Source: Rubrobacter taiwanensis | GTDB taxonomy: Bacteria; Actinomycetota; Rubrobacteria; Rubrobacterales; Rubrobacteraceae | DNA length: 64,000 nt | Direction: 5' to 3' | Assembly: GCF_004337705.1 (NCBI RefSeq) | Contig: NZ_SKBU01000016.1 | Location: forward strand, 1 to 64,000 | Part shown: positions 1-64,000 of the stretch, one piece after another | Position numbering within the stretch: position 1 is the stretch's first letter | How the letters are laid out: the number at the start of each line of letters is the position of its first letter | Translations under genes and position numbers: made by a program | The notes under the pieces: model-generated | What the model was told of the DNA's origin: nothing | What the model saw: the letters and a program-made list of their open reading frames with translations, nothing else | The model's database searches: none

Positions 1-1181
1 AAGGATGGCACAATTAGGACGAGGCAATATCCGCCTGGCAGTTGCAGACACCACTCCGCTACATAGGAGACTGAAAGGCGTGGGCCTGCTGGGACCTCAT
101 GCGTGCCGATTGGGTTGCAGACACCACTCCGCTACATAGGAGACTGAAAGTCCTCATAGCGGCAGCCGCCATAGCCGCCATAGCCGGTTGCAGACACCAC
201 TCCGCTACATAGGAGACTGAAAGGCGTAGAGCACGAACCTCTTTCCGTGCTGCTCAATGAGGGTTGCAGACACCACTCCGCTACATAGGAGACTGAAAGA
301 GGCCGCATCGGCGACGCGCAGGTTGAGCCAGTCCATGTTGCAGACACCACTCCGCTACATAGGAGACTGAAAGAGGGTGACGATTTGGACTGGCCGGATA
401 AGGAACAAGGTTGCAGACACCACTCCGCTACATAGGAGACTGAAAGCCAAGGTAGGGGGTGGGGTATCGGGGTGGGGCTATGCGTTGCAGACACCACTCC
501 GCTACATAGGAGACTGAAAGAGTTTTCCTTCGCCACCATCCCCGCGGGCCGGGGAGGTTGCAGACACCACTCCGCTACATAGGAGACTGAAAGGGCGTGC
601 CAGCGCGCCTTCTCCAGATCATTGAGTAGGTTGCAGACACCACTCCGCTACATAGGAGACTGAAAGATCTCCTCAAGTCGGCCCAGAACCTGAAGCTGGG
701 AGATGTTGCAGACACCACTCCGCTACATAGGAGACTGAAAGCGGATGCGGGATCGGCTATGATGCCAGCTACGTGAGGTTGCAGACACCACTCCGCTACA
801 TAGGAGACTGAAAGTGGTCCACAACTGTGACCCGCCGTACCTGCTCGACTCGTTGCAGACACCACTCCGCTACATAGGAGACTGAAAGGCAGCGGCGGGT
901 CGGGGATGCGCTCGATAGCAACCGGTTGCAGACACCACTCCGCTACATAGGAGACTGAAAGAATCCGGCTTCTCCTTGCCCTCGGCCTGCGCGCGGGGGT
1001 TGCAGACACCACTCCGCTACATAGGAGACTGAAAGACGATCGAGCGGATCCGGCTCGACCAGGCGATCCCAGTTGCAGACACCACTCCGCTACATAGGAG
1101 ACTGAAAGGCGCATACCCCACTGCGAAAACGAGCGCCGAGAGGAGTTGCAGACACCACTCCGCTACATAGGAGACTGAAAG
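1..1181 (+). CRISPR. CRISPR array, 16 complete 37-nt repeats, open at left edge
   Basis: Identical 37-nt repeats beginning GTTGCAGAC and ending GACTGAAAG start at 41, 114, 187, 263, 337, 410, 484, 557, 630, 705, 778, 852, 925, 999, 1072 and 1145. Spacers are 36-39 nt and all different. The first three bases (AAG) match a repeat end, so the array continues to the left. Repeats ending in GAAAG are usually read in this direction with the leader upstream, which places the leader off-window; this orientation is inference. The repeat has only a weak 4-bp internal stem (CTCC/GGAG). No cas gene is in the window, so subtype is unknown. Long minus-strand open frames across the array are only the repeat read as protein. 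Confidence 0.99.
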
Positions 1182-1222
1182 TCGACCTCCGCAGGCTCGG
1201 CATCGAAGCGTCCGAACGCGAG

Positions 1223-2155
1223 ATGGCCGAGCGGGCCACCCGGGAGCTCATCTCACAGCTCGACCGGGAGGTCGGCTACAAGATCGACCCACTCCCGCGC
1301 AAGCTCTACCGGGCTATGGATCTTCTCAGGAGTAGCAGGTCCTTGAGACCGCTGGCCAGAAAGCTCGCTCGTTCTCTGGCCAAAGCCGCCTCAACCTACG
1401 CCGAGGTTCGCGGAGAGCTTGCGGCCAACGAGGAGCAGGGCACGGGATGGTGGGAGTGGGTAAACCGCGACGACGAGCGGGTGCGCCGCTCGCACCAGAA
1501 CCACCCCATCGGAGTGGGCCGGACGGTGCGGCGGGTAGGTACGCTGTTTGCCAACGGCTGCCGGTATCCCAGAGATCCTTTGGGACCCGTCGGCGAGGTG
1601 GTGGAGTGCCGCTGCCGTACACGCCCGGTCCTGCCTCCTACGGGCGGGCCTGGAGAGGGCGGAGAGGGGGGTGGGTCCGGAGGCGGTGGTGGTTCTGCCG
1701 GAGACGGCCCAGGCGGCGACGATGACCGTTGGAGGCGGGAGCTCAGGGCAGAGCGTGCTTCGCAGCTCAGGGTAGTCGGTGAAGCAGGCGTACGCGACCA
1801 GCTCCGCCGCATCAGAAGCCAGACGCCTCCGCGTGGATGGGCTCCCTACCACAGGAGAAGACACGGGGGTAGGCTGGGGGCGGAGACGGACGAAGAATAC
1901 CTTCGTCTGGTTATGCAACACAAGCGCAGACCAAACTTGCGCTACTTTACTTTCTTGCGGGCCAGGGACCGGGCCAGGATGTGGTACGTGGCGGATGAGG
2001 AAACCGGCAACGTGCTGCAGTATAATGAAAGCCAGAAACGTGACTGGAGCTTCTTCCGCCCGCGCGATCTGAACTCGTTTCTGGGCTCGGGTCGAGGTTG
2101 GTGGATAGAGATCAAGAAGAGAGGCCCGCGATGGGAGTTCGACGAGGAATGGTAG
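1223..2155 (+). CDS. Phage head-morphogenesis (SPP1 gp7 / Mu gpF-like) protein with toxin-like C-terminus, probably 5'-truncated
   Basis: Residues ~70-140 carry the Mu-F/gp7 signature: a D-E-R-V-R-x-x-H motif, then a short P-x-D-P stretch and the terminal E-C-R-C cysteine pair, a domain used in capsid assembly. A Gly-rich linker (~145-165) leads to a C-terminal ~140 aa domain with an R-H-G-G motif, E-E-Y-L and a late F-F-R-P element. This resembles RNase-type polymorphic toxin domains often fused to gp7 proteins; that assignment is tentative. The reading frame is open and protein-like upstream of ATG 1223 right back to the repeat boundary at 1182, so the true N-terminus appears to have been cut off by the CRISPR repeat. 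The family is normally encoded inside phage head operons, and no portal or terminase is here. Confidence 0.75.
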   Translation: MAERATRELISQLDREVGYKIDPLPRKLYRAMDLLRSSRSLRPLARKLARSLAKAASTYAEVRGELAANEEQGTGWWEWVNRDDERVRRSHQNHPIGVGRTVRRVGTLFANGCRYPRDPLGPVGEVVECRCRTRPVLPPTGGPGEGGEGGGSGGGGGSAGDGPGGDDDRWRRELRAERASQLRVVGEAGVRDQLRRIRSQTPPRGWAPYHRRRHGGRLGAETDEEYLRLVMQHKRRPNLRYFTFLRARDRARMWYVADEETGNVLQYNESQKRDWSFFRPRDLNSFLGSGRGWWIEIKKRGPRWEFDEEW

Positions 2156-2460
2156 AAGACCTCTCGGTAACCCTTAACAGCTACGAGACTCATGTCACCG
2201 AAGGTCTCGACGATGACGATCACTACGATACCGAAGCGCTGCTGGCACTCGTGGATCGCGACGGCATTCACGAGCGCTACGACAAACTCACGCCCGAGGA
2301 GCGGCGTCTGCTTGAGCGTCTGGACGCGATTCTCATCTCAAAGCGCCTCCGTGTTTCGGAGGTCCTGCCTGCTCCGCAATCGGGGGACCCTGATCGGTGG
2401 TGGTGGGACCTGCACAAAGGGACTCCCTCTAAGGTTTCTGCCTCCCGGAGGGCCGGTTAG
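2131..2460 (+). CDS. Small acidic protein downstream of toxin-like gene; possible immunity protein
   Basis: A 109-aa acidic protein whose start overlaps the 3' end of the head-protein gene. ATG 2131 is preceded by a purine-rich AGAGAGG at good spacing; ATG 2149 inside the overlap (ATGGTAG) is an alternative. It contains a D-D-D-D-H-Y-D stretch, an L-T-P-E-E-R-R-L-L-E-R-L-D helix and a W-W-W cluster near the C-terminus. I do not recognise the family. Position and coupling directly behind a gene ending in a toxin-like domain suggest an antitoxin or immunity role; this is inference from context only. It converges on the HTH gene, the stops overlapping by 4 bp. Confidence 0.6.
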   Translation: MGVRRGMVEDLSVTLNSYETHVTEGLDDDDHYDTEALLALVDRDGIHERYDKLTPEERRLLERLDAILISKRLRVSEVLPAPQSGDPDRWWWDLHKGTPSKVSASRRAG

Positions 2461-2639
2461 TCTTCTTCCCCGAAGAAGTAGCTGACCTCCACCCCCAAAG
2501 CCTCGGCCAGACACCGCAGCGTGGAGCCCCTGGGGTTTCGCCGGCCGTCCTCTATGAGGCCGATGCTCTTCCTTGAGACGCCGCTTAGCTTCGCCAGCTC
2601 AGCCTGGGAGCAACCGCGCCGGCGTCTGAGGTTCTGCAA
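2457..2639 (-). CDS. Short XRE-type HTH regulator, start abutting the truncated CRISPR repeat
   Basis: A 60-aa helix-turn-helix protein of the Cro/C1 (XRE) class: R-R-x-R-G-C-S-Q-A-E-L-A, then L-S-G-V-S-R-K-S-I and I-E-D-G-R-R-N-P, with L-A-E-A-L-G-V closing the fold. The only usable start is TTG at 2639; upstream in frame is a short stretch translated from the truncated repeat and then a stop at 2658-2660. Its natural 5' end and promoter therefore seem lost at the repeat junction. It lies 26 bp downstream of hisN on the same strand and could be read from that transcript. Phage-type regulator or antitoxin-like function is possible; full activity is uncertain. Confidence 0.7.
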   Translation of the reverse strand: MQNLRRRRGCSQAELAKLSGVSRKSIGLIEDGRRNPRGSTLRCLAEALGVEVSYFFGEED

Positions 2640-2660
2640 GCTGCAGACACCACTCCGCTA
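2640..2660 (+). repeat. Truncated CRISPR repeat copy
   Basis: These 21 bases match the first 21 bases of the CRISPR repeat with a single change (second base T to C); the rest of the repeat is missing. It lies 1458 nt beyond the last intact repeat and 5 nt from the hisN stop codon. Degenerate copies typically mark the trailer end of an array, so this is probably the original last repeat. Confidence 0.93.
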
Positions 2661-2665
2661 TAGCG

Positions 2666-3439
2666 CTAACCTGAGAGGAGCCTCAGCACTTCCGGCAGCA
2701 GCCGCTGCGTGGTGCTCATCGCCTCTCCGCCGTGGATCGTCTCGTTTCCGGACCAGTCCCCGAAGTATCCCCCGGCTTCGCGCAGGATCACGGGGAACGG
2801 CCCGCAGTCCCAGGGGTTCATGACCGGATCGAGCATCAGCTCCAGCCGCCCGGTGGCTACCAGCGCGTGACCGTAGGCGTCCGGCCACCCCGCCTGATAG
2901 CGCGTGGAGCGGAGCACCCGTGCCCACTCTTCCGAGCGGGCATGCCTGCCGAAGCTGGAAGGGTTGGTGAAGGAGACGATGCTCTCGCTCAACCGCTCCG
3001 TCTCGCGGACGCGCACCCGGCGGCCGTTGAGGCGGCAACCGAGACGGGTCGCGGCCGTGAGCGTCTCGTCCAGGGCGGGGAAGCAGGCGGCTCCGACCTC
3101 GATCCGCCCCTCTATCTCCAACCCTATGAGTACGGCGTAGAGCGGAACACCCCGGATGAAGGAGACGGTCCCGTCTATGGGGTCCACAAACCAGCGGTGC
3201 GTGGCCCCGGGTCTCCCCTCCTCCCCGAACTCCTCGCCGATGATGGCGTGTCCGGGATACCGCCTCTCTATACGGGACCGGATCAGCTCCTCCGCCCTCC
3301 GGTCCGCCGCCGTCACGGGCGACTCGTCCTCCTTGAGATCGGCCCGCACCCCGGTCCGGAAGTAGCCCAGCGTGAGCCTCCCGGCCAGCCAGGCCGTCTC
3401 CGACGCGAAATCCAGATAATCCCGCAGAGCCTCGCTCAA
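2666..3439 (-). CDS. hisN: Inositol-monophosphatase family phosphatase, likely histidinol-phosphatase
   Basis: 257 aa, the normal length for this Mg-dependent, Li-sensitive phosphatase family. Metal-binding motifs are complete: G-E-E-F-G (~68-72), W-F-V-D-P-I-D-G-T (~84-92) and the C-terminal W-P-D-A-Y-G with N-P-W-D-C-G-P and R-E-A-G-G. The family includes inositol-1-phosphatase, histidinol-phosphate phosphatase and PAP phosphatase; the sequence fits the actinobacterial HisN group best but substrate is not certain. It is divergent from the compatible-solute synthase gene at 3639, so action on a phosphorylated sugar-glycerate cannot be excluded. The gene runs towards the CRISPR end. Confidence 0.85.
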   Translation of the reverse strand: MSEALRDYLDFASETAWLAGRLTLGYFRTGVRADLKEDESPVTAADRRAEELIRSRIERRYPGHAIIGEEFGEEGRPGATHRWFVDPIDGTVSFIRGVPLYAVLIGLEIEGRIEVGAACFPALDETLTAATRLGCRLNGRRVRVRETERLSESIVSFTNPSSFGRHARSEEWARVLRSTRYQAGWPDAYGHALVATGRLELMLDPVMNPWDCGPFPVILREAGGYFGDWSGNETIHGGEAMSTTQRLLPEVLRLLSG

Positions 3440-3578
3440 ACCTCGCCTCCCGTCAGAGAGAGAATCGCCGCAACCCCGCTCAGGGTAACAGAACTCCGGA
3501 GGCTCCGGGAATGAGGGTCCACCACCCGATAAAACCCCTGCAAACGGCCGTCATCTAGAGGGAGCAGGGGGGTTGTTA

Positions 3579-3600
3579 CGGAAATTTAACGGGATTTCCG
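3579..3600. promoter_or_regulatory. Inverted repeat upstream of gpgS
   Basis: A perfect 7-bp inverted repeat CGGAAAT with an 8-nt AT-richer spacer and ATTTCCG lies 39 nt before the gpgS start, in the divergent gap between hisN and gpgS. It could be an operator or an mRNA hairpin. No confident -35/-10 pair is visible beside it. Confidence 0.35.
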
Positions 3601-3638
3601 TTGCCGATTCCCCTCTGAGGCGTTAGCATGTTCCGGCT

Positions 3639-4640
3639 ATGCGAATTCACGAGAGAGAATACACCCCGGTAAACGTAGCGGAGTGGTTCGAGCGCCGCTC
3701 TTACCACCACGCGCAGTTTCAGGATGTAGAGGCTCTGGCCCGCCGCAAGCGGGAGGTGGACGTCTCGGTGAGCGTCGTCCTGCCCGGCCGCAACGTGGCC
3801 GACACGATCGGCGGGATAATAGACCAGATCCACGAGCTCAACGAGCGGGCTCCGCTGGTGGACCAGATCCTGGTCGTGGATGCGGACTCCTCCGACGGCA
3901 CCTCCGAGACGGCCCGCAAGCACGGAGCCGAGGTGTACTCGGAGAACGAGCTCCTGCCGCAGTACGGACCGGCGATCGGCAAGGGGGACGCGATGTGGCG
4001 CTCGCTGACGGTCGCCCGCGGAGATCTCGTGGCGTACGCGGACTCGGACACGAGAGATTTCGAGCCCCAGTTCGTCTACGGGATACTGGGCCCGATCCTG
4101 ACCGATCCCGGGATCCGGTTCGTCAAGGCGGCCTACCGGCGGCCTTTCAGGAAGGGGGAAGAGATAACGCTGGACGGTGGCGGCCGGGTCACGGAGCTCT
4201 CCACCAAACCGCTCTTCAACCTCTTCTATCCGCAGCTGACCGGCTTCGTGCAGCCGCTGGCCGGAGAGTTTGTGGCCCCGAAGGAGCTGTTCGGCTCCAT
4301 CCCGTTCTTTACGGGCTACGCCGTGGAGACCGGCATGATGATAGACGTGCTGCGTACCGTGGGCCTCGGCGCGATGGCGCAGGTGGACCTTGGGACGCGC
4401 CAGAACCGGCACCAGCCGCTCTTCGAGCTCGGGAAGATGGCGTACTCGGTCGTGCGGGCGGTGGCCCGCCGGCTGCATCAGGAGGGCCGGCTGGGGCAGC
4501 TGGTCGAGCCGCACCTCTCCGAGTCGCTCTACCAGCTCGACAGCTACGTGCACGCCGCGGCCTCTCCCGAGGGACTGCAGCTGCAGGAGCACGTCGTGGA
4601 TATCGTGGAGCGGCCGCCGCTGAACGAGGTACTGAGGTAA
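3639..4640 (+). CDS. gpgS: Glucosyl- or mannosyl-3-phosphoglycerate synthase (GT81)
   Basis: 333-aa GT-A-fold glycosyltransferase. The nucleotide-sugar/metal motif D-S-D-T-R-D-F, the early V-V-L-P-G-R-N segment and D-A-D-S-S-D-G-T match the GpgS family, which transfers glucose (or mannose) to 3-phosphoglycerate as the first step to glucosyl- or mannosylglycerate. The late G-T-R-Q-N-R-H-Q-P-L segment is a further family hallmark. In Rubrobacter xylanophilus a GT81 enzyme is known to accept GDP-mannose and GDP-glucose (mannosyl-3-phosphoglycerate synthase); this gene may be that one. The product is a compatible solute or polysaccharide primer in the cytosol. No dedicated phosphatase lies downstream. 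Confidence 0.9.
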   Translation: MRIHEREYTPVNVAEWFERRSYHHAQFQDVEALARRKREVDVSVSVVLPGRNVADTIGGIIDQIHELNERAPLVDQILVVDADSSDGTSETARKHGAEVYSENELLPQYGPAIGKGDAMWRSLTVARGDLVAYADSDTRDFEPQFVYGILGPILTDPGIRFVKAAYRRPFRKGEEITLDGGGRVTELSTKPLFNLFYPQLTGFVQPLAGEFVAPKELFGSIPFFTGYAVETGMMIDVLRTVGLGAMAQVDLGTRQNRHQPLFELGKMAYSVVRAVARRLHQEGRLGQLVEPHLSESLYQLDSYVHAAASPEGLQLQEHVVDIVERPPLNEVLR

Positions 4641-4647
4641 CCGTCCG

Positions 4648-4675
4648 TCCGGGGCGTCCGGGAGGACGCCCCGGA
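4648..4675. terminator. Bidirectional hairpin terminator between convergent genes
   Basis: A 12-bp perfect stem (TCCGGGGCGTCC / GGACGCCCCGGA) with a GGGA loop lies exactly between the stop of gpgS and the stop of the EF-G-like gene. There is no U-tract, but placement and strength support a shared terminator. Confidence 0.7.
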
Positions 4676-4679
4676 AGCT

Positions 4680-6761
4680 CTACCCCCCGTTCTCCTCTTC
4701 GGGATCCCTGTTGGCCGCCAGGACTTTCTCCACGAGGTTCGGCGGCACCTCTTCGTAGTGTGAGAACTCCGTCTGGAAGTTGGCCCGGCCGCCGGTGATG
4801 GCGCGCAGGTCGCGGGCGTAGGTGAGCATCTCCACCTGGGGCACCTCGGCCTCCACCAGTTGGCGCTGCCCGTCGCCGAGCTGGTCTATGCCCATCGGGC
4901 GGCCCCGGCGGCCGGAGAGGTCGCCCATGACGTCGCCCACGAGCTCCTGCGGCACGGTGACGCGAACCTTCAGATAGGGCTCCAGCAGCACGGGGCGGGC
5001 CTTCTCCACGGCGTTCTTGAATGCCAGCGATCCGGCCACCTTGAAGGCCATCTCCGAGGAGTCGACGGAGTGGTGGCTGCCGTCGTAGAGCCTCACCTTC
5101 ACGTCCACTACGGGGTAGCCTGCGATCGGGCCCTCTCTCATGGCCTCCACGATGCCCTTCTCGACCGCCGGGATGAACTGCCGGGGGATGACACCGCCGG
5201 TGATCGCGTCCTCGAACTCGAATCCGCCGCCCCGGGGCAGAGGCTCCAGCTCGATCCAGCAGTCACCGTACTGGCCCCGGCCGCCGGTCTGCTTCTTGTA
5301 GCGGCCCTGGGCCTTGGATGAGGCGGCTATGGTCTCCTTGAAGGGGACTTTGGGCGGCCGGGCGTCCACCTCGACCCCGTAGCGGCGGTGGACGCGCTCC
5401 AGAGCGAGCTCGACATGCAGCTGGGAGAGCCCGGCGAGAATGTCCTCGCCCGTCGCCTCCGAGCGTTCCAGCTTGAGCGAGGGGTCTTCGCTCACCACCC
5501 GCCGGATGGCGTCGAAGACCTTCTCTTCTTCGCCCCGGGTCCTGGCTCTCACGGCGAAGGCGGTGGAGGCGTCCGGCAGCGGGACCGCCTCGTAGACTAC
5601 GGGAGCGGCGGCCGTGCAGAGGGTGTCGAAGGTGGCGGTATCCCGGAGCTTGGCCACCGCGATGATGTCTCCGGGAGAGGCCTCATCCACGGAGACGCGC
5701 TCCCTGCCGCGCAGGTGAGAGATGCCTCCCAGACGCTCGCCGGAGCCGGTGCGGGGGTTGATGAGAGCCTCGTCCGAGCGGCAGGTCCCGCTCACAACCC
5801 GCATCACGCTCAGCTTACCGGCGTAGGGGTCCATGTACGTCTTGAACACGTAGGCACTGAAGGGCTCATCCGGCGAGCAGTGGTAGCTGACCTCGCCCCC
5901 GCCCTCCGGATCGCGCCCGGTCCAGGCGGGGCGGTCCACCGGGCTCGGCGCGCTGCCGGCTATGGTATCCAGCAACCGGTCCACCCCGATCAGGCGCGCG
6001 GCGCTGGTCGCAACGACGGGGATGATCACGCCGTCGGCGATCCCCTTGCGCAGCCCCTCGAACGTCTCCTCGGTCGAGAGCTCCTCGCCCTCCAGGTACT
6101 TCTCCAGCAGCGTGTCGTCGCTCTCGGCGATGGTCTCAAAGAGCCGGATGCGGGAGGCTTCCACCACCTCCTCCATCCCGGCCGGGATCTCAGAGGTCTG
6201 CTCGCCGTCCACGAACGCCAGTCCGCTCACCAGCCCGTAGACGCCCCGGATCTCCCCCTCCCTCCCGATGGGGAGGTTCAGCGGCACCACGGACATGCCG
6301 AAGCGCTCCCGCAGCCGCTCCACCGCCGCTCCGAAGTCGGTGCGCTCCCGGTCCAGGTGGTTGACGACGATGAAGTGGGGGATCTGCTCGCGCTCTCCCC
6401 GCCGCCAGACGCGCTCGGTTACGACCTGGATCGGGTCCTGGGCGTGCACCACCAGAACGGCGCAGTCCGCTACGCGCTGGGCGATGAACGCGTCGCCTAT
6501 GAAGCCGCCGTCGCCCGGGGTGTCCAGGATGTTGATCTGACGTCCCTTCCACTCCAGGCTCAGGACGCCCATGCCGAGCGTCATCTCCCGCTCGCGCTCC
6601 TCGTCTGAGCAGTCGAGGACGTGGCCGGCCCGGAACGCTTCCCCGGGCTTAGCCCCCTTGCGTGAGGCCACCTGGAGCATGCCCTCGGCGAGCGTGGTCT
6701 TGCCGCTGCCCCGGTGCCCGATCATGCACACGTTGCGAATCATCTCCGGCTGGATAGCCAA
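4680..6761 (-). CDS. Elongation factor G-like GTPase (EF-G paralogue)
   Basis: 693 aa with complete EF-G architecture. G1 G-H-R-G-S-G-K-T, G3 D-T-P-G-D-G-G-F and a variant G4 N-H-L-D lie in the N-terminal GTPase domain, followed by domain II, the G-G-R-G-Q-Y-G-D segment of domain IV and a C-terminal domain V. The altered G1 and G4 (canonical EF-G has H-I-D-A-G-K-T-T and N-K-x-D) identify the EF-G-like paralogue subfamily rather than the primary translocase. Such proteins bind ribosomes, but their role is poorly defined. The start is TTG with GGAAGGAGG 5 nt upstream. It stands alone on the minus strand with its own hairpin terminator. Confidence 0.9.
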   Translation of the reverse strand: MAIQPEMIRNVCMIGHRGSGKTTLAEGMLQVASRKGAKPGEAFRAGHVLDCSDEEREREMTLGMGVLSLEWKGRQINILDTPGDGGFIGDAFIAQRVADCAVLVVHAQDPIQVVTERVWRRGEREQIPHFIVVNHLDRERTDFGAAVERLRERFGMSVVPLNLPIGREGEIRGVYGLVSGLAFVDGEQTSEIPAGMEEVVEASRIRLFETIAESDDTLLEKYLEGEELSTEETFEGLRKGIADGVIIPVVATSAARLIGVDRLLDTIAGSAPSPVDRPAWTGRDPEGGGEVSYHCSPDEPFSAYVFKTYMDPYAGKLSVMRVVSGTCRSDEALINPRTGSGERLGGISHLRGRERVSVDEASPGDIIAVAKLRDTATFDTLCTAAAPVVYEAVPLPDASTAFAVRARTRGEEEKVFDAIRRVVSEDPSLKLERSEATGEDILAGLSQLHVELALERVHRRYGVEVDARPPKVPFKETIAASSKAQGRYKKQTGGRGQYGDCWIELEPLPRGGGFEFEDAITGGVIPRQFIPAVEKGIVEAMREGPIAGYPVVDVKVRLYDGSHHSVDSSEMAFKVAGSLAFKNAVEKARPVLLEPYLKVRVTVPQELVGDVMGDLSGRRGRPMGIDQLGDGQRQLVEAEVPQVEMLTYARDLRAITGGRANFQTEFSHYEEVPPNLVEKVLAANRDPEEENGG

Positions 6762-6864
6762 CGTCGCCTCCTTCCCGCGAAAACACCGCGTCCGCCCACC
6801 GCGGACGGTACACCTCAGCTTACCCTCTTACCAGGCTCCGTGCAGCAGGGCAGAAGACGAAAAA

Positions 6865-6889
6865 GCGCCCCCGGGGCTCCCGGGGGCGC
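6865..6889 (-). terminator. Rho-independent terminator of the pdh operon
   Basis: An 11-bp GC stem (GCGCCCCCGGG / CCCGGGGGCGC) with a 3-nt loop is followed, reading on the minus strand, by TTTTT. It lies 15 nt past the pdhC stop, the classic intrinsic terminator arrangement. Confidence 0.9.
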
Positions 6890-6903
6890 AGGCCCGGCGG
6901 CAT

Positions 6904-8175
6904 CTACACCAGCAGCATCACCGGGTTCTCCAGCAGGCGCTTGACCTCGGCCAGATACAACGCGCCCTCGGCGCCGTTGGCGACGCGGTGGTCGGCCGAG
7001 AGCGTGAGCTTCATAAGCTGCGCCGGAACCACGCTGCCCTCCTCGTCAAAGACCGGCCGCCGGACGATGCTCGAGACCGCCACTATGGCTACCTGCGGCG
7101 GGTTTATGATCGCCGTGAAGTCCTCCACCCCGAACATGCCCATGTTCGAGACCGTGAACGTGCCGCCCTGGTACTCGTCGGGCTTGAGCTTGCCCTCCCG
7201 CGCCCGCGTTGCCAAGTCCTTGGCCTCGGCCGAGATCTTCGAGAGGGTCTTTCCGGCGCAGTCGCGGATCACGGGGGTTATGAGGCCGGATTCCAGCGCC
7301 ACGGCCATCGCCATGTCGACCGACTCGTGCAGCTCTATGCCCTCGCTGGTGTACAGCGCGTTCAGGTTGCGGAACTTGCCGAGAGCGAGCGCGCACGCCT
7401 TCATCACGAAGTCGTTGACGGAGAGCTTCACCCCCTCTTCGGCGAGCTGCTCGTTGAGCTCTCCGCGCAGCCGCATCAGCTCGTCCATGCGCACCTCGAC
7501 GGTGGCGTAGAAGTGCGGGATCTGCTGCTTGGCCTGCGTCATGCGCTCGCCGATGATGCGCTGCATGCGGCTCGGCTCCACGAGCTCGGTGCCCGGAGCG
7601 CCGGTCGGCGGCGGCAGCTCGGCGGCCCGCGGCGCGGCAGCGGGTGCGGCCGGACGTTCCTCGCGCTCCTCGGGCGCCCGCTCCAGATATGCCCGGATGT
7701 CGCGCTCCACGATGCGCCCGTGCGGCCCGGAACCCTCTATCTGCGAGAGGTCTACGTCGTGCTCGCGCGCCAGACGCCGCACGAGAGGAGAGGCCCGCAC
7801 GTGACCGTCGGCCTCCGGTGCCCGCTCGCGCGGCCGGGCCTCCCGCTCCTCGGTGGCGGCCGGAGCCCCGGCGCCCTCCTCCTCTTCGGCGGCTCCGGCC
7901 GCCGCCTCGCGGGGCTTTCCGCGCTCGGGGACCTCCTCGCCCTCGCCCTGGATGAAGGCGATGGGCCGGCCGACGGGGACGCTCTCCCCCTCTCCGGCGA
8001 TGATCTCGGCCAGCTTGCCGGAAGCCTCGGCCTCCATCTCCAGGTTGACCTTGTCGGTCTCTATCTCGGCGAGAACGTCGCCCTCCTCCACCTCATCGCC
8101 CTCCTGCTTGAGCCAGCGGAGGATCGTCCCCTCCTCCATCGCATCGCCCATCTTGGGCATGATGACTTCCGGCAC
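6904..8175 (-). CDS. pdhC: 2-oxoacid dehydrogenase E2 (dihydrolipoamide acyltransferase)
   Basis: About 423 aa when started at GTG 8175. That start has AGGAGG inside the end of pdhB and directly precedes the lipoyl domain (V-P-E-V-I-M-P-K-M-G). Order: lipoyl domain ~1-77 with lipoylated Lys in E-T-D-K-V-N; acidic Ala/Pro linker; peripheral-subunit-binding domain (A-S-P-L-V-R-R-L-A, G-S-G-P-H-G-R-I) ~130-165; second Ala/Pro linker; catalytic domain to the end. The catalytic H-x-x-x-D-G motif reads H-R-V-A-N-G, with Asn replacing Asp; the His is kept. It forms the core of the complex with the E1 subunits encoded upstream. No E3 gene is in the operon. Confidence 0.93.
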   Translation of the reverse strand: MPEVIMPKMGDAMEEGTILRWLKQEGDEVEEGDVLAEIETDKVNLEMEAEASGKLAEIIAGEGESVPVGRPIAFIQGEGEEVPERGKPREAAAGAAEEEEGAGAPAATEEREARPRERAPEADGHVRASPLVRRLAREHDVDLSQIEGSGPHGRIVERDIRAYLERAPEEREERPAAPAAAPRAAELPPPTGAPGTELVEPSRMQRIIGERMTQAKQQIPHFYATVEVRMDELMRLRGELNEQLAEEGVKLSVNDFVMKACALALGKFRNLNALYTSEGIELHESVDMAMAVALESGLITPVIRDCAGKTLSKISAEAKDLATRAREGKLKPDEYQGGTFTVSNMGMFGVEDFTAIINPPQVAIVAVSSIVRRPVFDEEGSVVPAQLMKLTLSADHRVANGAEGALYLAEVKRLLENPVMLLV

Positions 8176-8177
8176 CT

Positions 8178-9161
8178 CTAGACCTCCTGGTAGAGAACTC
8201 GGCGGGCGACCTCCACGACCTGCTCTTCGCTCGGGAAGCACATCAGCTCCAGGTTGCGGGCGTAGGGCGCCGGGACCTCGGCCCCGCTCACCCGCTCGAC
8301 CGGGGCGTCCAGGTAGTCGAAGGCCTTCTCCTGGATTATGGCGGCTATCTCCGAGCTGACCCCGTAGTAGCGCCACTGCTCCTGCACCGAGACCGCCCGG
8401 TGGGTCTTCCTGACGGACTCGATCACGGTCTCCTCGTCCAGCGGCCGGATGGAGCGCAGGTCTATCACCTCGGCCTCTATGCCGTCCTCGGCCAGCCTTT
8501 CAGCAGCCCGCTCGCACAGAAGCACCTGCCGCCCGTAGGCCACGAGCGTCACATCGCTCCCCTCGCGCGCTACCCGCGCCTTGCCGAACGGAACGGTGTG
8601 CTCGCCCTCGGGCACCTCGCCCCGGGTGCCGTAGAGCGCACCGGCCTCCAGGAAGATTACCGGGTTGGGGTCGCGGATGGAGGAGATCATCATCCCCTTC
8701 ACGTCCGCCGGCGTGACCGGAGCGACCACCTTCAAACCCGGGAAGTGACCGTAGAAGCTCTCCAGACTGTGGGTGTGCTGGGCGGAGAGCTGCACGCCGC
8801 CTCCGTTGGGACCGCGGATCACGAGCGGAACCTGCACCTGCCCGCCGGAGAAATACCGCACCTTGGCCGCGTTCTGGATTATCTGATCCGCCGCGATGAA
8901 CGAGAAGTTCCAGGTCATCATCTCCACCACCGGACGGAGCCCCATCATCGCCATGCCGATGGCCGCACCGGTAAAACCGGCCTCGGAGATGGGGGTGTCG
9001 ATGACGCGCTTCTTGCCGAACATGTCCAGAAGCCCGTCGGTGATGAGGTGCGTGCCGCCGTAGACCCCGATGTCCTCGCCCAGCAGCAGGACGCTCTCAT
9101 CCCGCTCCATCTCCTCGGTCATGGCCTCCTTGAGAGCCTCGCGGTAGGTCTTCTCCGCCAA
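8178..9161 (-). CDS. pdhB: 2-oxoacid dehydrogenase E1 beta subunit
   Basis: 327-aa transketolase-like E1 beta. Recognisable segments are L-L-G-E-D-I-G-V-Y-G-G near the N-terminus, the conserved D-T-P-I-S-E-A-G-F-T-G cofactor-binding loop, the R-G-P-N-G-G-G-V-Q and Q-H-S/T-H-S-L-E region, and the C-terminal D-L-R-S-I-R-P-L-D. It pairs with PdhA to decarboxylate pyruvate or branched-chain 2-oxoacids using thiamine diphosphate; substrate is not decidable from sequence alone. It is 3 bp downstream of pdhA and its last codons contain the ribosome site of pdhC, so the three are co-transcribed. Confidence 0.95.
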   Translation of the reverse strand: MAEKTYREALKEAMTEEMERDESVLLLGEDIGVYGGTHLITDGLLDMFGKKRVIDTPISEAGFTGAAIGMAMMGLRPVVEMMTWNFSFIAADQIIQNAAKVRYFSGGQVQVPLVIRGPNGGGVQLSAQHTHSLESFYGHFPGLKVVAPVTPADVKGMMISSIRDPNPVIFLEAGALYGTRGEVPEGEHTVPFGKARVAREGSDVTLVAYGRQVLLCERAAERLAEDGIEAEVIDLRSIRPLDEETVIESVRKTHRAVSVQEQWRYYGVSSEIAAIIQEKAFDYLDAPVERVSGAEVPAPYARNLELMCFPSEEQVVEVARRVLYQEV

Positions 9162-9164
9162 CTC

Positions 9165-10199
9165 CTACTCCTTCCCCAGGTACTCGTCCTCGCCGGCATA
9201 CACGTCGGTGTAGAGCTCCTCGGGCGGCGGCTCCTCGCTCTCGTCGGCGAACCGGACGGCCTCCTCGATGGTCCTTTTGGCCTCGTCCTTGATCTCCTGT
9301 AGCTTCTCCTCGTCGACGGCGTCTAGGTCCAGAAGGCGCTGCTCCAGCAGCCCGATCGGGTCCTTCTGGCGCCACTCCCGAACCTCCTCCTTGGTGCGAT
9401 ACTTCTCGAAGAAGTCCGCCGCCCCGTGCGGCGCGATGCGGTAGGTTATGGCCTCTATGGCGTACGCCTTGCCGCTCTCACGCACCTCCTCAAAGACCCG
9501 GCCGCCGGCCTCCAGCACGGCCTCCAGACTCATCCCGTCCACCTTCTCGCTCTCGATGCCGTAGGCTTCGAACTTGCCGGCGAAGTCCGGGTTGGCCGTG
9601 GAACGCTCGACGCTGGTGCCCATCGCGTACTGGTTGTTCTCCACGATGAAGACAACGGGACACATCCCGTCCCGCCCCCACAGCCCGGCCAGGTTGGCCG
9701 CCTCGTGGAAGGCCCCGGTCTGCACCGCCCCATCGCCCAGATAGAGCTGGCAGATCCCGTCGCTCCCCCTGTAACGCAGCGCGTAGGCGATCCCGACACC
9801 TAAGGGCACGTGCCCGCCGACGATGCCGTAGCCACCCATCAGCCCCCGGTCCACGTCGAACAGGTGCATCGAGCCGCCCTTGCCCTTGACCATCCCGGTC
9901 CGCTTGCCGAAGAGCTCGGCCATGGCCTCCTTGGGATCCGCCCCCAGCATCAGAGCGTGAGCGTGGTCGCGGTAGGCGGTGATGACCTTGTCCTCCTCCT
10001 TCTTCTGGCTTAGAAAACCGGCCGCCACAGCCTCCTGCCCGGTGTAGACGTGCAGGTAACCCCCGATCTTGCCCTGCCGGAAGCTCCGCTGCGACGCCTC
10101 CTCAAACTCCCGGACCAGCACCATCTCCCGGTAGAGCCTCACAAGACGTTCGGGATCTACCGCCGCCGATACCTCCGTCTGCTTCTCGTCTGCCACCAC
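9165..10199 (-). CDS. pdhA: 2-oxoacid dehydrogenase E1 alpha subunit
   Basis: 344 aa. The thiamine-diphosphate motif begins G-D-G-A-V-Q-T-G and ends V-E-N-N-Q-Y-A at the expected spacing; G-G-S-M-H and Y-R-D-H-A-H are also typical. First gene of the pdhABC operon. The start is GTG 10199 with AGGGGG five bases upstream. The E1 alpha/beta heterotetramer type with separate subunits is common in Gram-positive bacteria for pyruvate, acetoin or branched-chain oxoacids. The operon ends in a strong terminator after pdhC. Confidence 0.95.
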   Translation of the reverse strand: MVADEKQTEVSAAVDPERLVRLYREMVLVREFEEASQRSFRQGKIGGYLHVYTGQEAVAAGFLSQKKEEDKVITAYRDHAHALMLGADPKEAMAELFGKRTGMVKGKGGSMHLFDVDRGLMGGYGIVGGHVPLGVGIAYALRYRGSDGICQLYLGDGAVQTGAFHEAANLAGLWGRDGMCPVVFIVENNQYAMGTSVERSTANPDFAGKFEAYGIESEKVDGMSLEAVLEAGGRVFEEVRESGKAYAIEAITYRIAPHGAADFFEKYRTKEEVREWRQKDPIGLLEQRLLDLDAVDEEKLQEIKDEAKRTIEEAVRFADESEEPPPEELYTDVYAGEDEYLGKE

Positions 10200-10261
10200 T
10201 AACCCCCTTGCAATGCTCCGAAAACGCAGGTCCGCTCACAGGATAACACTCCCCCATTAAC

Positions 10262-10302
10262 GGGATCTATGATCCACATAAAATATATCTTTTTCCGGCA
10301 AT
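10262..10302 (-). promoter_or_regulatory. AT-rich probable promoter region of pdhABC
   Basis: The only AT-rich patch in this stretch lies 60-100 nt upstream of pdhA. On the minus strand it reads TTGCCG, then AAAAAGATATATTTTATG. The -35/-10 spacing is not convincing for one model, so only the region is marked. Confidence 0.35.
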
Positions 10303-10311
10303 CGGAATGGG

Positions 10312-10863
10312 TCAGGGGCTTCCGAGCCACTCGCGGACGGCGCGGAGGGCGCGGGCGCGGTGGGAGAGTTCGTTCTTGAGCTCCCCGAGTTCGGCGTAGG
10401 TGCGGCTCTGTCCGGCGGGGATGAAGACGGGGTCGTAACCGAAGCCTCCGCTGCCGCGGGGTTCGGGGGCTATCTCGCCCTCCACCTCGCCCCAGAAGGT
10501 ATGTATCGAGCCTTCGTGCGCGACGGCGACTACGCAGAGGGCGCGGGCCGAGCGGTCTTCGTAGCCGGAGAGCATCCGGAGGAGACCTTCGTTACCGACG
10601 CTCTGCATGAGCCATCTGGTCAGGGCGCCGGGGAAGCCGTTCCAGGCGTTAACGGCGAGGCCCGAATCTTCGGCGAGCACGGGGAGGTCCGGGTCGCCGA
10701 GCGCTTCGCAGGCGGCGCGGACCTTGGCCCGGGCGACCGCTTCGAGGTCGAGGGATTGTATCTCCGGCACGTCGAGCGGGACGGGCTCTACGTTCAGGCC
10801 GAGGATGCGTCCGGCCTCGCGGGCCTTGTTGCGGTTGGAGGTTACGAATATGATCCGCTCCAT
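10312..10863 (-). CDS. rdgB: XTP/dITP pyrophosphatase (RdgB/HAM1)
   Basis: 183 aa with the family's complete motif set: T-S-N-R-N-K-A-R-E-A at the N-terminus, A-E-D-S-G-L-A-V-N-A for metal binding, G-G-F-G-Y-D-P-V-F and the closing K-N-E-L-S-H-R-A. It hydrolyses non-canonical purine triphosphates (XTP, dITP) to monophosphates and keeps them out of DNA. It is monocistronic or the first gene before the pdh promoter region, 112 bp upstream of pdhA. Confidence 0.94.
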   Translation of the reverse strand: MERIIFVTSNRNKAREAGRILGLNVEPVPLDVPEIQSLDLEAVARAKVRAACEALGDPDLPVLAEDSGLAVNAWNGFPGALTRWLMQSVGNEGLLRMLSGYEDRSARALCVVAVAHEGSIHTFWGEVEGEIAPEPRGSGGFGYDPVFIPAGQSRTYAELGELKNELSHRARALRAVREWLGSP

Positions 10864-11088
10864 GCCGGAAGTCTACATTCACCCGGGGAGTTGTGGTAGA
10901 GTCAGGGGCCATGCGGCGCATCGAGATTGAGGGCCTGAGGGGGGCCGAGCGCGGCGGTCCGGCGAGTACGGGAGCGGCCTTCCCTGCCGTGACGGTCGGC
11001 TGTATATTTACGCCCGTGGAACGGGCTTACGTCATTGGGGCCGGGCGGGGTACGCTCGGGAGGCACGTTGCGGGAGGGGGTTCTTAAG

Positions 11089-12381
11089 ATGCCGGTGGTA
11101 GATCTCGACCGCTTCGACTTTCTCTACGCCCGGCGGGTTCGGGGGCTCAGGAGCTCCGCCGCGCGGGACCTGATGGCGATGCTCTCCCGGCCCGGCATCA
11201 TCTCGCTGGCCGGGGGCTTCCCGGACACCTCGGCGTTCGGCAGCGAGGCGCTCAAGCGGATAGCGGCCGCCGTTGCCGACGACTCCGCCCGGGCCCTGCA
11301 GTACGGGCCGACCGGCGGGCTGGAGGAGATCAAGGACATCATCATGGACGTGATGGCCGCCGAGGGGACCCCCGCCCGGCAGGAGGACGTGTTCCTGACC
11401 ACCGGTGCGCAGCAGGGGCTGGACCTGATCGGCCGGGTCTTCCTGGACGAGGGGGATGCCGTGATCTGCGAGGCTCCCACCTACGTGGGCGCGCTGAACG
11501 CCTTCTCCTCCTACCGGCCGCGCATCCTGCACGTACCCATGGACCGCCACGGGATGGACGTCGCGGCCGCCGCGGAGGCCATTCAGCGGGCGCGCCGGCA
11601 GAAGGTGGCAGTCAAGTTCATCTACACCGTCCCGAACTTCCAGAACCCGGCCGGGGTCACGCTCTCCGGCGAGCGGCGGCGGCAGCTTCTGGAGCTCGCC
11701 CGGGAGCACGACCTCATCATAGTGGAGGACAACCCCTATGGCGTGCTGCGTTTCGACGGCGAGGCCCCGCCGACCATCTCCTCGCTGGAGCAAGCCTCCG
11801 GGGAGCTGGAGCGGGTGGTGTACCTGGGGACGTTTTCCAAGATCTTCGCTCCCGGCGTCAGGCTCGGGTGGGTGCACGCCCAGCAGGGCATTTTGCACAA
11901 GGTGAACGTGGGCAAGCAGGCGGCGGATCTGTGCTCCTCCAACCTCTCGCAGATGCTCATCGTGGCGTACTTCAGGAGCGGCGAGTGGCGCGGGTACATA
12001 AGGCGGCTCCTGAAGGTCTACCGTGAGCGCCGCGACGCGATGCTAGACGCGCTGGCCGAGTTCATGCCCGAGGAGGTCTACTGGACCCACCCGGACGGGG
12101 GGTTCTTCGTGTGGGTGACGCTGCCCGAGTATCTGGACGCGACCGCGATGCTGCCGCAGGCGATTCAGCGCAACATCGCCTACGTGCCGGGCGAGGGCTT
12201 CTACGCCGATGGCGCGGGCAAGAACTGCATGCGGCTGAACTTCTCGTTCGTGGAGCCGGAGAAGATAAGGCGCGGCATCGAGCTGCTCTCGGAGGTCATC
12301 AAGGAGCGGATGGAGTTCCGGGATAAGCTGGAGCGGGGCTCGCGCGCCCGGGCCCGCAGGAAGGAGCGGACGCAGCGGTAA
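11089..12381 (+). CDS. PLP-dependent class I/II aminotransferase (2-aminoadipate aminotransferase-like)
   Basis: 430 aa from ATG 11089, chosen because GGGAGGGGG lies 8 nt upstream. Fold-type I PLP enzyme: L-A-G-G-F-P-D near the N-terminus, Y-G-P-T-G-G-L, T-T-G-A-Q-Q-G-L-D, V-P-N-F-Q-N-P-A-G and the PLP lysine in G-T-F-S-K-I-F-A-P-G. This pattern is that of LysN/MocR-related aminotransferases with broad amino-acid specificity. Its stop overlaps the start of ddl (TAATG), so the two are coupled; a link to amino-acid supply for the cell wall is possible but unproven. Confidence 0.9.
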   Translation: MPVVDLDRFDFLYARRVRGLRSSAARDLMAMLSRPGIISLAGGFPDTSAFGSEALKRIAAAVADDSARALQYGPTGGLEEIKDIIMDVMAAEGTPARQEDVFLTTGAQQGLDLIGRVFLDEGDAVICEAPTYVGALNAFSSYRPRILHVPMDRHGMDVAAAAEAIQRARRQKVAVKFIYTVPNFQNPAGVTLSGERRRQLLELAREHDLIIVEDNPYGVLRFDGEAPPTISSLEQASGELERVVYLGTFSKIFAPGVRLGWVHAQQGILHKVNVGKQAADLCSSNLSQMLIVAYFRSGEWRGYIRRLLKVYRERRDAMLDALAEFMPEEVYWTHPDGGFFVWVTLPEYLDATAMLPQAIQRNIAYVPGEGFYADGAGKNCMRLNFSFVEPEKIRRGIELLSEVIKERMEFRDKLERGSRARARRKERTQR

Positions 12382-13337
12382 TGGCCCGCATCGCGGTCCT
12401 CAAGGGCGGAACCTCGATGGAGCGGGACGTCTCGCTCCTGACCGGCGGCCGGGTGCAGCACGCGCTGGAGCGTCTGGGGCACACCGTCTACCCGCTGGAC
12501 ATAGAGGAGTCTACGACGCGGCGGCTGGTGGAGCTGGAGCCGGATGCGGCCTTCGTCTGCCTGCACGGCATCGGCGGTGAGGACGGCACGGTTCAGGCCC
12601 TGCTGGAGACCCTGAACATCCCCTACACGGGGAGCGGCCCGCTCGCCAGCAACCGGTGCATGGACGGAGATCAGGCCAAGCGCGTCCTACGGGCCAGCGG
12701 CATCCCCACGCCGCCGTTCCGCACCTTCTGGCGACGGGCGATGAACGAGATGGGGGCTTCGGCGGCGCTGGATCTGGCCGCCGAGGAGGTGGGGTATCCC
12801 CTGGCCGTCAAGCCCGCCCGGCAGGGGTCGGCGCTGGGGCTCTCCCGGCTGGAGGACGGCGAGCGCCTGCTGGACGCCGTCTACGAGGCCTTCGGCTACG
12901 ACACGAAGGTGCTCCTGGAGCGGTGGGTCGAGGGGCAGGAGATCCTGGCCCCCATACTCCAGCCGCCCGGGGAGGAGCCGCGCGTGCTGACGCTCGTGGA
13001 GGTGCGCCCCCAAGAGGGCATGTACAACTTCGAGGCCAAGTACACCCCCGGCATGACGGACTTCGCCATCCCGGCCGAGGTTCCGGCCGCGGCGGTCTCG
13101 CGGCTGGAGGAGGCCGCGCTCAGCGCCTACCGTGCTTTAGGCTGCTCGGGGTTCGCCCGGGTGGACATGATCCTGGAGGGCGGGACCCCGTGGGTGCTGG
13201 ACGCCAATACCATCCCGGGCTTCACCGAGACCTCCACCTTCCCGCTCGCCGCCGAGGCCGCCGGGATCTCCTTCGAGGAGCTCGTCGAGACCATCCTGGA
13301 GGGCGCGCTCCGGCCCGGGGCTCCGGCGAAGCTCTGA
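12381..13337 (+). CDS. ddl: D-alanine--D-alanine ligase
   Basis: 318 aa ATP-grasp enzyme. It has L-K-G-G-T-S-M-E-R-D-V-S at the N-terminus, H-G-I-G-G-E-D-G-T-V-Q, K-P-A-R-Q-G-S-A-L-G in the ATP-binding loop and the terminal D-A-N-T-I-P-G-F-T-E motif. It makes D-Ala-D-Ala for peptidoglycan precursors in the cytoplasm. The usual L-E-x-N-T-x-P-G is D-A-N-T here. The start ATG overlaps the upstream aminotransferase stop. It converges on trmFO with a short GC-rich gap. Confidence 0.92.
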   Translation: MARIAVLKGGTSMERDVSLLTGGRVQHALERLGHTVYPLDIEESTTRRLVELEPDAAFVCLHGIGGEDGTVQALLETLNIPYTGSGPLASNRCMDGDQAKRVLRASGIPTPPFRTFWRRAMNEMGASAALDLAAEEVGYPLAVKPARQGSALGLSRLEDGERLLDAVYEAFGYDTKVLLERWVEGQEILAPILQPPGEEPRVLTLVEVRPQEGMYNFEAKYTPGMTDFAIPAEVPAAAVSRLEEAALSAYRALGCSGFARVDMILEGGTPWVLDANTIPGFTETSTFPLAAEAAGISFEELVETILEGALRPGAPAKL

Positions 13338-13373
13338 GGGGCCGGCGGCCGCTGCGGGGGCGGTCCGGAACTC

Positions 13374-14702
13374 CTAACCCACGGGCTGGGCGTTCAGAAC
13401 TTCCCGCCTGAACTCCTCCAGCGCGGCGAGCGCCGCCCGCGCCTGCCTCTCGCGGCGCTCCTGCTTGGAGAGCCGCCGGCCGTTCTCCTTGCGGGGCGCG
13501 GCGGGGAGGAGCCCCCAGTTGGAGTTGATGGGCTGGAGCGTCCCGTCCTTGACGGTGATGTAGTCGGCGAGCGCCCCGATCATGGTAGTGCGCGGGAACG
13601 TGATGGGCTCCCCGCCCCGGGCCACGCGCGCGGCGTTGAGCCCCGCGATGTACCCCATAGCGGCGCTCTCCACGTAGCCCTCGACGCCGGTGAGCTGCCC
13701 GGCGAAGAAGAGCGGACCGCCGCTGCGGAGGCGCATGGTCGCCTCCAGCACCCGGTTGGAGTGCAGGTAGGTGTTGCGGTGCATTACGCCCATGCGGGCG
13801 AACTCGGCGTTCTCCAGGCCCGGGATCATGCGGAAGACCCGCCTCTGCTCGCCCCACTTCAGGCGCGTCTGGAAGCCGACCATGTTGTACAGCTGGCCCT
13901 CGGCGTCGTCCTGCCGCAGCTGCACCACGGCGAACGGCTCCCGGCCGGTGCGGGGGTCCGGGAGTCCCACGGGCTTCATCGGCCCGAAGCGTAAAGTGTC
14001 GGGTCCGCGGCGCGCGATCACCTCCACCGGCAGGCACCCCTCGAAGTACATGCCTTCCTCGAAGTCCTTGATGGGGGCGAGCTCGGCCCGGCACAGCTCC
14101 TCGACGAAGGCGTAGTACTGCGCTTCGTTCATCGGGCAGTTCAGGTACGCCGCCTCGCCCTTGCCGTAGCGGGAGGCGCGGTAGATGATCCCGTCGTCCA
14201 GCGTCTCCCGGTAGAGGATCGGGGAGGCCGCATCGTAGAAGAACGGGGTCTCGCCGCAGATCTCCGTTATCTTCTCCGCCAGCGCGTCCGAGGTGAGCGG
14301 CCCCGTGGCGATCACGGCCGGCCCGTCCGGGATCTCCGTCGCCTCCTTGCGCACCAGCTCGATGTTCGGGTGCGAGGAGACGGCCTCCGTCACGGCGCGG
14401 GAGAAGTCCTCCCGCGCCAGCCCCAGAGCACCGCCCGCCGGCACCGCGTTGGCGTCCGCGCAGCGCAGGATCACCGACCCCAGCCGCCGCAGCTCCTCTT
14501 TTAGCAGCCCGGAGGCCGTAGATAGCGAGCGGTTGCCCAGAGAGTTGGAGCAGACCAGCTCGGCTAGAGACTCCGTGTGGTGGGCCGGGGTCATCCTCAC
14601 CGGCCGCATCTCCCACAGCTCCACCGAGCAGCCGGCCTCCGCCGCCCGCCAGGCGGCCTCGCTCCCGGCCAGCCCGCCGCCTACTACCGTCACGTCCGCC
14701 AA
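13374..14702 (-). CDS. trmFO: Methylenetetrahydrofolate-dependent tRNA (uracil-54-C5)-methyltransferase
   Basis: 442 aa, the family's normal length. The N-terminal FAD-binding V-V-G-G-G-L-A-G-S-E-A is followed by the hallmark L-W-E-M-R-P and C-S-N-S-L-G-N segments; Y-F-E-G-C-L-P-V-E and G-Y-V-E-S-A-A-M-G are also TrmFO-specific. It uses methylene-THF and FADH2 to make T54 in tRNA. The start is TTG with GGAGG upstream. It appears monocistronic. Confidence 0.96.
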   Translation of the reverse strand: MADVTVVGGGLAGSEAAWRAAEAGCSVELWEMRPVRMTPAHHTESLAELVCSNSLGNRSLSTASGLLKEELRRLGSVILRCADANAVPAGGALGLAREDFSRAVTEAVSSHPNIELVRKEATEIPDGPAVIATGPLTSDALAEKITEICGETPFFYDAASPILYRETLDDGIIYRASRYGKGEAAYLNCPMNEAQYYAFVEELCRAELAPIKDFEEGMYFEGCLPVEVIARRGPDTLRFGPMKPVGLPDPRTGREPFAVVQLRQDDAEGQLYNMVGFQTRLKWGEQRRVFRMIPGLENAEFARMGVMHRNTYLHSNRVLEATMRLRSGGPLFFAGQLTGVEGYVESAAMGYIAGLNAARVARGGEPITFPRTTMIGALADYITVKDGTLQPINSNWGLLPAAPRKENGRRLSKQERRERQARAALAALEEFRREVLNAQPVG

Positions 14703-14795
14703 GCTCCACCTCCGGCGCGGTCGCTCCGATGGCCTTCCGGCCCCTTATTCTACGACGCGCGGCCGAAAATTCAGGCGGAGCCGTCCGCAGCGCCC

Positions 14796-15329
14796 CTACC
14801 GGCGGTCGCAGACGTAGTCGCGGGCGGGGTCGTAGTCCCGGCCGTCCACGTCTCCCGCCCGGGGCCCGTAGAGGTGGATGCTGACCGCCGCCCTCCCGCC
14901 GGCGTTCCCCACCCGGTGGATGCCCCGCTCGTAGGGCAGGACGGTTGAGACACCGTCCCGCCGGCCCCACACCCGCCGCCAGAGCACCCTCAGCCGGGCG
15001 TATTCCGGCCGGGAGCCGTCGTCGAGGCGCTCGTAGCGCTCCTCCAGAACGGCTCCCGCCGCGCAACAGAAAGCTCCCCAGGAGGAGTGGTCGTGGATGC
15101 GGGTCGAGCTGCCCGGAGGCCAGACGAAGATCTGAAACGACACACCATCCGGAGTATCGTGGCGATGCGCCACGTACCAGCTCTCCGACCCCGCCGCCTC
15201 CCCGAGCAGCGGGAGAACCCGGGCGGCGAGGAAGGTGCGATCGCTCGCCAGGCGGGTCAGGAAGGTTGCCGCCCGCAAGGTCAGCCGCGGCGGCAGCTCC
15301 GATCGCTCCGCGTTCGTAGCGAACGTCAT
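14796..15329 (-). CDS. Cysteine dioxygenase-family cupin
   Basis: 177 aa. The iron-binding cupin pattern is clear: H-D-H-S-S-W-G followed by G-x-x-x-E-E-R-Y, and a later G-I-H-R-V-G-N with A-V-S-I-H-L-Y-G. These are the bacterial thiol-dioxygenase motifs (cysteine dioxygenase or 3-mercaptopropionate dioxygenase), which oxidise a thiol to a sulfinate with O2. Substrate cannot be chosen from sequence. It is separated from trmFO by about 90 bp and from the SnoaL-like gene by about 90 bp. Confidence 0.8.
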   Translation of the reverse strand: MTFATNAERSELPPRLTLRAATFLTRLASDRTFLAARVLPLLGEAAGSESWYVAHRHDTPDGVSFQIFVWPPGSSTRIHDHSSWGAFCCAAGAVLEERYERLDDGSRPEYARLRVLWRRVWGRRDGVSTVLPYERGIHRVGNAGGRAAVSIHLYGPRAGDVDGRDYDPARDYVCDRR

Positions 15330-15421
15330 CTCTCTTCCTCCTGCTCTACCCCTCCGGGCCGCCCGCTACCGTTCCTTGTTGCGGCAACCACACCCGGCGT
15401 TCCCCGGGCAGGGAGCCGCTC

Positions 15422-15790
15422 CTACTCGTCCCAGGCCTCCACGGTGAGCTGGCGCGAGATCCTGCCGTTCCACACCTCCAGCGTTGTTGCCGCCAGCACC
15501 TTCATCCCGCCGGGGTACTCGCACGCCTCGGTGAACGCCGCGCGGTCCTCCCCGATCACCGCGTTCTCCACGCGATGGGTCATCTCCCGCCCGCAGACGT
15601 CCCGGAGATAACCGGCGATCTCCTCCTTGCCACGCAGAATCCGGGGCGAGTTTGGAGTGGTGTTCTTGTTCACTATCTTCATCTCGGCACCGCCGGCGTA
15701 CAGGCCGATGAGCGCTTCGGCATCGCACTCCTCGATGGCGCGGCGCATCTCCTCGAAATCCAGCCCGCTCGCGGTCTTCCGCTCGGTCAT
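15422..15790 (-). CDS. SnoaL/NTF2-like domain protein
   Basis: 122-aa single-domain protein matching the NTF2-like fold pattern: an N-terminal helix with D-A-E-A-L-I-G-L-Y-A, the mid-chain R-G-K-E-E-I-A-G-Y-L and a C-terminal beta strand with Q-L-T-V-E-A-W-D. The fold serves varied enzymes and binding proteins, so no substrate is assigned. It is on the same strand as its neighbours but with about 100-bp gaps, so probably separately transcribed. Confidence 0.7.
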   Translation of the reverse strand: MTERKTASGLDFEEMRRAIEECDAEALIGLYAGGAEMKIVNKNTTPNSPRILRGKEEIAGYLRDVCGREMTHRVENAVIGEDRAAFTEACEYPGGMKVLAATTLEVWNGRISRQLTVEAWDE

Positions 15791-15887
15791 GGTGGCATCC
15801 TTTCCTCGGGCGCCTCTGGCCTGAATCTAGTAACTCCAGTAGCAGAGAGCAATACATCGAATGAGGTATTTCCGGGGACGGTTCGCT

Positions 15888-16799
15888 CTAGCGCCGCTGC
15901 CGGGGGTCCAGGGCGTCGCGCAGGCCGTCTCCGATAAAGTTCACCGAGAGGACGGAGAGGGCGATGGCGACGCCGGGGAAGATGATGGCGTGCTGGCCCG
16001 TAACGAAGACGCCGAAGCCCGAGCGGAAGGCGTCGGTGAGCATAGCGCCCCACTCCGGCGTCGGCGGGCGGGCGCCGAGGCCCAGGAAAGAGAGCGCCGC
16101 GATATCCAGGATGGCCGTCGCCAGCGTGAGCGTGGCCTGCACGATAAGCGGCGCCAGGCTGTTCGGCAGGATGGCCGTGCGCACGATCTGGAGGTTGCCC
16201 GCTCCCAGTGCCCGTTCGGCCTCCACGTAGTCCCGCTCGCGGACGGTTATTACCGCCGAGCGGACCACGCGCGCCAGCTGCGGCACGTTCACGATCCCGA
16301 CCGCCAGCATGGCGTTCGTCAGGCTGGGGCCGAGGATGGTCACGATCACGATGGCCAGCAGGATGGTCGGGAAGGCCAGGATCACGTCCATCAGCCGCAT
16401 CAGGACCGAGTCCACCCAGCGGCCCACGTACCCGGCGGTCACCCCGATCACCGTGCCTACTACCGTGGCGAAGGCGACTGCGGCCAGCCCGGCCGTGAGC
16501 GAGACGCGCGCGCCGTAGATGAGGCGCGAGAGGATGTCGCGTCCGAGTTCGTCCTGCCCCAGCCAGTGCTGGGAGGTCGGAGGAGCGAACTTGGCGGTAA
16601 GATCCTGCTCGTAGGGGTCGTAGGGCGCTATGATCGGGGCGAAGAGGGCGCAGAAGATGAAGAGGGCCATCACGGCGGTGCCGGTAAGCGCCAGGCGGTT
16701 GCCGAAGAAGACCCGCCGGAAGTCCCTCCAGCGTCCCCGCGACTCCACCCGCCCGCCGACTACGTCGGTCTGCGCTCCGGCCTGCGCCTGCTCGGTCAT
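15888..16799 (-). CDS. dppC: Peptide/nickel ABC transporter permease, DppC/OppC type
   Basis: 303 aa with about six membrane segments. It has the N-terminal OppC-type extension (G-T-A-V-M-A-L-F-I-F), D-P-Y-E-Q-D before the second segment, and the permease EAA loop with E-R-A-L-G-A-G-N following R-E-R-D-Y-V. It partners DppB one base upstream to form the membrane channel of a dipeptide or oligopeptide importer. No ATP-binding subunits follow, so they must be encoded elsewhere. Confidence 0.92.
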   Translation of the reverse strand: MTEQAQAGAQTDVVGGRVESRGRWRDFRRVFFGNRLALTGTAVMALFIFCALFAPIIAPYDPYEQDLTAKFAPPTSQHWLGQDELGRDILSRLIYGARVSLTAGLAAVAFATVVGTVIGVTAGYVGRWVDSVLMRLMDVILAFPTILLAIVIVTILGPSLTNAMLAVGIVNVPQLARVVRSAVITVRERDYVEAERALGAGNLQIVRTAILPNSLAPLIVQATLTLATAILDIAALSFLGLGARPPTPEWGAMLTDAFRSGFGVFVTGQHAIIFPGVAIALSVLSVNFIGDGLRDALDPRQRR

Positions 16800-16800
16800 C

Positions 16801-17796
16801 CTAGTACCTCACCCGCGGGTCGAGGATGGCGTAGAGCACGTCCACCAGGAGGTTGATCAGCACGAAGAACGTCGCGCCGTAGAGCACGACGGCCTGGATC
16901 ATGGCGTAGTCCCGCCGGTTGATGGACTCGTAGGCGATCTGGCCTATCCCGGACCAGGCGAAGATGGTCTCCGTGATCACGGCCCCGCCCATCAAGAGCC
17001 CGAACTGCAGCCCGATGACCGTGACGGTCGGCAGCATGGCGTTGCGCAGGGCGTGCTTGAAGATCACGCGCCGCGGCATCAGGCCCTTGGCGTGCGCGGT
17101 GCGGATGTAGTCCTCGTTCATCACCTCCAGCATGCTGCTGCGGGTCATGCGCGTGATGATCGCCATCGGGATCGTTCCCAGGGCCACGGCGGGCATGATC
17201 AGGTGCAAGAGCGCGCTGCGGAAGCCCTCGAAGTTGAGCGTGAGCAGCGAGTCCACCAGCGCCAGCCCGGTGATGCTCGAGATCGGGACGCTCGTGCGGC
17301 CCGGGAACGGCAAGAGCTGCAGCTGGACGGTGAAGATCACGATGAGGATCATGGCCAGCCAGAAGATGGGCATGCTTATCCCCGTCAGAGCCAAAACTGA
17401 GGTGACCTTGTCCAGGACCGAGTACTGCCGCACGGCCGCAATAACCCCGACCGGGATCCCCACCGCCACGGCGAGCAGCATGGCCGCGAGCGTGAGCTCC
17501 AGCGTGGCCGGGAAGCGGGCCAGCAGCTCCTCGGTCACCGGCCGGCCCGTCACGATGGAGTCCCCCAGATCCCCCGTCACCGCCCCGCGGACGAAGAGCA
17601 GGTACTGGACCGGCAGCGGCCGGTCCAGACCCATCTGAGCCCGCAGCTCCTGCACCCGCTCCTGGGAGGCCGTCTGCCCGAGCAGGATCTGGGCCGGGTC
17701 CCCCGGGATGAGGCGCACCATGAAGAAGACCAGGACCGAGACCCCGATGAGCACCGGGATGAGCTGCAGGACCCTCCGGCCTATGTACTCAACCAG
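16801..17796 (-). CDS. dppB: Peptide/nickel ABC transporter permease, DppB/OppB type
   Basis: Membrane permease with the DppB landmarks R-L-I-P-G-D-P-A near the N-terminus, the EAA loop D-Y-I-R-T-A-H-A-K-G-L and a terminal L-D-P-R-V-R-Y. The first standard start (GTG 17754) would remove most of the first membrane helix. The frame upstream encodes a family-typical Y-I-G-R-R-V-L-Q-L-I-P back to CTG 17796, which has GGGAGG about 8 nt upstream. I therefore propose a CTG start, less certain than the gene itself. The frame is the same as that of the upstream binding-protein gene, whose stop is at 17827. Confidence 0.88.
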   Translation of the reverse strand: MVEYIGRRVLQLIPVLIGVSVLVFFMVRLIPGDPAQILLGQTASQERVQELRAQMGLDRPLPVQYLLFVRGAVTGDLGDSIVTGRPVTEELLARFPATLELTLAAMLLAVAVGIPVGVIAAVRQYSVLDKVTSVLALTGISMPIFWLAMILIVIFTVQLQLLPFPGRTSVPISSITGLALVDSLLTLNFEGFRSALLHLIMPAVALGTIPMAIITRMTRSSMLEVMNEDYIRTAHAKGLMPRRVIFKHALRNAMLPTVTVIGLQFGLLMGGAVITETIFAWSGIGQIAYESINRRDYAMIQAVVLYGATFFVLINLLVDVLYAILDPRVRY

Positions 17797-17826
17797 CGCC
17801 CTTACCTCCCGGCGTCCGGCGGCGTC

Positions 17827-19518
17827 CTACCCGGAGAGGTAGACCGAGTTGAAGGATTCGCCGCCCGTCGGGCTGGGCAGATAGCCCTGCACCCGGTTCT
17901 GGAAGCCGAGCGGCGGCCGGGTGTAGGCTATCGTCACCCACGGCGCATCCTCCATGATAATCTCCTGCACCCTCATGTATGCCTCTTCGCGCTCGCCCTC
18001 GTCTATCGTGCTCGCACCCCGGTTGAGCAGCTCGTCCACCTCGTCGTTCTCGTAGTAGGCGATGTTGAGCGCGTTCTCCTCGGTGGCGTTGGCGCTGTTG
18101 AAGTGTATGTTCAGGAAGTTGTCCGGGTCGCCGTTGTCCCCGGTCCACCCGAGCAGCGCCATCGGATGCTCGCCCCGGCCCGTGCGCTCGATGTACGTGC
18201 CCCACTCGAAGGTGACGAGCTCGCAGTTTATCCCCACCTCCTGCAGATCTGAGGCTATCGCCTGCGCGATGCCCCGCCCGTCCGGCATGTACGGCCGCGG
18301 GATGGGCATGAACCACAGCTCGGTGTCGAAGCCGTCCTCGTACCCGGCCTCGGCCAGCAGCTCCCGCGCCCGGTCCGGATCGTAGGGATAGCGCTCGACG
18401 CCCTCGTTGAAGAAGGGCACCGTCGGCGGCATCGGGTTGGTCGCCACCTCCCCCGTCTCGCCGAAGAAGGCCTGCACGATGGCCTCCATGTCTATGGCAT
18501 GGTTGATGGCCCGCCGCACGTTGACGTCGTTGAAGGGCTCCTTCTGCGTGTGCATCGCCAGATACCCCACGTTCAGCGGCGGGCGGAAGATCACCTTCAG
18601 GTTCGGGTCCTGCTCGATGGTCGGCACGTCGTCCGGCGTGAGCCCGTCGGCCCCGGAGAGCTGCCCGCCGGCCAGCGCCGCCACGCGCGAGGTGTTGTCG
18701 TCGATGGACTGGAAGACCACCTCGTCCACGAACGGACCGCCACCGCCCTCCTCCACGGGCACGTCCGTCCCCCACCACTCCTCGTTCTTCTCCAGGCGCA
18801 CCGTCGACCCCTGGTTCCACTCCACGAACCGGAACGGCCCGGTCCCGACCGGGTTGCGCCAGAACTCCTCCACGTCCTCCTGAATAGCCGCCGGAGATGC
18901 GATGCCAAACGGGCTCATCGCAATGTTCCTGAGGAAGGGTCCCTGCGGCTCCCGCAGCCTGAAACGCACCGTGTACTCGTCCACGGCCTCCACGCTCTCG
19001 ATGATGCTCTCCTCGTCGAAGCCGCCGAACATCCCCGAGTAGTAGGAGAAGTCGGAGGCCTGCGGCCCCCCGCCGGCGTGGTACTCATTCCCGCTGTTCA
19101 TCCACCGCTCGAAGTTGAAGACCACGGCCTCGGCATTGAACGGCGTCCCGTCGTGGAAGGTCACACCCTCCCGCAGAGGGAAGGTGTAGACGAGCCCGTC
19201 CTCCTCCGGCTCGGGCACCTCCACCGCCAGCGCAGGCACCAGATCGGTGGTCTCAGGCTCGAAGTCCAGCAGACCGTCGAAGATCTGCCGGCAGACTATG
19301 AGCGACTCCCCGTCGGTGGCGTGGATGGGATCCAGCGTGACCGAGTCGGAGCCGCGCCCGAAGGTGAAGGTACCGCCCTCCTGCGGCTGCCCGTCGCCTC
19401 CTCCCTCCTCCTCGCCTCCAATGGTCTCGCCCCCGCCGCAGCCGGCCACGACCAGCCCGGCCCCCGTCATCCCGGAGACGGCCAGAAACTCCCGGCGGGA
19501 TAGCTCCCTGATCTTCAT
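17827..19518 (-). CDS. Solute-binding lipoprotein of a peptide ABC transporter (family 5)
   Basis: 563 aa. The N-terminus carries a twin-arginine-like S-R-R-E-F-L and a lipobox V-V-A-G-C, so it is exported, probably by Tat, and lipid-anchored. A Gly/Glu-rich linker precedes the SBP_bac_5 fold with the conserved L-R-E-G-V-T-F-H-D-G-T-P-F-N-A segment. It captures peptides or similar solutes for DppBC encoded directly downstream. Codon use and length are ordinary. The start ATG lies at the edge of a gap of about 700 bp shared with the ileS leader. Confidence 0.93.
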   Translation of the reverse strand: MKIRELSRREFLAVSGMTGAGLVVAGCGGGETIGGEEEGGGDGQPQEGGTFTFGRGSDSVTLDPIHATDGESLIVCRQIFDGLLDFEPETTDLVPALAVEVPEPEEDGLVYTFPLREGVTFHDGTPFNAEAVVFNFERWMNSGNEYHAGGGPQASDFSYYSGMFGGFDEESIIESVEAVDEYTVRFRLREPQGPFLRNIAMSPFGIASPAAIQEDVEEFWRNPVGTGPFRFVEWNQGSTVRLEKNEEWWGTDVPVEEGGGGPFVDEVVFQSIDDNTSRVAALAGGQLSGADGLTPDDVPTIEQDPNLKVIFRPPLNVGYLAMHTQKEPFNDVNVRRAINHAIDMEAIVQAFFGETGEVATNPMPPTVPFFNEGVERYPYDPDRARELLAEAGYEDGFDTELWFMPIPRPYMPDGRGIAQAIASDLQEVGINCELVTFEWGTYIERTGRGEHPMALLGWTGDNGDPDNFLNIHFNSANATEENALNIAYYENDEVDELLNRGASTIDEGEREEAYMRVQEIIMEDAPWVTIAYTRPPLGFQNRVQGYLPSPTGGESFNSVYLSG

Positions 19519-19835
19519 CCCGAAAATCCCTCCTCTCTAAAGACCGCTCCCGCGGCCCGAAGTCCCCTTCTTGCCCCGCAACGGACATACCTCAAAAAAG
19601 GCGCCCTGCGCGGACGAATGTATATGCTGCCCTTCGGTGGCGCCCAAGATAACACCCTCCCACCACCCGCGCTACCGGCACAGAAAAACCCGACCGACGG
19701 GGGGTCTGGAGGGGGGATGTGATACCCATCGGTCGGGGCTCGATCACTAGGGAATATACCCGATCCCGGTTACGCAGGTATTTCCGGGCTGTTACGATTC
19801 TGTTAATAGAAGGACAATCTTCGATTACAGGCCGC

Positions 19836-19868
19836 AACCTTGCGAACCCGCAGCCGCAAGGTTACCAT
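19836..19868 (+). promoter_or_regulatory. Probable ileS promoter overlapped by inverted repeat
   Basis: TTGCGA (19840-19845), a 17-bp spacer and TACCAT (19863-19868) form a plausible promoter, giving a start near 19875, just ahead of the T-box leader. A perfect 9-bp inverted repeat, AACCTTGCG then CGCAAGGTT with a 10-nt gap (19836-19863), spans the -35 and spacer and could be an operator. The rest of the gap 19519-19835 shows no gene. Confidence 0.5.
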
Positions 19869-19870
19869 AA

Positions 19871-20202
19871 ACGCCGAAAGGCGTTGACGGGAACGAGTAG
19901 GTCCGGGGCGCCCCGCTACAGCGAGCCGGGGACGGTGGGAGCCCGGCGCGGGGTTCGGGCCGAAGATCCTCCCCGAGCCGCCGGCCGAAAGCGAAGGGGC
20001 CTTGCGGGTCTCAGGCGCCAAGTAGGACCGGCCGGGTTCGCCCGTTACAGCGAGAGGGTGTCTTCTTGGCACCCGGTGAGGGGTCTGGGACCGCGAGGTC
20101 CCGGGCAAGCGGGGTGGTACCGCGAGGGCCTTCCGGCTCCCGTCCCCGCGGCGGATAAGAGGAGAGGCCGCCGTGAGGGCGGGCGTTTGCATCTTCAGGA
20201 GG
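19871..20202 (+). promoter_or_regulatory. T-box riboswitch leader of ileS (tRNA-Ile sensing)
   Basis: The T-box core GGGTGGTACCGCG at 20112-20124 is unmistakable. Stem I shows the AGTA motif (19896-19899), the A-G-C-G-A-G-C-C/GGTGGGAGCC segment and a specifier loop GAAGATC with Ile codon ATC at 19966-19968. The TGGT bulge would pair with a tRNA ending A-C-C-A. The tRNA-Ile(GAT) encoded at 62391-62465 has A73 and matches both contacts. There is no U-rich terminator; the leader ends over the ileS ribosome site CAGGAGG (20196-20202), so translational control of ribosome access is more likely than attenuation. The leader opens with a short ACGCC-GAAA-GGCGT hairpin. Confidence 0.93.
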
Positions 20203-20212
20203 CTTTAGAGGG

Positions 20213-23200
20213 ATGGCGTTCGAGAAGGTGACACCCCGGGTGAACTTCCCCGAGCTGGAGCGCGAGGTCCTGGAGTTCTGGCAGGGGAGCGGCGCGTTCC
20301 GGAAGTCCGTGGAGAGCCGACCGGAGGAGAGGCCCTACGTGTTCTACGAGGGTCCGCCGACGGCCAACGGACGCCCGGGCTTCCACCACGTACTGGCGCG
20401 GGCGTTCAAGGATCTCATCCCCCGTTACAAGACCATGCGCGGCTACCGCGTGGAGCGCAAGGGCGGCTGGGACTGCCACGGCCTGCCGGTGGAGCTGGAG
20501 GTGGAGAAGGAGCTCGGGCTCTCCGGCAAGCGGGACGTAGAGGAGTACGGGGTCGAGGAGTTCAACAGGCTGTGCCGCGAGTCGGTCTTCCGCTACGTGG
20601 ACGACTGGAAGCGCATGAGCGACCGCATGGGCTTCTGGGCGAACATGGAGGACGCCTACTGGACACTGGACAACACCTACATAGAGAGTGTGTGGTGGGC
20701 GCTCAAGGAGCTCTATGGGCGTGACCTGCTCTACGAGGGGTACAAGGTCACCGCCCACTGCCCGCGCGACCAGACCTCGCTCTCCTCGGCGGAGGTTGCC
20801 ATGGGCTACGAGGACGTGGTGGACCCCAGCGTCTACGTGAAGCTGCCGCTGGAAGATGAAGAGAACACCAGCCTGCTGGTGTGGACGACGACGCCCTGGA
20901 CGCTCGTCTCCAACGCTGCCGTCGCCGCTCACCCGGAGGTGGAGTACGCGACCGTCGAGCTGGACGGCGAGCGGCTGGTGCTGGCCGAAGAGCTGCTGCA
21001 GAGGGTGCTCGGAGAGGGTGGCTACCGGGTGGTGGAGAGGCGGCGGGGCACGGAGCTGGAGGGTCTCAGGTACCGGCGCCCCTTCGACTACGTGCCCGTA
21101 GAAGAAACGGAGAATCTCTGGACCGTGGTGCTCGGCGACTATGTGACGACCTCCGAGGGGACCGGACTGGTGCACACCGCCCCGGCCTACGGCGAGGACG
21201 ACCAGCGTACCGGGCGGCGCTACGGGCTGCCGACCATCCACCCGGTCAGGCCCGACGGCACCTTCGACGAGCGGGTGGGGCCGTTCGCCGGGCAGTTCGT
21301 CAAGGAGGCGGACGCCGGGCTCGTCGAGGAGCTGCGGGAGAGGGGGCTGCTCTTCCGGGCCGGGGAGTACGAGCACGCCTACCCGCACTGCTGGCGGTGC
21401 GGCACGCCGCTGCTCTACTACGCCAAGCGGGCCTGGTACGCCCGCACCACGGCGGTGCTGGACGAGTTGTTGCGCGAGAACGAGCGCATAAACTGGCTGC
21501 CGGAGCACATAAAGTGGGGCCGCTTCGGCGACTGGCTCAGAAACAACGTGGACTGGGCGCTCAGCCGCGAGCGCTACTGGGGCACGCCGCTGCCCATCTG
21601 GAGGACCGCCTCCGGCGAGACGGTGGTCGTCGGCAGCGTTGAGGAGCTGCGCGAGCTGGCAATAGACCCCGTCCCGGACGATCTGCACCGGCCGTACATA
21701 GACCGGGTGCGCATAAGGCATCCCGAGACCGGCGAGGAGGCCCGCCGGGTGCCGGAGGTGCTGGACGCCTGGTTCGATTCCGGCAGCATGCCGTTCGCGC
21801 AGTGGGGCTACCCGCACCGGGGCCGGGAGCGCTTTGAGCGCCAGTTTCCGGCGGACTACATCTGCGAGGCGGTCGACCAGACGCGGGGCTGGTTCTACTC
21901 GCTGCTGGCGGTCTCCACGCTGCTCTTCGGGCGCAGCTCGTACAAGACCTGCCTCGTCCTGGGCCACGTGCTGGACGCCGAGGGGAAGAAGATGAGCAAG
22001 AGCCGGGGGAACGTAGTGGACCCCTGGGAGGTCTTCGAGAATCAGGGGGCTGACGCGCTGCGGTGGGCGCTCTACACGGCCACCAGCCCCGGCAACCCGC
22101 GGCGCTTCTCGCTGGAGCAGGTCGACGAAGCCGTCCGCAAGTACCTGCTTACGCTCTGGAACACCTACGCTTTCTTCGTCACCTACGCCCGGATAGACGG
22201 CTTCGATCCCGGTACGGACTCCGTGCCGCTGGAAGAGCGGGGCCTGCTGGACCGCTGGGTGCTCAGCGAGCTGAACCTCACGGTAAAGACCGTAACGGAG
22301 CGGATGGACGCCTACGATGTGACGGCCGCCGGGCGTGCTCTGGGCGAGTTCGTGGACGAGCTCTCCAACTGGTACGTGCGCCGCAGCCGCCGCCGGTTCT
22401 GGAAGAGCGAGGACGACGTGGACAAGAGAGCCGCGCACTCCACGCTCTACGAGTGTCTGGCTATCACCGCCCGGCTTACCGCGCCGTTCACCCCGTTCGT
22501 GGCCGAGAAGATGTACCGGAACCTGGTCGTAAACGCGGAACCGGGAGCGCCGGAGAGCGTGCATCTGGCCGACTGGCCGCGGGCGGACGAGGCCCTCATA
22601 GACCATACCCTCTCCGGGGACATGGCGGCGGCGCGGAAGGCCGTGACTCTGGGGCGTGCGGCCCGGAACGCGGCGGGCATAAAGACCCGCCAGCCGCTCG
22701 GAGAGGTCGTGATCGCGGCTCCGGAGGAGGCTGCGGCGGGCATCCGGAGGCTGCGGGAGATAGTCCTGGACGAGCTGAACGTCAAGGAGTTGCGCTTCGG
22801 GTCTCCGGAGGATGTGGTGAGCTACACCCTGAAGCCCAACCTCAAGGTCGTGGGGCCGAAGTACGGGCGGCTGGTACCGCAGATAAGGCGGGCGCTGGAG
22901 GAGGCCGGACCCGACGCCGGGGCGCGGGCCGCCGCCGGCGAGCCCGTCACGCTGAGTGTGGACGGCCGGGAGGTGACGCTCGCCCCTGCGGAGCTGCTCG
23001 TCGAGGCCGGGGAGCGCGAGGGATATGCGGTCGAGCGCGAGCGGGACTTCGCCGTAGCGCTGAAAACGGAGCTCACCCCCGGGCTCCGCGAGGAGGGGCT
23101 GGTACGGGAGCTCGTGCACCGGGTCCAGAACCTGCGGCGCGAGCAGGGGCTGGAGATAGAGGACACAATCGCCGTCAGCCTCGGCGGCAGCGAGCGCGTG

Positions 23201-23365
23201 CGGGATCTGCTGCGCGGTGGCTGGGGCGAGTACTTCCGGTCGGAGGTGCTGGCGCGGGAGCTCGTCCTGGACGGCGAGCCGCCCGACGGTTCGCCCGAGC
23301 TGGAGGTCGAGGGCGAGCGCGTGCGGATCTTCCTGCGGCGGGTCGGCAGGGTTGGGGCGGCATAG
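20213..23365 (+). CDS. ileS: Isoleucyl-tRNA synthetase, eukaryote-like type 2 with GXHH motif
   Basis: 1050 aa class I synthetase. The signature region, normally H-x-G-H, reads G-F-H-H at residues 56-59 within P-P-T-A-N-G-R-P-G-F-H-H; K-M-S-K-S is intact near residue 592. The CP1 editing domain (T-T-P-W-T-L-V-S-N) and a C-terminal type 2 extension without the zinc-finger end of type 1 are present. It charges tRNA-Ile with isoleucine. The swapped G-x-H-H motif has been described in IleRS2 enzymes hyper-resistant to mupirocin, so resistance is predicted. Expression is under the T-box immediately upstream. Confidence 0.95.
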   Translation: MAFEKVTPRVNFPELEREVLEFWQGSGAFRKSVESRPEERPYVFYEGPPTANGRPGFHHVLARAFKDLIPRYKTMRGYRVERKGGWDCHGLPVELEVEKELGLSGKRDVEEYGVEEFNRLCRESVFRYVDDWKRMSDRMGFWANMEDAYWTLDNTYIESVWWALKELYGRDLLYEGYKVTAHCPRDQTSLSSAEVAMGYEDVVDPSVYVKLPLEDEENTSLLVWTTTPWTLVSNAAVAAHPEVEYATVELDGERLVLAEELLQRVLGEGGYRVVERRRGTELEGLRYRRPFDYVPVEETENLWTVVLGDYVTTSEGTGLVHTAPAYGEDDQRTGRRYGLPTIHPVRPDGTFDERVGPFAGQFVKEADAGLVEELRERGLLFRAGEYEHAYPHCWRCGTPLLYYAKRAWYARTTAVLDELLRENERINWLPEHIKWGRFGDWLRNNVDWALSRERYWGTPLPIWRTASGETVVVGSVEELRELAIDPVPDDLHRPYIDRVRIRHPETGEEARRVPEVLDAWFDSGSMPFAQWGYPHRGRERFERQFPADYICEAVDQTRGWFYSLLAVSTLLFGRSSYKTCLVLGHVLDAEGKKMSKSRGNVVDPWEVFENQGADALRWALYTATSPGNPRRFSLEQVDEAVRKYLLTLWNTYAFFVTYARIDGFDPGTDSVPLEERGLLDRWVLSELNLTVKTVTERMDAYDVTAAGRALGEFVDELSNWYVRRSRRRFWKSEDDVDKRAAHSTLYECLAITARLTAPFTPFVAEKMYRNLVVNAEPGAPESVHLADWPRADEALIDHTLSGDMAAARKAVTLGRAARNAAGIKTRQPLGEVVIAAPEEAAAGIRRLREIVLDELNVKELRFGSPEDVVSYTLKPNLKVVGPKYGRLVPQIRRALEEAGPDAGARAAAGEPVTLSVDGREVTLAPAELLVEAGEREGYAVERERDFAVALKTELTPGLREEGLVRELVHRVQNLRREQGLEIEDTIAVSLGGSERVRDLLRGGWGEYFRSEVLARELVLDGEPPDGSPELEVEGERVRIFLRRVGRVGAA

Positions 23366-23462
23366 GGCCACCCTCCAGCGGGTATATGCTTTAGCGGTCC
23401 CGCGAGCCCCTGCGCGGGCGTTTGGGTTATATTACGGGGCGTAGAGAAAGAGGGAGGTTCAG

Positions 23463-23903
23463 GTGTTCGGAAGGAAGTCCAGGGCAGAGAGGATGAAGGA
23501 GAGGGCCGGCATACTGGCGGGAGCGGCCGCGGCGGCCGAGGGAGCGCGGCCGTTCGCCGAGCGGCTGCTCTACGACGACGAGTTGCAGGAGAACATCCGC
23601 ACCTTTCTGGAGTCGGCGCGCAAGATCTACGAGGAGCTCTCCGGTGACAGCCCGGACAGGATTGCCGCCCGTCTCTGGGACGACGACAAGCTGCGCCGGC
23701 GGGTCGAGGAGGCCGTGCACGCGGCTCAGGAGGGCTCCCTGAGGCTCCGGGGTGAGAGGGTCCGCAAAGGCGGGGGCAAGCTGAGGAAGCTGGTCTTCGT
23801 GCTGGCCGTAGTAGTGGCCTTCCTCATGCTAAACCCCAAGACCGGTCCTGAGGCCCGGCAGACGGCCCGCAACATCTACCACTACGTGACCTCCGGGGAG
23901 TAG
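23463..23903 (+). CDS. Small single-pass membrane protein of unknown function
   Basis: 146 aa, GTG start with GGGAGG six bases upstream. The N-terminal ~95 residues are charged and helical (E-N-I-R-T-F-L-E-S-A, L-W-D-D-D-K-L-R-R-R); one hydrophobic segment L-V-F-V-L-A-V-V-V-A-F-L-M lies near residues 109-121, followed by a short tail. The pattern suggests an inner-membrane protein with a cytosolic helical domain. I do not recognise a family. It follows ileS by about 100 bp and may have its own promoter. Confidence 0.7.
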   Translation: MFGRKSRAERMKERAGILAGAAAAAEGARPFAERLLYDDELQENIRTFLESARKIYEELSGDSPDRIAARLWDDDKLRRRVEEAVHAAQEGSLRLRGERVRKGGGKLRKLVFVLAVVVAFLMLNPKTGPEARQTARNIYHYVTSGE

Positions 23904-24241
23904 GGCTGCCGCCCGTCGTCCGGGAGATCTGGGAGCAGCCTCCGGACGATCCGGTCGAAGACCTCGGGGCTGCCGCCTTCCGCCTCGAACGCGGCGCGCA
24001 GAGAGCGGAGCTCCTCCGAGACCTCGGCCAGAGCCCGGGCGGCCCGATTGCAGGCGCTCTCGCTCGGCGTTCCCTCCCGGTTCAGGCGCTCGGCGCGGGC
24101 GGCCAGCCGCCGGGCCCGCTCGAAGGTGGCGGGCTCCTCCTGCAGGCGCCGGCGCAGGATCTCGGCGGCCCGGCTCTCGCCGGGAGGGGTGTGTTCCGGC
24201 CTCCGCCGGTGGCGGTTCAGCAGGCGTCTGGCGGTCTTCAT
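23882..24241 (-). CDS. Hypothetical helical protein
   Basis: About 119 aa from ATG 24241, Arg/Glu/Ala-rich with long predicted helices (A-A-E-I-L-R-R-R-L-Q-E-E, A-L-A-E-V-S-E-E-L-R-S-L-R). No family recognised and no strong ribosome site. It converges on the upstream gene with a 22-bp overlap and is divergent from the lipoprotein gene. Composition is that of a real coding frame, but a spurious frame in GC-rich DNA cannot be excluded. Confidence 0.45.
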   Translation of the reverse strand: MKTARRLLNRHRRRPEHTPPGESRAAEILRRRLQEEPATFERARRLAARAERLNREGTPSESACNRAARALAEVSEELRSLRAAFEAEGGSPEVFDRIVRRLLPDLPDDGRQPYSPEVT

Positions 24242-24290
24242 GGGCTCTAGCTTCCGGAAGATCCCGAGGAGGTTCAGACTGCTCGCATTC

Positions 24291-24878
24291 ATGCCGGACA
24301 TTCTATTGCACAGGGTACTCTGCGTCGCCGTGATAGCTCTCGCATTCCTCTCCTCGGGGGCATGCGGGCCCTTCGGTGAGGACCCGCGCGCGGAGGCCAA
24401 CGCGGCCATCGTGGAGGCGAACGAGAAGATCCGGGAGCACAACCGGCTCTTCGACCGGGCCCGCGCCACCTACGAGCGCACCAGGGAGGCCGTGGAGTCC
24501 GGGGAGGACGCCGAAGGCCAGGTGGAGAACATACTCGGGGCGCGCCGCGATCTGGAGGAGGCCCGGGCGAGGCTGGAGGAGGCGCGGGAGATCCTGGCCG
24601 GGATTCCGGAGCTGGAGGTGGAGGAGGAGATAAAGGAGTACGCCCGGCTCCTGATCCGGGCGCTTGAGGCCCAGATCGCGGCCGAGAGCAGGGAGATAGC
24701 GTTCTACGAGCTGCTGGAGGAGGACCCGGCGCTGGAGGAGAGCCGCGAGGAGGCGCGGGAGATCCTGGCCGAGGCCGAGGAGGCGTACGCCGAAGCCGGG
24801 GAGGCGTATGCCGAGGCCCAAAGCTTCGCCGACGAGAACCCGGAGCTGCTGGCGCGCGAGGCGCCGGAGGCGGGGTAG
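24291..24878 (+). CDS. Coiled-coil lipoprotein of unknown function
   Basis: About 195 aa from ATG 24291. An N-terminal signal (V-L-C-V-A-V-I-A-L-A-F-L) leads to a lipobox S-S-G-A-C, so the mature protein is lipid-anchored outside the membrane. The remainder is almost entirely Glu/Ala/Arg-rich helix with heptad character and tandem A-Y-A-E-A-x-E/Q elements. No enzymatic motif is visible. The open frame extends upstream, but only this start gives a signal peptide; its ribosome site is weak. Confidence 0.7.
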   Translation: MPDILLHRVLCVAVIALAFLSSGACGPFGEDPRAEANAAIVEANEKIREHNRLFDRARATYERTREAVESGEDAEGQVENILGARRDLEEARARLEEAREILAGIPELEVEEEIKEYARLLIRALEAQIAAESREIAFYELLEEDPALEESREEAREILAEAEEAYAEAGEAYAEAQSFADENPELLAREAPEAG

Positions 24879-24882
24879 AGGA

Positions 24883-26406
24883 TCACGGCCTCCGCTCGAA
24901 GACCAGGACCCCGTTCTCAGAGTAGATGAGCTCGTAGGAGTCGTCCTCGCGCAGGTTCCGGACGGACTGGAGGGCCACAACCGGCTCCACGAACGTGTCG
25001 TAGCCCGGCTTGCGTTCATCCACCACCACGTAGTCTGCGTCTTTTATCAGGGGGAAGAGGTAGAGGTAGTCCCGGTGGGCGAGGTGCGGCCCGATCCAGT
25101 TCGAGGCCGAGACGCTGGCCTCCGGCGGGATCCTGGCCACGGCCCCGTCCAGGGCTTCGAGGTGCTCCGGCGCGGGCGGGTCTATGACGGAGGAGTGGTT
25201 CTCCGGCGAGTGGAACCACGGCAGCGGACCGATCTCGTAGTTCATCTGCACGTTCATCAGCAAGATGAACAGCGCTACGAGCAGCGGCACGCGCTCGACC
25301 AGTAGCTCCCGGGAGATCAGCCGGCGCATCCGGGGGCCGGGGAACCGGTTCCGGGCGCGGAGCCAGAGCGCGAAGCGGAGGACGTTGTAGAGTCCGGCGG
25401 CGGTGGCCAGATAGACGAACGGTATTATGGGGGCCGAGTAGTGGTAGCGGATGCTCACCATCTGAGGCCGCTGGCTCAGGACGTTAATGGCCAGCTCCGG
25501 CAGCGGGATGGCCAGTACGAGGGGCGAGAAGACGGCGAACCCGCCCGCCAGCCCCAGCAGCTGCAGTATGTACTGCAGCCGCGCGCCGGAGAGCGCGTAG
25601 CCCAGCATGAAGAAGGGATCGGTGAGCGCCGTGCGCAGCACACCGGTTATGGAGCCGCCGAAGGCCTCGTAGCGGACTCCGACCAGCTCGCTCGTGTCCC
25701 CGTCCGGGTTGAAGGCGGGGATCAGGACCTTCATGACGAAGAGGAAGTAGGCCGTGCCGGCGAGGAAGATGGGTATCCCCCACTTCGGGCGCTTCAGGGG
25801 CCAGACGGCATAGAGGCCCATCATGGCCACGAGCAGGACTATCTCCTCCTTGGCCAGAGCGGCCAGCACCGCGAAGAGCAGGAAGAGCTTCAGCCGCCGC
25901 TCCAGCAGGTAGTGGAAGGCGAAGAGCAGGAGCGTGCCGGCCATCATCTGGGCGTGGAAGTCGAAGAGGTTGGCGGCCTGAAGCCCGGGGTTGAAGAGGT
26001 AGGCGACCGCGATGAAAGCCGCCGGCCACTGCCGTCCGAGAAACCGCAGGCAGAGCCAGTAGAGCGGGATGGCCCCGAGCCCCACGGTGATGGCCTGCAC
26101 GATCAGGAGCCAGTACGGGCTCTCGTAGATCCAGTAGAACGGGACGAAGGCCAGAAGCAGGAAGTCCGCGTGGTTCTTGAGGCGGCTGGAGATCTCCCCC
26201 GTCTCGTCGGTGGCCTCCAGGATGTCGCCGCGGGCGGAGTTCCAGACGGCCTGATCCATATTCCCCAGATCGAACCGGGAGGAGGCGTAGATCTCGTGTT
26301 TGTAGATCGAGAGGAAGACGAAGAGCACGGAGTACAGAAGGGCGAAGAAGAGCACGAACGCCCCCGGCTTGGGGTAGGCGAGCCTTCGCAAGGCCTTACG
26401 GCTCAA
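24883..26406 (-). CDS. DUF2079 polytopic membrane protein
   Basis: 507 aa with about ten membrane helices. The N-terminal signature F-D-L-G-N-M-D-Q-A-V-W-N after the first helix and the following loop with H-A-D-F-L-L-L-A-F-V-P are typical of DUF2079, a glycosyltransferase-C-like membrane family thought to act on lipid-linked sugars; activity is unproven. A soluble C-terminal domain (~400-507) lies outside. Its start overlaps the end of the upstream beta-propeller gene by 11 bp, so the two are translationally coupled. Confidence 0.85.
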   Translation of the reverse strand: MSRKALRRLAYPKPGAFVLFFALLYSVLFVFLSIYKHEIYASSRFDLGNMDQAVWNSARGDILEATDETGEISSRLKNHADFLLLAFVPFYWIYESPYWLLIVQAITVGLGAIPLYWLCLRFLGRQWPAAFIAVAYLFNPGLQAANLFDFHAQMMAGTLLLFAFHYLLERRLKLFLLFAVLAALAKEEIVLLVAMMGLYAVWPLKRPKWGIPIFLAGTAYFLFVMKVLIPAFNPDGDTSELVGVRYEAFGGSITGVLRTALTDPFFMLGYALSGARLQYILQLLGLAGGFAVFSPLVLAIPLPELAINVLSQRPQMVSIRYHYSAPIIPFVYLATAAGLYNVLRFALWLRARNRFPGPRMRRLISRELLVERVPLLVALFILLMNVQMNYEIGPLPWFHSPENHSSVIDPPAPEHLEALDGAVARIPPEASVSASNWIGPHLAHRDYLYLFPLIKDADYVVVDERKPGYDTFVEPVVALQSVRNLREDDSYELIYSENGVLVFERRP

Positions 26407-27625
26407 CCTGGCCGTCCCTCAGAGCCCGCCAGCCGAAGTTGGCCTGCGTGAACCACTCCGCCTCGGGCGGCACCCGCAGCCCGTGCTCCTTCATCTTGTT
26501 CATGGTGGTGCCCAGGCGCTGCAGTCCCTCCACCCGCGCCACCTCCCGGCCGGTCGCAAGCTCCTGGATCAAGAGCCGGGTCCCGTCCGGGCCGGTGGTG
26601 GCCACGTAGTCGCCGTTGCGGCTGATCTGGGGGTTGCGGCTGCCGGCGGGCACCCGCACATCCGTCCTGCGGAACTCGCGTGTCTCGGGGTCGAGGAGCC
26701 CTATCCCCCACTCCTCTCCGTCCGTCCAGATCACGGCCATCTCCCCGTCCAGCGCGGGGGTCGGCGGCGAGGGGTCATAGACCCCGGTCCCCTCCTCGAT
26801 GCCGGAGATGGGCAGGAAGTCCGTGCCCACGAGCAGCCGGAGTCGGGACTCCGCGAGCGGCGCGCCCCGGGGCCGCTCGGCGAAGACGAGGGCGTTGGAG
26901 TCCCGGTGGTAGGCCGGGTAGCCGACCTCGTTCCGGGTCTCGTAGACGGTGGCCTGCCGCCGCTCCGCGAAGTTGTACGCCTTGAGGACCATCCGGCCGG
27001 ACTCCCCGGCGCTCCAGGAGAAGAGGGCGTTCTCCGAGATCCAGACCGGCCCCAGCAGCGCCGGGCGGCCGGGGAGGTTGGGCTCGAGGAAGATCCCCCC
27101 GTAGCCGATGGACTGCACGGTGAAGGTGTTCGGCGGTGCGGTCCTGCTGTAGTGGGTGGCCGAGACCCCACCGGTCCCGAAGGAGAAGTCCGGCGAGGCG
27201 AAGACCTCACCGGGGGCCGCGTTGGTGATCCGGGCGCGCGCCTCGCGGTTCATGTCCACGGTGTAGATATCCCCCCGGAGCGTCCCCCCGCTCTCCTTGA
27301 GCACCGTAAACGCCAGGTTGCGCGATCCGCCGGTGCGGGTGAGCCCGGTCGCATAGGCTCCGTCTCCGGCCTCGTAGATGACGGAAGAGGCGCCGCTGTC
27401 CGGGTCGAGCATCACCACGTCCCCGCCCTCGGAGACGTAGAGGATCTGCTGGCTGCGCCCCACCTTCGTGAAGGAGGCCACCAGCGTTATGACGAGGGCG
27501 AGCGCCACGAAGGTGACCCAGCCGTAGCGCGCGAAGCCCCGCGTGAAGCGCCGGTGCCGCAGCAGCCGGCGGTCCAGCCGCGCGTCGAGGTCGTTGGCCG
27601 CCCGGTTCAGCAGAGAGAATCGCAT
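26396..27625 (-). CDS. Membrane-anchored beta-propeller (TolB/WD40-like) protein
   Basis: 409 aa. A cytosolic Arg-rich N-terminus, one membrane helix (V-T-F-V-A-L-A-L-V-I-T-L-V-A) near residues 37-52 and a large outer domain of repeated beta blades with D-P-D-S-G, D-P-E-T-R-E and T-G-R-E-V-A turns. No catalytic motif is seen. It overlaps the DUF2079 gene, suggesting an extracytoplasmic partner or sensor for that protein. The start ATG 27625 is 34 bp past the mutM end on the same strand. Confidence 0.75.
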   Translation of the reverse strand: MRFSLLNRAANDLDARLDRRLLRHRRFTRGFARYGWVTFVALALVITLVASFTKVGRSQQILYVSEGGDVVMLDPDSGASSVIYEAGDGAYATGLTRTGGSRNLAFTVLKESGGTLRGDIYTVDMNREARARITNAAPGEVFASPDFSFGTGGVSATHYSRTAPPNTFTVQSIGYGGIFLEPNLPGRPALLGPVWISENALFSWSAGESGRMVLKAYNFAERRQATVYETRNEVGYPAYHRDSNALVFAERPRGAPLAESRLRLLVGTDFLPISGIEEGTGVYDPSPPTPALDGEMAVIWTDGEEWGIGLLDPETREFRRTDVRVPAGSRNPQISRNGDYVATTGPDGTRLLIQELATGREVARVEGLQRLGTTMNKMKEHGLRVPPEAEWFTQANFGWRALRDGQVEP

Positions 27626-27659
27626 GGCTTCAGAGAGGGAGTATATCTAACGGGGAGGG

Positions 27660-28481
27660 TCAGTTTAGAGGCTGGCACCGGGGGCAGACGTGGGTGCCGC
27701 GCCCGGCGACCCTCATCTTGACCACCTCCGATCCGCACTCCGGGCACGCCAGCCCGGCGCGGGCGAAGACCTTCAGCTCCTCCTGGAAGCGCCCCCGCTC
27801 CCCGAAGGCGTCGTGGTAGGAGTCGAAGGTGGTCCCCCGCAGCTCCGTGGCCCGCCGCAGGATGCGCCGCGTGGCGGCGTGTATGCGCTCTATCTCCCCG
27901 GCCGAGAGGGTGCCGGCCCGGCGCATCGGGTGCACCCCGGCGGCGAAGAGCACCTCGTCCACGTAGATGTTGCCGAGCCCGGCCACGAGGCTCTGGTCCA
28001 GCAGCAGCCCCTTGACGCTCGCCCGACGCCCGCCGAAGGCCTCTGCCAGGTAGGCGGCGGAGAACTCCTCCGAGAAGGGATCGGGTCCGAGGCGGGAGAT
28101 CAGGCGGTGGTTCTCCACCTCACCCGGCGGGTACAGCTCGAAGTACCCGAGCCAGAGCCGGGTGAAGGCCAGCACCGCTCCCCCCTCGAACTCCAGCACG
28201 GCGGAGTGGATGCGGTCCGGCTCGCGCCACCCTTCGAGACGCAGCACGCGGCCGGAGATGACGAGATGGACTATGCCCACTACGCTCCCGAAGTCCAGCA
28301 GGATCGCCTTCCCCCGCCGCCCGGTCCCCCGCAGCGTCTCCCCTTCGAGGCGCCGGGCGAACTCGCCGGGCGCCACGTTGGAGACGCTCTCATCGAAGGC
28401 CGCAGCCCGCACCACCCTCCGGCCGCCCGCCAGAGCGGCCACGTCCCGGGCGATAGTGGTGGCCTCCGGCAGCTCGGGCAT
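27660..28481 (-). CDS. mutM: Formamidopyrimidine-DNA glycosylase / endonuclease VIII family
   Basis: 273 aa starting M-P-E-L-P-E, the catalytic N-terminus (Pro as nucleophile after Met removal). The conserved Lys occurs in G-R-R-G-K-A-I-L-L-D-F, and the C-terminal zinc finger C-x2-C...C-x2-C (C-P-E-C-G to C-P-R-C-Q) is intact. It excises oxidised bases (8-oxoG or pyrimidine lesions) and nicks abasic sites. The ATG overlaps the stop of the upstream HAD gene (TGATG). Confidence 0.93.
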   Translation of the reverse strand: MPELPEATTIARDVAALAGGRRVVRAAAFDESVSNVAPGEFARRLEGETLRGTGRRGKAILLDFGSVVGIVHLVISGRVLRLEGWREPDRIHSAVLEFEGGAVLAFTRLWLGYFELYPPGEVENHRLISRLGPDPFSEEFSAAYLAEAFGGRRASVKGLLLDQSLVAGLGNIYVDEVLFAAGVHPMRRAGTLSAGEIERIHAATRRILRRATELRGTTFDSYHDAFGERGRFQEELKVFARAGLACPECGSEVVKMRVAGRGTHVCPRCQPLN

Positions 28482-29320
28482 CAGCCGGCCCCCAGCAGGC
28501 GCTCGATGTACCGCGCCACCCCGTCCTCGTCTATGGGCGGCGCGACATCGTCCGCCACGGCCCGCACGTGCGGGCGGGCGTTGCCCATCGCGACCCCGCA
28601 CCCGGCGAACTCCAGCAGATCCATGTCGTTCTCGGCATCCCCGAACGCCAGAGTGCGAGCCGGATCTACACCCCAGAGGCCACACATGAACTCCAGCGCC
28701 AGCGACTTGCGCCCCTCCAGCCCGCCGATCTCCACGTAGTGCGGCAGGCTGCGGGTCACGAAGAGCCGCCCGGCGAAGGCCTCCCGGGCCTCCGGCAGCC
28801 ACCCCTCGATCTCGTCCGGGTAGTCCACGAGCACGAGCTTGGTGGGGTCCTCGGCCTCTTTGGAGCAAAGCCAGGAGAGGTTGTCCCTGACGACGACGTC
28901 CGGCTCGTAGAAGGTTCTGAGGTGCGCCAGCGCGGCCGGCGTCTCGGGGGAGGCGATCACCCGCCCGTCCGCGAAGATGCGGGAGTGTATCCCCCGCTCC
29001 CGCGCCCACTCCACCACCTCAGCGGAGAGGTCCCGGGGCACGGTCCTGTGCAGCAGCGTCTCGCCGCTCAGGCGGCGTATCATGGCCCCGCCGAAGCAGA
29101 TGATGGGGTCTTCCTCCCGGAAGCCCAGGCGCTCCACGTACTCGACGGCCCCCTCGAAGCGCCTCCCGGTCGCCACGATGACCCTCATCCCCCGCTCGCG
29201 CAGGGCTTCCAGCGCCTCCACCGAAGCCCGGCTCAACCTGAGATCGCGGCTCAGGAGCGTGCCGTCCAGATCGAAGGCCGCAACGTCGAAGTCCTCTATC
29301 GAAGCTCTCTTTCCGGCCAA
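28481..29320 (-). CDS. Cof-type HAD-IIB phosphatase
   Basis: 279 aa with HAD motifs: D-L-D-G-T-L-L (motif I), V-A-T-G-R (motif II), late K-S-L-A-L-E (III) and G-D-A-E-N-D-M-D-L (IV), with a C2B cap between II and III. Such enzymes hydrolyse sugar phosphates, pyridoxal-P or similar small substrates in the cytosol. The start is TTG 29320. It is coupled to mutM by a 1-nt stop-start overlap, but no functional link is known. Confidence 0.9.
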   Translation of the reverse strand: MAGKRASIEDFDVAAFDLDGTLLSRDLRLSRASVEALEALRERGMRVIVATGRRFEGAVEYVERLGFREEDPIICFGGAMIRRLSGETLLHRTVPRDLSAEVVEWARERGIHSRIFADGRVIASPETPAALAHLRTFYEPDVVVRDNLSWLCSKEAEDPTKLVLVDYPDEIEGWLPEAREAFAGRLFVTRSLPHYVEIGGLEGRKSLALEFMCGLWGVDPARTLAFGDAENDMDLLEFAGCGVAMGNARPHVRAVADDVAPPIDEDGVARYIERLLGAG

Positions 29321-29392
29321 AAATCCGCCCTCTTCAAGGAACCCCGGAGCGGGAGAGATATTACCGCAGAAGCGCCCGGGTGTTCAAAGGGG

Positions 29393-29641
29393 CTATTCGC
29401 CGGGCACGTCGCTCCTGCCCGAGAGCCGCGAGACCTCGTACCCGGCCTCCCGGACGGTGCGCTCGATCTCCTCCCGCTCCGCCCGGCCGCCCTCGAAGGT
29501 CACGGCCAGCACGTTCCCCGGCGAGTCCACGCTGACCCCGGAGACGTGCTCCAGCCGCCTCAGCGCCTCCGCGAGCTCCTCCAGCGTTCCACCGCCCTCC
29601 CTGTCCGGCGGCCTGTTGACGTAGACGTGCACGTCCGCCAC
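29393..29641 (-). CDS. HMA-fold protein lacking the metal-binding CXXC
   Basis: 82 aa from GTG 29641, chosen for AGAGGAGG about 7 nt upstream. The beta-alpha-beta-beta-alpha-beta pattern of heavy-metal-associated domains is visible: H-V-Y-V-N...L-E-E-L-A-E-A-L, V-S-G-V-S-V-D-S, V-T-F-E-G, T-V-R-E-A-G-Y-E-V. The loop that normally carries C-x-x-C is R-P-P-D-R-E-G-G instead, so metal binding by the standard site is lost. Possible regulatory or degenerate metallochaperone. Confidence 0.65.
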   Translation of the reverse strand: MADVHVYVNRPPDREGGGTLEELAEALRRLEHVSGVSVDSPGNVLAVTFEGGRAEREEIERTVREAGYEVSRLSGRSDVPGE

Positions 29642-29770
29642 TTCCGACCTCCTCTCTGGATACTGCGCTTCCCAGCAGGGTTTATATACCCGCGGGGACC
29701 GGCCCGCGCGACCGATCCGGTAGGATATATGGTCGCCGGCAGGTAAGCGAACGGCGAGGAGAGCTGAACG

Positions 29771-30196
29771 ATGGCGTTCGAAGTCAGGGCTGCCATTCCG
29801 CCCGCAAGCCCAAGCACAGCGGAGCTGCGCATCGGGGTCTTTACCGACGCGGACTGGCGGAAGCTGCTCGCGCTGGCCCGGGAGCACGGGTTCGATCCCC
29901 GCGGCGAGTACGAAGACCTCCTGCAACCGGAACGGGGCGAGACCCGGGAGCTGCCGCTCGTGGCGGCTCAGGAGCTGGCCGTCGCCCTGAGCGAGGCGCT
30001 CCGGGAGGAGACCTCTCCGCGGGCCGAGGACGATGAGGGCTGGGTCTACGACCCGGAGCGCGGCTGGCACCGGGAGACCATGATCCGGGTGGGTCCCCCC
30101 GGGCTGCAGGTGGGCTGGGCGCACGTCCGGCAGCTCGGACAGCTGGCCGAGACGGGTCCGGTGACCATAGCTCGGGCGGACGAACCGGAGACCTGA
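29771..30196 (+). CDS. Conserved-looking hypothetical protein
   Basis: 141-aa soluble acidic protein, ATG with GGAGAGC a few bases upstream. It has an F-T-D-A-D-W-R-K-L-L-A-L-A-R-E-H helix, a central E-L-A-V-A-L-S-E-A-L-R helix and a C-terminal G-W-A-H-V-R-Q-L. I recognise no family or catalytic motif. It is divergent from the HMA-fold gene and convergent to the short-chain dehydrogenase gene; no operon partner. Confidence 0.65.
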   Translation: MAFEVRAAIPPASPSTAELRIGVFTDADWRKLLALAREHGFDPRGEYEDLLQPERGETRELPLVAAQELAVALSEALREETSPRAEDDEGWVYDPERGWHRETMIRVGPPGLQVGWAHVRQLGQLAETGPVTIARADEPET

Positions 30197-30213
30197 GGCA
30201 CCCCTCGGGAGCG

Positions 30214-31053
30214 CTACCGCCGGGGGGCGAGGGGTTCGAGCAGCGGCCCGCAGAGCTGCTCGCTCAGGCGCCACAGCCTCTTCCGGGCCTCCCCGTCGTA
30301 CGCCTGCCGGTGCGCCCGTGCCTCGCGCCGTCCCTCGTAGTAGCGGCCGGTGACACCCTCCAGCTCCGGCGCGGCGGCGAGGCGCACGACCGCCTCCGCC
30401 CCCTCCCGCACCGGGCTCATGGCGCGTCCGAAGGTCTCCCGCACCATCTTCGTGTCCATCAGGGAGGCCGGGTGCAGGGCGTTCACGGTTATGCCGGTGC
30501 TCCGGAGGCGTCCGGCCAGCTCGAAGGTGAACATGATCTGCGCCAGCTTGCTCCGCGCGTAAGCCTCCATACCGCCGTAGCCGAACTCCAGCATCACGTC
30601 GCCGAAGTCCACGGGCCTCTGAGCCGCCGAGGCCACGTTGACGATGCGGGCGGGAGCGGAGTCGCGCAGCAGCGGCAGGAGCAATCTCGTGAGCAGGAAG
30701 TGGGCCAGGTAGTTTACGGCGAAGGTCAGCTCTATGCCGTCCTCGCTCTCCCTCCGCTCCCGGACGATGACGCCCGCGTTGTTGATGAGCCCGTCGAGGC
30801 GGTCGTGGTGCGAGAGCACCTGCCCGGCCATCTCCCGCACCGTGCCGAGCGAGGCGAAGTCGGCCAGATAACAGCCCAGCCGGTCGTTGCCCGTCTTGCG
30901 CCGGATCTCCTCCAGCGCGGCCCGGCAGCGGCCGGGGTTCCGCCCGTGCAGGAGCACCCCCGCCCCCGTCCCGGCGAGCTCCAGAGCCACGCGCCGCCCC
31001 AGACCGTCGGTAGCTCCCGTCACCAGAAAGGTCTTCCCGCTCAGACTTCTCAT
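30214..31053 (-). CDS. Short-chain dehydrogenase/reductase (retinol-dehydrogenase/WWOX-like)
   Basis: 279 aa from ATG 31053, which overlaps the upstream stop (ATGA). The Rossmann motif T-G-A-T-D-G-L-G, the N-N-A-G motif in L-I-N-N-A-G-V-I-V, catalytic Ser in V-A-S-A-A-Q and Y-A-R-S-K are all present. The long C-terminal tail and L-H-G-R-N after strand 2 resemble the NADP-dependent retinol-dehydrogenase-like branch acting on lipophilic alcohols or ketones. Coupled to the upstream membrane protein gene. Confidence 0.88.
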   Translation of the reverse strand: MRSLSGKTFLVTGATDGLGRRVALELAGTGAGVLLHGRNPGRCRAALEEIRRKTGNDRLGCYLADFASLGTVREMAGQVLSHHDRLDGLINNAGVIVRERRESEDGIELTFAVNYLAHFLLTRLLLPLLRDSAPARIVNVASAAQRPVDFGDVMLEFGYGGMEAYARSKLAQIMFTFELAGRLRSTGITVNALHPASLMDTKMVRETFGRAMSPVREGAEAVVRLAAAPELEGVTGRYYEGRREARAHRQAYDGEARKRLWRLSEQLCGPLLEPLAPRR

Positions 31054-31766
31054 CTGCCCCCCGGAACGTACGACCGCAGATACTCCAGCAGCGCGTAGAC
31101 GAAGACTATGATACCCGCCATCTCCAGGAACTCTTCCAGGCTCTGCAGCACGACGTAGGTGAGGTTCAAACGCCCGGTGGGCGAGCGGGCCTCCCACAGG
31201 GCCCCGGCCAGCTCCATCCCCAGCGCCCCGGTGCAGTAGACGATGCCGGCCAGTATGAAGAGGTTCCGGATCGAGCGGGGGAGCGAGAGAAAGAATCTGG
31301 CGTAGATGGCGACTACCACGAGGACGGCCAGGCCCCCCAGCACCACCCAGGAGGCGTAGTTGAAGTAATCGCGGCTCTCTATGCCGAAGAGAGCCAGAGT
31401 GTGGCGGACCACGGGACCGGTGCGCTCGTGCAGCCGCGCAGCCTCATCCAGGGAGAGATAGGCGAAGATCGCCGCCAGACCGAACCACATCCGGGAGGCC
31501 CGGCGGTCCAGATACCGCAGGCTGAGCGCGATGGTGGCCAGCAGATAAGCCCCCAGCAGCAGCATCCCGGCCGAGAACCACGCCGGGATGTTGTTCTCCT
31601 GCCCCACGTCGAAGAGCTGGTAGAGATCCCAGGGAACCCGTCCTGGATTGGCGAGCGAGATCACGTTCACCGTCAGGCTCACGAAGACCAGCACCTCGGC
31701 CGCGATCAGGAGGCTCAGAGCGAACCGGCTCACCGTTTTCCTGGTCAGAATCGGTGCCTCACCCAC
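31050..31766 (-). CDS. Multi-spanning membrane protein of unknown function
   Basis: About 238 aa from GTG 31766, the first start with a purine-rich site (GGGGGGG) at useful distance; the frame is open further upstream. Roughly six hydrophobic helices, with charged loops R-Y-L-D-R-R-A-S-R and S-L-D-E-A-A-R-L-H-E. The D-E-A-x-x-x-H-E arrangement at a helix end recalls metal-coordinating motifs but I cannot assign a family. Translationally coupled to the downstream dehydrogenase. Confidence 0.65.
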   Translation of the reverse strand: MGEAPILTRKTVSRFALSLLIAAEVLVFVSLTVNVISLANPGRVPWDLYQLFDVGQENNIPAWFSAGMLLLGAYLLATIALSLRYLDRRASRMWFGLAAIFAYLSLDEAARLHERTGPVVRHTLALFGIESRDYFNYASWVVLGGLAVLVVVAIYARFFLSLPRSIRNLFILAGIVYCTGALGMELAGALWEARSPTGRLNLTYVVLQSLEEFLEMAGIIVFVYALLEYLRSYVPGGR

Positions 31767-31999
31767 CCCCGTGCCCCCCCGATTGCTAATCTTACTTATC
31801 AGCCCCCCTTCGATGTAAAGGCGCTTTTCACGCCGCAAGGTACGGAACACCGCTTCAGATCCCGTAAACCTAAGCCATTTCGCCCGCCTTTACAAGGCAG
31901 ATTAGAAAGCTCTAATGCGCGGGTGCCGAAGGGCAGGAGGACGAAGATTCGAGGCAGATATCGGAGACCAGGAAGAAGGGAACCGTCTGAGCCCCGCAT

Positions 32000-32037
32000 T
32001 GATTGAATTTGATCAGCAGAAGTATCAATTTCGATCA
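32000..32037. promoter_or_regulatory. Imperfect 15-bp inverted repeat, possible operator
   Basis: TGATTGAATTTGATC and TATCAATTTCGATCA form inverted arms (12 of 15 paired) with an 8-nt gap in an unusually AT-rich patch of the gap 31767-32100. It may control the gene remnant and dehydrogenase downstream. No regulator gene is adjacent. The remaining gap shows no coding frame I trust. Confidence 0.4.
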
Positions 32038-32100
32038 TGTGGAGCTTGCTCCTCCGGTGCATGATAGAGGCGAAGAGTTCGAGAGAGGAGGTGTGAGGCG

Positions 32101-32299
32101 ATGAGAGCGGCGACGGAAAGCATCAAGGGGCATTACGCTCAAGAAGGCTCCGTGGGCCGCCGGATACGCGTGGGTCCCGGGCGAGGAAGAGCTGGAGGAG
32201 CTTCTCCATCCCTGGCGTGCGGCCTATGCGGAATGGACGAGAGAGGAGCGGGCCAACCCCGAAGAACAGTACCGCAGAGAGCTGGAGGAGCTCTTCTAA
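32101..32299 (+). pseudogene. Small frameshifted gene remnant
   Basis: ATG 32101 has an excellent ribosome site (GAGAGGAGG), but its frame turns into low-quality protein after about 15 codons. From about 32140 a second frame gives a plausible C-terminus rich in E-E-L-E-E-L-L-H-P-W and E-W-T-R-E-E-R-A-N-P, ending at TAA 32297-32299, without its own start. A single frameshift would join the two into a protein of about 60 aa. No family recognised. Confidence 0.4.
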
Positions 32300-32324
32300 T
32301 CCTACGAGCGGCAGGGAGGTATTT

Positions 32325-33092
32325 ATGTCGGATCGGTTGAGTGGCAAGACGGTCCTGGTAACCGGGGCCGGCTCGGGCATCGGGCGCGCTACGGCCCTGC
32401 TCGCCGCACGCGAGGGAGCCCGGGTGGTGGTCTCGGACATCGCGGCCGAGGGAGGTGAGGAGACCGTGGGCCTGATCCGGACTTCCGGAGGGGAGGCTCT
32501 CTTCGCTCAAGCTGACGTCTCTGAGGCCGCGGAGGTCGAGGCGCTCATGGAGCGGACCGTCGAGGCCTACGGCCGGCTGGACTGCGCGGTGAACAACGCC
32601 GGGATCGAGGGCGCGCTGGCCCCCACGGCCGAGTATCCGGACGAGATCTGGGAGAAGGTGCTGAGGACCAACCTGACGGGCGTTTACCTGTGCATGAAGC
32701 ACGAGATCCCCCGGATGCTCGAGAACGGCGGGTCCATCGTGAACGTCGCCTCCATCCTGGGGCTGGTGGGCTTCGCCAATGCCCCCGCCTACACCGCCGC
32801 CAAGCACGGCGTGGTCGGGCTGACGAAGGTCGCCGCCCTCGAGTACTCGGCGCGGGGTGTCCGGGTGAACGCGCTGTGCCCGGCCTTCATAGAGACGCCC
32901 ATGGTCCTCGAGCGCGGCGTAGAGGCGGGGACTCACCCGGAGGTGCGCCGGCAGCTCGAAGAGCTGCACCCCATAGGCCGTATGGGCCGCCCGGAGGAGG
33001 TCGCTGAGGCCGCCGTCTGGCTGTGCTCGGATGCGGCCTCTTTCGTAACCGGCCACGCCATGACCGCAGACGGAGGGTACGTCGCCCGGTAG
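32325..33092 (+). CDS. SDR-family oxidoreductase (3-oxoacyl-ACP reductase/glucose dehydrogenase-like)
   Basis: 255 aa from ATG 32325, with GGGAGG six bases upstream. Classical SDR motifs: T-G-A-G-S-G-I-G at the N-terminus, N-N-A-G-I-E-G, catalytic Ser in N-V-A-S-I-L-G and Y-T-A-A-K-H-G, and the typical C-terminal A-D-G-G-Y-V-A-R. NAD(P)-dependent reduction of a keto group or oxidation of an alcohol; substrate unknown. Flanked on both sides by gene remnants. Confidence 0.92.
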   Translation: MSDRLSGKTVLVTGAGSGIGRATALLAAREGARVVVSDIAAEGGEETVGLIRTSGGEALFAQADVSEAAEVEALMERTVEAYGRLDCAVNNAGIEGALAPTAEYPDEIWEKVLRTNLTGVYLCMKHEIPRMLENGGSIVNVASILGLVGFANAPAYTAAKHGVVGLTKVAALEYSARGVRVNALCPAFIETPMVLERGVEAGTHPEVRRQLEELHPIGRMGRPEEVAEAAVWLCSDAASFVTGHAMTADGGYVAR

Positions 33093-33107
33093 GCCTCCCA
33101 TTGTAGG

Positions 33108-33344
33108 ATCAAGGAGAGAGCACAGAAGAAGGTCGTCGCGCTCGGCGGCGCGGTCCAGTTCGGGCTTCTCGCCGCGGCGTTGGCAGACATCTACCAGCGG
33201 CCTGCGGAGCAGATCCGGGGCGGCAAGCTGCCGTGGACCCTTGCGTCCTTCGCCAACTTCGTAGGCCCCCTCTCCTACTTCTTCTTCGGCCGCAAGCGGG
33301 TCTCTCCTCGCCACCAACACCCGGGCCGGCATAGAGCTGGTTGA
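33108..33344 (+). pseudogene. Remnant of PLDc_N-type small membrane protein
   Basis: The frame encodes a clear phospholipase-D N-terminal-like membrane module: A-D-I-Y-Q-R-P-A-E-Q-I-R-G-G-K then W-T-L-A-S-F-A-N-F-V-G-P-L-S-Y-F-F-F-G-R-K. No ATG, GTG or TTG precedes the motif in frame, and the sequence ends in an unrelated Arg/His tail to TGA 33344. It is best read as decayed or started from a non-standard codon. Confidence 0.5.
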
Positions 33345-33459
33345 GAGGCTCTCGGGCATAACGGTCCTGAACGTCCTCGACCGGGGATCGTTCCCGCGGC
33401 TGCGCACGGTGTTGGAGCGCGCCCTCGGCGGCCGCCCGCGGGAGCGGGCGCTATACTGA
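33301..33459 (+). pseudogene. C-terminal gene fragment upstream of treT
   Basis: A second frame, offset from the PLDc_N remnant, gives a compact 52-residue C-terminus ([24 protein letters not shown]) ending at TGA 33459. There is no start codon and no family I recognise. Together with the preceding remnants it shows local gene decay between 32101 and 33460. Confidence 0.35.
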
Positions 33460-33490
33460 ACCGGCAGTCGCGGCGCGGGAGGCCAAAGCC

Positions 33491-34912
33491 ATGCTTCAGA
33501 CGGTCGACGTAGGGGAACGCTCTCTGGAGACCTACCGGGGGGTGGCGCCGGGAGAGATACTGGATGAGATCCTGCGCCACGCCGAGGATCTGCGCGGGGC
33601 GCGCGTGCTGCACCTGAACGCCACCCCTTACGGCGGAGGGGTCTCGGAGCTCCTGCGCTCGCTGGTCCCCCTGCTGAACGATCTGGGCGTGGCCGCCGAC
33701 TGGAAGGTCATAAGCGGCGATGACGCCTTCTTCCACGTCACCAAGACCATGCACAATGCTCTGCAGGGCGCTGCGAGGACGCTCGGCGAAGAAGAGAAGC
33801 ACACCTACCTGAAGAACTCCCGGCAGAACGCTGCGAACCTGGAGGAGGAGTACGACTTCGTCTTCGTCCACGATCCTCAGCCGGCGGCCATCCTGCCGAT
33901 GCGCGGCAGAGGCGAGGCCCGCTGGATCTGGCGCTGCCACATAGACACCTCCTCCCCCGAGAGAGGCGTGTGGGAGTTCCTGCGCGGCTACCTCGGAGAT
34001 TACGACGCTGCCGTCTTCACGATGCAGGAGTTCGTCCCCCCAGATCTCCCGGTCGGGCGGGTGGAGATCATACCGCCGGCCATAGACCCTCTAAGCCCCA
34101 AGAACCTCCCGCTCGCCGAGAGCATCGCCCGGCAGGTACTGGACTGGATCGGGGTGCGCCTGAGCCAACCATTCATAACCCAGGTCTCGCGTTTCGATCC
34201 CTGGAAGGACCCGCTGGGCGTCATAGAGGCGTACCGGCTGGTGCGCGAGGAGGTTCCCGGCCTTCAGCTCGCTCTGGTCGGCTCGATGGCCCTCGACGAC
34301 CCGGAGGGGTGGGAGATCTACCGCCAGATACAGGAAGCCGCCACGAACGATCCCCTGGTGCACGTCTTCACCAACCTCACGGGCGTGGGCAACATCGAGG
34401 TGAACGCCTTCCAGCGCCTCTCGGAGGTGATGGTGCAGAAGTCCATCCGGGAGGGGTTCGGGCTGGTCGTCTCCGAGGCGCTGTGGAAGGGGACCCCGGT
34501 GGTGGCCGGGAGGGCCGGCGGCATACCGCTGCAGATGGCCGACGGGGTCGGGGGCATCCTCATTGAGAGCGTCGAGGAGTGTGCCGAGGCCATCCTCCAG
34601 CTCCTCCGGGATCCCCGGCGCGCCGGAGAGCTGGGGGCGCGGGGCCGGGAGCGCGTGCGGGAGCACTTCCTCCTGCCGCGCCTGCTTTTGAACGAGCTCT
34701 CGCTCATGGAGGAGCTGGCGCGGGAACGACCGCTACGGCGCGTGCCGGCGGTCTCCGCCTCCCGGCGCGATCCGGTCTGCGGCATGGTGGTGGGCAACGC
34801 ACACCCCGAGCTCACCGCCACCCTAAACGGCCGCATCTACCACTTCTGCTCCGCGGCCTGCCGCGCCCGGTTTCTGGCGTGGCCGGAGCGGTACGTGCCC
34901 CCCTCTGGTTAA
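33491..34912 (+). CDS. treT: Trehalose synthase TreT (GT4) with C-terminal YHS domain
   Basis: 473 aa. Residues ~1-420 are a GT4 retaining glycosyltransferase of the TreT type: [36 protein letters not shown] and the E-x7-E element in [13 protein letters not shown]. TreT makes trehalose from NDP-glucose and glucose; R. xylanophilus is known to use it. Residues ~428-471 form a YHS domain: D-P-V-C-G-M then Y-H-F-C-S-A-A-C, a small metal-binding module usually found in copper or heavy-metal proteins. Such a fusion is unexpected. ATG 33491 is preceded by GGGAGG. Confidence 0.92.
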
Positions 34913-35015
34913 TTCTGACCAGCACAATGAGCCATCTTGCTCAAGCCCTCTGCGCCCTCCCCCGGTAGAGTGCCGGTGGAAGGCCGGAGATACGAGACCA
35001 CAGGGGTTGCCGAAC

Positions 35016-37427
35016 ATGACACGGAGACGCTGGATCCGCTGGTATTCGGAGTTGAGCGCGGAGGACGTTCCTCTGGTCGGCGGGAAGAACGCTTCTCTGG
35101 GCGAGATGATAAGGGAGCTCTCCCCGCTGGGCGTGAGGGTGCCCGACGGGTTCGCCATCACCGCCGAAGCCTACCGCTACTTTCTTGAGGAGAACGGTCT
35201 CGCAGCTCCATTGAGGGATGAGATCTCGACCCTCGAGCGCGGCGGTACGGAGAGGCTCGTCCCGGTGAGCCACCGGGTGCGGGACATGATCCTGGGCGGG
35301 GACTTGCCGCCGGATCTCGCACGCGAGATAACCGACTCCTACCGTGAGCTCTCCGTGCGCTACGGCCAGCCCGACACCGACGTCGCCGTCCGCTCGTCCG
35401 CGACCGCCGAGGATCTGCCCGCTGCCAGCTTCGCCGGTCAGCAGGAGAGCTTCCTGAACGTCCACGGCGAGGCGCAGCTCCTGGAGTCGGTCAGGAAGTG
35501 CTTCGCCAGCCTCTTTACCCCACGGGCCATCAGCTACCGGGAGGACCTGGGCTTCGACCACTTCGAGGTGGCCCTCTCGGTGGGGGTGCAGAAGATGGTG
35601 CGCGCGGATCTGGCCAGCTCCGGCGTGATCTTCACCCTCGACCCCGATTCGGGCTTCGAGGACGTGATCCTGGTGACCTCCTCCTGGGGCCTCGGCGAGA
35701 GCATCGTACAGGGACGCGTCGTCCCCGACCAGTTCTACGTGCACAAGCCCACCCTGAAGCAGGGCTATGCCCCGCTCATCCGCCGGCAGGTGGGGAGCAA
35801 GGAGACCAAGCTCGTCTACGATGAGACGGGACACCGTTCGGTCAAGACCGTCCCGGTCGCGCCGGAAGACCGGCGCTCCCTCTCCGTCTCCGATAAGGAC
35901 GTTCTCACGCTCGCCCGGTGGGCGCTGCTCATCGAGGAGCACTACAGCGGCCGGCGCGGCCGGCCCACCCCCATGGACATAGAGTGGGCCAGAGACGGCA
36001 CAAGCGGGGAGCTCTTCATCGTTCAGGCGCGGCCCGAGACCGTGCACAGCCGCCGGGAAAGCCCGGCCCTGCGGCTCTACGAGCTGAAAGAGCGCGGCCC
36101 CGTGCTGGCGGAAGGGCTGGCCATCGGGAGCGCCATCTCTGCGGGCAGGGCCCGCCTGCTGCGAAACCCGGCCGCGATCGAGCGCTTCCGGCCCAAAGAG
36201 GTGCTCGTCACGGAGATAACCGATCCCGACTGGGAACCGATCATGAAGAGCGCCTCCGCCATCGTGACCGAGCGGGGAGGCCGTACCTCACACGCGGCCA
36301 TCGTGGCCCGCGAGCTGGGAATACCGGCGGTGGTGGGGGCGGCTGGCGCCACCGGGAAGATCGAGGACGGCCAGAGCGTCACCGTGTGCTGCGCCGAGGG
36401 AGAAGCGGGAAGGGTCTACGCCGGCATCCTGCCCTACGAGACGAAGCGGTTAGATCCCGCCGAACTCCCCCGGCCCCGGACGCGGATCATGATGAACGTC
36501 GGCGATCCCGAGCGCGCCTTCGAGCTCGCCCGGATCCCGAACGACGGGGTGGGCCTCGCGCGCATGGAGTTCATCTTCGCCGGCTGGGTCGGAATACATC
36601 CTCTGGCTCTGACCCGCTACGAGAGCCTCCCGCCGAAGATCCGGGCCGAGGTGGCGAGACGCACCGCCGGCTACGAGGATCGAACCCGCTTCTTCGTGGA
36701 CCGGCTGGCGCAGGGCATAGGAACGCTGGCCGCCGCCTTCTGGCCCCGGGAGGTGATCCTGCGCTTCTCGGACTTCAAGACCAACGAGTACGCACGCCTT
36801 CTAGGCGGCGAGCTCTTCGAGCCCGGTGAGGAGAACCCCATGCTCGGCTGGCGCGGCGCGAGCCGCTACTACCACCCCGACTACAGGGAGGGCTTCCTGC
36901 TGGAGGTCGAAGCCGTAAGGCGTGTGCGAAAGACCTTCGGCCTCAAGAACCTCAAGGTGATGGTTCCCTTCTGCCGCACTCCGGAGGAAGGCCGGCGGGT
37001 GCTGGCCGCAATGGAGGAGGGCGGCCTTATCCGGGGCGAGGACGGACTGGAGGTCTACGTGATGGCCGAGATACCCTCGAACATTATTCTGGCCCGGGAG
37101 TTCGCGCAGATCTTCGATGGCTTCTCCATCGGCTCCAACGACCTCACACAGCTCGTACTCGGCGTGGACCGCGACTCCGAACGGGTGGCGAACCTCTTCG
37201 ACGAGAACAACGAGGCCGTCCGGTGGGCGTGCGCCCAGCTCATAGAGCAGGCGCACGCCGCAGGGAAGAAGGTCGGTATCTGCGGGCAGGCCCCCTCGGA
37301 CTACCCGGAGTTCGCCGCCTTCTTGGCCGGGCGGGGCATCGACTCGATCAGCCTCAGCCCGGACGCCGTGATGACCACGGCCCTCAGGGTGCTCGAAGCC
37401 GAGGGAGAGCGGACACCGGCGGCGTAG
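35016..37427 (+). CDS. ppsA: Phosphoenolpyruvate synthase
   Basis: About 803 aa, full length. The N-terminal ATP-grasp region has [12 protein letters not shown] and S-S-A-T-A-E-D; the swivelling domain carries the phosphohistidine in [14 protein letters not shown]; the C-terminal PEP-binding barrel has I-G-S-N-D-L-T-Q-L and C-G-Q-A-P-S-D-Y-P. It converts pyruvate, ATP and water to PEP, AMP and phosphate for gluconeogenesis. I use ATG 35016; a TTG lies three codons upstream. Followed at once by stress-protein genes on the same strand. Confidence 0.95.
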
Positions 37428-37458
37428 ATTCCGCCCGGCAGAGGAGGAGAACGGGAGG

Positions 37459-37926
37459 ATGCAAGAGCGTATAGAGAAGATCCTGGTGGCCACTGACGGA
37501 TCGCGGGACTCCGAGCTGGCCGCCCGGAAGGCCACCGCGCTGGCGCAGGAGTTGGGAGCGGAGCTGCACGTGGTGCACGTCGTTCCCGTCGCGCCGCCGT
37601 ACTACCTCCCGGGCTATGATTCCGGAAGCCCCGGTTTCTACGAGGAAGACTTCCGGAAAGCCCGGGATCTGCTGGAAGAGCAAGTGCATAAGTTACGCGA
37701 AGCGGGCGTCGAGCCGGCCGGAAGCCACCTGAGGACGGGCGAACCGGACTCGGAAGTGGTCGAGCTGGCCGAGGAGATAGGGGCGGATCTCATCGTGGTG
37801 GGCAGCCGCGGCGCGAGCCCTCTGGTGCGCCCCCTGATCGGGAGCGTCTCGAGCAGCATCGTGACTCACGCCCACTGCCCAGTCCTGGTCGTTCGCGCAG
37901 AGGAAACGGCTTTGAGAAGGGAGTAG
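37459..37926 (+). CDS. Universal stress protein, single UspA domain
   Basis: 155 aa with the nucleotide-binding pattern: V-A-T-D-G-S near the N-terminus and G-S-R-G-x8-G-S-V-S-S-S at the C-terminus, the ATP-binding G-2x-G-9x-G-S form. ATG is preceded by GGGAGG. It lies 31 bp after ppsA and 2 bp before the tandem Usp gene, so the three likely form one transcript. Confidence 0.93.
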
Positions 37927-37928
37927 AT

Positions 37929-38822
37929 ATGTTGCCCGAGAAGATACTGCTGGCGACCGACGGCTCGCAGGAAGCCGCCCGGGCAGCGCAGACGGCGGCT
38001 GAGCTGGCAGAGAAGACCGGAGCAGAGCTGCACGTAGTGCACGTGGGACACATGCCCGACGTCTTCTACGAAGCTCCGGGAGGCTGGATGCTGGACTGGG
38101 AGCTCGTGGAGAAGATGCGGGAGAACGCCAGAGAAGAGGCCGCAAAGAGGCTCGAAGAATGGGTCCGGGAGGTCGCAGGACCTGGCAGGACGGCCGTGCA
38201 AACCCACGCTAAGGTAGGCAGGCCCGAGGCCGAGATCGTGCAGCTGGCCGAGGAGCTGGATGCCGACTTAGTGGTGGTGGGAAGCCGCGGCCTCGGGCGC
38301 CTCCGGCGGGCTCTGATGGGGAGCGTCTCAGAGAGCGTGCTGCACTACGCCCACTGCTCCGTTCTGGTCGCCCGGGGCACGCCCCTCAGCTTCCCCGTGA
38401 AGATCCTGATCGCCGTGGACGGTTCGCAGGAGGCCGCCCGGGCGGCGCAGACAGCGGCTGAGCTGGCAGAGAAGACCGGATCGGAGCTGCACGTGGTGCA
38501 CGTGGGTGTGCTGGAACCCGTCTACCATCCTGAGAGACACGGATATCCGGCATACCGCGAGAGGATCGAGGAAGAGGTCCTGAGGCTGCTCGAAGAGCAG
38601 GTCGAACGGCTAAAGAAGACCGGAAAGGAGGTCGTCAGGTCTCACCCCCGGCTGGGCCGTGCGGACGAGGAGATCCTCGCCGTGGCCGGAGAGATCGGAG
38701 CGGAGCTCATCGTCACCGGCAACCGGGGCCTCAGCCCCTTGAAGCGCGTCCTCATGGGCAGCGTCTCGGACAGCGTCGTCCGGCACGCCCGCTGCCCGGT
38801 CCTGGTAGTGCGCGGCCGGTGA
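37929..38822 (+). CDS. Tandem-domain universal stress protein
   Basis: 297 aa with two UspA domains (~1-149 and ~155-297). Each begins with a version of A-T-D-G-S or A-V-D-G-S and ends with G-S-R-G or G-N-R-G plus G-S-V-S. The first halves of both domains are nearly identical (Q-E-A-A-R-A-A-Q-T-A-A-E-L-A-E-K-T-G), so this arose by a recent internal duplication. Tandem Usps are typical of actinobacteria under stress or hypoxia. It immediately follows the single-domain Usp gene. Confidence 0.93.
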   Translation: MLPEKILLATDGSQEAARAAQTAAELAEKTGAELHVVHVGHMPDVFYEAPGGWMLDWELVEKMRENAREEAAKRLEEWVREVAGPGRTAVQTHAKVGRPEAEIVQLAEELDADLVVVGSRGLGRLRRALMGSVSESVLHYAHCSVLVARGTPLSFPVKILIAVDGSQEAARAAQTAAELAEKTGSELHVVHVGVLEPVYHPERHGYPAYRERIEEEVLRLLEEQVERLKKTGKEVVRSHPRLGRADEEILAVAGEIGAELIVTGNRGLSPLKRVLMGSVSDSVVRHARCPVLVVRGR

Positions 38823-38862
38823 TGGACTTCTATAACCCCTGTCCTCCACACTCGCCAGAGCA

Positions 38863-39072
38863 CCGCTGAGACGCGCCGGGACACCTCAAACACGCTTCCA
38901 CGACCTCCGGCACACGGCGGCGCCGCTGCTTCTCTCAAAGGGCGCTCACCCCAAGTACGTTCAGGAGCTACTGGGACACGCCAACATCTCCATAACCCTG
39001 GATACCTACTCCCACGTGCTGCCCAACATGCAGGACGGCGCGGTCCGGGCCCTCGAAGACACCCTCTCCTGA
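38863..39072 (+). pseudogene. C-terminal fragment of a tyrosine recombinase/integrase
   Basis: About 69 codons encode the end of a phage-type integrase: H-D-L-R-H-T catalytic Arg box, G-H-A-N-I-S-I-T with the second His, and the nucleophile Tyr in L-D-T-Y-S-H-V. The N-terminal DNA-binding part and first catalytic Arg are absent, and no start codon is seen. It lies 75 bp from the 3' end of tRNA-Ala, a common integration target, so it marks a lost integrated element. Confidence 0.85.
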
Positions 39073-39085
39073 CGGGTTGCTGCAC

Positions 39086-39115
39086 AAAGCCCCCGGCCCG
39101 AAAACCGGGGGCTTT
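39086..39115. terminator. Hairpin terminator after tRNA-Ala / integrase fragment
   Basis: An 11-bp perfect stem (AAAGCCCCCGG / CCGGGGGCTTT) with an 8-nt loop, followed on the plus strand by CGTTT. It works in either direction and sits just downstream of the minus-strand tRNA-Ala gene. Confidence 0.8.
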
Positions 39116-39147
39116 CGTTTCCCCACCATTTGCAGGGATTTCAGGAG

Positions 39148-39221
39148 TGGAGCCGAGGGGATTCGAACCCCTGACCTCCGCCGTGCAAAGGCGGCGCTCT
39201 CCCTATCTGAGCTACGGCCCC
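39148..39221 (-). tRNA. tRNA-Ala (anticodon TGC)
   Basis: A 74-nt cloverleaf with complete stems. The acceptor pairs GGGGCCG with CGGCTCC including the alanine identity pair G3-U70, the anticodon loop is TTTGCAC, and TTCGAAT is in the T loop; discriminator A. CCA is not encoded. A TAGAAT element about 12 nt upstream on the minus strand may be its -10 box. Confidence 0.98.
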
Positions 39222-39379
39222 ACGGGTACCGGGATATTCTACCGCGTTCTGAGCCGTCCGTTTTGGGACTAGACCATGGTCAGCAGGGCTTGATCCGCCC
39301 GGGTGCGCGAGCGGGACCCGGCGAGCAGGGTCTTACTCCGGTGACCGGGCGTGCAATACGGCGCCACCGGGGTTTCGTG

Positions 39380-39511
39380 AAGAGCCTTCAACTTAGTGTT
39401 CCCCCGGCCTTCTCCGGCTCCTTCTACCTCTGCGCCGCCCTCGTGGCCTCCGCCCTCCTCCTGGTCTACCCGGACCGCCGCAAGACGCCCCCCGGCAGCC
39501 TTGGTGTATAG
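39380..39511 (+). pseudogene. Possible C-terminal remnant of a membrane transporter
   Basis: In this gap of about 330 bp (39222-39548) a short frame ends with a convincing terminal membrane helix (G-S-F-Y-L-C-A-A-L-V-A-S-A-L-L-L-V-Y-P) and a basic tail, the usual end of an MFS permease. Nothing upstream continues it. It is weak evidence for a decayed transporter; the rest of the gap shows nothing but the tRNA promoter side. Confidence 0.3.
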
Positions 39512-39548
39512 TCGGCAGACACGCGGACGAGACGCGAGGAGGAGCGAT

Positions 39549-40895
39549 ATGGCGGACAGATACGACGCGGTGGTACTGGGGATGGGCCCCGGCGGGGAGG
39601 TTGCGGCGAGCCGCCTGATAAGCGGGGGCCTGAGGGTAGCGGTGGTGGAGCGGGAGCTCATCGGCGGGGAGTGCGCCTACTGGGCGTGCATCCCGTCGAA
39701 GACGCTGCTGAGGCCGCCGGAGGTCAGGAGCGAGGCGCAGCGGGCCTTCGGGACCGGGATTCCGGAGCTGGACCGGGGCGGCCTCTTCGACTACCGGGAC
39801 TGGATGATCCGGAACCTCGACGACTCGGCGCAGGTGGAGGGCTACGAGCAGCGGGGAGCCACGGTCATAAAGGGGGAGGGTAGGATCTCCGGCCCCGGCC
39901 GGGTCGAGGTGGGCGGGGAGATCCTGGAGGCGGAGCACATCGTCGTCGCCACCGGCTCGGCCCCGAACGTGCCTCCGGTGGAGGGCCTCGAAGGGGTGAC
40001 CGTGTGGACCAACCGGGAGGCCACCACCAGCCGCGAGGTGCCGGACAGAACGCTCATCATCGGCGGGGGGCCAAACGGGATAGAGGCGGCCCAGTGGCTC
40101 TCGCGCCTGGGCTCCCGGGTCACCGTGGTCCAGTCGGCGGACAGGCTCATAGACCGCGAGGACCCGGAGGTCGGGAGGCTCATAGAGGAGGCCCTGGAGG
40201 AGGAGGGCGTAACGGTCCTCACCGGCCGGCAGGCGGTGAGGGCGCGCAAAGAGGACGGGCGGACCGTGATAGAGCTGGACGACGGCTCGGAGGCGGAGAC
40301 CGACGTGGTACTGATCGCTGCCGGGCGCAGGCCCCGGACGCAGGGGCTTGGGCTGGAGACGGTCGGCGTGGAAGCGGAGGGCGGCGCCGTTCCCGTGGAC
40401 GAGCGCTGCCGGGCCGCCGACGGGGTGTGGGCCATCGGCGACGTGACGGGGGTGGCGCTCTTCACCCACGTGGCCAAGTACCAGGGCCGGGTCGCCGCCG
40501 ACAACATCCTCGGCAAAGAGCAGCGTGCCGACTACCGCGGCATCCCCCGGGTGGTCTTCTCCGACCCGGAGATCGCCGCCTGCGGCCTCACCGCAGAGCA
40601 GGCGAGAGAGCAGGGGATCGACGCCGCCGTCGCCACCGTAAAGCTCCCCGAGGTGCTCGCCAGACCCTGGACCTACGAGGAGAGCCCGCGGGGGCACCTG
40701 GGCCTGATCGCCGACCGGAAGCAGGGGGTGCTCGTCGGGGCGTGGGCCGTCGCCCCGCAGGCCGGGGAGTGGATCCACCAAGCCTCCCTGGCCATCCGGG
40801 CGGGAATCCCCATAGAGCGCCTGCTCGACACGGTGGCCCAGTTCCCTACCTACTCCGAAGGCTACCTGAACGCGCTGGAGGAGCTGGACCTCTAG
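39549..40895 (+). CDS. Pyridine nucleotide-disulfide oxidoreductase, dihydrolipoyl dehydrogenase-like
   Basis: 448 aa from ATG 39549 with GGAGGAG upstream. FAD-binding G-M-G-P-G-G near the N-terminus, redox-active disulfide C-x4-C in E-C-A-Y-W-A-C-I-P-S-K, NAD(P)-binding I-G-G-G-P-N-G-I-E-A and A-I-G-D-V-T-G. The C-terminal active-site base, normally in H-P-T, reads F-P-T-Y-S-E, so the proton relay of true lipoamide dehydrogenase is missing. It may be a ferredoxin/quinone or small-disulfide reductase rather than the E3 of the pdh operon. Stands alone upstream of the mercury operon. Confidence 0.85.
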   Translation: MADRYDAVVLGMGPGGEVAASRLISGGLRVAVVERELIGGECAYWACIPSKTLLRPPEVRSEAQRAFGTGIPELDRGGLFDYRDWMIRNLDDSAQVEGYEQRGATVIKGEGRISGPGRVEVGGEILEAEHIVVATGSAPNVPPVEGLEGVTVWTNREATTSREVPDRTLIIGGGPNGIEAAQWLSRLGSRVTVVQSADRLIDREDPEVGRLIEEALEEEGVTVLTGRQAVRARKEDGRTVIELDDGSEAETDVVLIAAGRRPRTQGLGLETVGVEAEGGAVPVDERCRAADGVWAIGDVTGVALFTHVAKYQGRVAADNILGKEQRADYRGIPRVVFSDPEIAACGLTAEQAREQGIDAAVATVKLPEVLARPWTYEESPRGHLGLIADRKQGVLVGAWAVAPQAGEWIHQASLAIRAGIPIERLLDTVAQFPTYSEGYLNALEELDL

Positions 40896-40995
40896 ACAGC
40901 GGCAAGAAAACGGGAAGAGTAGCCACCACCAAGGCGCTGCGCCGGCCGGGCGCAAACGCATCGGCCGGCGCTACCCACATCCCGCCTCCCAACCG

Positions 40996-41027
40996 TTGAC
41001 AAATTCTGATTGGCAAATATTATTTGC
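40996..41027 (+). promoter_or_regulatory. mer operon promoter with overlapping palindromic operator
   Basis: TTGACA (40996-41001), a 16-bp spacer and TATTAT (41018-41023) form a near-consensus promoter. A perfect palindrome GCAAATA-T-TATTTGC (41013-41027) covers the -10 box, just where a repressor would block RNA polymerase. The ArsR-type regulator at 42680 in the same operon is the obvious candidate to bind it, releasing on Hg(II). Confidence 0.8.
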
Positions 41028-41053
41028 ATAAACGAATGTATGGAGGTGCGGCT

Positions 41054-42664
41054 TTGGGTGGCGGGAGGATAAGGATACGGATCGGGGCCATGACGCGCCC
41101 CCGCTGCGAGGAGGCGGTGAGCCGGGCGCTGGAGGGTGCCGGGGCGCGCGGCGTCCGTGCGGACTTCCGGCGGGGCGAGGCCGTCTTTGAGGCACCGGAG
41201 GGCGTGGACGGGGAGGGGCTGAGGGAGGCCGCAGGCGTGGAGGGTTCTCTGGGGCGGACCGGCGGGGGAAGTGTGGACTACGACCTGGCGATCATCGGCT
41301 CGGGCAGCGCGGCGTTTGCGGCGGCGATCCGGGCCTCTGGAGAGGGGGCGCGGGTCGCCGTGATCGAGCGCGGGACGGTCGGGGGAACGTGCGTGAACGC
41401 GGGGTGCATCCCCTCGAAGAACCTGCTCGCGGCGGCGGAGGCATACCACCGGGCCGCGGGCCACCCCTTCCGGGGCATCGAGACGAAGGCCGGGGCAGTG
41501 GACTTTGGGGCGCTCGTCGGGATGAAGGCGGAGGTCGTCTTAAAGCTGCGCCGGGAGAAGTACGAGGAGCTCGCGGAGGAGTACGGGTTCGGGATAATCC
41601 GGGGGGAGGCCGCCTTCGTCTCGCCCGAGGCCATCGAGGCCGGGGGCAGGAGGATCACGGCGCAGAGGTTCCTGATCGCGACGGGGGCTGCGCCGTGGGT
41701 CCCGCCCGTAGCGGGGCTCGAGGAGGCGGGCTACCTCACCTCCACGAGCGCGATGGAGCTCAAGGAGCTGCCGGAGTCGCTCGTCGTCATCGGCGGCAAC
41801 TACATCGGGCTCGAGATGGGGCAGCTCTTCGCCGATCTGGGGAGCAAGGTAACCATCGTGGAGATGCTCGACCGGCTCGTTCCCGGCGAAGAGCCCGAGG
41901 TCTCGCGGTGGATCGAACGCATCCTGCGGGAGCAGGGCGTCGAGGTGATCACCTCCGCCCGGGTCGGCCGCGTTGAAGGAGGCGGGAAGAAGACCGTCGT
42001 GGCGGAGGCCGGCAGAAAAGAGCGCAGGATGGAGGCAGAGGAGGTGCTCGTCGCCACCGGCCGCCGCCCGGTCCTCGACGGGCTCGGCCTGGAGAAGGCC
42101 GGGATAGAGCGCGACGGGCGCGGCGCCCTGGTGCTGGACGAGACCCTCCGAACGACCAACCCGCGGGTCTTCGCGGCGGGGGATGTCACCGGGGCCCCGC
42201 AGTTCGTCTACGTCGCGGCCGCGCAGGGCACCCTCGCCGCCGAGAACGCCCTGCTTGGGGCCGGGCGCAAGGTGGACTACGAGGCGCTGCCGCGGGTGAC
42301 GTTCACCACGCCGAACATCGCCGCGGCGGGCCTGACCGACGCCCGGGCGCGCGAGCTGGGCTACCGCTGCGAGTGCCGGGTTGTGGGCCTGGAGAACGTC
42401 CCCCGGGCCATCGTCAACCTGGACACCCGCGGGATGGTCAAGATCGTCGCCGAGCAGGGGAGCGGGAGGGTCCTCGGGGTGCACGCCGTCGGGGACAGCG
42501 CCGGTGAGATCATCCTGGCCGGGGTGTACGCGGTGAAGTTCGGCCTCACCGTGCGGGATCTCGCCGAGACCTGGGCCCCGTACCTGACGATGTCCGAGGG
42601 GATAAGGCTCGCCGCCCAGGCCTTCGGGCGCGACGTCTCGAAGCTCTCCTGCTGTGCGGCGTGA
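41054..42664 (+). CDS. merA: Mercury(II) reductase
   Basis: 536 aa. The TTG 41054 start has GGAGG 7 nt upstream; the frame is open to within the operator but other starts lack a site. Residues ~1-70 form an NmerA-like HMA domain whose G-M-T-C-x-x-C is altered to A-M-T-R-P-R-C, leaving one cysteine. The catalytic core follows: I-I-G-S-G-S-A-A, active disulfide G-G-T-C-V-N-A-G-C-I-P-S-K, A-A-G-D-V-T, and the diagnostic C-terminal pair in L-S-C-C-A-A that hands Hg(II) to the inner site. NADPH-dependent reduction of Hg(II) to Hg(0). First gene of the mer operon. Confidence 0.95.
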   Translation: MGGGRIRIRIGAMTRPRCEEAVSRALEGAGARGVRADFRRGEAVFEAPEGVDGEGLREAAGVEGSLGRTGGGSVDYDLAIIGSGSAAFAAAIRASGEGARVAVIERGTVGGTCVNAGCIPSKNLLAAAEAYHRAAGHPFRGIETKAGAVDFGALVGMKAEVVLKLRREKYEELAEEYGFGIIRGEAAFVSPEAIEAGGRRITAQRFLIATGAAPWVPPVAGLEEAGYLTSTSAMELKELPESLVVIGGNYIGLEMGQLFADLGSKVTIVEMLDRLVPGEEPEVSRWIERILREQGVEVITSARVGRVEGGGKKTVVAEAGRKERRMEAEEVLVATGRRPVLDGLGLEKAGIERDGRGALVLDETLRTTNPRVFAAGDVTGAPQFVYVAAAQGTLAAENALLGAGRKVDYEALPRVTFTTPNIAAAGLTDARARELGYRCECRVVGLENVPRAIVNLDTRGMVKIVAEQGSGRVLGVHAVGDSAGEIILAGVYAVKFGLTVRDLAETWAPYLTMSEGIRLAAQAFGRDVSKLSCCAA

Positions 42665-42679
42665 GGGAAGGAGGCGCGG

Positions 42680-43057
42680 ATGCCGGAGAAGACGCGGGAG
42701 AAGGTGCCGCTCCGGGAAGTTAGGATCGGGAGGGACAGCCCGGACATGAAGGTAATAGCCAGGCTCTTCGACGGGTTCGCCGACCCCACCAGGATGTCCA
42801 TACTCGCGTACCTGGCGCGGCGGGGCGAGGCCGGGGTCTCCGAGATCGTCGAGGCCGTGGGCGCGACCCAGCCGCGGGTCTCGGTCCACCTGCGGTGTCT
42901 CGCCTGGTGCGGCTACGTCCGGGGGAGGCGCGAGGGCAGGCGGGCCTACTACGCGATAGCCGACGAGCGGGTGCTCAGCATGCTCCGGCTGGCGGAGGAG
43001 CTCCTGGCGGACAACCGGGAGCACGTCGAGGCCTGCGAGGTCACCGGCGAATGCTAG
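42680..43057 (+). CDS. ArsR/SmtB-family metal-sensing repressor (mer regulator)
   Basis: 125 aa winged helix protein: A-D-P-T-R-M-S-I-L-A-Y-L-A-R and recognition helix T-Q-P-R-V-S-V-H-L. Cysteines C-L-A-W-C in the following helix and two more near the C-terminus (H-V-E-A-C-E-V-T-G-E-C) match the CmtR/actinobacterial MerR-type sensor site for Hg, Cd or Pb. It lies 15 bp after merA. It should bind the palindrome at 41013-41027 and autoregulate the operon. Actinobacterial mer operons typically use such ArsR proteins in place of MerR. Confidence 0.92.
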   Translation: MPEKTREKVPLREVRIGRDSPDMKVIARLFDGFADPTRMSILAYLARRGEAGVSEIVEAVGATQPRVSVHLRCLAWCGYVRGRREGRRAYYAIADERVLSMLRLAEELLADNREHVEACEVTGEC

Positions 43058-43118
43058 AGCTCCGGACACCGCTTCCGGCCACAAGAGGCCGGAAGCGCCG
43101 GCGCGAGGGGGCAAGAAG

Positions 43119-43436
43119 TTGAGAAGGATCGCGGGTTATCTGCTGGTGGTGACGGCGCTGCTCGCCTGCCCCTGCCACCTGGCACTGCTGCTGCCGGTGG
43201 CTCTGGGCCTGTTCGGGGGCACGGCGGCCGCCGCGGCCCTCGGGGCGAACATCGGGTGGGTGCTTGCCGGGGCGACCGTCTACTTCGTCGGCGCGCTCGC
43301 TGGCGGGCTCTACCTGCTGAGCCGGCGGGCCAGGAGAGGCGTGCGCGCGACCGAAGAAACGCAGGACTGCTGCCCCCCGCCCTCCGACGACCGCAAGGCC
43401 GGGCGCAGGAAGCCCGTCGGAGGGAGGCGGCATTGA
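43119..43436 (+). CDS. MerE-like mercury transport membrane protein
   Basis: 105 aa, TTG start. Two membrane helices; the first carries L-A-C-P-C-H-L-A-L-L-L-P-V and then G-L-F-G-G-T-A, matching the MerE hallmark C-P-C-H-L followed by A-G-T-x-A-G. The C-terminal tail has a D-C-C-P-P-P cysteine pair that could pass Hg(II) to MerA. It imports Hg(II) or organomercury for reduction. No classical MerT or MerP is present, so this is probably the main uptake protein here. Confidence 0.82.
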   Translation: MRRIAGYLLVVTALLACPCHLALLLPVALGLFGGTAAAAALGANIGWVLAGATVYFVGALAGGLYLLSRRARRGVRATEETQDCCPPPSDDRKAGRRKPVGGRRH

Positions 43437-44005
43437 CTACGGCGAAGAAGAGAGCGGCCGCCGTGGCGGTCCTGCTCGCGGCCGCGCTCGTTGCGGGCGC
43501 CTGCGGCGGCTTCGGGTCCGGGAAAGGAGCATCCGGGGGTCGCGGGGAGACGGTACAGGCGACGACCGCCGCGACCGAGGGGACCGGCGGCGCGGTAGCC
43601 ACGGCCCCGAGCATCGAGACCCTCGCCGGCGAGAGATTCGACCTCTCGGACGAGCGGGGGAAGGTGGTCGCCCTCTACTTCATGGCCGGCTGGTGCGGAA
43701 GCTGCATCCCCGAGGCCCGGAGCTGGTCGGAGCTCTACCCGAGCTACAGGGATGAAGGGCTGGAGGTGCTCGTCGTCTCCGCCGACCCGAACGACAGCCC
43801 CCAGACCATCGAGCGGTTCCGGCGTGCCGGCGGGATAGGGGATCTCCCGTGGGCCATCGACAGGACGGGCAGGTTCACCCGGGCGCTCGGCGTGCGGGCG
43901 CTCGACACCACCATAATCCTGGACCGGCGGGGGCGCGTGGCCTACAGGGATGCGGTACCCACGCCCGAGAAAAAGCTCAGAGAGGAGCTGGAGGAGGTTC
44001 TGTGA
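43433..44005 (+). CDS. Thioredoxin-like (TlpA/ResA-type) lipoprotein
   Basis: 190 aa. The TTG start overlaps the merE-like stop (TTGA) with GGGAGG upstream. Signal peptide with lipobox V-A-G-A-C, a low-complexity linker, then a thioredoxin fold with W-C-G-S-C active site and the cis-Pro region near L-D-T-T-I-I-L-D. An extracytoplasmic membrane-anchored thiol protein, kept reduced by the CcdA encoded next. Within a mercury operon it may replace MerP as the outside Hg(II) carrier; this is inference from context. Confidence 0.85.
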   Translation: MTTAKKRAAAVAVLLAAALVAGACGGFGSGKGASGGRGETVQATTAATEGTGGAVATAPSIETLAGERFDLSDERGKVVALYFMAGWCGSCIPEARSWSELYPSYRDEGLEVLVVSADPNDSPQTIERFRRAGGIGDLPWAIDRTGRFTRALGVRALDTTIILDRRGRVAYRDAVPTPEKKLREELEEVL

Positions 44006-44763
44006 GCGAGATACAGCAGCTGGTGGCCCAGTGGATCTCCACCCTCTCCGGGATGCTGCCCTTCGGCGTCGCCTTCGGCGCCGGGATGGTCGCCGCCGTT
44101 AACCCCTGCGGCTTCGCCATGCTCCCGGCCTACCTCTCGCTCTACCTGGGCGCCGAGGAGGAGGGCTTTGGGAAGCGTCCGGTGGCCGCCCGCCTGCTGC
44201 GGGCGCTCCTCGTCGGCGTGACCGTCTCGCTGGGCTTCGTGCTCCTGTTCTCCGTGGTCGGGCTCGCCGTCTCCTCCGGCGGGGTGGCGCTGCTTTCGGC
44301 GATGCCGTGGGTGGGCGTCCTGATCGGGGTGGCGCTCGTAGTGCTCGGGGTCTGGATGCTCGCCGGACGCACCGTCCACGCGGGGGCCTTCGGGCGGCTT
44401 GGGGCGAGGATAGGCAACCCCGCCGACGTGAGCCTGAGGGGCTTCTTCCTCTTCGGGCTCGCCTACGGGGTCGGCTCCCTGAGCTGCACCCTGCCGGTCT
44501 TCCTGGTGGTGGTAGGCACCGGCCTCGCCTCGGGCGGCCTGCTCGCGGGCATCGGGCAGTTTCTCGCCTTCGGGCTCGGGATGGCCTCGGTGCTCGTTGC
44601 CCTCACCCTGGCGCTGGGACTCTTCAAGCAGGGCCTGGTGAAGCGGCTGCGGAGGGCGATGCCCTACGTGCGGCTCGCCTCCGCGGCCCTGCTCGTCGTG
44701 GCCGGCGTCTACGTGGTCCATTACTGGGTCTCCTCGCAGACCGGAGGCGCCCTGCCGGGTTAG
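44002..44763 (+). CDS. ccdA: CcdA/DsbD-type transmembrane thiol-electron transporter
   Basis: 253 aa with six membrane helices. GTG 44002 overlaps the upstream stop (GTGA). Both redox half-motifs are present: N-P-C-G-F-A-M-L-P in helix 1 and G-S-L-S-C-T-L-P-V-F in helix 4. It carries reducing equivalents from cytosolic thioredoxin to extracytoplasmic thiol proteins, presumably the lipoprotein encoded directly before it. Placement inside the mer operon links reductant export to mercury handling. Confidence 0.9.
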   Translation: MSEIQQLVAQWISTLSGMLPFGVAFGAGMVAAVNPCGFAMLPAYLSLYLGAEEEGFGKRPVAARLLRALLVGVTVSLGFVLLFSVVGLAVSSGGVALLSAMPWVGVLIGVALVVLGVWMLAGRTVHAGAFGRLGARIGNPADVSLRGFFLFGLAYGVGSLSCTLPVFLVVVGTGLASGGLLAGIGQFLAFGLGMASVLVALTLALGLFKQGLVKRLRRAMPYVRLASAALLVVAGVYVVHYWVSSQTGGALPG

Positions 44764-44807
44764 ACTTAACCCTGCTCTGCAAGAGGCGAGAAGAGAGGAG
44801 GCGGAGC

Positions 44808-45272
44808 GTGGCCGGGATGCCGCAGGAAGGGGAGCGCTTCCCCGAGCTCTGGTTCGTGACCGAGGAGGGTGAGAGGGTCTCCACCGGGGACCTTCTCGGG
44901 CAGACGACCGTCCTCTACTTCTATCCCAAGGACCAGACCCCGGGCTGTACCAAAGAGGCCTGCGCCTTCAGGGACCGGATGCCCGACTACGAGCGAGCAG
45001 GGATAAAGGTCTACGGGGTGTCGCTAGATCCCCCCGAATCCCACCGGCGCTTCCGGGAGCGGAACGGGCTCAACTTCCCCCTGCTCACCGACGAGGACGG
45101 TCAGGCCGCAAAAAGCCTCGGCATCCTCTCCGAGAAGGGCTACGCCCGGCGGGTCACCTTCCTGCTAGACCCGGAGGGGACCGTGGTCCGGGTCTACCCC
45201 GAGGTCTCCCCCGAGACCCACGCCGGAGAGGTGCTCGCCGCCGCTAGTAGCGCCGGCCCCTCTGCCGGCTGA
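44808..45272 (+). CDS. bcp: Peroxiredoxin Q / bacterioferritin comigratory protein
   Basis: 154 aa from GTG 44808 with GGAGG six bases upstream. The PrxQ motif T-P-G-C-T-K-E-A-C has the peroxidatic Cys and, five residues later, the resolving Cys. Thiol-dependent reduction of H2O2 and organic peroxides. It follows ccdA by 45 bp on the same strand and may be the last gene of the mer operon. Its 3' end overlaps the convergent PIN-domain gene by 79 bp. Confidence 0.92.
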   Translation: MAGMPQEGERFPELWFVTEEGERVSTGDLLGQTTVLYFYPKDQTPGCTKEACAFRDRMPDYERAGIKVYGVSLDPPESHRRFRERNGLNFPLLTDEDGQAAKSLGILSEKGYARRVTFLLDPEGTVVRVYPEVSPETHAGEVLAAASSAGPSAG

Positions 45273-45718
45273 TATCGAAGCGGGCGGAGGAGGAGACGGC
45301 CATCACCCCGCCCCGCGCCGCACCGGGTCATCAGCGAGAGCACGACGAGGATCGCGGGTTCACCCTCCCTCCGGCCGTCCTCGGCGAAGGGCGCAGCCTC
45401 CACCACGAGCGCGTCCCAGAAGGAGAGGGACATGCTCCTGCTGCGCTCGATGGCGGCGAGGATCATAGCCCCGTCCACACGCACCAGCGGCAACAGCAAG
45501 AAGTCTCTCACTCTCGCGGCGGCCCTCTCCTGAGAGAGCGGCCTGGCTAGCTTGCGGGTCGCATTGACGTAGAACTCCTGCAGCACCTGGGTGCTCAGGA
45601 CCACCCGGTTCTCCTCGACGGCCCTCTCAAACGCCTCGATGGCCCCGGCCTTCTTCTGCGGCTCGTCATCATCGTACATGTAGAGCAGGACGTTGGTGTC
45701 GAAGAAGGAGCGGCTCAC
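45194..45718 (-). CDS. PIN-domain toxin (VapC-like), atypical C-terminus
   Basis: 174 aa from GTG 45718, which overlaps the antitoxin stop (GTGA). PIN RNase residues: S-F-F-D-T-N-V-L-L-Y, V-L-Q-E-F-Y, S-F-W-D-A-L and a possible last acid in A-E-D-G. After that point the family's usual short end (S-E-D-x-x-x-G...N-P-F) is replaced by an unrelated tail of about 50 residues that runs antisense through the end of bcp. A frameshift or deletion probably altered the 3' end; activity is uncertain. Predicted target is RNA. Confidence 0.8.
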   Translation of the reverse strand: MSRSFFDTNVLLYMYDDDEPQKKAGAIEAFERAVEENRVVLSTQVLQEFYVNATRKLARPLSQERAAARVRDFLLLPLVRVDGAMILAAIERSRSMSLSFWDALVVEAAPFAEDGRREGEPAILVVLSLMTRCGAGRGDGRLLLRPLRYQPAEGPALLAAASTSPAWVSGETSG

Positions 45719-45975
45719 TTCTTGGGATACCGTCCGAGCCTCTCCTCGTAGGCGTCCTCCCGCTTCCACTTGCGTCCGCCGGGACCCGAGCCGGCGCCTC
45801 CCCGGCGCGCGTCCTCGATGATCCTGCGCGCCGCCTCTCTCCGCTCCCGCCTCTGCCCGGCGTACTCCTCGAGGTACTCCCGCAAGACCGCGTTGACCGA
45901 GGTGTCCTCCTCGAGCGCCCGCATCCTCGCCCGCTTCAACGTATCCTCGTCCACCGTGATCGTCAGGTTCGCCAT
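45715..45975 (-). CDS. Ribbon-helix-helix antitoxin (VapB-like)
   Basis: 86 aa. The N-terminal beta strand N-L-T-I-T-V-D-E-D-T-L and helices A-R-M-R-A-L-E-E-D-T-S-V-N-A-V-L-R-E-Y-L form an RHH DNA-binding fold; the C-terminus (K-W-K-R-E-D-A-Y-E-E-R) is the usual toxin-wrapping tail. Stop-start overlap with the PIN toxin supports a toxin-antitoxin operon that autoregulates. Confidence 0.88.
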   Translation of the reverse strand: MANLTITVDEDTLKRARMRALEEDTSVNAVLREYLEEYAGQRRERREAARRIIEDARRGGAGSGPGGRKWKREDAYEERLGRYPKK

Positions 45976-46014
45976 GCTGCCTCCCGTCTACACGGGATCA
46001 GTGTAGCACGGAAA

Positions 46015-46183
46015 TTAGAGGTCGAGGGTGTTGAAGAGCTTCTGAAGCTCCGCGTAGGCGTCCCTCTGGTCGCCCTCGGAACGGATCCCGACGTAGACGA
46101 CCTCCGCGGCCGCCTCTCTTCCAGAGTGAGCAGCCTCCAGATCCTTCCCCGCCGGGCAGAGGCAAGTACTCTCGGCATGCTCT
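46015..46183 (-). pseudogene. Orphan C-terminal coding fragment
   Basis: Downstream of the helicase stop, one frame encodes a coherent C-terminus (A-A-E-V-V-Y-V-G-I-R-S-E-G-D-Q-R-D-A-Y, E-L-Q-K-L-F-N-T-L) ending TAA at 46015. There is no start codon in this frame after the helicase stop. It may be a decayed small gene or a lost third member of the helicase/methylase operon. No family recognised. Confidence 0.35.
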
Positions 46184-49100
46184 CTACGCCTGCCGCCACC
46201 TCAGCGTCCCCAGAACCTCCCTGTGCTCCCCGTGCTCTAAGAAGCCCAGCTTAGCGGGGCGCATCCCATCGCAGAAAGAGTCCACGAAGACCTTCAGCAG
46301 GCGCGAGCCGCGCAGGACGTCGAGGTCATCGGAGAGGTGGTCGACCACCTCGCGAGAGACGAAGACGATGAGCTTCGCCCGCGGCCGGGAGGCCATGACG
46401 TTGAAGCGGTTTAGGCTCATGAGGAACTCGTCCTCGTCGGCTATGGCGTCGGGGTCGCCGAGGGCGTAGGAGGCGATGATCACGTCCCGTTCCTGGCCCT
46501 GGAAGCGCTCGACGGTGTCCACGGCATCCCGGATGAGCCCAGGATCTTCACCCGGGAAGATGCGCTGGAGCCGGCTCACGATAAGCCCCTGTTGCGCCCG
46601 GTGGGGGGTCACGACGCCGACCGCCTTCTTCCAGAACTCCCCGGTAGAGTACGGTTCTCCCCGCGCCGGCAGAACCCCCCCGCCCGCGGGGTCGCGCTCG
46701 CCGAGGAGCCCCGCCGCCCGGCCGTGAAGCAGCGCGATGAGGGCGGCCACGGCGTCGGCCTCGAAACGGTTCCACTGGCTGCTGCGGCCTTCGGGGTAGA
46801 CGAAGCAGGAGGCGGGGTGGGACGGGTCCAGCAACGCCGACCACTCGGGCGTCCAGTAGAGGGAGGCGGGCCAGCCTCCGGGCCGAGTGACCGGAAGAGG
46901 TTTGGCGAGGTTCAGCCGGAGGTCGGGGGAGTAGCTGCGAAGCGTGCGTTCGTAGCCGGCCTCGAGCGAGAACTCCACCAGGGTGGCGTTGGAGCGGTAG
47001 TTCACGTCCAGCATGACGGGCCCTATGCCGTGGATGTCCTCGCAGAAGGCGTAGACGGAGCCGACCATACCTTCGAGGCCCAAAGGCGGCTCGGCCTGCC
47101 GGATGGGGGGCAGCTGCTTGGGGTCTCCGGCGAGGACGACGCTGCCTCCCTTCGCCAGAGAGCAGAGGGCGAGTATGGAGAGGGCGACGTCCATCTGCGA
47201 GGCCTCGTCTATGAGGATGAGGTCGAAGAGCTCGCCCCGGGCCTCGCCGGTGTGAGCTTTGATCAGGTTGTGGACCTGGTTCGGAGTCGTCCCAACCACG
47301 GTGATGCCCTTCTGGTCCTCGAGCCGGATCAGAAGTTCCGCCACGCGCTCCGTGATCCGGGAGCGGTTGAGCTCGGTGTCTATCTCTTCGGGGACGCCGG
47401 AATCGGGCGGGCGGGTGTAGCTCCGCACCCGGTGCAGCCGGAAGGCGTCCTCGGGGAGCAGGATCTTGAGCTTCTCGTAGACGCCGAGGAGCACGACATC
47501 CATGGCGTTGTAGTTCTGGGCGCAGACGAGGATCCTGAGCGGCTTGCTTCGCCGGTACGCTTCCAGGGCGGCGCCCAGGATCACCGCGCGCGCCGTGCGG
47601 CTCTTGCCGGTCCCCGGCGGCCCCCAGATGAGGGAGAGGCGGCGGGTCAGGGCCTCCTCCCAGGCCCGCCACTGGGTGGGGTTGAGGCCGTGGCTCTCGA
47701 GTGCTTTGCGCACCGGCTCCAGCTCCCGGCCGACGCGGGCTTCGTGCATGGCCCTGGCGCCCCACAGGAAGTCCGCCGGAGGGGTGTGGGCGGTGGGACG
47801 GGAGCCGCGGGCGGTGATCTGGCCGAGAGCCCGGCGCACCAGGGGGTCGTCGCGGGCGGCGGGCGGGTTGCCGATGGCCTGAAGCGCGGCGAGGAGCTTC
47901 TTGGTGAAGTAGTCGGTAAAGACCCTGTCGAGGACCACATTCGAGCCGAAGTCCGCTATACCGGCCGCTTCGAGGTCCTCGAGACTGGGGTATCCCGAAA
48001 GGGTACGGGGGTCCAGCGCGATCAGGCACCGGTCCCGGTCGAGGGCCGCGATGGTTACCCTCGTGATCTCCCCCATCCGCCGCTGGTACTCGGAGGCGTA
48101 CATCTCTTCGAGAGAGGTCCCCTCCGTCATGCTCTTGAGGCTGCGGTCCAGGAAGTCCGGGCGGTCCTCGGGCGCGAGCGCGAGCTCGAAGTCGCCCTTC
48201 TCGAACTTCACCTCCCGGCTCCCCATCGCGAGCCGGTAGACCCTGCGCCCGGAGCGGGGTTTCAGGCCGAGGGCTCTGAGAGCCCCGGCTTCGGCGTCTC
48301 CGGAGAGACGTTCGGGCAATCGGGCGCACTCGAACTTCGCCTCCCGGGCGTGCGGGGGCAGGGCGTGCAGCTGCTGCACCTCCAGCTGCTGCATGCCGGC
48401 GTCGAGGCGGGCGAAGGCGTACCAGAGCTGGCCGTCGTAGCTGAGGCGGGACTCGCGCTGCGGCGGTCTTATAGCCTGTATGCGCGGGGCGGCCTGGTTG
48501 GGAAGGCGCGGGCGCAGATCGCTCTCCAGCCGCCGGACGACGGCCTCGAGGGCGGTAAGCCGCAGCGCCACCGTGCGGCGCAGGGTTCCGATCTGGACGC
48601 TCCAGTGCCGGGGGCTCGCGGATCGCGACCATATCTCGTGCGCCCGCTCGGAGGGGATCTGGTCGCTCAGGGCGTCCTCGAAGAGCGGGTGGACGTCGAA
48701 CTTCTTCAGGTTCTCGGGGAGGTTGTCGGGGTGGTAGCAGCGGGCCGTCTGGAGCAGGCTGTAGTAGTGCGGGACGGGAGCGGCGAGGACGGATCTCACG
48801 ACATCCCGCACCGTGGTGATGGGCGACTGGCGCGTAGAGAGCCTGGGGTTCTGCAGCAGTTCCTCCGGCGGGAAGAGCCAGGCCAGCTTCCAGAGGCTCT
48901 CCGAGTCGAGGATGGCACTCAGATGCCGCCCCACCACCCGCGAGAGGTGCTCGAACTGCAGCGCGTCCCAGAGATAGAACTGCACCGTGGCGCGGCTATC
49001 CAGCTGTTGAGCCTCTTCGAGTATCTCCGAGATCCTGCCCAGAAACGCCAGAAGCTCCCGCCGCTCGGATTCGAGATCCTTGAGGTCCACGACGAACACC

Positions 49101-50467
49101 CCGGCCTCCCACCTCCGGTGCCGGCGAGGGGTGGTACTGTCCGAACCGAACGGGCGGGGCTCGATCCAGAGAGCCTTGATGCCGAAGGCGAGGGTGATGG
49201 CGCTGCCCACGTCGAAGTCCGCGGAGAGGAAGACGCGGAGATCGGTCCACTTCGGCATCACCGCCGAGGTGCCGCTGTCTTTCGGGATGGCCGCAACACC
49301 GCTCCTTAGCGCCTCCGCCCGCCTGGAGACCACCGTGCGGGCCGCCTTGAGAACGTGGTGCACATCGAAGATGGAATCTTCGGGCGGGCGACCGGCCAGA
49401 ACTTCCACGTCCCTCACCCCTCTCTCCTGCAGGGCTGTGCTCGCCCCCTGGGAGATGAAGGCCACCCGGCTGAGGTGCTTCTTCCTTTCGGCCTCGGGCA
49501 TGCAGTGGTCGGGGTGATCCGTCCTCTCCCCCCGGCTCACCCACGGGTAGCCGAGGTAGTCGCAGCCCTTGCAGCGGTTGTCCACGTGCCAGGGCAGCTC
49601 CCGCCACGGCGTCGAGAGAACCTCCGGCAGTTCCTCCGCAAAGAAGCGCCGGAGGCGGAAGGCGAAGACCTCGAAGGGGACCGGTTCCAGATCCCGCTCC
49701 AGCGCCGCGCGCAACCGGCCGTCGGCCGGAGGCTCGCCCCGCCGCCCCATCTCCCGGTGAGCAACGACGAGCTCGGCGGCCTCGTGCGAGCCGGGCCACA
49801 CCGCCCCCTCGGGCACGGCGACGAAGCGGCGATCCAGGCCCCTGTCCGCGAGCCATCCGGCCAGCGCCATCGTGTAGTAGGCGACCTCGGCGAAATATCC
49901 GGGTGAGGGCTCGGCGGTGAGCTTTATGTCTATGACGCGCAGCTGTAGGCGCCGGTCGTCCGCGTCGAGGGGATACGTATCTCCGGAGGGTTCCGCCGCC
50001 CGGGGAAAGTGGCGCGGCGGGAGCACCTGAACGATATCCGGGCGCACCCCGGCGTACTCCAGGCCGTATTCGTCGCGCAGGCTCGCGATGCCGAGCGCAC
50101 GCTCGAAGGCGTGTCCCACCCCGTACTCAGCTTCGGCGAGGAACCGTCCGGGCCGGACGCCGGAGAGGGCCTCTTCCAGCGGCATGCTGCGATACTGCGT
50201 CCGTCCCGAATCGTCGGTGTAGGCCTCCCCCACCACGGACTCTTCGCCGAACGCCCCGGCGAGATCGCCCAGCTTCTGAGCCTGCCACTCCTCGCCGAGC
50301 CGGGCGATCTGCTCGAGCCCGGGCCGGGGTCTCTGGCGGGGAGGCATGCCCTGCTCCTCTCTCTCCGGACGGAACCTCTGCGTATCCGGGGAGAGGTTCA
50401 GGCGCAGCTGGCGTTTGCATCCGGTGCGGAAGTACTGGGAGATGACCCGCTTAGCGAGCTGCGGCAT
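46184..50467 (-). CDS. Cas4/AddB-like Fe-S nuclease fused to UPF1-type SF1 helicase
   Basis: 1427 aa. Start ATG 50467 keeps the family N-terminus (Q-Y-F-R-T-G-C-K-R-Q-L-R-L) with Cys17; the partner cysteines C-K-G-C (~298-301) and H-C (~321) complete an AddB/Dna2/Cas4-type iron-sulfur cluster around a PD-(D/E)XK core (R-P-D-I-V, I-D-I-K at ~178, A-E-V-A-Y-Y). Residues ~380-520 look like the RNase H-like region of TM0106/COG2251 proteins (D-L-R-V-F-L-S-A-D-F-D). The helicase has Walker A G-P-P-G-T-G-K-S at ~953, I-D-E-A-S-Q, G-D-P-K-Q-L-P-P, N-Y-R-S and F-Q-G-Q-E-R-D. Overlaps the methylase gene by 17 bp. Confidence 0.9.
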   Translation of the reverse strand: MPQLAKRVISQYFRTGCKRQLRLNLSPDTQRFRPEREEQGMPPRQRPRPGLEQIARLGEEWQAQKLGDLAGAFGEESVVGEAYTDDSGRTQYRSMPLEEALSGVRPGRFLAEAEYGVGHAFERALGIASLRDEYGLEYAGVRPDIVQVLPPRHFPRAAEPSGDTYPLDADDRRLQLRVIDIKLTAEPSPGYFAEVAYYTMALAGWLADRGLDRRFVAVPEGAVWPGSHEAAELVVAHREMGRRGEPPADGRLRAALERDLEPVPFEVFAFRLRRFFAEELPEVLSTPWRELPWHVDNRCKGCDYLGYPWVSRGERTDHPDHCMPEAERKKHLSRVAFISQGASTALQERGVRDVEVLAGRPPEDSIFDVHHVLKAARTVVSRRAEALRSGVAAIPKDSGTSAVMPKWTDLRVFLSADFDVGSAITLAFGIKALWIEPRPFGSDSTTPRRHRRWEAGVFVVDLKDLESERRELLAFLGRISEILEEAQQLDSRATVQFYLWDALQFEHLSRVVGRHLSAILDSESLWKLAWLFPPEELLQNPRLSTRQSPITTVRDVVRSVLAAPVPHYYSLLQTARCYHPDNLPENLKKFDVHPLFEDALSDQIPSERAHEIWSRSASPRHWSVQIGTLRRTVALRLTALEAVVRRLESDLRPRLPNQAAPRIQAIRPPQRESRLSYDGQLWYAFARLDAGMQQLEVQQLHALPPHAREAKFECARLPERLSGDAEAGALRALGLKPRSGRRVYRLAMGSREVKFEKGDFELALAPEDRPDFLDRSLKSMTEGTSLEEMYASEYQRRMGEITRVTIAALDRDRCLIALDPRTLSGYPSLEDLEAAGIADFGSNVVLDRVFTDYFTKKLLAALQAIGNPPAARDDPLVRRALGQITARGSRPTAHTPPADFLWGARAMHEARVGRELEPVRKALESHGLNPTQWRAWEEALTRRLSLIWGPPGTGKSRTARAVILGAALEAYRRSKPLRILVCAQNYNAMDVVLLGVYEKLKILLPEDAFRLHRVRSYTRPPDSGVPEEIDTELNRSRITERVAELLIRLEDQKGITVVGTTPNQVHNLIKAHTGEARGELFDLILIDEASQMDVALSILALCSLAKGGSVVLAGDPKQLPPIRQAEPPLGLEGMVGSVYAFCEDIHGIGPVMLDVNYRSNATLVEFSLEAGYERTLRSYSPDLRLNLAKPLPVTRPGGWPASLYWTPEWSALLDPSHPASCFVYPEGRSSQWNRFEADAVAALIALLHGRAAGLLGERDPAGGGVLPARGEPYSTGEFWKKAVGVVTPHRAQQGLIVSRLQRIFPGEDPGLIRDAVDTVERFQGQERDVIIASYALGDPDAIADEDEFLMSLNRFNVMASRPRAKLIVFVSREVVDHLSDDLDVLRGSRLLKVFVDSFCDGMRPAKLGFLEHGEHREVLGTLRWRQA

Positions 50468-52565
50468 CCGCTTCCTTCCCCTTCTCTAGATCAAACAATC
50501 CGGGAACCTGTTCTAGCGCCGCACCGAGCGGCATGCTGTGACCACCTTCAGGAGCCGGAAAGCACCCGAGGGCGCCCGCCACCAGGCAGGCGCGCAGGAA
50601 GTTGCGCCGGTCCGCCTCGCGGAACTCGCCCGTCCCGGAGAGGCGCTCCGTCCAGCGGGCGCAGTGCTCCCGGGCACGCTCCAGCTGCGCGCTGGAGAGA
50701 ACCGGCGGGAGAGCGGGAGGTCCACCCTCGCCCCTCACGGCCACGAAGACCGCATCCCATCTGCTCGCTCCCGCGTGGTTGTGCGGGCCACGGTCTCCGT
50801 TCCCGAGCAGGGGGAAGACCTGTAGGGGGCGCAGAGAAGCCGCAGCCATGGCGCAGGCGAGGGCATGCCAGGCACCGGCGGTGCGGTGCTGGTAGGTAAA
50901 GACCAGCCGGCCGTTCCTCTTCAGAACGCGGGAGATCTCGCGGAAGCTCTCCGCAAGCGAGCGCCCGTACTCCTCGACCGCGCGCGGGCAGCGGCCCGCC
51001 GCGGAGAGGTCGTGTTCGAAGCCGGTGGGGCCATCGCCGGCGGGGGTGAGCCCCAGAAGCTGCATCCAGGGCAGGAAGAAGTCCGAGAGCTCGGAGTAGG
51101 CCACGTTATCCAGGTAGGGCGGATCGGTGAGTACCAGATCGACGCTCTCTCCGGGGAGGACGCTCAGATCGCGGGAGTCGGCGTGCAAGATCCTGGCGGG
51201 AGCGGCAGAGGGGCGGTCGCGCACCTTCCGGAAGCCCCCTTCAAGAAGCGGCTCTTTGGGCTGGCGGGCGAACTCGATAGCCCGCTGCACCTGCCGCACG
51301 GCGTTGGGGAAGGTGCCGCGCCCCGTGCCGTCGAGCCACGGGTTGATCTCGACGGGCCGCGTGACGTGCCGGAAGGCGCGTACGGAGAACAGCGGGGCGA
51401 GGCGGCGCCACCCGAAGGCGTAGTGGGCCATCATGCAGCTGGTCGTCAGGTGATCGCTGAAGGCGAGGGCGAGGCCTTCGCGTTCGGGACCCCGAATCCC
51501 GCCGATCGCCTCGGCCAGAAGCGAGAGGTGCAAAAGCTGGCGGGCGTTGAAGAGCTCCGAGTACCGCTCATATCCGTACCGCAGCAGGCGGTCGTCCGCC
51601 CTCCCCGCGCGCGGGATGCTGCGGGAGGGCACCCATGGGAGGGAGCCGTCCGGCGCGGCGCGCTCCCCAAGCGCACGCCTCGCCGCCGCGAAGCGCCCGT
51701 AATCCTCCTCTGTGGCCGTCCGGAAGCGCCGCCTAAAGAGGGGCACGGGCCTTCCGGGTTCGGGATCGGCCTCCAGGGTCTCCAGTGCGAAGAGCCGCCA
51801 CTGCGGAGGGCGCCCGGTGCGCGCGGCGACGTCGATCAGGCGCTCCCGGTACCCGCAGCCGGGACACCGCACACGCCCGAACCGTACCGGTCCGGCCTCG
51901 ATAGGCGCCGTGATACCGCAGCCGCCGCAGCGTAGCTCGTCCTCCTCCCGGGGCAGCTCCCGCACGGCGTGGCACGAAGGGCAGAACACCCACTGCCTGC
52001 TGCCTTCGGCCTCGTAGGCGAGCCGGTGGTGAGGGTGGGCTTCAAACTCCTCCCCGCAGCCCGCGCAGCGCACCACCTGCACCCAGAAGTAGTGGAGAAC
52101 CGTCCGCTCCCCCTCCGGCGTCCGGGTCCTGTAGTAGGGGGCGAGTCTGCCCCCTACCTCTCGCGCCAGCATCTCCAGCGCCGGCTCCAGGTCGGGGTGA
52201 AGGGCGGCCTGCGTCTCGAAGCGCGTGATGGCGCAGGCCACCGCGTCCACGTCCACCCCGGTCACCTCCGCCCCCAGCCGCCGGGCCTCCACCACCGAGG
52301 TGCCGCCGCCGACGAACGGGTCAAGCACGGTCCTGCCCCGCCAGTAGCGGTCCACACCCTCGTAGTAGGCCGTCCAGAAGTCCCCCTCCTCCGGCAGCGC
52401 CGCGGCCGTCAGCAGGGCGCGGAAGGCGGAGCCGAACCGGCGGGCGAACCACCGGTGCGCCCCGTAGATCGGCCGCGGACGGCGCCCCTCGCGCGCGGCG
52501 ATGCGGGCCAGCTCCTCGACCGGCAGCGATCCGGCATCCAGCATGGTCGTCCGCCCGCCGTTCAA
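50451..52565 (-). CDS. Large zinc-ribbon DNA methyltransferase (DUF1156-like)
   Basis: 704 aa with TTG 52565 (GGGAGA upstream) or ATG 52544 as start. N-terminal P-I-Y-G-A-H-R-W-F-A-R-R resembles DUF1156 methylases. AdoMet motif D-P-F-V-G-G-G-T-S lies near residue 81, and catalytic T-D-P-P-Y-L at ~479 is the amino-methyltransferase (N6-adenine or N4-cytosine) signature. Between them is an insert with at least four C-x2-C zinc knuckles (C-A-G-C, C-P-S-C, C-G-G-C, C-P-G-C). The motif order fits a DNA base methylase. It is coupled to the nuclease-helicase downstream, so the two likely form a modification/cleavage system. Confidence 0.88.
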   Translation of the reverse strand: MNGGRTTMLDAGSLPVEELARIAAREGRRPRPIYGAHRWFARRFGSAFRALLTAAALPEEGDFWTAYYEGVDRYWRGRTVLDPFVGGGTSVVEARRLGAEVTGVDVDAVACAITRFETQAALHPDLEPALEMLAREVGGRLAPYYRTRTPEGERTVLHYFWVQVVRCAGCGEEFEAHPHHRLAYEAEGSRQWVFCPSCHAVRELPREEDELRCGGCGITAPIEAGPVRFGRVRCPGCGYRERLIDVAARTGRPPQWRLFALETLEADPEPGRPVPLFRRRFRTATEEDYGRFAAARRALGERAAPDGSLPWVPSRSIPRAGRADDRLLRYGYERYSELFNARQLLHLSLLAEAIGGIRGPEREGLALAFSDHLTTSCMMAHYAFGWRRLAPLFSVRAFRHVTRPVEINPWLDGTGRGTFPNAVRQVQRAIEFARQPKEPLLEGGFRKVRDRPSAAPARILHADSRDLSVLPGESVDLVLTDPPYLDNVAYSELSDFFLPWMQLLGLTPAGDGPTGFEHDLSAAGRCPRAVEEYGRSLAESFREISRVLKRNGRLVFTYQHRTAGAWHALACAMAAASLRPLQVFPLLGNGDRGPHNHAGASRWDAVFVAVRGEGGPPALPPVLSSAQLERAREHCARWTERLSGTGEFREADRRNFLRACLVAGALGCFPAPEGGHSMPLGAALEQVPGLFDLEKGKEADAAAR

Positions 52566-52648
52566 GCAGCATCTCCCTTCGCGCGCATCTTTTCATTGTG
52601 CCTCTCCGCCCCGGCGCGGGCAAAGGGGTGCGCGCCTAACAGAGACGG

Positions 52649-52654
52649 TACAAT
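52649..52654 (+). promoter_or_regulatory. Possible -10 box of fmdB
   Basis: TACAAT lies 42 nt before the fmdB start in the gap between the divergent methylase and fmdB genes; no good -35 hexamer accompanies it. Confidence 0.3.
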
Positions 52655-52696
52655 AGTGAGTGCGAGGAAAACGAGCGCTGTGAGGTGTTCCCGAAG

Positions 52697-52933
52697 ATGG
52701 CCCTGTACGAGTACAAGTGCCCCGATTGCGAGACCTCTTTCGAGCTGATGCGCTCCATGAGCGCGGCCGACGCTCCGGCCGAGTGTCCGGCCTGCGGCTC
52801 GACCGGGGGCCGGCGGCAGCTCTCCACCTTCACCTCCCTGAAGCCGGGCGGCTCCGAGGGCTTCGCCTACACCCCGGCCACGGAGCGCCTGGGCGGAGGC
52901 TGTTGCGGAGGCTCCTGCGGCTGCGCCCACTAA
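52697..52933 (+). CDS. FmdB-family zinc-ribbon protein
   Basis: 78 aa. N-terminal Y-E-Y-K-C-P-D-C and C-P-A-C-G form the CxxC...CxxC zinc ribbon of FmdB-type regulatory proteins; the tail has a Gly/Cys-rich G-G-C-C-G-G-S-C-G-C that could bind further metal. ATG 52697 has GTGAGG upstream. Family function is poorly known (named for formamidase regulation). The DUF309 frame begins right after its stop, suggesting translational coupling. Confidence 0.9.
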   Translation: MALYEYKCPDCETSFELMRSMSAADAPAECPACGSTGGRRQLSTFTSLKPGGSEGFAYTPATERLGGGCCGGSCGCAH

Positions 52934-52939
52934 CGGCGC

Positions 52940-53330
52940 CATCGCCGCGCGGGACGCAGAGCCGCCCGAGCTCGTCCTGAGGGGCATCGAGGCGTTCAAC
53001 CGGGGCGAGTTCTACGAGTGCCACGAGTATCTGGAGGATGCCTGGCGGGCAGAGACGCGGCCCATCCGCTACCTCTACCAGGGCATCCTGCAGGTGGGTG
53101 TGGCCTTCTACCACCAGAGCAACGGCAACTGGCGCGGAGCCGTGGGCCTGCTGCGCGGCGGCCTGAAGCGCCTGCAGGACTTCGTGCCCGAGGCCCGGGG
53201 AATCGACGTGGAGCGGCTGGTGCGGGAGAGCGAGGCCTGCCTGCGGGAGCTGGAGCGGCTGGGTCCGGAGCGGGTCGGGGAGTTCGATACGTCCATGATC
53301 CCCCGGGTCCGCCTCACGCGCGAGCGCTAG
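52940..53330 (+). CDS. DUF309 domain protein, start not conventional
   Basis: About 130 aa. The family motif G-I-E-A-F-N-R-G-E-F-Y-E-C-H-E-Y-L-E-D-A-W is intact, followed by Y-L-Y-Q-G-I-L-Q-V-G-V-A-F-Y-H. In this frame no ATG, GTG or TTG occurs between the stop inside fmdB (near 52838) and the motif; the first would be GTG 53094, which deletes it. ATC 52940 is an arbitrary early limit and CTG 52977 an alternative; non-AUG initiation by coupling to fmdB, or ribosomal frameshifting, is possible. Function unknown. Confidence 0.7.
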
Positions 53331-53334
53331 GCTG

Positions 53335-53360
53335 CGGCCTCTCCTGCGCGGGAGAGGCCG
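53335..53360 (+). terminator. Hairpin after DUF309 gene
   Basis: CGGCCTCTCC and GGAGAGGCCG form a perfect 10-bp stem with a 6-nt loop, five bases past the DUF309 stop. A T-rich tract is lacking (TGTAGTATA follows), so termination strength is uncertain. TATACT at 53366-53371 may be the -10 box of the kinase gene. Confidence 0.55.
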
Positions 53361-53500
53361 TGTAGTATACTGCTTTCCGGACCACGGGCGGGCGGAAGGG
53401 CGGAAGGTGCGCCGGGGAACAGATTCCCGGCCGTTCCTCCGCCGGCGAACCCTCGAAGAAGATATGCCGCCTTCCTCTCCGGAAGGGCCGGGAGCAGAAC

Positions 53501-56500
53501 ATGCGCAGGCTGGGACAGGTTTTAAAGGACATACCCCTCGGGGACGCGGCCTTGATCTCCGTTCTCGGCCTCCTGGCGTTCGCCCTTGTGGTCAGGTTCG
53601 AGGCGTTCGAGCGCTTCATGCGGTGGTCGGCGCGCCACGAAGATTGGCAGGTAGACGCCCTCCTCGCGCTCATTCCCATAATCTGTGCCTCCTTCGCCGT
53701 CTTCTCGTGGCGCAGGTGGCGGGAGGCCCGGCGCGAGAGCGGGCGGCGCAGAGAGGCCGAGCTGGAGGCGAGGAGGCTCAACGAAGACCTGGAGCGGCTC
53801 GTGGAAGAGCGCACCGCCCGGCTTGAGGCCGGCGTCGCCGAGCTGGAGCGGATGCGGGAGAGGCTGCAGGAGACCGCGCGGAGGCACCGGGCACTGCTGG
53901 AGCAGATCCCGGCAATCGTCTACCAGGAGGATGCCGCCTCCCACGCCCCCTCCTACGTGAGCCCGCAGCTGGAGGAGATCCTGGGCTACACGCCCGAAGA
54001 GTGGATGAACGACCCGGATCTCTGGAGGCGGATCATCCACCCCGAAGACCGGGAGCGCGTGGTGGCCGAGGACGAGCGCACCAACCGGACCGGAGAGCCC
54101 TTCCGGGCCGAGTACCGGGCCTTCAGGAAGGACGGCGGGGAGGTGTGGCTCTGGGACGAGGCCGTGCCGGTAGGGGAGACCGGCGGCCGGCCCGGCTACT
54201 GGCAGGGTGTCATCTTCGACATCACCCGACGCAAGCGGCAGGAGGAGGAGATCCGGAAGCTGAACGCGGAGCTGGAGCGCCGGGTCGAGGAGCGCACAGG
54301 AGAGCTGCGGGAGGCTCTGGAGCGGGAGCGGTCGCTGAAGGAGGCCGCGGCCGCGCTCGTGGCAGCCCCGGACCGGGAGAGCATCTACGCCGCGGCGCTC
54401 GAAGCGGTCCTCCCCTTCGCGGACGTGGCTCCCGGAACCCGGGTGAGCATCTGGTCCGGGACGGCCGATCAGGACACCTGCGTGAGAGCGGCGGGCGACC
54501 GGGCGGAGGAGATCCGGGGCAAAGAGACCTACATCCGCGAGTTCCCCGACCGGTTCCGCACGCCGCTTCTTGAGGGCCGCTCCGTCGAGATCCCTCCCGG
54601 CGAGGTCGTCGGCTTCCGGCACGCCTTCCCCTTCAAGACCAAGCTGGGCGCGCTCTTCATGATCCCCCTCTCCGTCCACGGGGAGCTCCGGGGCAGGATC
54701 GTGGTGGCCAGCGACTCCCCGCTGCCCGGGGAGATCAAGCACGCCCTGGAGATCCTCGGCGCTCAGGTCGCGCTGGCGCTGGAGCGCGCGGACCTGATCG
54801 AAGATCTGTACCGGCGCCGGAGCGAGGAGCGCTTCGCGGCCCTGATCCGGAACTCCTCGGACGTCATCATCATCCTGGGGGAGGATGGCCGCGTGGACTA
54901 CGCGAGCCCCTCGGTGGAGAAGGTGCTGGGGTACGCCCCGGCGGACTTCGCCGCGCGTCCTCCCGCGAGCTTCGTGCATCCGGAGGACGGCGAGCGGCTG
55001 CAGAGCTTCCTCTCCGGAGCTCTGGCGGCCCCCGGGGCCGCAGCATCCGTCGAATTCCGCGTCCGGCACGCGGACGGCTCCTGGCGGCACATCGAGGCGC
55101 GGGCCCACAACATGCTGGAGGAGCCGGCCGTGCGCGGAGTGGTTATCAACTGCCGGGACGTGACGGAGCGCCGGAATGCCGAGGAGCGGCTGCGGGAGAG
55201 CGAGGGCCGCCTGCGGGCGCTCACCGACGCCGCCCTGGAGGGGATCGCCATCACCGAGAACGGCTATATCCTGGAGACCAACCGCGCCTTCAACGAGATG
55301 TTCGGCTATGAAGCTCCGGAGGTCGTGGGGATGTCGGCCCTGGACTTCATGGCTCCGGAGTCGCGCGCGATGGTGCGCAGGAACATTGTGGCGGACTACC
55401 AGAGCTCCTACGAGGCCACCGGGATGAGGAAGGACGGCACGCGCATCGAGCTGGAGATCCACGGCCGGTCCTCGACCTACCGGGGGCGCACCGTTCGCAT
55501 AACCGCCCTCCGCGACATCACCGAGCGCAAGCGGGCCGAGCGGGAGCTCGCGGAGAGGGAGAAGCGCCTGCAGCAGCTGTTCGAGCAGTCCGCCGATGCC
55601 CTGCTGGTGCACGACGCGGACGGCCAGATAGTGGACTGCAACTCGGAGGCCTGCCGCTCGCTGGGCTACACCAAAGAAGAGATGTTGCAGATGAACGTGC
55701 GGGATTTCGCCACCAACCTCGTCTCCCTCGCGGAGAGAGACCGGCAGGAACCGACGCTCTGGCAACGGCTCGTCTCCGGCGGGCAGCGGCGGCCCGGCAT
55801 CCACGTCGGCGAGCACCGGCGCAAGGACGGCACGCGCTTCCCGGTGGAGGTGCGGCTGAGCGCCGTGGACTACGGGGGGCGGCGGATGATCCTCGCCGCC
55901 GCCCGCGACATAACCGAGCGGCAGGAGGCCGAGCGCCGGCTGCGCGAGGCGCACCAGAAGCTGCGCTCCCACGTGGAGAACTCCCCGGTCGGCGTCATCG
56001 AGTGGGACCGGGAGATGCGCATCCTGCAGTGGTCCAAAGGAGCGGAGCACATCTTCGGCTGGCGGGCGGAGGAGGTTCTGGGGCGCAAGATCGGAGAAGA
56101 GGTTCCTCTGATCCACCCGGACGACGCCGGGCCCACCGGAGATGTGGTCTCGTCGCTCCTGACCGGCCGGGAACGGCGGGTCATCTTCGAGAACCGCAAC
56201 CGCACGAAAGACGGCTCGGTGATCCACTGCGAGTGGTACAACTCCGCCCTGCTGGACGAGGCGGGCGAGCTGGTCTCGGTCATGTCCCTGGCGCTGGACA
56301 CGACCGGGCACAAACGGGCGGAGGAAGAGCTGAGGAGAGCCGCGCGGGCGGCCGAAGAGGCCAGCCGCGCCAAGAGCGAGTTCCTGGCCAACATGTCGCA
56401 CGAGATCCGCACCCCCATGAACGGGATTATCGGCATGACCGAGCTCTTGATGCAAACCGATCTCTCAAAAGAGCAGCGCGAGTACGCCGGTACGATCCGC

Positions 56501-58300
56501 GCCTCGGGCGAGGCCCTGCTCGCCGTCCTGAACGACATTCTGGACTTCTCCAAGATAGAGGCCGGCAGGCTCCACCTCGAGAGCCTGGACTTCGATCTCA
56601 GATCCATGGTCGAGGAGGTAACGCAGCTCTTCGCCGCGAGAGCCCACGACAAGCGGCTGGAGCTGGCGAGCTTCGTCGAGCCTGAGCTGCCTTCCCGGGT
56701 GCGGGGGGACCCCTTCCGCATAAGGCAGGTCCTCTCGAACCTGGTCGGGAACGCCATCAAGTTCACCGAAGAAGGGGAGGTGTTCCTGCGCGCCGGCCTC
56801 TCCGAGAGGGACGGAGATGCGCCGGTCGTGCGCTTCGAGGTGCGGGACACGGGGATAGGCATCTCCCCCGAAGCCCGGAGCCGCCTCTTCGAGTCCTTCT
56901 CCCAGGCCGACGCCTCCACCACCCGCCGCTACGGCGGCACGGGCCTGGGTCTCGCCATAAGCCGGCGGCTGGTCGAGATGATGGGCGGCGAGATCGGGGT
57001 CGAGAGCGAGGTCGGCCGGGGGAGCACCTTCTGGTTCACGGTGCCCCTGCCGGAGGCCCGCGGAGAGGGCGGAGCGGAGCGTCCCGCGGCGGAAGGCGGC
57101 GACCGGGATCTCCGGGGGGTGCGCCTGCTGGTCGTGGACGACAACGCTACGAACCGCATGATCCTGGAGCGCCAGAGCGCCTCCTGGGGGATGATCTGCG
57201 CGAGCGCCGCCGGGGCCGCAGAGGCCCTGGAGAAGCTCCGGGAGGCTCACGGGCGGGGCGAGCCCTTCGAGCTGGCCGTTCTGGACATGCAGATGCCGCA
57301 GACGGACGGCCTCGGGCTGGCCCGGGCCATCAAGTCCGACCCGGATCTCGCCGCGACCCGCCTCGTGCTCCTCACCTCTCTGGGCCAGCGGCCGGCGACG
57401 GAGCTCTCCGCGTTCGGCATAGAGGCCTGCCTCACGAAGCCCGTACGCCAGTCCCGGCTCTACAACGTCCTGGCCGCCGTAATAGACGGCGCGGAGCCGC
57501 GGGAGGAGCGTGCGGAGGCCGGGCGGGAGCCTTCCGCCGGCGGCCGGGGCCGGATCCTCATCGTCGAGGACAACCCCGTAAACCAGCGGGTCGCCCTCAG
57601 GATGCTGCAACGGCTGGGCTACGCGGCCGACGTGGCCGAGGACGGCGTCGAAGCGCTCGAAGCCCTCTCCGGCGGTGCCCCCTACGCCGCCGTTCTCATG
57701 GACTGCCAGATGCCCCGCATGGATGGTTATGAGGCGACGCGGGAGATCAGAAAGCGGGAAGAAGGCTCGGGCCGCCGCATACCCATCATCGCGATGACGG
57801 CCCATGCCCTTGCCGGAGAGCGGGAGAAGTGTCTCGCCGCCGGCATGGACGACTACATCGCCAAGCCCGTCAAGCCCGGAGAGCTCGGCGCATTGCTGGC
57901 GCGCTGGGTCCCCGGCGAAGAGGCAGGGGAGGAGCCCGCCGCTCAGCAGGAGCCGCTCGACGGGGAGGTGCTCGAGGGTCTGCGCCAGCTCGGGAGTGCG
58001 GACGAGCCGGGGATTCTGGAGGAGCTCATCTCCATCTTCGTCGAGGATGCCGAAGTCAGGATGGCGGCGCTAAAAGAAGCCTTCGAGCGGGAAGACAGGA
58101 CCTCGCTCAGAGAGGTGTCCCACGCGCTGAAAGGCAGCTCGGCCAACATGGGGGCCGTCAGGATGAGCGAGACCTGCCGGAAGCTGGAAGAGCTTACAGC
58201 CTCGGGAGCACTCGAAGAGATCGGGGAGGCCATTCTGAGGCTCGAAGACGAGTACGAGGCCACCATCGCCGCTCTGAACGCCTACAGAGACAGATCATGA
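53501..58300 (+). CDS. Hybrid sensor histidine kinase with five PAS, GAF, two receivers and Hpt
   Basis: 1599 aa. Two membrane helices (~13-33, ~52-70) and a coiled coil precede PAS1 (~131-250), a GAF domain (~285-430) and PAS2-PAS5 (~440-945). HisKA follows with phospho-His967 in S-H-E-I-R-T-P-M-N-G, then HATPase (N-box N-A-I-K-F-T, D-T-G-I-G-I, G-G-T-G-L-G-L-A). Receiver 1 has Asp in V-L-D-M-Q-M-P and receiver 2 in L-M-D-C-Q-M-P; the C-terminal Hpt has His in S-H-A-L-K-G-S-S-A-N. This is a complete His-Asp-His relay of the BarA type. Its stop overlaps the start of the diguanylate cyclase gene (ATGA), the likely output. Confidence 0.95.
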   Translation: MRRLGQVLKDIPLGDAALISVLGLLAFALVVRFEAFERFMRWSARHEDWQVDALLALIPIICASFAVFSWRRWREARRESGRRREAELEARRLNEDLERLVEERTARLEAGVAELERMRERLQETARRHRALLEQIPAIVYQEDAASHAPSYVSPQLEEILGYTPEEWMNDPDLWRRIIHPEDRERVVAEDERTNRTGEPFRAEYRAFRKDGGEVWLWDEAVPVGETGGRPGYWQGVIFDITRRKRQEEEIRKLNAELERRVEERTGELREALERERSLKEAAAALVAAPDRESIYAAALEAVLPFADVAPGTRVSIWSGTADQDTCVRAAGDRAEEIRGKETYIREFPDRFRTPLLEGRSVEIPPGEVVGFRHAFPFKTKLGALFMIPLSVHGELRGRIVVASDSPLPGEIKHALEILGAQVALALERADLIEDLYRRRSEERFAALIRNSSDVIIILGEDGRVDYASPSVEKVLGYAPADFAARPPASFVHPEDGERLQSFLSGALAAPGAAASVEFRVRHADGSWRHIEARAHNMLEEPAVRGVVINCRDVTERRNAEERLRESEGRLRALTDAALEGIAITENGYILETNRAFNEMFGYEAPEVVGMSALDFMAPESRAMVRRNIVADYQSSYEATGMRKDGTRIELEIHGRSSTYRGRTVRITALRDITERKRAERELAEREKRLQQLFEQSADALLVHDADGQIVDCNSEACRSLGYTKEEMLQMNVRDFATNLVSLAERDRQEPTLWQRLVSGGQRRPGIHVGEHRRKDGTRFPVEVRLSAVDYGGRRMILAAARDITERQEAERRLREAHQKLRSHVENSPVGVIEWDREMRILQWSKGAEHIFGWRAEEVLGRKIGEEVPLIHPDDAGPTGDVVSSLLTGRERRVIFENRNRTKDGSVIHCEWYNSALLDEAGELVSVMSLALDTTGHKRAEEELRRAARAAEEASRAKSEFLANMSHEIRTPMNGIIGMTELLMQTDLSKEQREYAGTIRASGEALLAVLNDILDFSKIEAGRLHLESLDFDLRSMVEEVTQLFAARAHDKRLELASFVEPELPSRVRGDPFRIRQVLSNLVGNAIKFTEEGEVFLRAGLSERDGDAPVVRFEVRDTGIGISPEARSRLFESFSQADASTTRRYGGTGLGLAISRRLVEMMGGEIGVESEVGRGSTFWFTVPLPEARGEGGAERPAAEGGDRDLRGVRLLVVDDNATNRMILERQSASWGMICASAAGAAEALEKLREAHGRGEPFELAVLDMQMPQTDGLGLARAIKSDPDLAATRLVLLTSLGQRPATELSAFGIEACLTKPVRQSRLYNVLAAVIDGAEPREERAEAGREPSAGGRGRILIVEDNPVNQRVALRMLQRLGYAADVAEDGVEALEALSGGAPYAAVLMDCQMPRMDGYEATREIRKREEGSGRRIPIIAMTAHALAGEREKCLAAGMDDYIAKPVKPGELGALLARWVPGEEAGEEPAAQQEPLDGEVLEGLRQLGSADEPGILEELISIFVEDAEVRMAALKEAFEREDRTSLREVSHALKGSSANMGAVRMSETCRKLEELTASGALEEIGEAILRLEDEYEATIAALNAYRDRS

Positions 58301-59235
58301 GGGTTCTGATCGCCGAAGACGACGGCGTCTCGCGCCTCATCCTCGAGAAAGCCCTCCGGAAGTCCGGTCACGAGTGTCTGGCCGCCCGGGACGGAGCCGA
58401 AGCCTGGGAGCTCTACCGGCGCGAGGACGTGGACGTCATCATCAGCGACTGGATGATGCCGGAGATGGATGGTCTGGAGCTCTGCCGCCGGGTGCGGGAA
58501 CACGAATCGTCCCGAGACGGCTACACCTACTTCGTCTTCCTGACCGCGCTCGGGGAGAAGGAGCACCTGCTGGAGGGTATCCGGAGCGGAGCCGACGACT
58601 ACCTCACCAAGCCGCTCGACCGCGAAGAGCTGCAGGTACGCCTCATCGCAGCCTCCCGCGTCACCTCGCTGCACCGGCGGCTCAGCGAGCAGAAAGAGCA
58701 GCTCCGGCGGCTCAACCTCCAGCTCTTCGCGCAGGCCCGCAGAGATCCCCTCACACAGCTCGGCAACCGCCTCCAGCTCCGGGAGGACATAGAGGCCCTG
58801 CGGGGCAAGAACCGGCGCTACGGGCACACCTTCGCGGCCGTCATGTGCGACATAGACCACTTCAAGCCCTACAACGACCTCTACGGGCACCTCAGGGGCG
58901 ACGAGGTCCTGCGCGCCATAGCCGCCACGATAGCCGAAAACTGCCGCAGGGAGGATCTGATCTACCGCTACGGGGGCGAGGAGTTCCTGATCATCCTGCC
59001 CGAGCAGGACCTTGAGAGCGCGGTCCTCGTCGCCGGGCGCCTCCGCGGAGCGGTAGAGCGGCTGGGAATCCCCCACCGGGCCAATGAGCCGCCCGGCGTG
59101 GTGACCATCAGCGCGGGCGTCGCCGCTCTGGAGGCGGACGCAGAGCGGGAGATCGAGGACCTGCTGCGGGAGGCCGACGCCGCCCTCTACCGCGCCAAGG
59201 AAGCCGGACGCAATCGAATCGCTCCCGACCCCTGA
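58297..59235 (+). CDS. Response regulator with GGDEF diguanylate cyclase
   Basis: 312 aa. The receiver (~1-120) has L-I-A-E-D-D, phospho-Asp in I-I-S-D-W-M-M-P and L-T-K-P. A short coiled linker leads to a GGDEF domain with active site Y-G-G-E-E-F and, five residues before it, the product-inhibition I-site R-R-E-D. It should make c-di-GMP upon phosphorylation, with feedback control. The coupled start makes the preceding hybrid kinase its probable phosphodonor (via Hpt). Confidence 0.95.
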   Translation: MRVLIAEDDGVSRLILEKALRKSGHECLAARDGAEAWELYRREDVDVIISDWMMPEMDGLELCRRVREHESSRDGYTYFVFLTALGEKEHLLEGIRSGADDYLTKPLDREELQVRLIAASRVTSLHRRLSEQKEQLRRLNLQLFAQARRDPLTQLGNRLQLREDIEALRGKNRRYGHTFAAVMCDIDHFKPYNDLYGHLRGDEVLRAIAATIAENCRREDLIYRYGGEEFLIILPEQDLESAVLVAGRLRGAVERLGIPHRANEPPGVVTISAGVAALEADAEREIEDLLREADAALYRAKEAGRNRIAPDP

Positions 59236-59244
59236 CCCCCGGCG

Positions 59245-59634
59245 CTACCGCCTCCCCGCGCGCCGGAGCACGGTCCTGAGCCGGGCCGCCAGCTCGTCGG
59301 TACTGAACGGCTTGACTATGTAGTCGTCCACCCCGGCCTCAAGCCCCTCGACCACGTCCCGCTCCCCCCGGCGAGCGGTCAGCATGACCACGGGCAACGC
59401 AGAGATCCTGGGGTCCGGGTTCTCCCTCAGGGCCCGGACCGTCTGCAGGCCGTTCAGCCGGGGCATCAGGCTGTCCACGATCATCAGGTCCGGCGGCTCC
59501 TCCTCGACCCGTTCCAGAGCCTCCCGGCCGTCTTCGGCCTCAACGACCCTGTAGCCGAGCCCCGAGAGCTTCACCGCCACGATGCGCCGGGTGACCCGGT
59601 CGTCGTCCACTACCAGAACCCTGGCCCCCTTCAT
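59245..59634 (-). CDS. Single-domain response regulator (CheY-like)
   Basis: 129 aa: V-V-D-D-D-R at the acidic pocket, phospho-Asp in M-I-V-D-S-L-M-P, T-A-R-R and Y-I-V-K-P-F-S. No output domain. It converges on the diguanylate cyclase gene with a 9-bp gap and may compete for or relay phosphate in the same pathway. Confidence 0.93.
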   Translation of the reverse strand: MKGARVLVVDDDRVTRRIVAVKLSGLGYRVVEAEDGREALERVEEEPPDLMIVDSLMPRLNGLQTVRALRENPDPRISALPVVMLTARRGERDVVEGLEAGVDDYIVKPFSTDELAARLRTVLRRAGRR

Positions 59635-59733
59635 CGCAAGAGCCTCCCCCTCTCTGCGGAAACGCCTTCTGTGGTATCTTCATTCTAGCCGGTGCTTAAG
59701 TTCTGTGCCCTCTGAGCCGATACCGGATAAACG

Positions 59734-60954
59734 ATGCTGAATCTGGAACTGATAAAGCTGGCGATCCTTCTGCTGGCCGGGCTCAACCTCGCCATGATCG
59801 TGCTCATCGCCGGGGTGAAGGGGGCCCGGGAGCTCCGGCGGCGCCGGCTGAAGAACCTCTACGGCAGGATAGAGCCCGATCTGGACGGGTTCCTGATCTC
59901 CGGCCGCCTCTCCGGCGAGGCGCAGGAGAAGCTCCGGCGGCTCCCTCCCTGGGACCGGGAGATCCTGGCGGCCTCGATCATCCGGCGCGTCTCGCTGCTG
60001 CGCGGGGCGGAGAGAGAGCGGCTGGTGCGGCTCGCCCGCGAGCTCGGTCTCGTAGACCGCTACCTCCGGCGCCTGAAATCCCGCCGGCGCTGGAAGCGGG
60101 CGCAGGCCGCGGAGAATCTCGGCTACCTCGGCGGCCCCGACGTGGTGGAGCCGCTCACGGCGCTGCTCTCGGACCGGGACGAGACGGTGCGGGCGGTAGC
60201 GGCCCGCGCGCTGGCCCGCCTCGGGACGCCGGGTGCCGCGCGGGCGCTGGTCCGGAGCCTGGACGACCCCTCGGAGGTTACCAGCCTCCGGGTCGCGGAG
60301 AACCTGGAGAAGCTGGGGCCGCTGGCCACAGAGCCGCTCCTGGCCGTCCTGAGGACCCGCAAGCGGCGGGCCCGGGTGCTGGCGGCGCGGATCCTGGGCA
60401 ACCTCAAAGCTACGGAGGCCCGGGGCATCTTGCGCAGGATCGCGCTTCGCGACTGGGATGTGGACCTCCGGGCGCAGGCGGTGCTGGCGCTGGGCAAGAT
60501 CGGCAACCCCGACGACCTGCCCGAGATCATAGAAGCCGCCCGGGACGAGGCCTGGCCCGTGCGGGCTCAGGCGGCCAACGCGCTGGGCATGATCGGAGAG
60601 GTCTCCACCATCCCGGTGTTGCAAAAGCTCATGACCGACCCGGAGTGGTGGGTGCGGGTCAACGCCGGGCGCGCCCTCTCCAATCTGGGCGAGACGGGAG
60701 AAGAGGCGCTCGCCGAGATCCTGGAGGGAGCAGACCCCTTCGCCCGGCACCGCGCCGCCGCCGTTTTAGAGACCCGGGGCGCGATCCGCCGCCTGGTCGA
60801 GCGGCTGAGCGAGAGCGAGCGCGCCCGCAGGACCGTCCGGGCCATGATCCGGGCCGGCGCGACCGGTCACCTCCGGCATCTGGCAGACACCCTGCCCGAG
60901 GGCCGGGAGAGGTCGCTGCTGCGGGGGCTGCTGGAGGCCGGGCGTGGGGCCTGA
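59734..60954 (+). CDS. Membrane-anchored HEAT-repeat protein
   Basis: 406 aa. One N-terminal membrane helix (A-I-L-L-L-A-G-L-N-L-A-M-I-V-L-I) is followed by a basic region and at least seven HEAT/PBS-type repeats (e.g. A-A-E-N-L-G-Y-L-G, A-A-R-A-L-A-R-L-G, A-V-L-A-L-G-K-I-G, A-A-N-A-L-G-M-I-G). Such scaffolds bind proteins. Its end overlaps the start of the GT2 gene by 11 bp, suggesting it is a partner of that glycosyltransferase. Confidence 0.88.
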   Translation: MLNLELIKLAILLLAGLNLAMIVLIAGVKGARELRRRRLKNLYGRIEPDLDGFLISGRLSGEAQEKLRRLPPWDREILAASIIRRVSLLRGAERERLVRLARELGLVDRYLRRLKSRRRWKRAQAAENLGYLGGPDVVEPLTALLSDRDETVRAVAARALARLGTPGAARALVRSLDDPSEVTSLRVAENLEKLGPLATEPLLAVLRTRKRRARVLAARILGNLKATEARGILRRIALRDWDVDLRAQAVLALGKIGNPDDLPEIIEAARDEAWPVRAQAANALGMIGEVSTIPVLQKLMTDPEWWVRVNAGRALSNLGETGEEALAEILEGADPFARHRAAAVLETRGAIRRLVERLSESERARRTVRAMIRAGATGHLRHLADTLPEGRERSLLRGLLEAGRGA

Positions 60955-62371
60955 GGGTCTCCTGCTCGCCGTCAACTACGCCATCCTCGGCTACTTCCTG
61001 CTCATAAACGGGGTGTACATGGCCCTATATGCCCTCTCCTTCGCCGAGATCTCCGACTACGCCCGGCGGGAGACCTTCTCCGGACTCGACGACCTCTTCA
61101 CCTCCAACTACGCGCCTCCCGTCTCGGTCATCGTGCCGGCCTACAACGAAGAAGCCACGATAGCCGACAGCGTGCGCTCGTTCCTCTCTTTGCGCTACCC
61201 GCTGCACGAGGTAGTCGTCGTCAACGACGGCTCGAAGGACGGCACGCTGGAGGTGCTCAAAGAGGAGTTCGACCTCTGGGAGTCGGACCAGCCGGTGCGT
61301 CTGCAGCTCGGGACGGAAAAGATAAGGAAGGTGTACGCCTCGGCCACCGAGCGTCTCATCGTGCTCGACAAAGAGAACGGCGGCAAGGCCGATGCGCTGA
61401 ACGCCGGCATCTGCGCCGCCCGCTACCCGCTGGTCTGCTGCCTCGACGCCGACATCATCCTGGAGGAGGACGCCCTAATCCGGGCCGCCCGCCCCATGAT
61501 AGAGTCCGGCGAGGTCGCAGCCGTGGGCGGCATAGTCCGGGTCGCCAACGGCTGCGAGGTGGACAGCGGCCGCGTGGTCGAGGTCGGAACCCCCCGCGCC
61601 GCCCTCCCGAACCTCCAGATCGTGGAGTACCTGCGGGCCTTCCTCGCCGGCCGGACCGGCTGGAGCAAGCTGAACTGCCTGCTCATCATCTCCGGAGCCT
61701 TCGGGATGTTCCGGCGGCAGGACCTCATCGCCGCCGGCGGCTACGCCCGCGACACCGTGGGCGAGGACATGGAGGTCGTAACGAGGATGCACCGCTCCCT
61801 GCGCGAGCGCAACCGCGACTACCGCATACTCTTCATCCCGGACCCCGTCGCCTGGACCGAGGTCCCGGACACCCTGAGGGTCCTGCGCCGCCAGCGGGAC
61901 CGCTGGCACCGCGGCCTCATCGACACCCTGCTGCGCCACCGGAAGATGCTCCTCAACCCCCGCTACGGGACTACGGGTCTGCTGGGGATGCCGTACTTCT
62001 TCCTCTTCGAGTTCCTGGGACCGGTGGTCGAGCTCACCGGCTACGTAGCCTTCGCCGCCGGGCTCGCCCTCGGCATCCTGAGCCTGGAGTTCGCCCTCGC
62101 CTTCCTGCTCGCCGCCGTGGGCCTCGGGGCGCTGCTCTCCATCTCCGCCGTCTTCCTGGAGGAGCTGCGGCTCCGGCGCTACCCGCGCTGGCGGGACCTC
62201 GCCAAGCTCACCCTCTACGGCGTGCTGGAGAACTTCGGCTACCGGCAGCTGAACACCCTCTGGCGCGTGCTCGCGATAGTATCCTTCCTGAGGAAGAACA
62301 CCGAGTGGGGAGCGATGGAGCGCCGGGGCTTCGACGCTGCGGAGAGAAAGAGCCCGGCCCGCAAGCCCTGA
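60944..62371 (+). CDS. Processive family-2 membrane glycosyltransferase
   Basis: 475 aa. A membrane helix precedes the GT-A catalytic domain: V-I-V-P-A-Y-N-E-E, N-D-G-S-K-D-G-T, D-x-D in L-D-A-D-I-I-L, G-E-D-M-E acceptor motif and R-D-R-W-H-R-G (Q/RxxRW), the last marking processive enzymes such as cellulose, hyaluronan or poly-GlcNAc synthases. Three to four C-terminal helices form the export channel. GTG start overlapping the HEAT gene. With the diguanylate cyclase nearby, an exopolysaccharide role is likely but the sugar is unknown. Confidence 0.9.
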   Translation: MGPEGLLLAVNYAILGYFLLINGVYMALYALSFAEISDYARRETFSGLDDLFTSNYAPPVSVIVPAYNEEATIADSVRSFLSLRYPLHEVVVVNDGSKDGTLEVLKEEFDLWESDQPVRLQLGTEKIRKVYASATERLIVLDKENGGKADALNAGICAARYPLVCCLDADIILEEDALIRAARPMIESGEVAAVGGIVRVANGCEVDSGRVVEVGTPRAALPNLQIVEYLRAFLAGRTGWSKLNCLLIISGAFGMFRRQDLIAAGGYARDTVGEDMEVVTRMHRSLRERNRDYRILFIPDPVAWTEVPDTLRVLRRQRDRWHRGLIDTLLRHRKMLLNPRYGTTGLLGMPYFFLFEFLGPVVELTGYVAFAAGLALGILSLEFALAFLLAAVGLGALLSISAVFLEELRLRRYPRWRDLAKLTLYGVLENFGYRQLNTLWRVLAIVSFLRKNTEWGAMERRGFDAAERKSPARKP

Positions 62372-62390
62372 GGCCCGGTACCGGGGGCAG

Positions 62391-62465
62391 TGGGCCTGCC
62401 TGGACTTGAACCAGGGACCTCCACTTTATCAGAGTGGCGCTCTAACCGGGCTGAGCTACAGGCCC
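62391..62465 (-). tRNA. tRNA-Ile (anticodon GAT)
   Basis: A 75-nt cloverleaf with perfect acceptor pairing (GGGCCTG / CAGGCCC), anticodon loop CTGATAA, TTCAAGT in the T loop and discriminator A; CCA not encoded. It reads ATC and would be the ligand of the ileS T-box at 19871-20202. It converges on the glycosyltransferase gene; a short CCCGGTACCGGG palindrome lies between them. Confidence 0.98.
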
Positions 62466-62603
62466 TCCCAGGACGGTAAATATACGACACGCCAGAGCCG
62501 ATGACAAGCTCATTGAACGAGCCCGGGGCGAGAAGTAAAATCGGGTCTGGAGAAGAGAGCAAGACCCAGGTTCAGAGGCTCACGAGAGGAGCACGGCGAC
62601 AAG

Positions 62604-63104
62604 ATGGGCGCTAACGGGCTTACCCGGATGACACTCTACGGAATCAACATGGACCTCTTTAGCTCGAGTCCTATCGTAATCCTCAAGGTGGAGGACGAGA
62701 ACCGTTACCTGCCGATCTGGATCGGGCACGCCGAGGCGAAGTCCATCCTGATGAAGATCCAGAACCAGGAGTTCTCCCGCCCCCTGACCCACGACCTGGC
62801 AGCGAACATCATCTCCGGCCTCGGAGGGGTGCTGGAGAAGGTCACCGTGACCGAGCTGCGGGACTCGACCTTCTTCGCCACCCTGAACGTGGAGGTGGGC
62901 GGCGAGTCGGTGGAGATAGACTCCCGCCCCTCGGACGCCATCGCCATAGCGGTGCGCACCGGAGCCCCCATCTTCGCCGCCGACGAGGTGATAGAGGAAG
63001 CCTCGGTCGTGTTCGAGGAGTCCATGGAGGAGACGCCGGAGGAGGAGGTCGTGGACAAGTTCAAGGAGTGGGTGAACCAGATCTCCCCCGAAGACTTCAA
63101 GTAG
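62604..63104 (+). CDS. Bifunctional nuclease family (DUF151) protein
   Basis: 166 aa. The BFN domain covers ~8-140 with Y-L-P-I-W-I-G and the diagnostic S-R-P-S-D-A-I-A-I-A-V-R-T-G-A-P-I-F; a C-terminal UVR-like helix (V-D-K-F-K-E-W-V) follows. Related proteins were described as metal-dependent nucleases linked to DNA repair and stress. ATG with AAGATG context; the closest purine run is CACGAGAGGAG upstream. Confidence 0.9.
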   Translation: MGANGLTRMTLYGINMDLFSSSPIVILKVEDENRYLPIWIGHAEAKSILMKIQNQEFSRPLTHDLAANIISGLGGVLEKVTVTELRDSTFFATLNVEVGGESVEIDSRPSDAIAIAVRTGAPIFAADEVIEEASVVFEESMEETPEEEVVDKFKEWVNQISPEDFK

Positions 63105-63141
63105 CGTCCGGCGGAACCACCGCGGCGGCTCGCCGCACTCT

Positions 63142-63402
63142 CTACCCGGAGCTCCGCCGCTCCCCCCGGGCGGTCCCGGGCGGCCTGTACTCCGGATGCG
63201 CCTCTAGAAACTCCTCCACAGATCCGGTACCCCACCCGACGAGAAGCTGGTACTCGGGTCCCGCAAAGCGCAGGCTCAGCTGGTTCTCCCGGCGGGCGCT
63301 GCGGCGGGCGTACTCCCACGGCGACTCACCGGGCAGCCGCTCCAGCTGCTCGGCGTAGAGTATCCTGCCGTCCTTCCGGGAACGGATCATTATGAGATCC
63401 AC
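63142..63402 (-). CDS. Small hypothetical protein
   Basis: 86 aa, ordinary soluble composition with a basic N-terminus (I-R-S-R-K-D-G-R-I), P-W-E-Y-A-R-R-S-A-R-R and an acidic helix S-V-E-E-F-L-E-A-H-P. No family or motif recognised. It converges on the bifunctional-nuclease gene and precedes nothing on its strand until the carboxylase gene, 117 bp upstream. Confidence 0.55.
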   Translation of the reverse strand: MDLIMIRSRKDGRILYAEQLERLPGESPWEYARRSARRENQLSLRFAGPEYQLLVGWGTGSVEEFLEAHPEYRPPGTARGERRSSG

Positions 63403-63518
63403 TGCCCTCTAAGCCTCTCCTCGCGCATCATCAGACCCCGCCCGCCTTCTGGGCTAGCCTTATAAGTATCGACGCGCCCGTCGCGCGATTCAATAGATGC
63501 ATCGCGAACCCTCAACGC

Positions 63519-64000
63519 CTACTCCAGGACCAGCAGGCGCTCGCCGCTCTGCACGGCCTGCCCGGCCTCGACCAGAACCTCCCGGACCACGCCGCCCCTG
63601 CCGGCCCGGATCTCGCTCTCCATCTTCATAGCCTCCAGCACGCAGACCGCCTCGTCCGGCTCGACCTCCTGCCCGGCCTCGACCAGAACCTTAACTATGG
63701 TGCCCTGCATCGGGGCCACGATCTCCCCCTCGCCGGAGGTCGCCCGGCCGGCCCGCCTGCCGCGCCGGGGCCTGCCGTCGCTCCGCCCCTCACTCTCCCC
63801 GGAGTACACCTTCACGCGGAAGAGACGGCCGTTGACCTCCACCTCCACCTCGCGGGCCTCCCTCCCGGGGGGCGCGGCAGCCGCAGGCCCTCCGGCCTCG
63901 AGCCGCATCCCGGCTATGTGCTCCGGGATGTATCGGGTCGTGTACTCGCCCTTGAGGAAGTCCTCTTCCTCAAGCACCGCCCTGAAGAAGGGCAGCGTGG
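63519..64000 (-). CDS. Biotin-dependent carboxylase, C-terminal (BCCP) part, cut by window edge
   Basis: The frame runs from the stop at 63519 off the right edge, so only ~160 C-terminal residues are seen. They start inside the biotin-carboxylase end ([14 protein letters not shown]), pass a linker with V-E-V-E-V-N-G-R, and end in a biotinyl domain with the biotinylated Lys in [10 protein letters not shown]. This layout is that of the alpha chain of acetyl-, propionyl- or pyruvate carboxylase families. Which substrate is used cannot be decided here. Confidence 0.93.

Follow-up and report, generated by a model that had tools for sequence, protein, structure and literature searches.

How does Hg(II) enter a cell whose mer operon encodes neither MerT nor MerP, and why would such an operon carry the genes of a thiol redox pair? 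The question is raised by a locus of Rubrobacter taiwanensis (genome G000, 3.04 Mb) that lies within the 64,000-nucleotide stretch analyzed here, hereafter the window. The initial annotation, made from the letters of this stretch, described a mercury operon continuing into genes for a MerE-like protein, a WCGSC thioredoxin-fold lipoprotein, CcdA and PrxQ, and proposed that the lipoprotein captures Hg(II) outside the cell and hands it to the MerE-like channel. Coordinates and motifs bear out this gene set (Table 1), and a profile search for the MerT and MerP families gave no match among the proteins of the window operon.

Table 1 Features of the mer locus in the window, with positions counted from the first letter of the window.
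Feature	Position	Strand	Evidence
Flavoprotein disulfide oxidoreductase, FAD-dependent pyridine nucleotide type, GGECAYWACIPSK active site	39549..40895	+	Profile score, position in relatives
Promoter, sigma-70-like, TTGACA-16-TATTAT, 5' of merA	40996..41023	+	11/12 positions
Palindrome GCAAATA-T-TATTTGC covering the -10 box, candidate ArsR operator	41013..41027		Putative role, from sequence
merA, mercuric reductase, 536 aa from TTG	41054..42664	+	TIGR02053 590 bits
ArsR/SmtB-type metalloregulator	42680..43057	+	NF033788 83 bits, cut-off 55
Inverted repeat, 11 bp perfect, 6-base loop, between arsR and merE	43070..43097		
MerE-like two-helix membrane protein, CPCH in helix 1, DCC tail	43119..43436	+	
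TlpA/ResA-like lipoprotein, WCGSC active site	43433..44005	+	PF08534 68 bits, PF00578 62 bits
CcdA, six hydrophobic segments, Cys36 and Cys162	44002..44763	+	
PrxQ/Bcp-type peroxiredoxin	44808..45272	+	PF00578 126 bits

Anatomy of the mer operon

A promoter scan of positions 39300-45900 returned the sigma-70-like site 5' of merA as the sole one, where 0.1 would be expected, and found no second promoter-like site before merE, tlpA or prxQ. The core AATAT/TAT of the palindrome that covers its -10 box is kept in all seven aligned sequences (the window and six relatives), G014 being the most divergent. The merE/tlpA and tlpA/ccdA junctions overlap by 4 bases each, whereas a gap of 44 bases separates ccdA from prxQ, so that the overlapping starts of the initial annotation hold for the first two junctions and not for the last; the merE-like gene, tlpA, ccdA and prxQ each have a Shine-Dalgarno-like stretch before them and one stop. 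The inverted repeat downstream of arsR is not followed by a T-tract, and in several relatives arsR and merE almost abut, leaving no space for it. With a single promoter-like site 5' of merA and none further down, the anatomy favors merA through prxQ as one putative ArsR-controlled transcription unit, in keeping with the single mer unit proposed at the outset, and regulation of the operon is presumably Hg-dependent. Just 3' of prxQ, on the opposite strand at 45194-45975, VapC-like PIN-domain and ribbon-helix-helix proteins form a probable toxin-antitoxin pair.

The identity of MerA is certain, its score on the curated mercuric reductase profile exceeding the cut-off of 454 bits, and the C-terminal CCAA and GGTCVNAGC are present. 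Its start is TTG in the window and ATG at that place in most relatives. The N-terminal HMA domain (41054-41300) is degenerate, GMTCxxC having been lost and GAMTRPRC standing where relatives have GGMTCSHC; this domain is optional, and many MerA proteins occur without it. The flavoprotein upstream was considered as a MerA and ruled out, since it reaches just 345 bits on TIGR02053 against the same cut-off. It occupies the same position beside mer in relatives from the host family and is 57-58% identical to oxidoreductases adjoining mer on R. ruber and R. qingshengii plasmids, and it is possibly an unrecognized mer accessory. A merB match stands after merA in 7/7 relatives and is absent from the window operon; the merB profile also recovers the annotated MerB of three plasmids, and a merB search of the whole window genome, run without a positive control, came back empty.

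The MerE-like protein scores below both curated cut-offs (PF05052, 19.3 vs 22.8 bits; NF010310, 29.7 vs 80 bits), and PF05052 matches all six MerE-like members of the family (best E 2e-6). It has two hydrophobic segments and cysteines at positions 17, 19, 84 and 85, of which the CPCH pair lies in the first segment and the DCC pair in the tail, and CPCHL together with one tail cysteine is invariant in the six family proteins. The MerE call is thus right in predicted architecture, though under the curated cut-offs. The lipoprotein combines the thioredoxin fold, CXXC and membrane anchor of TlpA/ResA proteins: it carries one N-terminal hydrophobic segment with a lipobox-type Cys24, its CXXC lies at residues 88-91, both of its thioredoxin-fold profiles are over cut-off, and its best solved relative is ResA (4nmu, E 5e-15). 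CcdA likewise has the six helices and the conserved cysteine per half that mark this protein; its cysteines are exactly two, in NPCGF and SLSCTLP, and are invariant in 15/15 family members. On PF02683 (DsbD_TM) the window CcdA reaches 17 bits against a cut-off of 27.1, while 14 of the 15 members match at E<=0.01, and there is a profile match to the solved CcdA 5vkv (E 0.0045). A DsbD_TM search of the window genome at E 0.001 gave no match, because of profile divergence and not CcdA absence.

Conservation and a selenocysteine contrast in the host family

The search covered 60 genomes, namely that of the window, 35 others from its family and a further 24 from its phylum; MerA exceeded the cut-off in nine, eight of them among the 36 of the host family. 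The gene order is complete in six of these eight, the other two being cut by contig ends: oxidoreductase-merA-(merB)-arsR-merE-tlpA-ccdA is found in the window, G019, G008, G001 and G013, G010 shows it from within merA onward, G022 has it divided over two contig ends, and the contig of G014 stops in arsR. A prxQ gene follows ccdA in three of the six complete operons (window, G019 and G008). Because the order is conserved across relatives and also across phyla, as described below, the arrangement in the window is more than chance. G019 has an additional 164-aa ORF between arsR and merE (L061:10998-11492), with a signal-like start and an HMA-like motif, GFGCASC, by which it is possibly MerP-like; its MerA is just 59% identical to that of the window, yet the downstream genes are close. 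On a short contig of the draft genome G006 (L069), merB-arsR-ccdA occur without tlpA or merA.

How does the pair look where mer is lacking? Twelve mer-less family genomes have a CcdA of at least 44% identity, and in the eight loci drawn from them (L070-L077) the TlpA lipoprotein gene has an in-frame TGA at the first CXXC cysteine in every case, giving W-TGA-xxC or Y-TGA-xxC. The mer-linked lipoproteins (window, L061-L065) have cysteine at this position. The window genome encodes a tRNA-Sec and selA, both over cut-off and ~1.8 kb apart on contig C49, and both are also found in most of the family. Folding placed a hairpin shortly 3' of the TGA in 6/8 loci, the two Tyr-TGA forms folding otherwise, and it was not seen in five cysteine forms; Rfam found no family in the eight loci, so that the SECIS reading comes from folding alone. 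Several of these TGA-containing genes stand after a lipoprotein gene that resembles DUF3179 by eye. The lipoprotein of the mer-less relatives is therefore probably a selenoprotein family, and the contrast supports a redox enzyme and hints at selenium avoidance beside mercury; because the mer-linked copies fall into one or two related groups, a single event may underlie the cysteine/TGA contrast. According to the initial annotation, wide presence of the pair away from mer in relatives, with no mer effect, would speak against its reading, and this objection holds in part: the pair does stand away from mer at the eight loci, but the lipoprotein there is apparently a selenoprotein.

Recurrence of the tlpA-ccdA pair beside mer

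A scan for MerA covered at least 80 loci from many phyla, and 4 of the 80 listed matches (L089, L095, L096 and L132) had both a tlpA and a ccdA profile hit at most 2.6 kb from merA, many of the listed loci being truncated; the L132 pair lies on the opposite strand, and the L095 ccdA is open across only part of the model. In L096, an Anaerolineaceae MAG, the order is merR-merA-tlpA-ccdA-merE-merB, with merR assigned by eye and merB by profile. Among 400 Chloroflexota genomes sampled, 75 have MerA over cut-off and 33 of these have a CcdA of the window type, which lies <=5 kb from merA in 15 genomes where random placement predicts 0.13 (Poisson P ~3e-26, under a simple model with genomes taken as independent). 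Of the 15 linked loci, 14 also have a tlpA match and 9 have merE, and one (G432, L197) reads exactly merA-arsR-merE-tlpA-ccdA. The remaining 60 merA-bearing genomes have no window-type ccdA within 5 kb, though a more divergent ccdA would escape this count, and the Streptomyces mer loci L085 and L087 are without ccdA; the TlpA-CcdA pair is thus not essential to mer.

A plasmid search with thresholds of E 1e-10 for CcdA and 0.01 for MerE returned nothing, and one with E 1 for CcdA and 0.001 for TlpA recovered pI258 and Rhodococcus records. The annotation of S. aureus pI258 (NC_013319.1) reads merR-TlpA-CcdA-merT-merA-merB and that of S. equorum plas2 merR-hypothetical-TlpA-CcdA-merA; TlpA and CcdA adjoin merA on the R. 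ruber C1 and R. qingshengii pCP2 plasmids, and in P. urinalis ArsR, a CPCH transporter and CcdA precede merA. In four of ten plasmid regions (Streptomycetaceae NBC_01309, P. chlorophenolicus, Streptomyces CdTB01 and F2) the pair stands in a stretch that has no annotated mer gene. In the available part of a 2025 review, proteins of Gordonia, Rhodococcus and Mycobacteroides with TrxA and CcdA domains appear under the name 'mercury transporter' or similar (PMC12195606), and the mer gene lists in the available parts of surveys from 2012 and 2021 are without the TlpA-CcdA pair (PMC3466566, PMC8261052). No report of an Hg role for the pI258 TlpA and CcdA was found in the literature searched, which mostly excluded subscription papers. 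The arrangement is already known in kind and is present in the classic staphylococcal mer plasmid; given also the S. equorum and Rhodococcus plasmids and the 15/75 Chloroflexota, the description of an unusual uptake design is not supported. What is supported is the tie of an extracytoplasmic dithiol lipoprotein and CcdA to mer, which is conserved in the family, and the survey of mer operons that the initial annotation had suggested finds the pair recurring across phyla.

A tree of 64 CcdAs shows the mer-linked copies scattered and not gathered in one clade. The mer-linkage label changes 13 times, at least 10 of these changes being forced by starred (well-supported) branches, against 21.8 for shuffled labels, and the window CcdA falls within a clade of solely its family's CcdAs, linked and unlinked. 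The tree left out L208 and L231 (<180 residues) and the duplicate L203; L067 and L221 were given the mer-linked label by hand, since their contigs end between genes, and L069 was labelled unlinked despite an adjoining MerB-like ORF and arsR. Linked labels are doubtful for L091 (partly via a second MerA-like frame), L132 (opposite strand) and L210, a distant CcdA branch that is counted among the 15 Chloroflexota loci, and the labels MerT-like (L196) and DUF3179-like were assigned by eye. As read from this tree, TlpA-CcdA has been placed beside mer more than once or has often been lost, and the linkage recurs either way; that it was gained or lost many times argues for a shared function.

Role of the pair and comparison with known systems

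We hypothesize, with about even confidence, that this is a chromosomal mer operon in which CcdA-fed TlpA keeps the thiols of the external Hg(II) path reduced, Hg(II) enters through MerE and MerA reduces it inside the cell. In this scheme cytoplasmic thioredoxin would supply electrons that CcdA passes through the membrane to TlpA. The lipoprotein would then hold the cysteines of MerE (its CPC pair and those of its tail), and possibly the WCGSC of the lipoprotein itself, in the reduced state, so that they could take up Hg(II) although the compartment is oxidizing. Where MerP is lacking, Hg(II) may moreover meet reduced TlpA as its first ligand. An alternative that we consider unlikely, and that follows the initial annotation, is that TlpA is chiefly an Hg(II) binder, a MerP substitute that strips Hg(II) and passes it to MerE, with CcdA merely reducing it. 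The missing MerP-type match in the window operon and an exposed dithiol on a lipoprotein agree with this, and the HMA-like ORF of G019 indicates that external ligands vary; however, G019 retains tlpA-ccdA alongside that ORF, the TlpA fold and motif, with ResA as best match, are those of a redox enzyme, and the probable selenocysteine at the attacking position in mer-less relatives points to catalysis. We give a similarly low probability to envelope repair, by which the pair and PrxQ would reverse Hg or oxidant damage to extracytoplasmic thiol proteins with no part in uptake. The position of prxQ after ccdA in the window, G019 and G008 and the retention of the pair in mer-less relatives would fit such a role, but prxQ is absent from the other half of the six complete family operons, and in the window tlpA tightly overlaps the transporter gene.

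Could the pair have nothing to do with mercury? CcdA and ResA/TlpA are best known from cytochrome c maturation, and their genes might merely adjoin mer. ResB and PF01578 (CcsA/CcmF type) were found in none of the 23 family genomes searched, the window genome included, while the named control genomes matched; this absence makes a role in cytochrome c maturation very improbable, and recurrent linkage to mer likewise speaks against it. It is equally hard to credit that a general extracytoplasmic thiol system was caught by the operon and has no Hg-specific role. No other close CcdA is encoded in the window genome, where besides PrxQ only one other, weak, TlpA match occurs, so that the copy in mer may serve the cell at large, but chance capture sits poorly with the excess of Chloroflexota linkages over random expectation and with the label changes forced on the tree.

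The reading in which TlpA-CcdA reduces the external Hg(II) path can be widened, since the pair accompanies differing carriers: MerE in the window, MerT in pI258 and small CC proteins in Rhodococcus. Its occurrence with differing transporter types suggests that the shared need is general to Hg entry. A tentative and somewhat doubtful extension is that, in many mer operons of Gram-positive bacteria, Chloroflexota and actinobacteria, Hg uptake is electron-driven via CcdA-TlpA, the pair recharging the external dithiols of unrelated small carriers, and that the lipoprotein native to the family is a selenoprotein in which cysteine replaced selenocysteine next to mercury because Hg(II) would trap a selenol. 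If true, electron-driven Hg(II) uptake would be a general step absent from current mer models. With linkage recurring in several phyla, a testable claim can be made about two reading frames of pI258 that have been neglected, namely that capture of Hg(II) outside the cell depends on continual reduction; if so, the mer model would gain a redox step. New here are the evidence that the linkage recurs, the contrast in selenocysteine, and the flavoprotein that adjoins mer both in this family and in Rhodococcus.

How does the locus compare with known systems? The ResA/CcdA system of Bacillus combines a membrane-anchored thioredoxin-fold CXXC protein with CcdA in cytochrome c maturation, whereas the window pair lies in a mer operon and lacks ResB/CcsA partners in the family. 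The Tn21 MerE, whose cysteine pair and adjacent His are needed for Hg(II) uptake according to the available part of the study (PMC5715351), likewise has two helices with the cysteine pair and His in the first; the window protein differs in its longer tail with extra cysteines and its scores under the curated MerE cut-offs. The Rhodococcus plasmids share a small CC protein, TlpA, CcdA, merA and the GGECAYWACIPSK flavoprotein, as well as ArsR in R. ruber, but their genes are divergent or reordered, merB is present and another small membrane protein takes the place of MerE. In pI258 the operon is headed by MerR and not ArsR, MerT replaces MerE, merB is present, tlpA-ccdA stand ahead of merT-merA and no prxQ is annotated in the stretch, yet tlpA and ccdA adjoin within the mer operon with the same 4-base overlap, next to merA, and encode a WCPSC lipoprotein and CcdA that accompany a small cysteine-pair transporter with a DCC tail.

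Follow-up and report, generated by a model that had tools for sequence, protein, structure and literature searches.

Two adjacent genes on the minus strand of the window (the whole 64,000-nucleotide stretch of Rubrobacter taiwanensis DNA analyzed here), encoding an amino-methyltransferase (M) and a large nuclease-helicase (R), probably constitute an ATP-dependent restriction-modification (RM) system whose restriction subunit is predicted from its sequence to be Dna2-like. The well-studied ATP-dependent restriction enzymes of Types I, III, and ISP use SF2 motors. CglI, another ATP-dependent restriction enzyme, also has an SF2 motor (PMC4267653). If such restriction is also carried out by a conserved pair of genes with an SF1, Dna2-like engine, the known solutions would be extended by one more. 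The preliminary description had proposed restriction-type immunity and a possible new class; conserved pairing of the two genes supports the first part, and since the logic of the pair is that of restriction-modification, it is better seen as a variation on that known kind than as a wholly new class. As a defense type, the pair is rare, widely scattered, and apparently undescribed: the libraries and open-licence papers searchable here gave no name for it, and a literature search on PLuB found nothing. R is currently annotated as "AAA domain-containing protein" or "AAA family ATPase" and its partner as DNA methyltransferase, so that defense catalogues would miss the system.

Domain organization of M and R

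The features of the locus, all on the minus strand, are as follows.

50451 to 52565, minus strand: M, a 704-residue class MA amino-methyltransferase carrying a zinc-ribbon insert; start codon TTG (52565) or ATG (52544)
52299 to 52322, minus strand: motif I of M (DPFVGGGT, SAM binding), residues 82 to 89, with D82, F84, G86, G88, and T89 invariant in 17 relatives
51855 to 52067, minus strand: four zinc knuckles of M (four CxxC pairs), residues 167 to 237
51114 to 51128, minus strand: catalytic motif IV of M (TDPPY), residues 480 to 484, with D481, P482, and P483 invariant
50451 to 50467, minus strand: 17 bp shared between the end of M and the start of R, suggesting translational coupling
46184 to 50467, minus strand: R, 1427 residues, with nuclease, RNase H-like, and SF1 helicase parts; proposed restriction subunit
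49478 to 50467, minus strand: putative Fe-S RecB/Cas4-type nuclease of R, residues 1 to 330 (C17, E112, D144, D180, K182, E194, C299, C302, C322), with a TM0106 profile match
48908 to 49255, minus strand: RNase H-like fold of R, residues 405 to 520, acids D417, D419, and D501
46343 to 47695, minus strand: UPF1/DNA2-type SF1 helicase of R, residues 925 to 1375, Walker A K955 and DE at 1087 to 1088
45715 to 45975, minus strand: VapB-like RHH antitoxin, a downstream neighbor probably outside the system
45194 to 45769, minus strand: VapC-like PIN toxin reading frame, likewise probably outside the system

The two reading frames of 704 and 1427 residues described earlier were both confirmed, although translation of M may in fact begin at the ATG rather than the TTG. 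The 17-bp overlap between them recurs unchanged in five related loci of the Rubrobacter family. Across 17 aligned relatives of M, every cysteine of the knuckle pairs 167/170, 195/198, 213/216, and 234/237 is invariant except C216, which is nearly so; the knuckles thus characterize the methylase family as a whole and are not an oddity of one copy. The insert noted in the preliminary description is thus real, but is ordinary for its family rather than unusual. The DPPY motif suggests that the target of M is probably N6-adenine. Windowed identity along M showed no sharply bounded hypervariable recognition domain, and no target-recognition domain was assigned. Foldseek with M returned generic methylase matches only (E of 0.006 or worse).

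In R, the only cysteines invariant across 22 homologues are C17, C299, C302, and C322, a pattern as in Fe-S RecB/Cas4/Dna2 nucleases, and E112, D144, D180, K182, E194, the Walker A K955, and D1087/E1088 are also invariant. Group C, at 28% identity, still keeps the four cysteines, D144, D180, K182, and the Walker residues. These motifs, and the match of the region to the TM0106 RecB profile (E = 7e-6), argue for an Fe-S RecB/Cas4-type nuclease at the N terminus. Run against Pfam, the first 925 residues of 21 homologues yielded no real match, so that the nuclease falls in no Pfam family, and a PDB profile search with these residues of R gave ribosomal chance matches only. The helicase part matches AAA_11/AAA_12, as well as solved structures of UPF1/NAM7 and DNA2. 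These assignments agree with the Cas4-type nuclease and SF1 helicase recognized at first reading. Between them, the reported RNase H-like region is supported by the beta-beta-beta-alpha-beta-alpha topology of residues 410 to 514; Foldseek with the N-terminal model gave RuvC and RNase T as weak top matches (E > 0.1) and DNA2 at rank 6, none of them significant. Catalytic activity of this fold is doubtful because acids 417 and 501 are altered in group C. Residues 530 to 925 form an extra, uncharacterized middle region. The order of a four-cysteine Fe-S RecB nuclease followed by a UPF1-like SF1 helicase is that of DNA2, as a way of working and not as orthology.

Distribution of R and its pairing with methylases

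Searching with the R sequence alone located 32 full or near-full homologues, in many bacterial phyla, on plasmids, and on one cut archaeal contig. Hosts include Rubrobacter marinus SCSIO 52915 (L037), Nocardioides aequoreus (L048), Hymenobacter setariae (L050), and Herpetosiphon geysericola (L054). R is rare but widely scattered, occurring in about 1 to 3% of sampled genomes (7 of 246 in Actinomycetota, 3 of 251 in Chloroflexota, 2 of 284 in Myxococcota, the phylum of locus L044, and 3 of 296 in Bacteroidota, that of L050), and some loci sit on conjugative plasmids. A scan of viral contigs found no relative, and phage records gave one match, to the helicase part only. The R proteins of five loci (L038 to L041 and L057) are assigned to several phyla yet are 93 to 96% identical, which makes misbinning of contigs or a recent transfer likely.

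A methylase gene directly adjoins R in 29 of the 32 loci, 26 times co-directionally and three times convergently, and 24 of the 26 co-directional pairs are spaced by -17 to +13 bp. Methylase and nuclease genes are thus conserved as a unit, as is general for RM systems. Among the exceptions, the R of L053 is intact but its closest methylase lies 2.6 kb away on the opposite strand, R of L098 is frameshifted with no methylase nearby, and the archaeal L052 has no methylase in the 4.6 kb upstream, its contig ending inside R. Two truncated remnants of R (G076 and L027) also have no methylase nearby; an intact R is almost never found without a nearby methylase gene. As a control, four TM0106 proteins with the same domain order had no methylase in their short flanks. 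The pair would have been in doubt had it proved nonconserved, or had R proved a housekeeping protein of relatives lacking the methylase; its patchy presence across many phyla, almost always near a methylase, speaks against both.

The partners fall into three classes: zinc-ribbon DPPY type (MA, 18 loci), beta-class SPPY type (MB, 8 loci), and a third, convergent SPPY type (MC, 3 loci). A PADLOC model for Type II methylases recognizes MB at 4e-121. The R tree intermixes phyla, and the MA and MB partners form two clean clades on it, with one change each (support 100/100); both occur within the Rubrobacter family. Methylase class is exchanged with no visible change in the architecture of R. As the MA/MB exchange is a single event on the tree, interchange is not frequent.

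In the window itself, the neighbors of the pair are mostly mercury and redox genes and not defense genes. The adjacent toxin-antitoxin pair described earlier is present as RHH and PIN genes (45194 to 45975), but the C terminus of the PIN toxin looks degraded after 45392; an RHH gene also lies beside the pair in L023. Around relatives, defense islands include BrxHI/PglZ, HsdR/HsdM, Type III Mod/Res, Type ISP-like, and JetC (Wadjet) genes, and one relative on a conjugative plasmid adjoins an annotated anti-phage dGTPase.

Proposed mechanism and alternatives

We infer that M would methylate a base amino group at a particular sequence in host DNA, and that R, in which a putative Dna2-like Fe-S nuclease is joined to an SF1 helicase, would attack DNA lacking this mark, starting to unwind it at a site, end, or nick while degrading or cutting along the way. 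By analogy with UPF1 and DNA2, to which its helicase is similar, R may translocate 5'-3' (SF1B). Because one R family works with three methylase classes, two co-directional and one convergent, sequence recognition is probably not all carried by R itself. We lean slightly toward R reading its sites through a complex with M, as Type III enzymes do. A bolder proposal, to which we give somewhat less credence, is that the pair could represent a distinct type of ATP-dependent RM, in which R would have no specificity of its own and would take both its target and the self/non-self decision from the paired methylase, of m6A or m4C type. If true, one restriction engine would serve several methylase chemistries. 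The exchange of methylase class on one engine also makes it directly testable how a motor-driven nuclease is informed of the methylation of its DNA.

An alternative hypothesis, rather unlikely but the strongest of the rivals, is that R alone recognizes non-self DNA as ends, single-stranded gaps, or replication intermediates, with M only protecting or regulating, in a mode like that of DISARM or Druantia. UPF1-type motors load on single strands, which would fit, as would the extra middle region at residues 530 to 925 and the unchanged architecture of R beside changing methylases. However, very tight operon coupling with no other conserved genes looks more like a simple M-R pair, and distant relatives of MA adjoin other, probable PD-(D/E)XK nucleases in Type II fashion, the methylase being paired there with a small nuclease.

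That R is instead a DNA-repair nuclease-helicase, with the methylase an incidental neighbor, would suit its Dna2- and TM0106-like architecture; given the fixed pairing, low frequency, carriage on conjugative plasmids, and mixing of phyla on the tree, a housekeeping role is strongly disfavored and we consider it very improbable. Equally small is the chance that the pair serves BREX or another larger system as an accessory module and has no independent function. BrxHI and PglZ do lie directly upstream of the pair in L039, with upstream genes of matching size and order in L041 and L057, and MA is distantly related to the DUF1156 methylases of BREX-related systems, but this BREX context, with PglZ shown beside no relative other than L039, is confined to one cluster of 93 to 96% identical R proteins; other loci lie near Type I, Type III, or Wadjet genes or no other defense genes. 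Carriage on plasmids and islands would also suit a Type IV-like attack on methylated DNA or an addiction role that mainly stabilizes the carrier element, but an R that cleaved DNA bearing the mark of its own operon partner would be suicidal, and most RM systems bring addiction with them as a side effect that is compatible with restriction, leaving this reading scarcely credible.

Relation to known systems

The preliminary description had found no hallmark genes of BREX or of Type I/III restriction, and this holds: the operon has two genes, HsdS, HsdR, HsdM, PglZ, and a BrxC-type ATPase are absent among the scanned window neighbors, and the helicase is not SF2. Membership in DISARM was also considered and rejected. 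Type III (Mod/Res) and Type ISP (LlaGI/LlaBIII) enzymes resemble the pair in combining a methylase with an ATP-driven nuclease-motor in a compact unit, and Type III RM exists in both m6A and m4C versions (PMC8259958). In contrast to the SF2 motors of Res and LlaGI, that of R is an SF1 UPF1/DNA2-type with an N-terminal Fe-S nuclease; ResIII scores 17.6 bits, below its cut-off of 22.5, and NAM7/UPF1 and DNA2 are the closest solved structures. CglI and NgoAVII share ATP-dependent restriction with the methylase as a separate protein but, unlike R, have separate nuclease and ATPase proteins, the ATPase being DEAD-family helicase-like (PMC4267653, PMC5737866).

M is a distant relative of the DUF1156/HmaB methylases of BREX-related Type-1 and PADLOC Hma systems (PMC12839542). 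Assignment to these was rejected (PF06634, 16.0 bits against a cut-off of 24; NF042963, 86.4 against 1000): M has 704 residues and zinc knuckles, the helicase is SF1 and not Snf2, and the operon has no DUF499 ATPase gene, with zero matches among the scanned proteins. Eukaryotic DNA2, among the best solved-structure matches, has the Fe-S RecB-type nuclease and then the UPF1-like helicase; R differs in the RNase H-like fold and long middle region between them and in being operonic with a methylase. The TM0106 (TIGR03491) RecB-RNaseH-SF1 helicase proteins share the domain order of R, and the nuclease and RNase H-like parts match their profile with a probability of 84%. R is far under the family cut-off (12.1 bits against a curated 97.45), which makes it a distant relation only, and the four TM0106 loci checked had no adjoining methylase.

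Among library helicase models, the closest is PADLOC DpdJ (PDLC02895; 3.7e-48), a UPF1-like helicase with a YprA-type part, and the protein beside DpdJ is similar, at 25%, to a portion of the N-terminal half of R. In contrast to R, that arrangement is spread over two proteins and includes a fusion to a second helicase, and two DpdJ plasmid stretches examined held no MA, MB, or MC relatives. UvrD-Cas4 fusions near Type III RM and Dcm genes, described as ancillary (PMC5704561), likewise join a Cas4-like nuclease to an SF1 helicase in an RM context; R differs in being UPF1/DNA2-type rather than UvrD-type and in being the sole restriction candidate in its operon.

Conservation of the M/R pair

The preliminary description read the adjacent genes for M, a zinc-ribbon amino-methyltransferase, and R, a large nuclease-helicase, as a restriction-type system. 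Comparative evidence upholds this reading, and we propose that M/R adds a new form to restriction-modification, built around a Dna2-like engine, its function being predicted. Both open reading frames are real and overlap by 17 bp in the window (G000:C7:1-64000, from a 3.0 Mb genome with kin in the Rubrobacteraceae):

50451-52565, minus strand: M, methyltransferase, 704 aa
46184-50467, minus strand: R, 1427 aa

In M, SAM motif I lies close to the N-terminus and the TDPPY motif at residue 480; the stretch separating them holds four zinc knuckles of CxxC type. Motifs and knuckles are kept in 17 aligned relatives, confirming the proposed four-knuckle insert, and the predicted structure is confident (pLDDT 88).

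A homologue search using R by itself as query yielded 32 full or near-full homologues after removal of duplicates. A methylase adjoins R in 29 of these, so the pairing of R with a methylase is conserved: it lies directly upstream and co-directional in 26 (24 of them spaced by -17 to +13 bp, the remaining two by 100 and 216 bp) and is convergent, abutting or overlapping R, in three (L096, L097, L099). At the exceptional locus L053, a zinc-ribbon methylase lies 2.6 kb from R. Another, archaeal, is truncated (L052:3530-6913, Methanomethylicus); here R stands behind AbiE-like genes, in the methylase's place, and the contig ends inside R. The third, on the Methylorubrum extorquens AM1 megaplasmid (L098:7142-11405), is frameshifted at residue 288/289 and has no methylase within 8 kb, as expected if intact R cannot survive without M. 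Genome G076 retains only a C-terminal remnant of R, and its relative G109 has the complete pair. Reading frames of R are also broken in L049, L055 and L056, draft assemblies in which sequencing error may be the explanation. A control of small size used four TM0106 proteins that share R's domain order; the surrounding 1-2 kb contained no methylase in any case.

R is rare, occurring in 7/246 sampled Actinomycetota (all of the same family), 3/251 Chloroflexota, 2/284 Myxococcota and 3/296 Bacteroidota. GTDB species genomes hold 23 R loci, and five plasmid records match R, one covering at least 80% of it.

Domain architecture of R

The C-terminal part of R is an SF1 helicase, as first described, and is of UPF1/DNA2 type. 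No Pfam model matched the N-terminal 925 residues. Across 22 homologues, no cysteines other than C17, C299, C302 and C322 are invariant; together with conserved E112, D144, D180-x-K182 and E194, they form the Fe-S RecB/Cas4/Dna2 pattern. Profile comparison aligns residues 173-529 with TM0106-family RecB nuclease-helicases (E 7e-6), bearing out the suggested Cas4-type nuclease; membership of that family was rejected as its cut-off was not reached. The RNase H-like region is supported by its fold, present at residues 410-514 of an AlphaFold model, with weak Foldseek matches to RuvC and RNase T; catalysis there is doubtful because its acids are altered in group C, homologues at 28% identity.

Methylase exchange and a proposed mechanism

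Three methylase classes partner R: MA, the zinc-ribbon DPPY class of M, at 18 loci; MB, beta-class SPPY enzymes of 350 aa that match a Type II methylase model of PADLOC (4e-121), at eight; and MC, a third SPPY class, at three. DPPY enzymes usually modify N6-adenine and SPPY enzymes N4-cytosine. In group C locus L096 (531-2892), two related MC copies adjoin R, the arrangement of systems with asymmetric sites in which both strands need marks. In a 22-row tree of R, MA and MB partners fall cleanly apart (support 100/100). Both types occur in the Rubrobacter family and hosts are scattered, which indicates horizontal transfer.

M probably marks host DNA, and R with ATP would attack DNA lacking the mark, using its Fe-S nuclease coupled to the helicase. 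The methylase class is exchanged while the architecture of R is constant, which speaks against R being the seat of all sequence recognition. R may instead find its sites by way of M, in the manner of Type III enzymes. Alternatively, R could sense ends or single-stranded gaps, with M merely protecting.

Outside the system, MA relatives (~30-35% identity) adjoin small, probable PD-(D/E)XK nucleases at L028:2-2988, L031:7790-10770 and L029:9665-12854, identified by motif reading, with no significant Pfam match. This Type II-like arrangement makes them candidate unannotated Type II systems.

Known systems and genomic surroundings

Type I, Type III, BREX and a BREX-related system were rejected because the tested defining genes or motor class were absent. 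In the open-licence literature searched, no description of the pair was found; the nearest systems described there are UvrD-Cas4 fusions close to RM genes (PMC5704561), the UPF1-like CnuH of CoCoNuTs (PMC11090510), DUF1156 BREX-related systems (PMC12839542) and CglI/NgoAVII (PMC4267653).

In PADLOC, R scores best against the UPF1-like portion of a DpdJ fusion. On Methylobacterium and Azospirillum plasmids (L100:3566-12408 and L101), the R helicase is homologous to the UPF1-like part of a YprA/DpdJ-type helicase fusion (2173 aa in L100). A region with 24-25% identity to R's N-terminal half lies upstream; in L100 it is a protein of its own, 774 aa long. Both loci carry a split, re-fused relative.

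Defence genes neighbouring R include BrxHI/PglZ (L039), HsdM and HsdR (L044, L054), HsdR-like (L056), HsdM (L055), Type III Mod/Res with DrmD-like (L047), JetC (L045), a Type ISP-like protein (L042) and ResIII (L058). Conjugative plasmids hold two R copies, one adjoining an annotated anti-phage dGTPase. In the window, tRNA-Ala and fmdB are 13.5 kb apart (39147-52697), compared to 98 bp in relative G011 (L115:7112-7284), placing the pair within an accessory block; a search for direct repeats flanking the block found none. Beside M/R in the window lie genes of a mercury/redox set, together with the toxin-antitoxin pair noted previously, which is VapBC-like. The same block holds a probable mercury-resistance cluster at 41024-43057, in which a mercuric-reductase-like flavoprotein (C-terminal CCAA) precedes a regulator of the ArsR family and a small protein. 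Similarity of the PIN toxin (45194-45769) to its L023 relative ends after 'VEAA' (45392), and this gene may be frameshifted or degraded.
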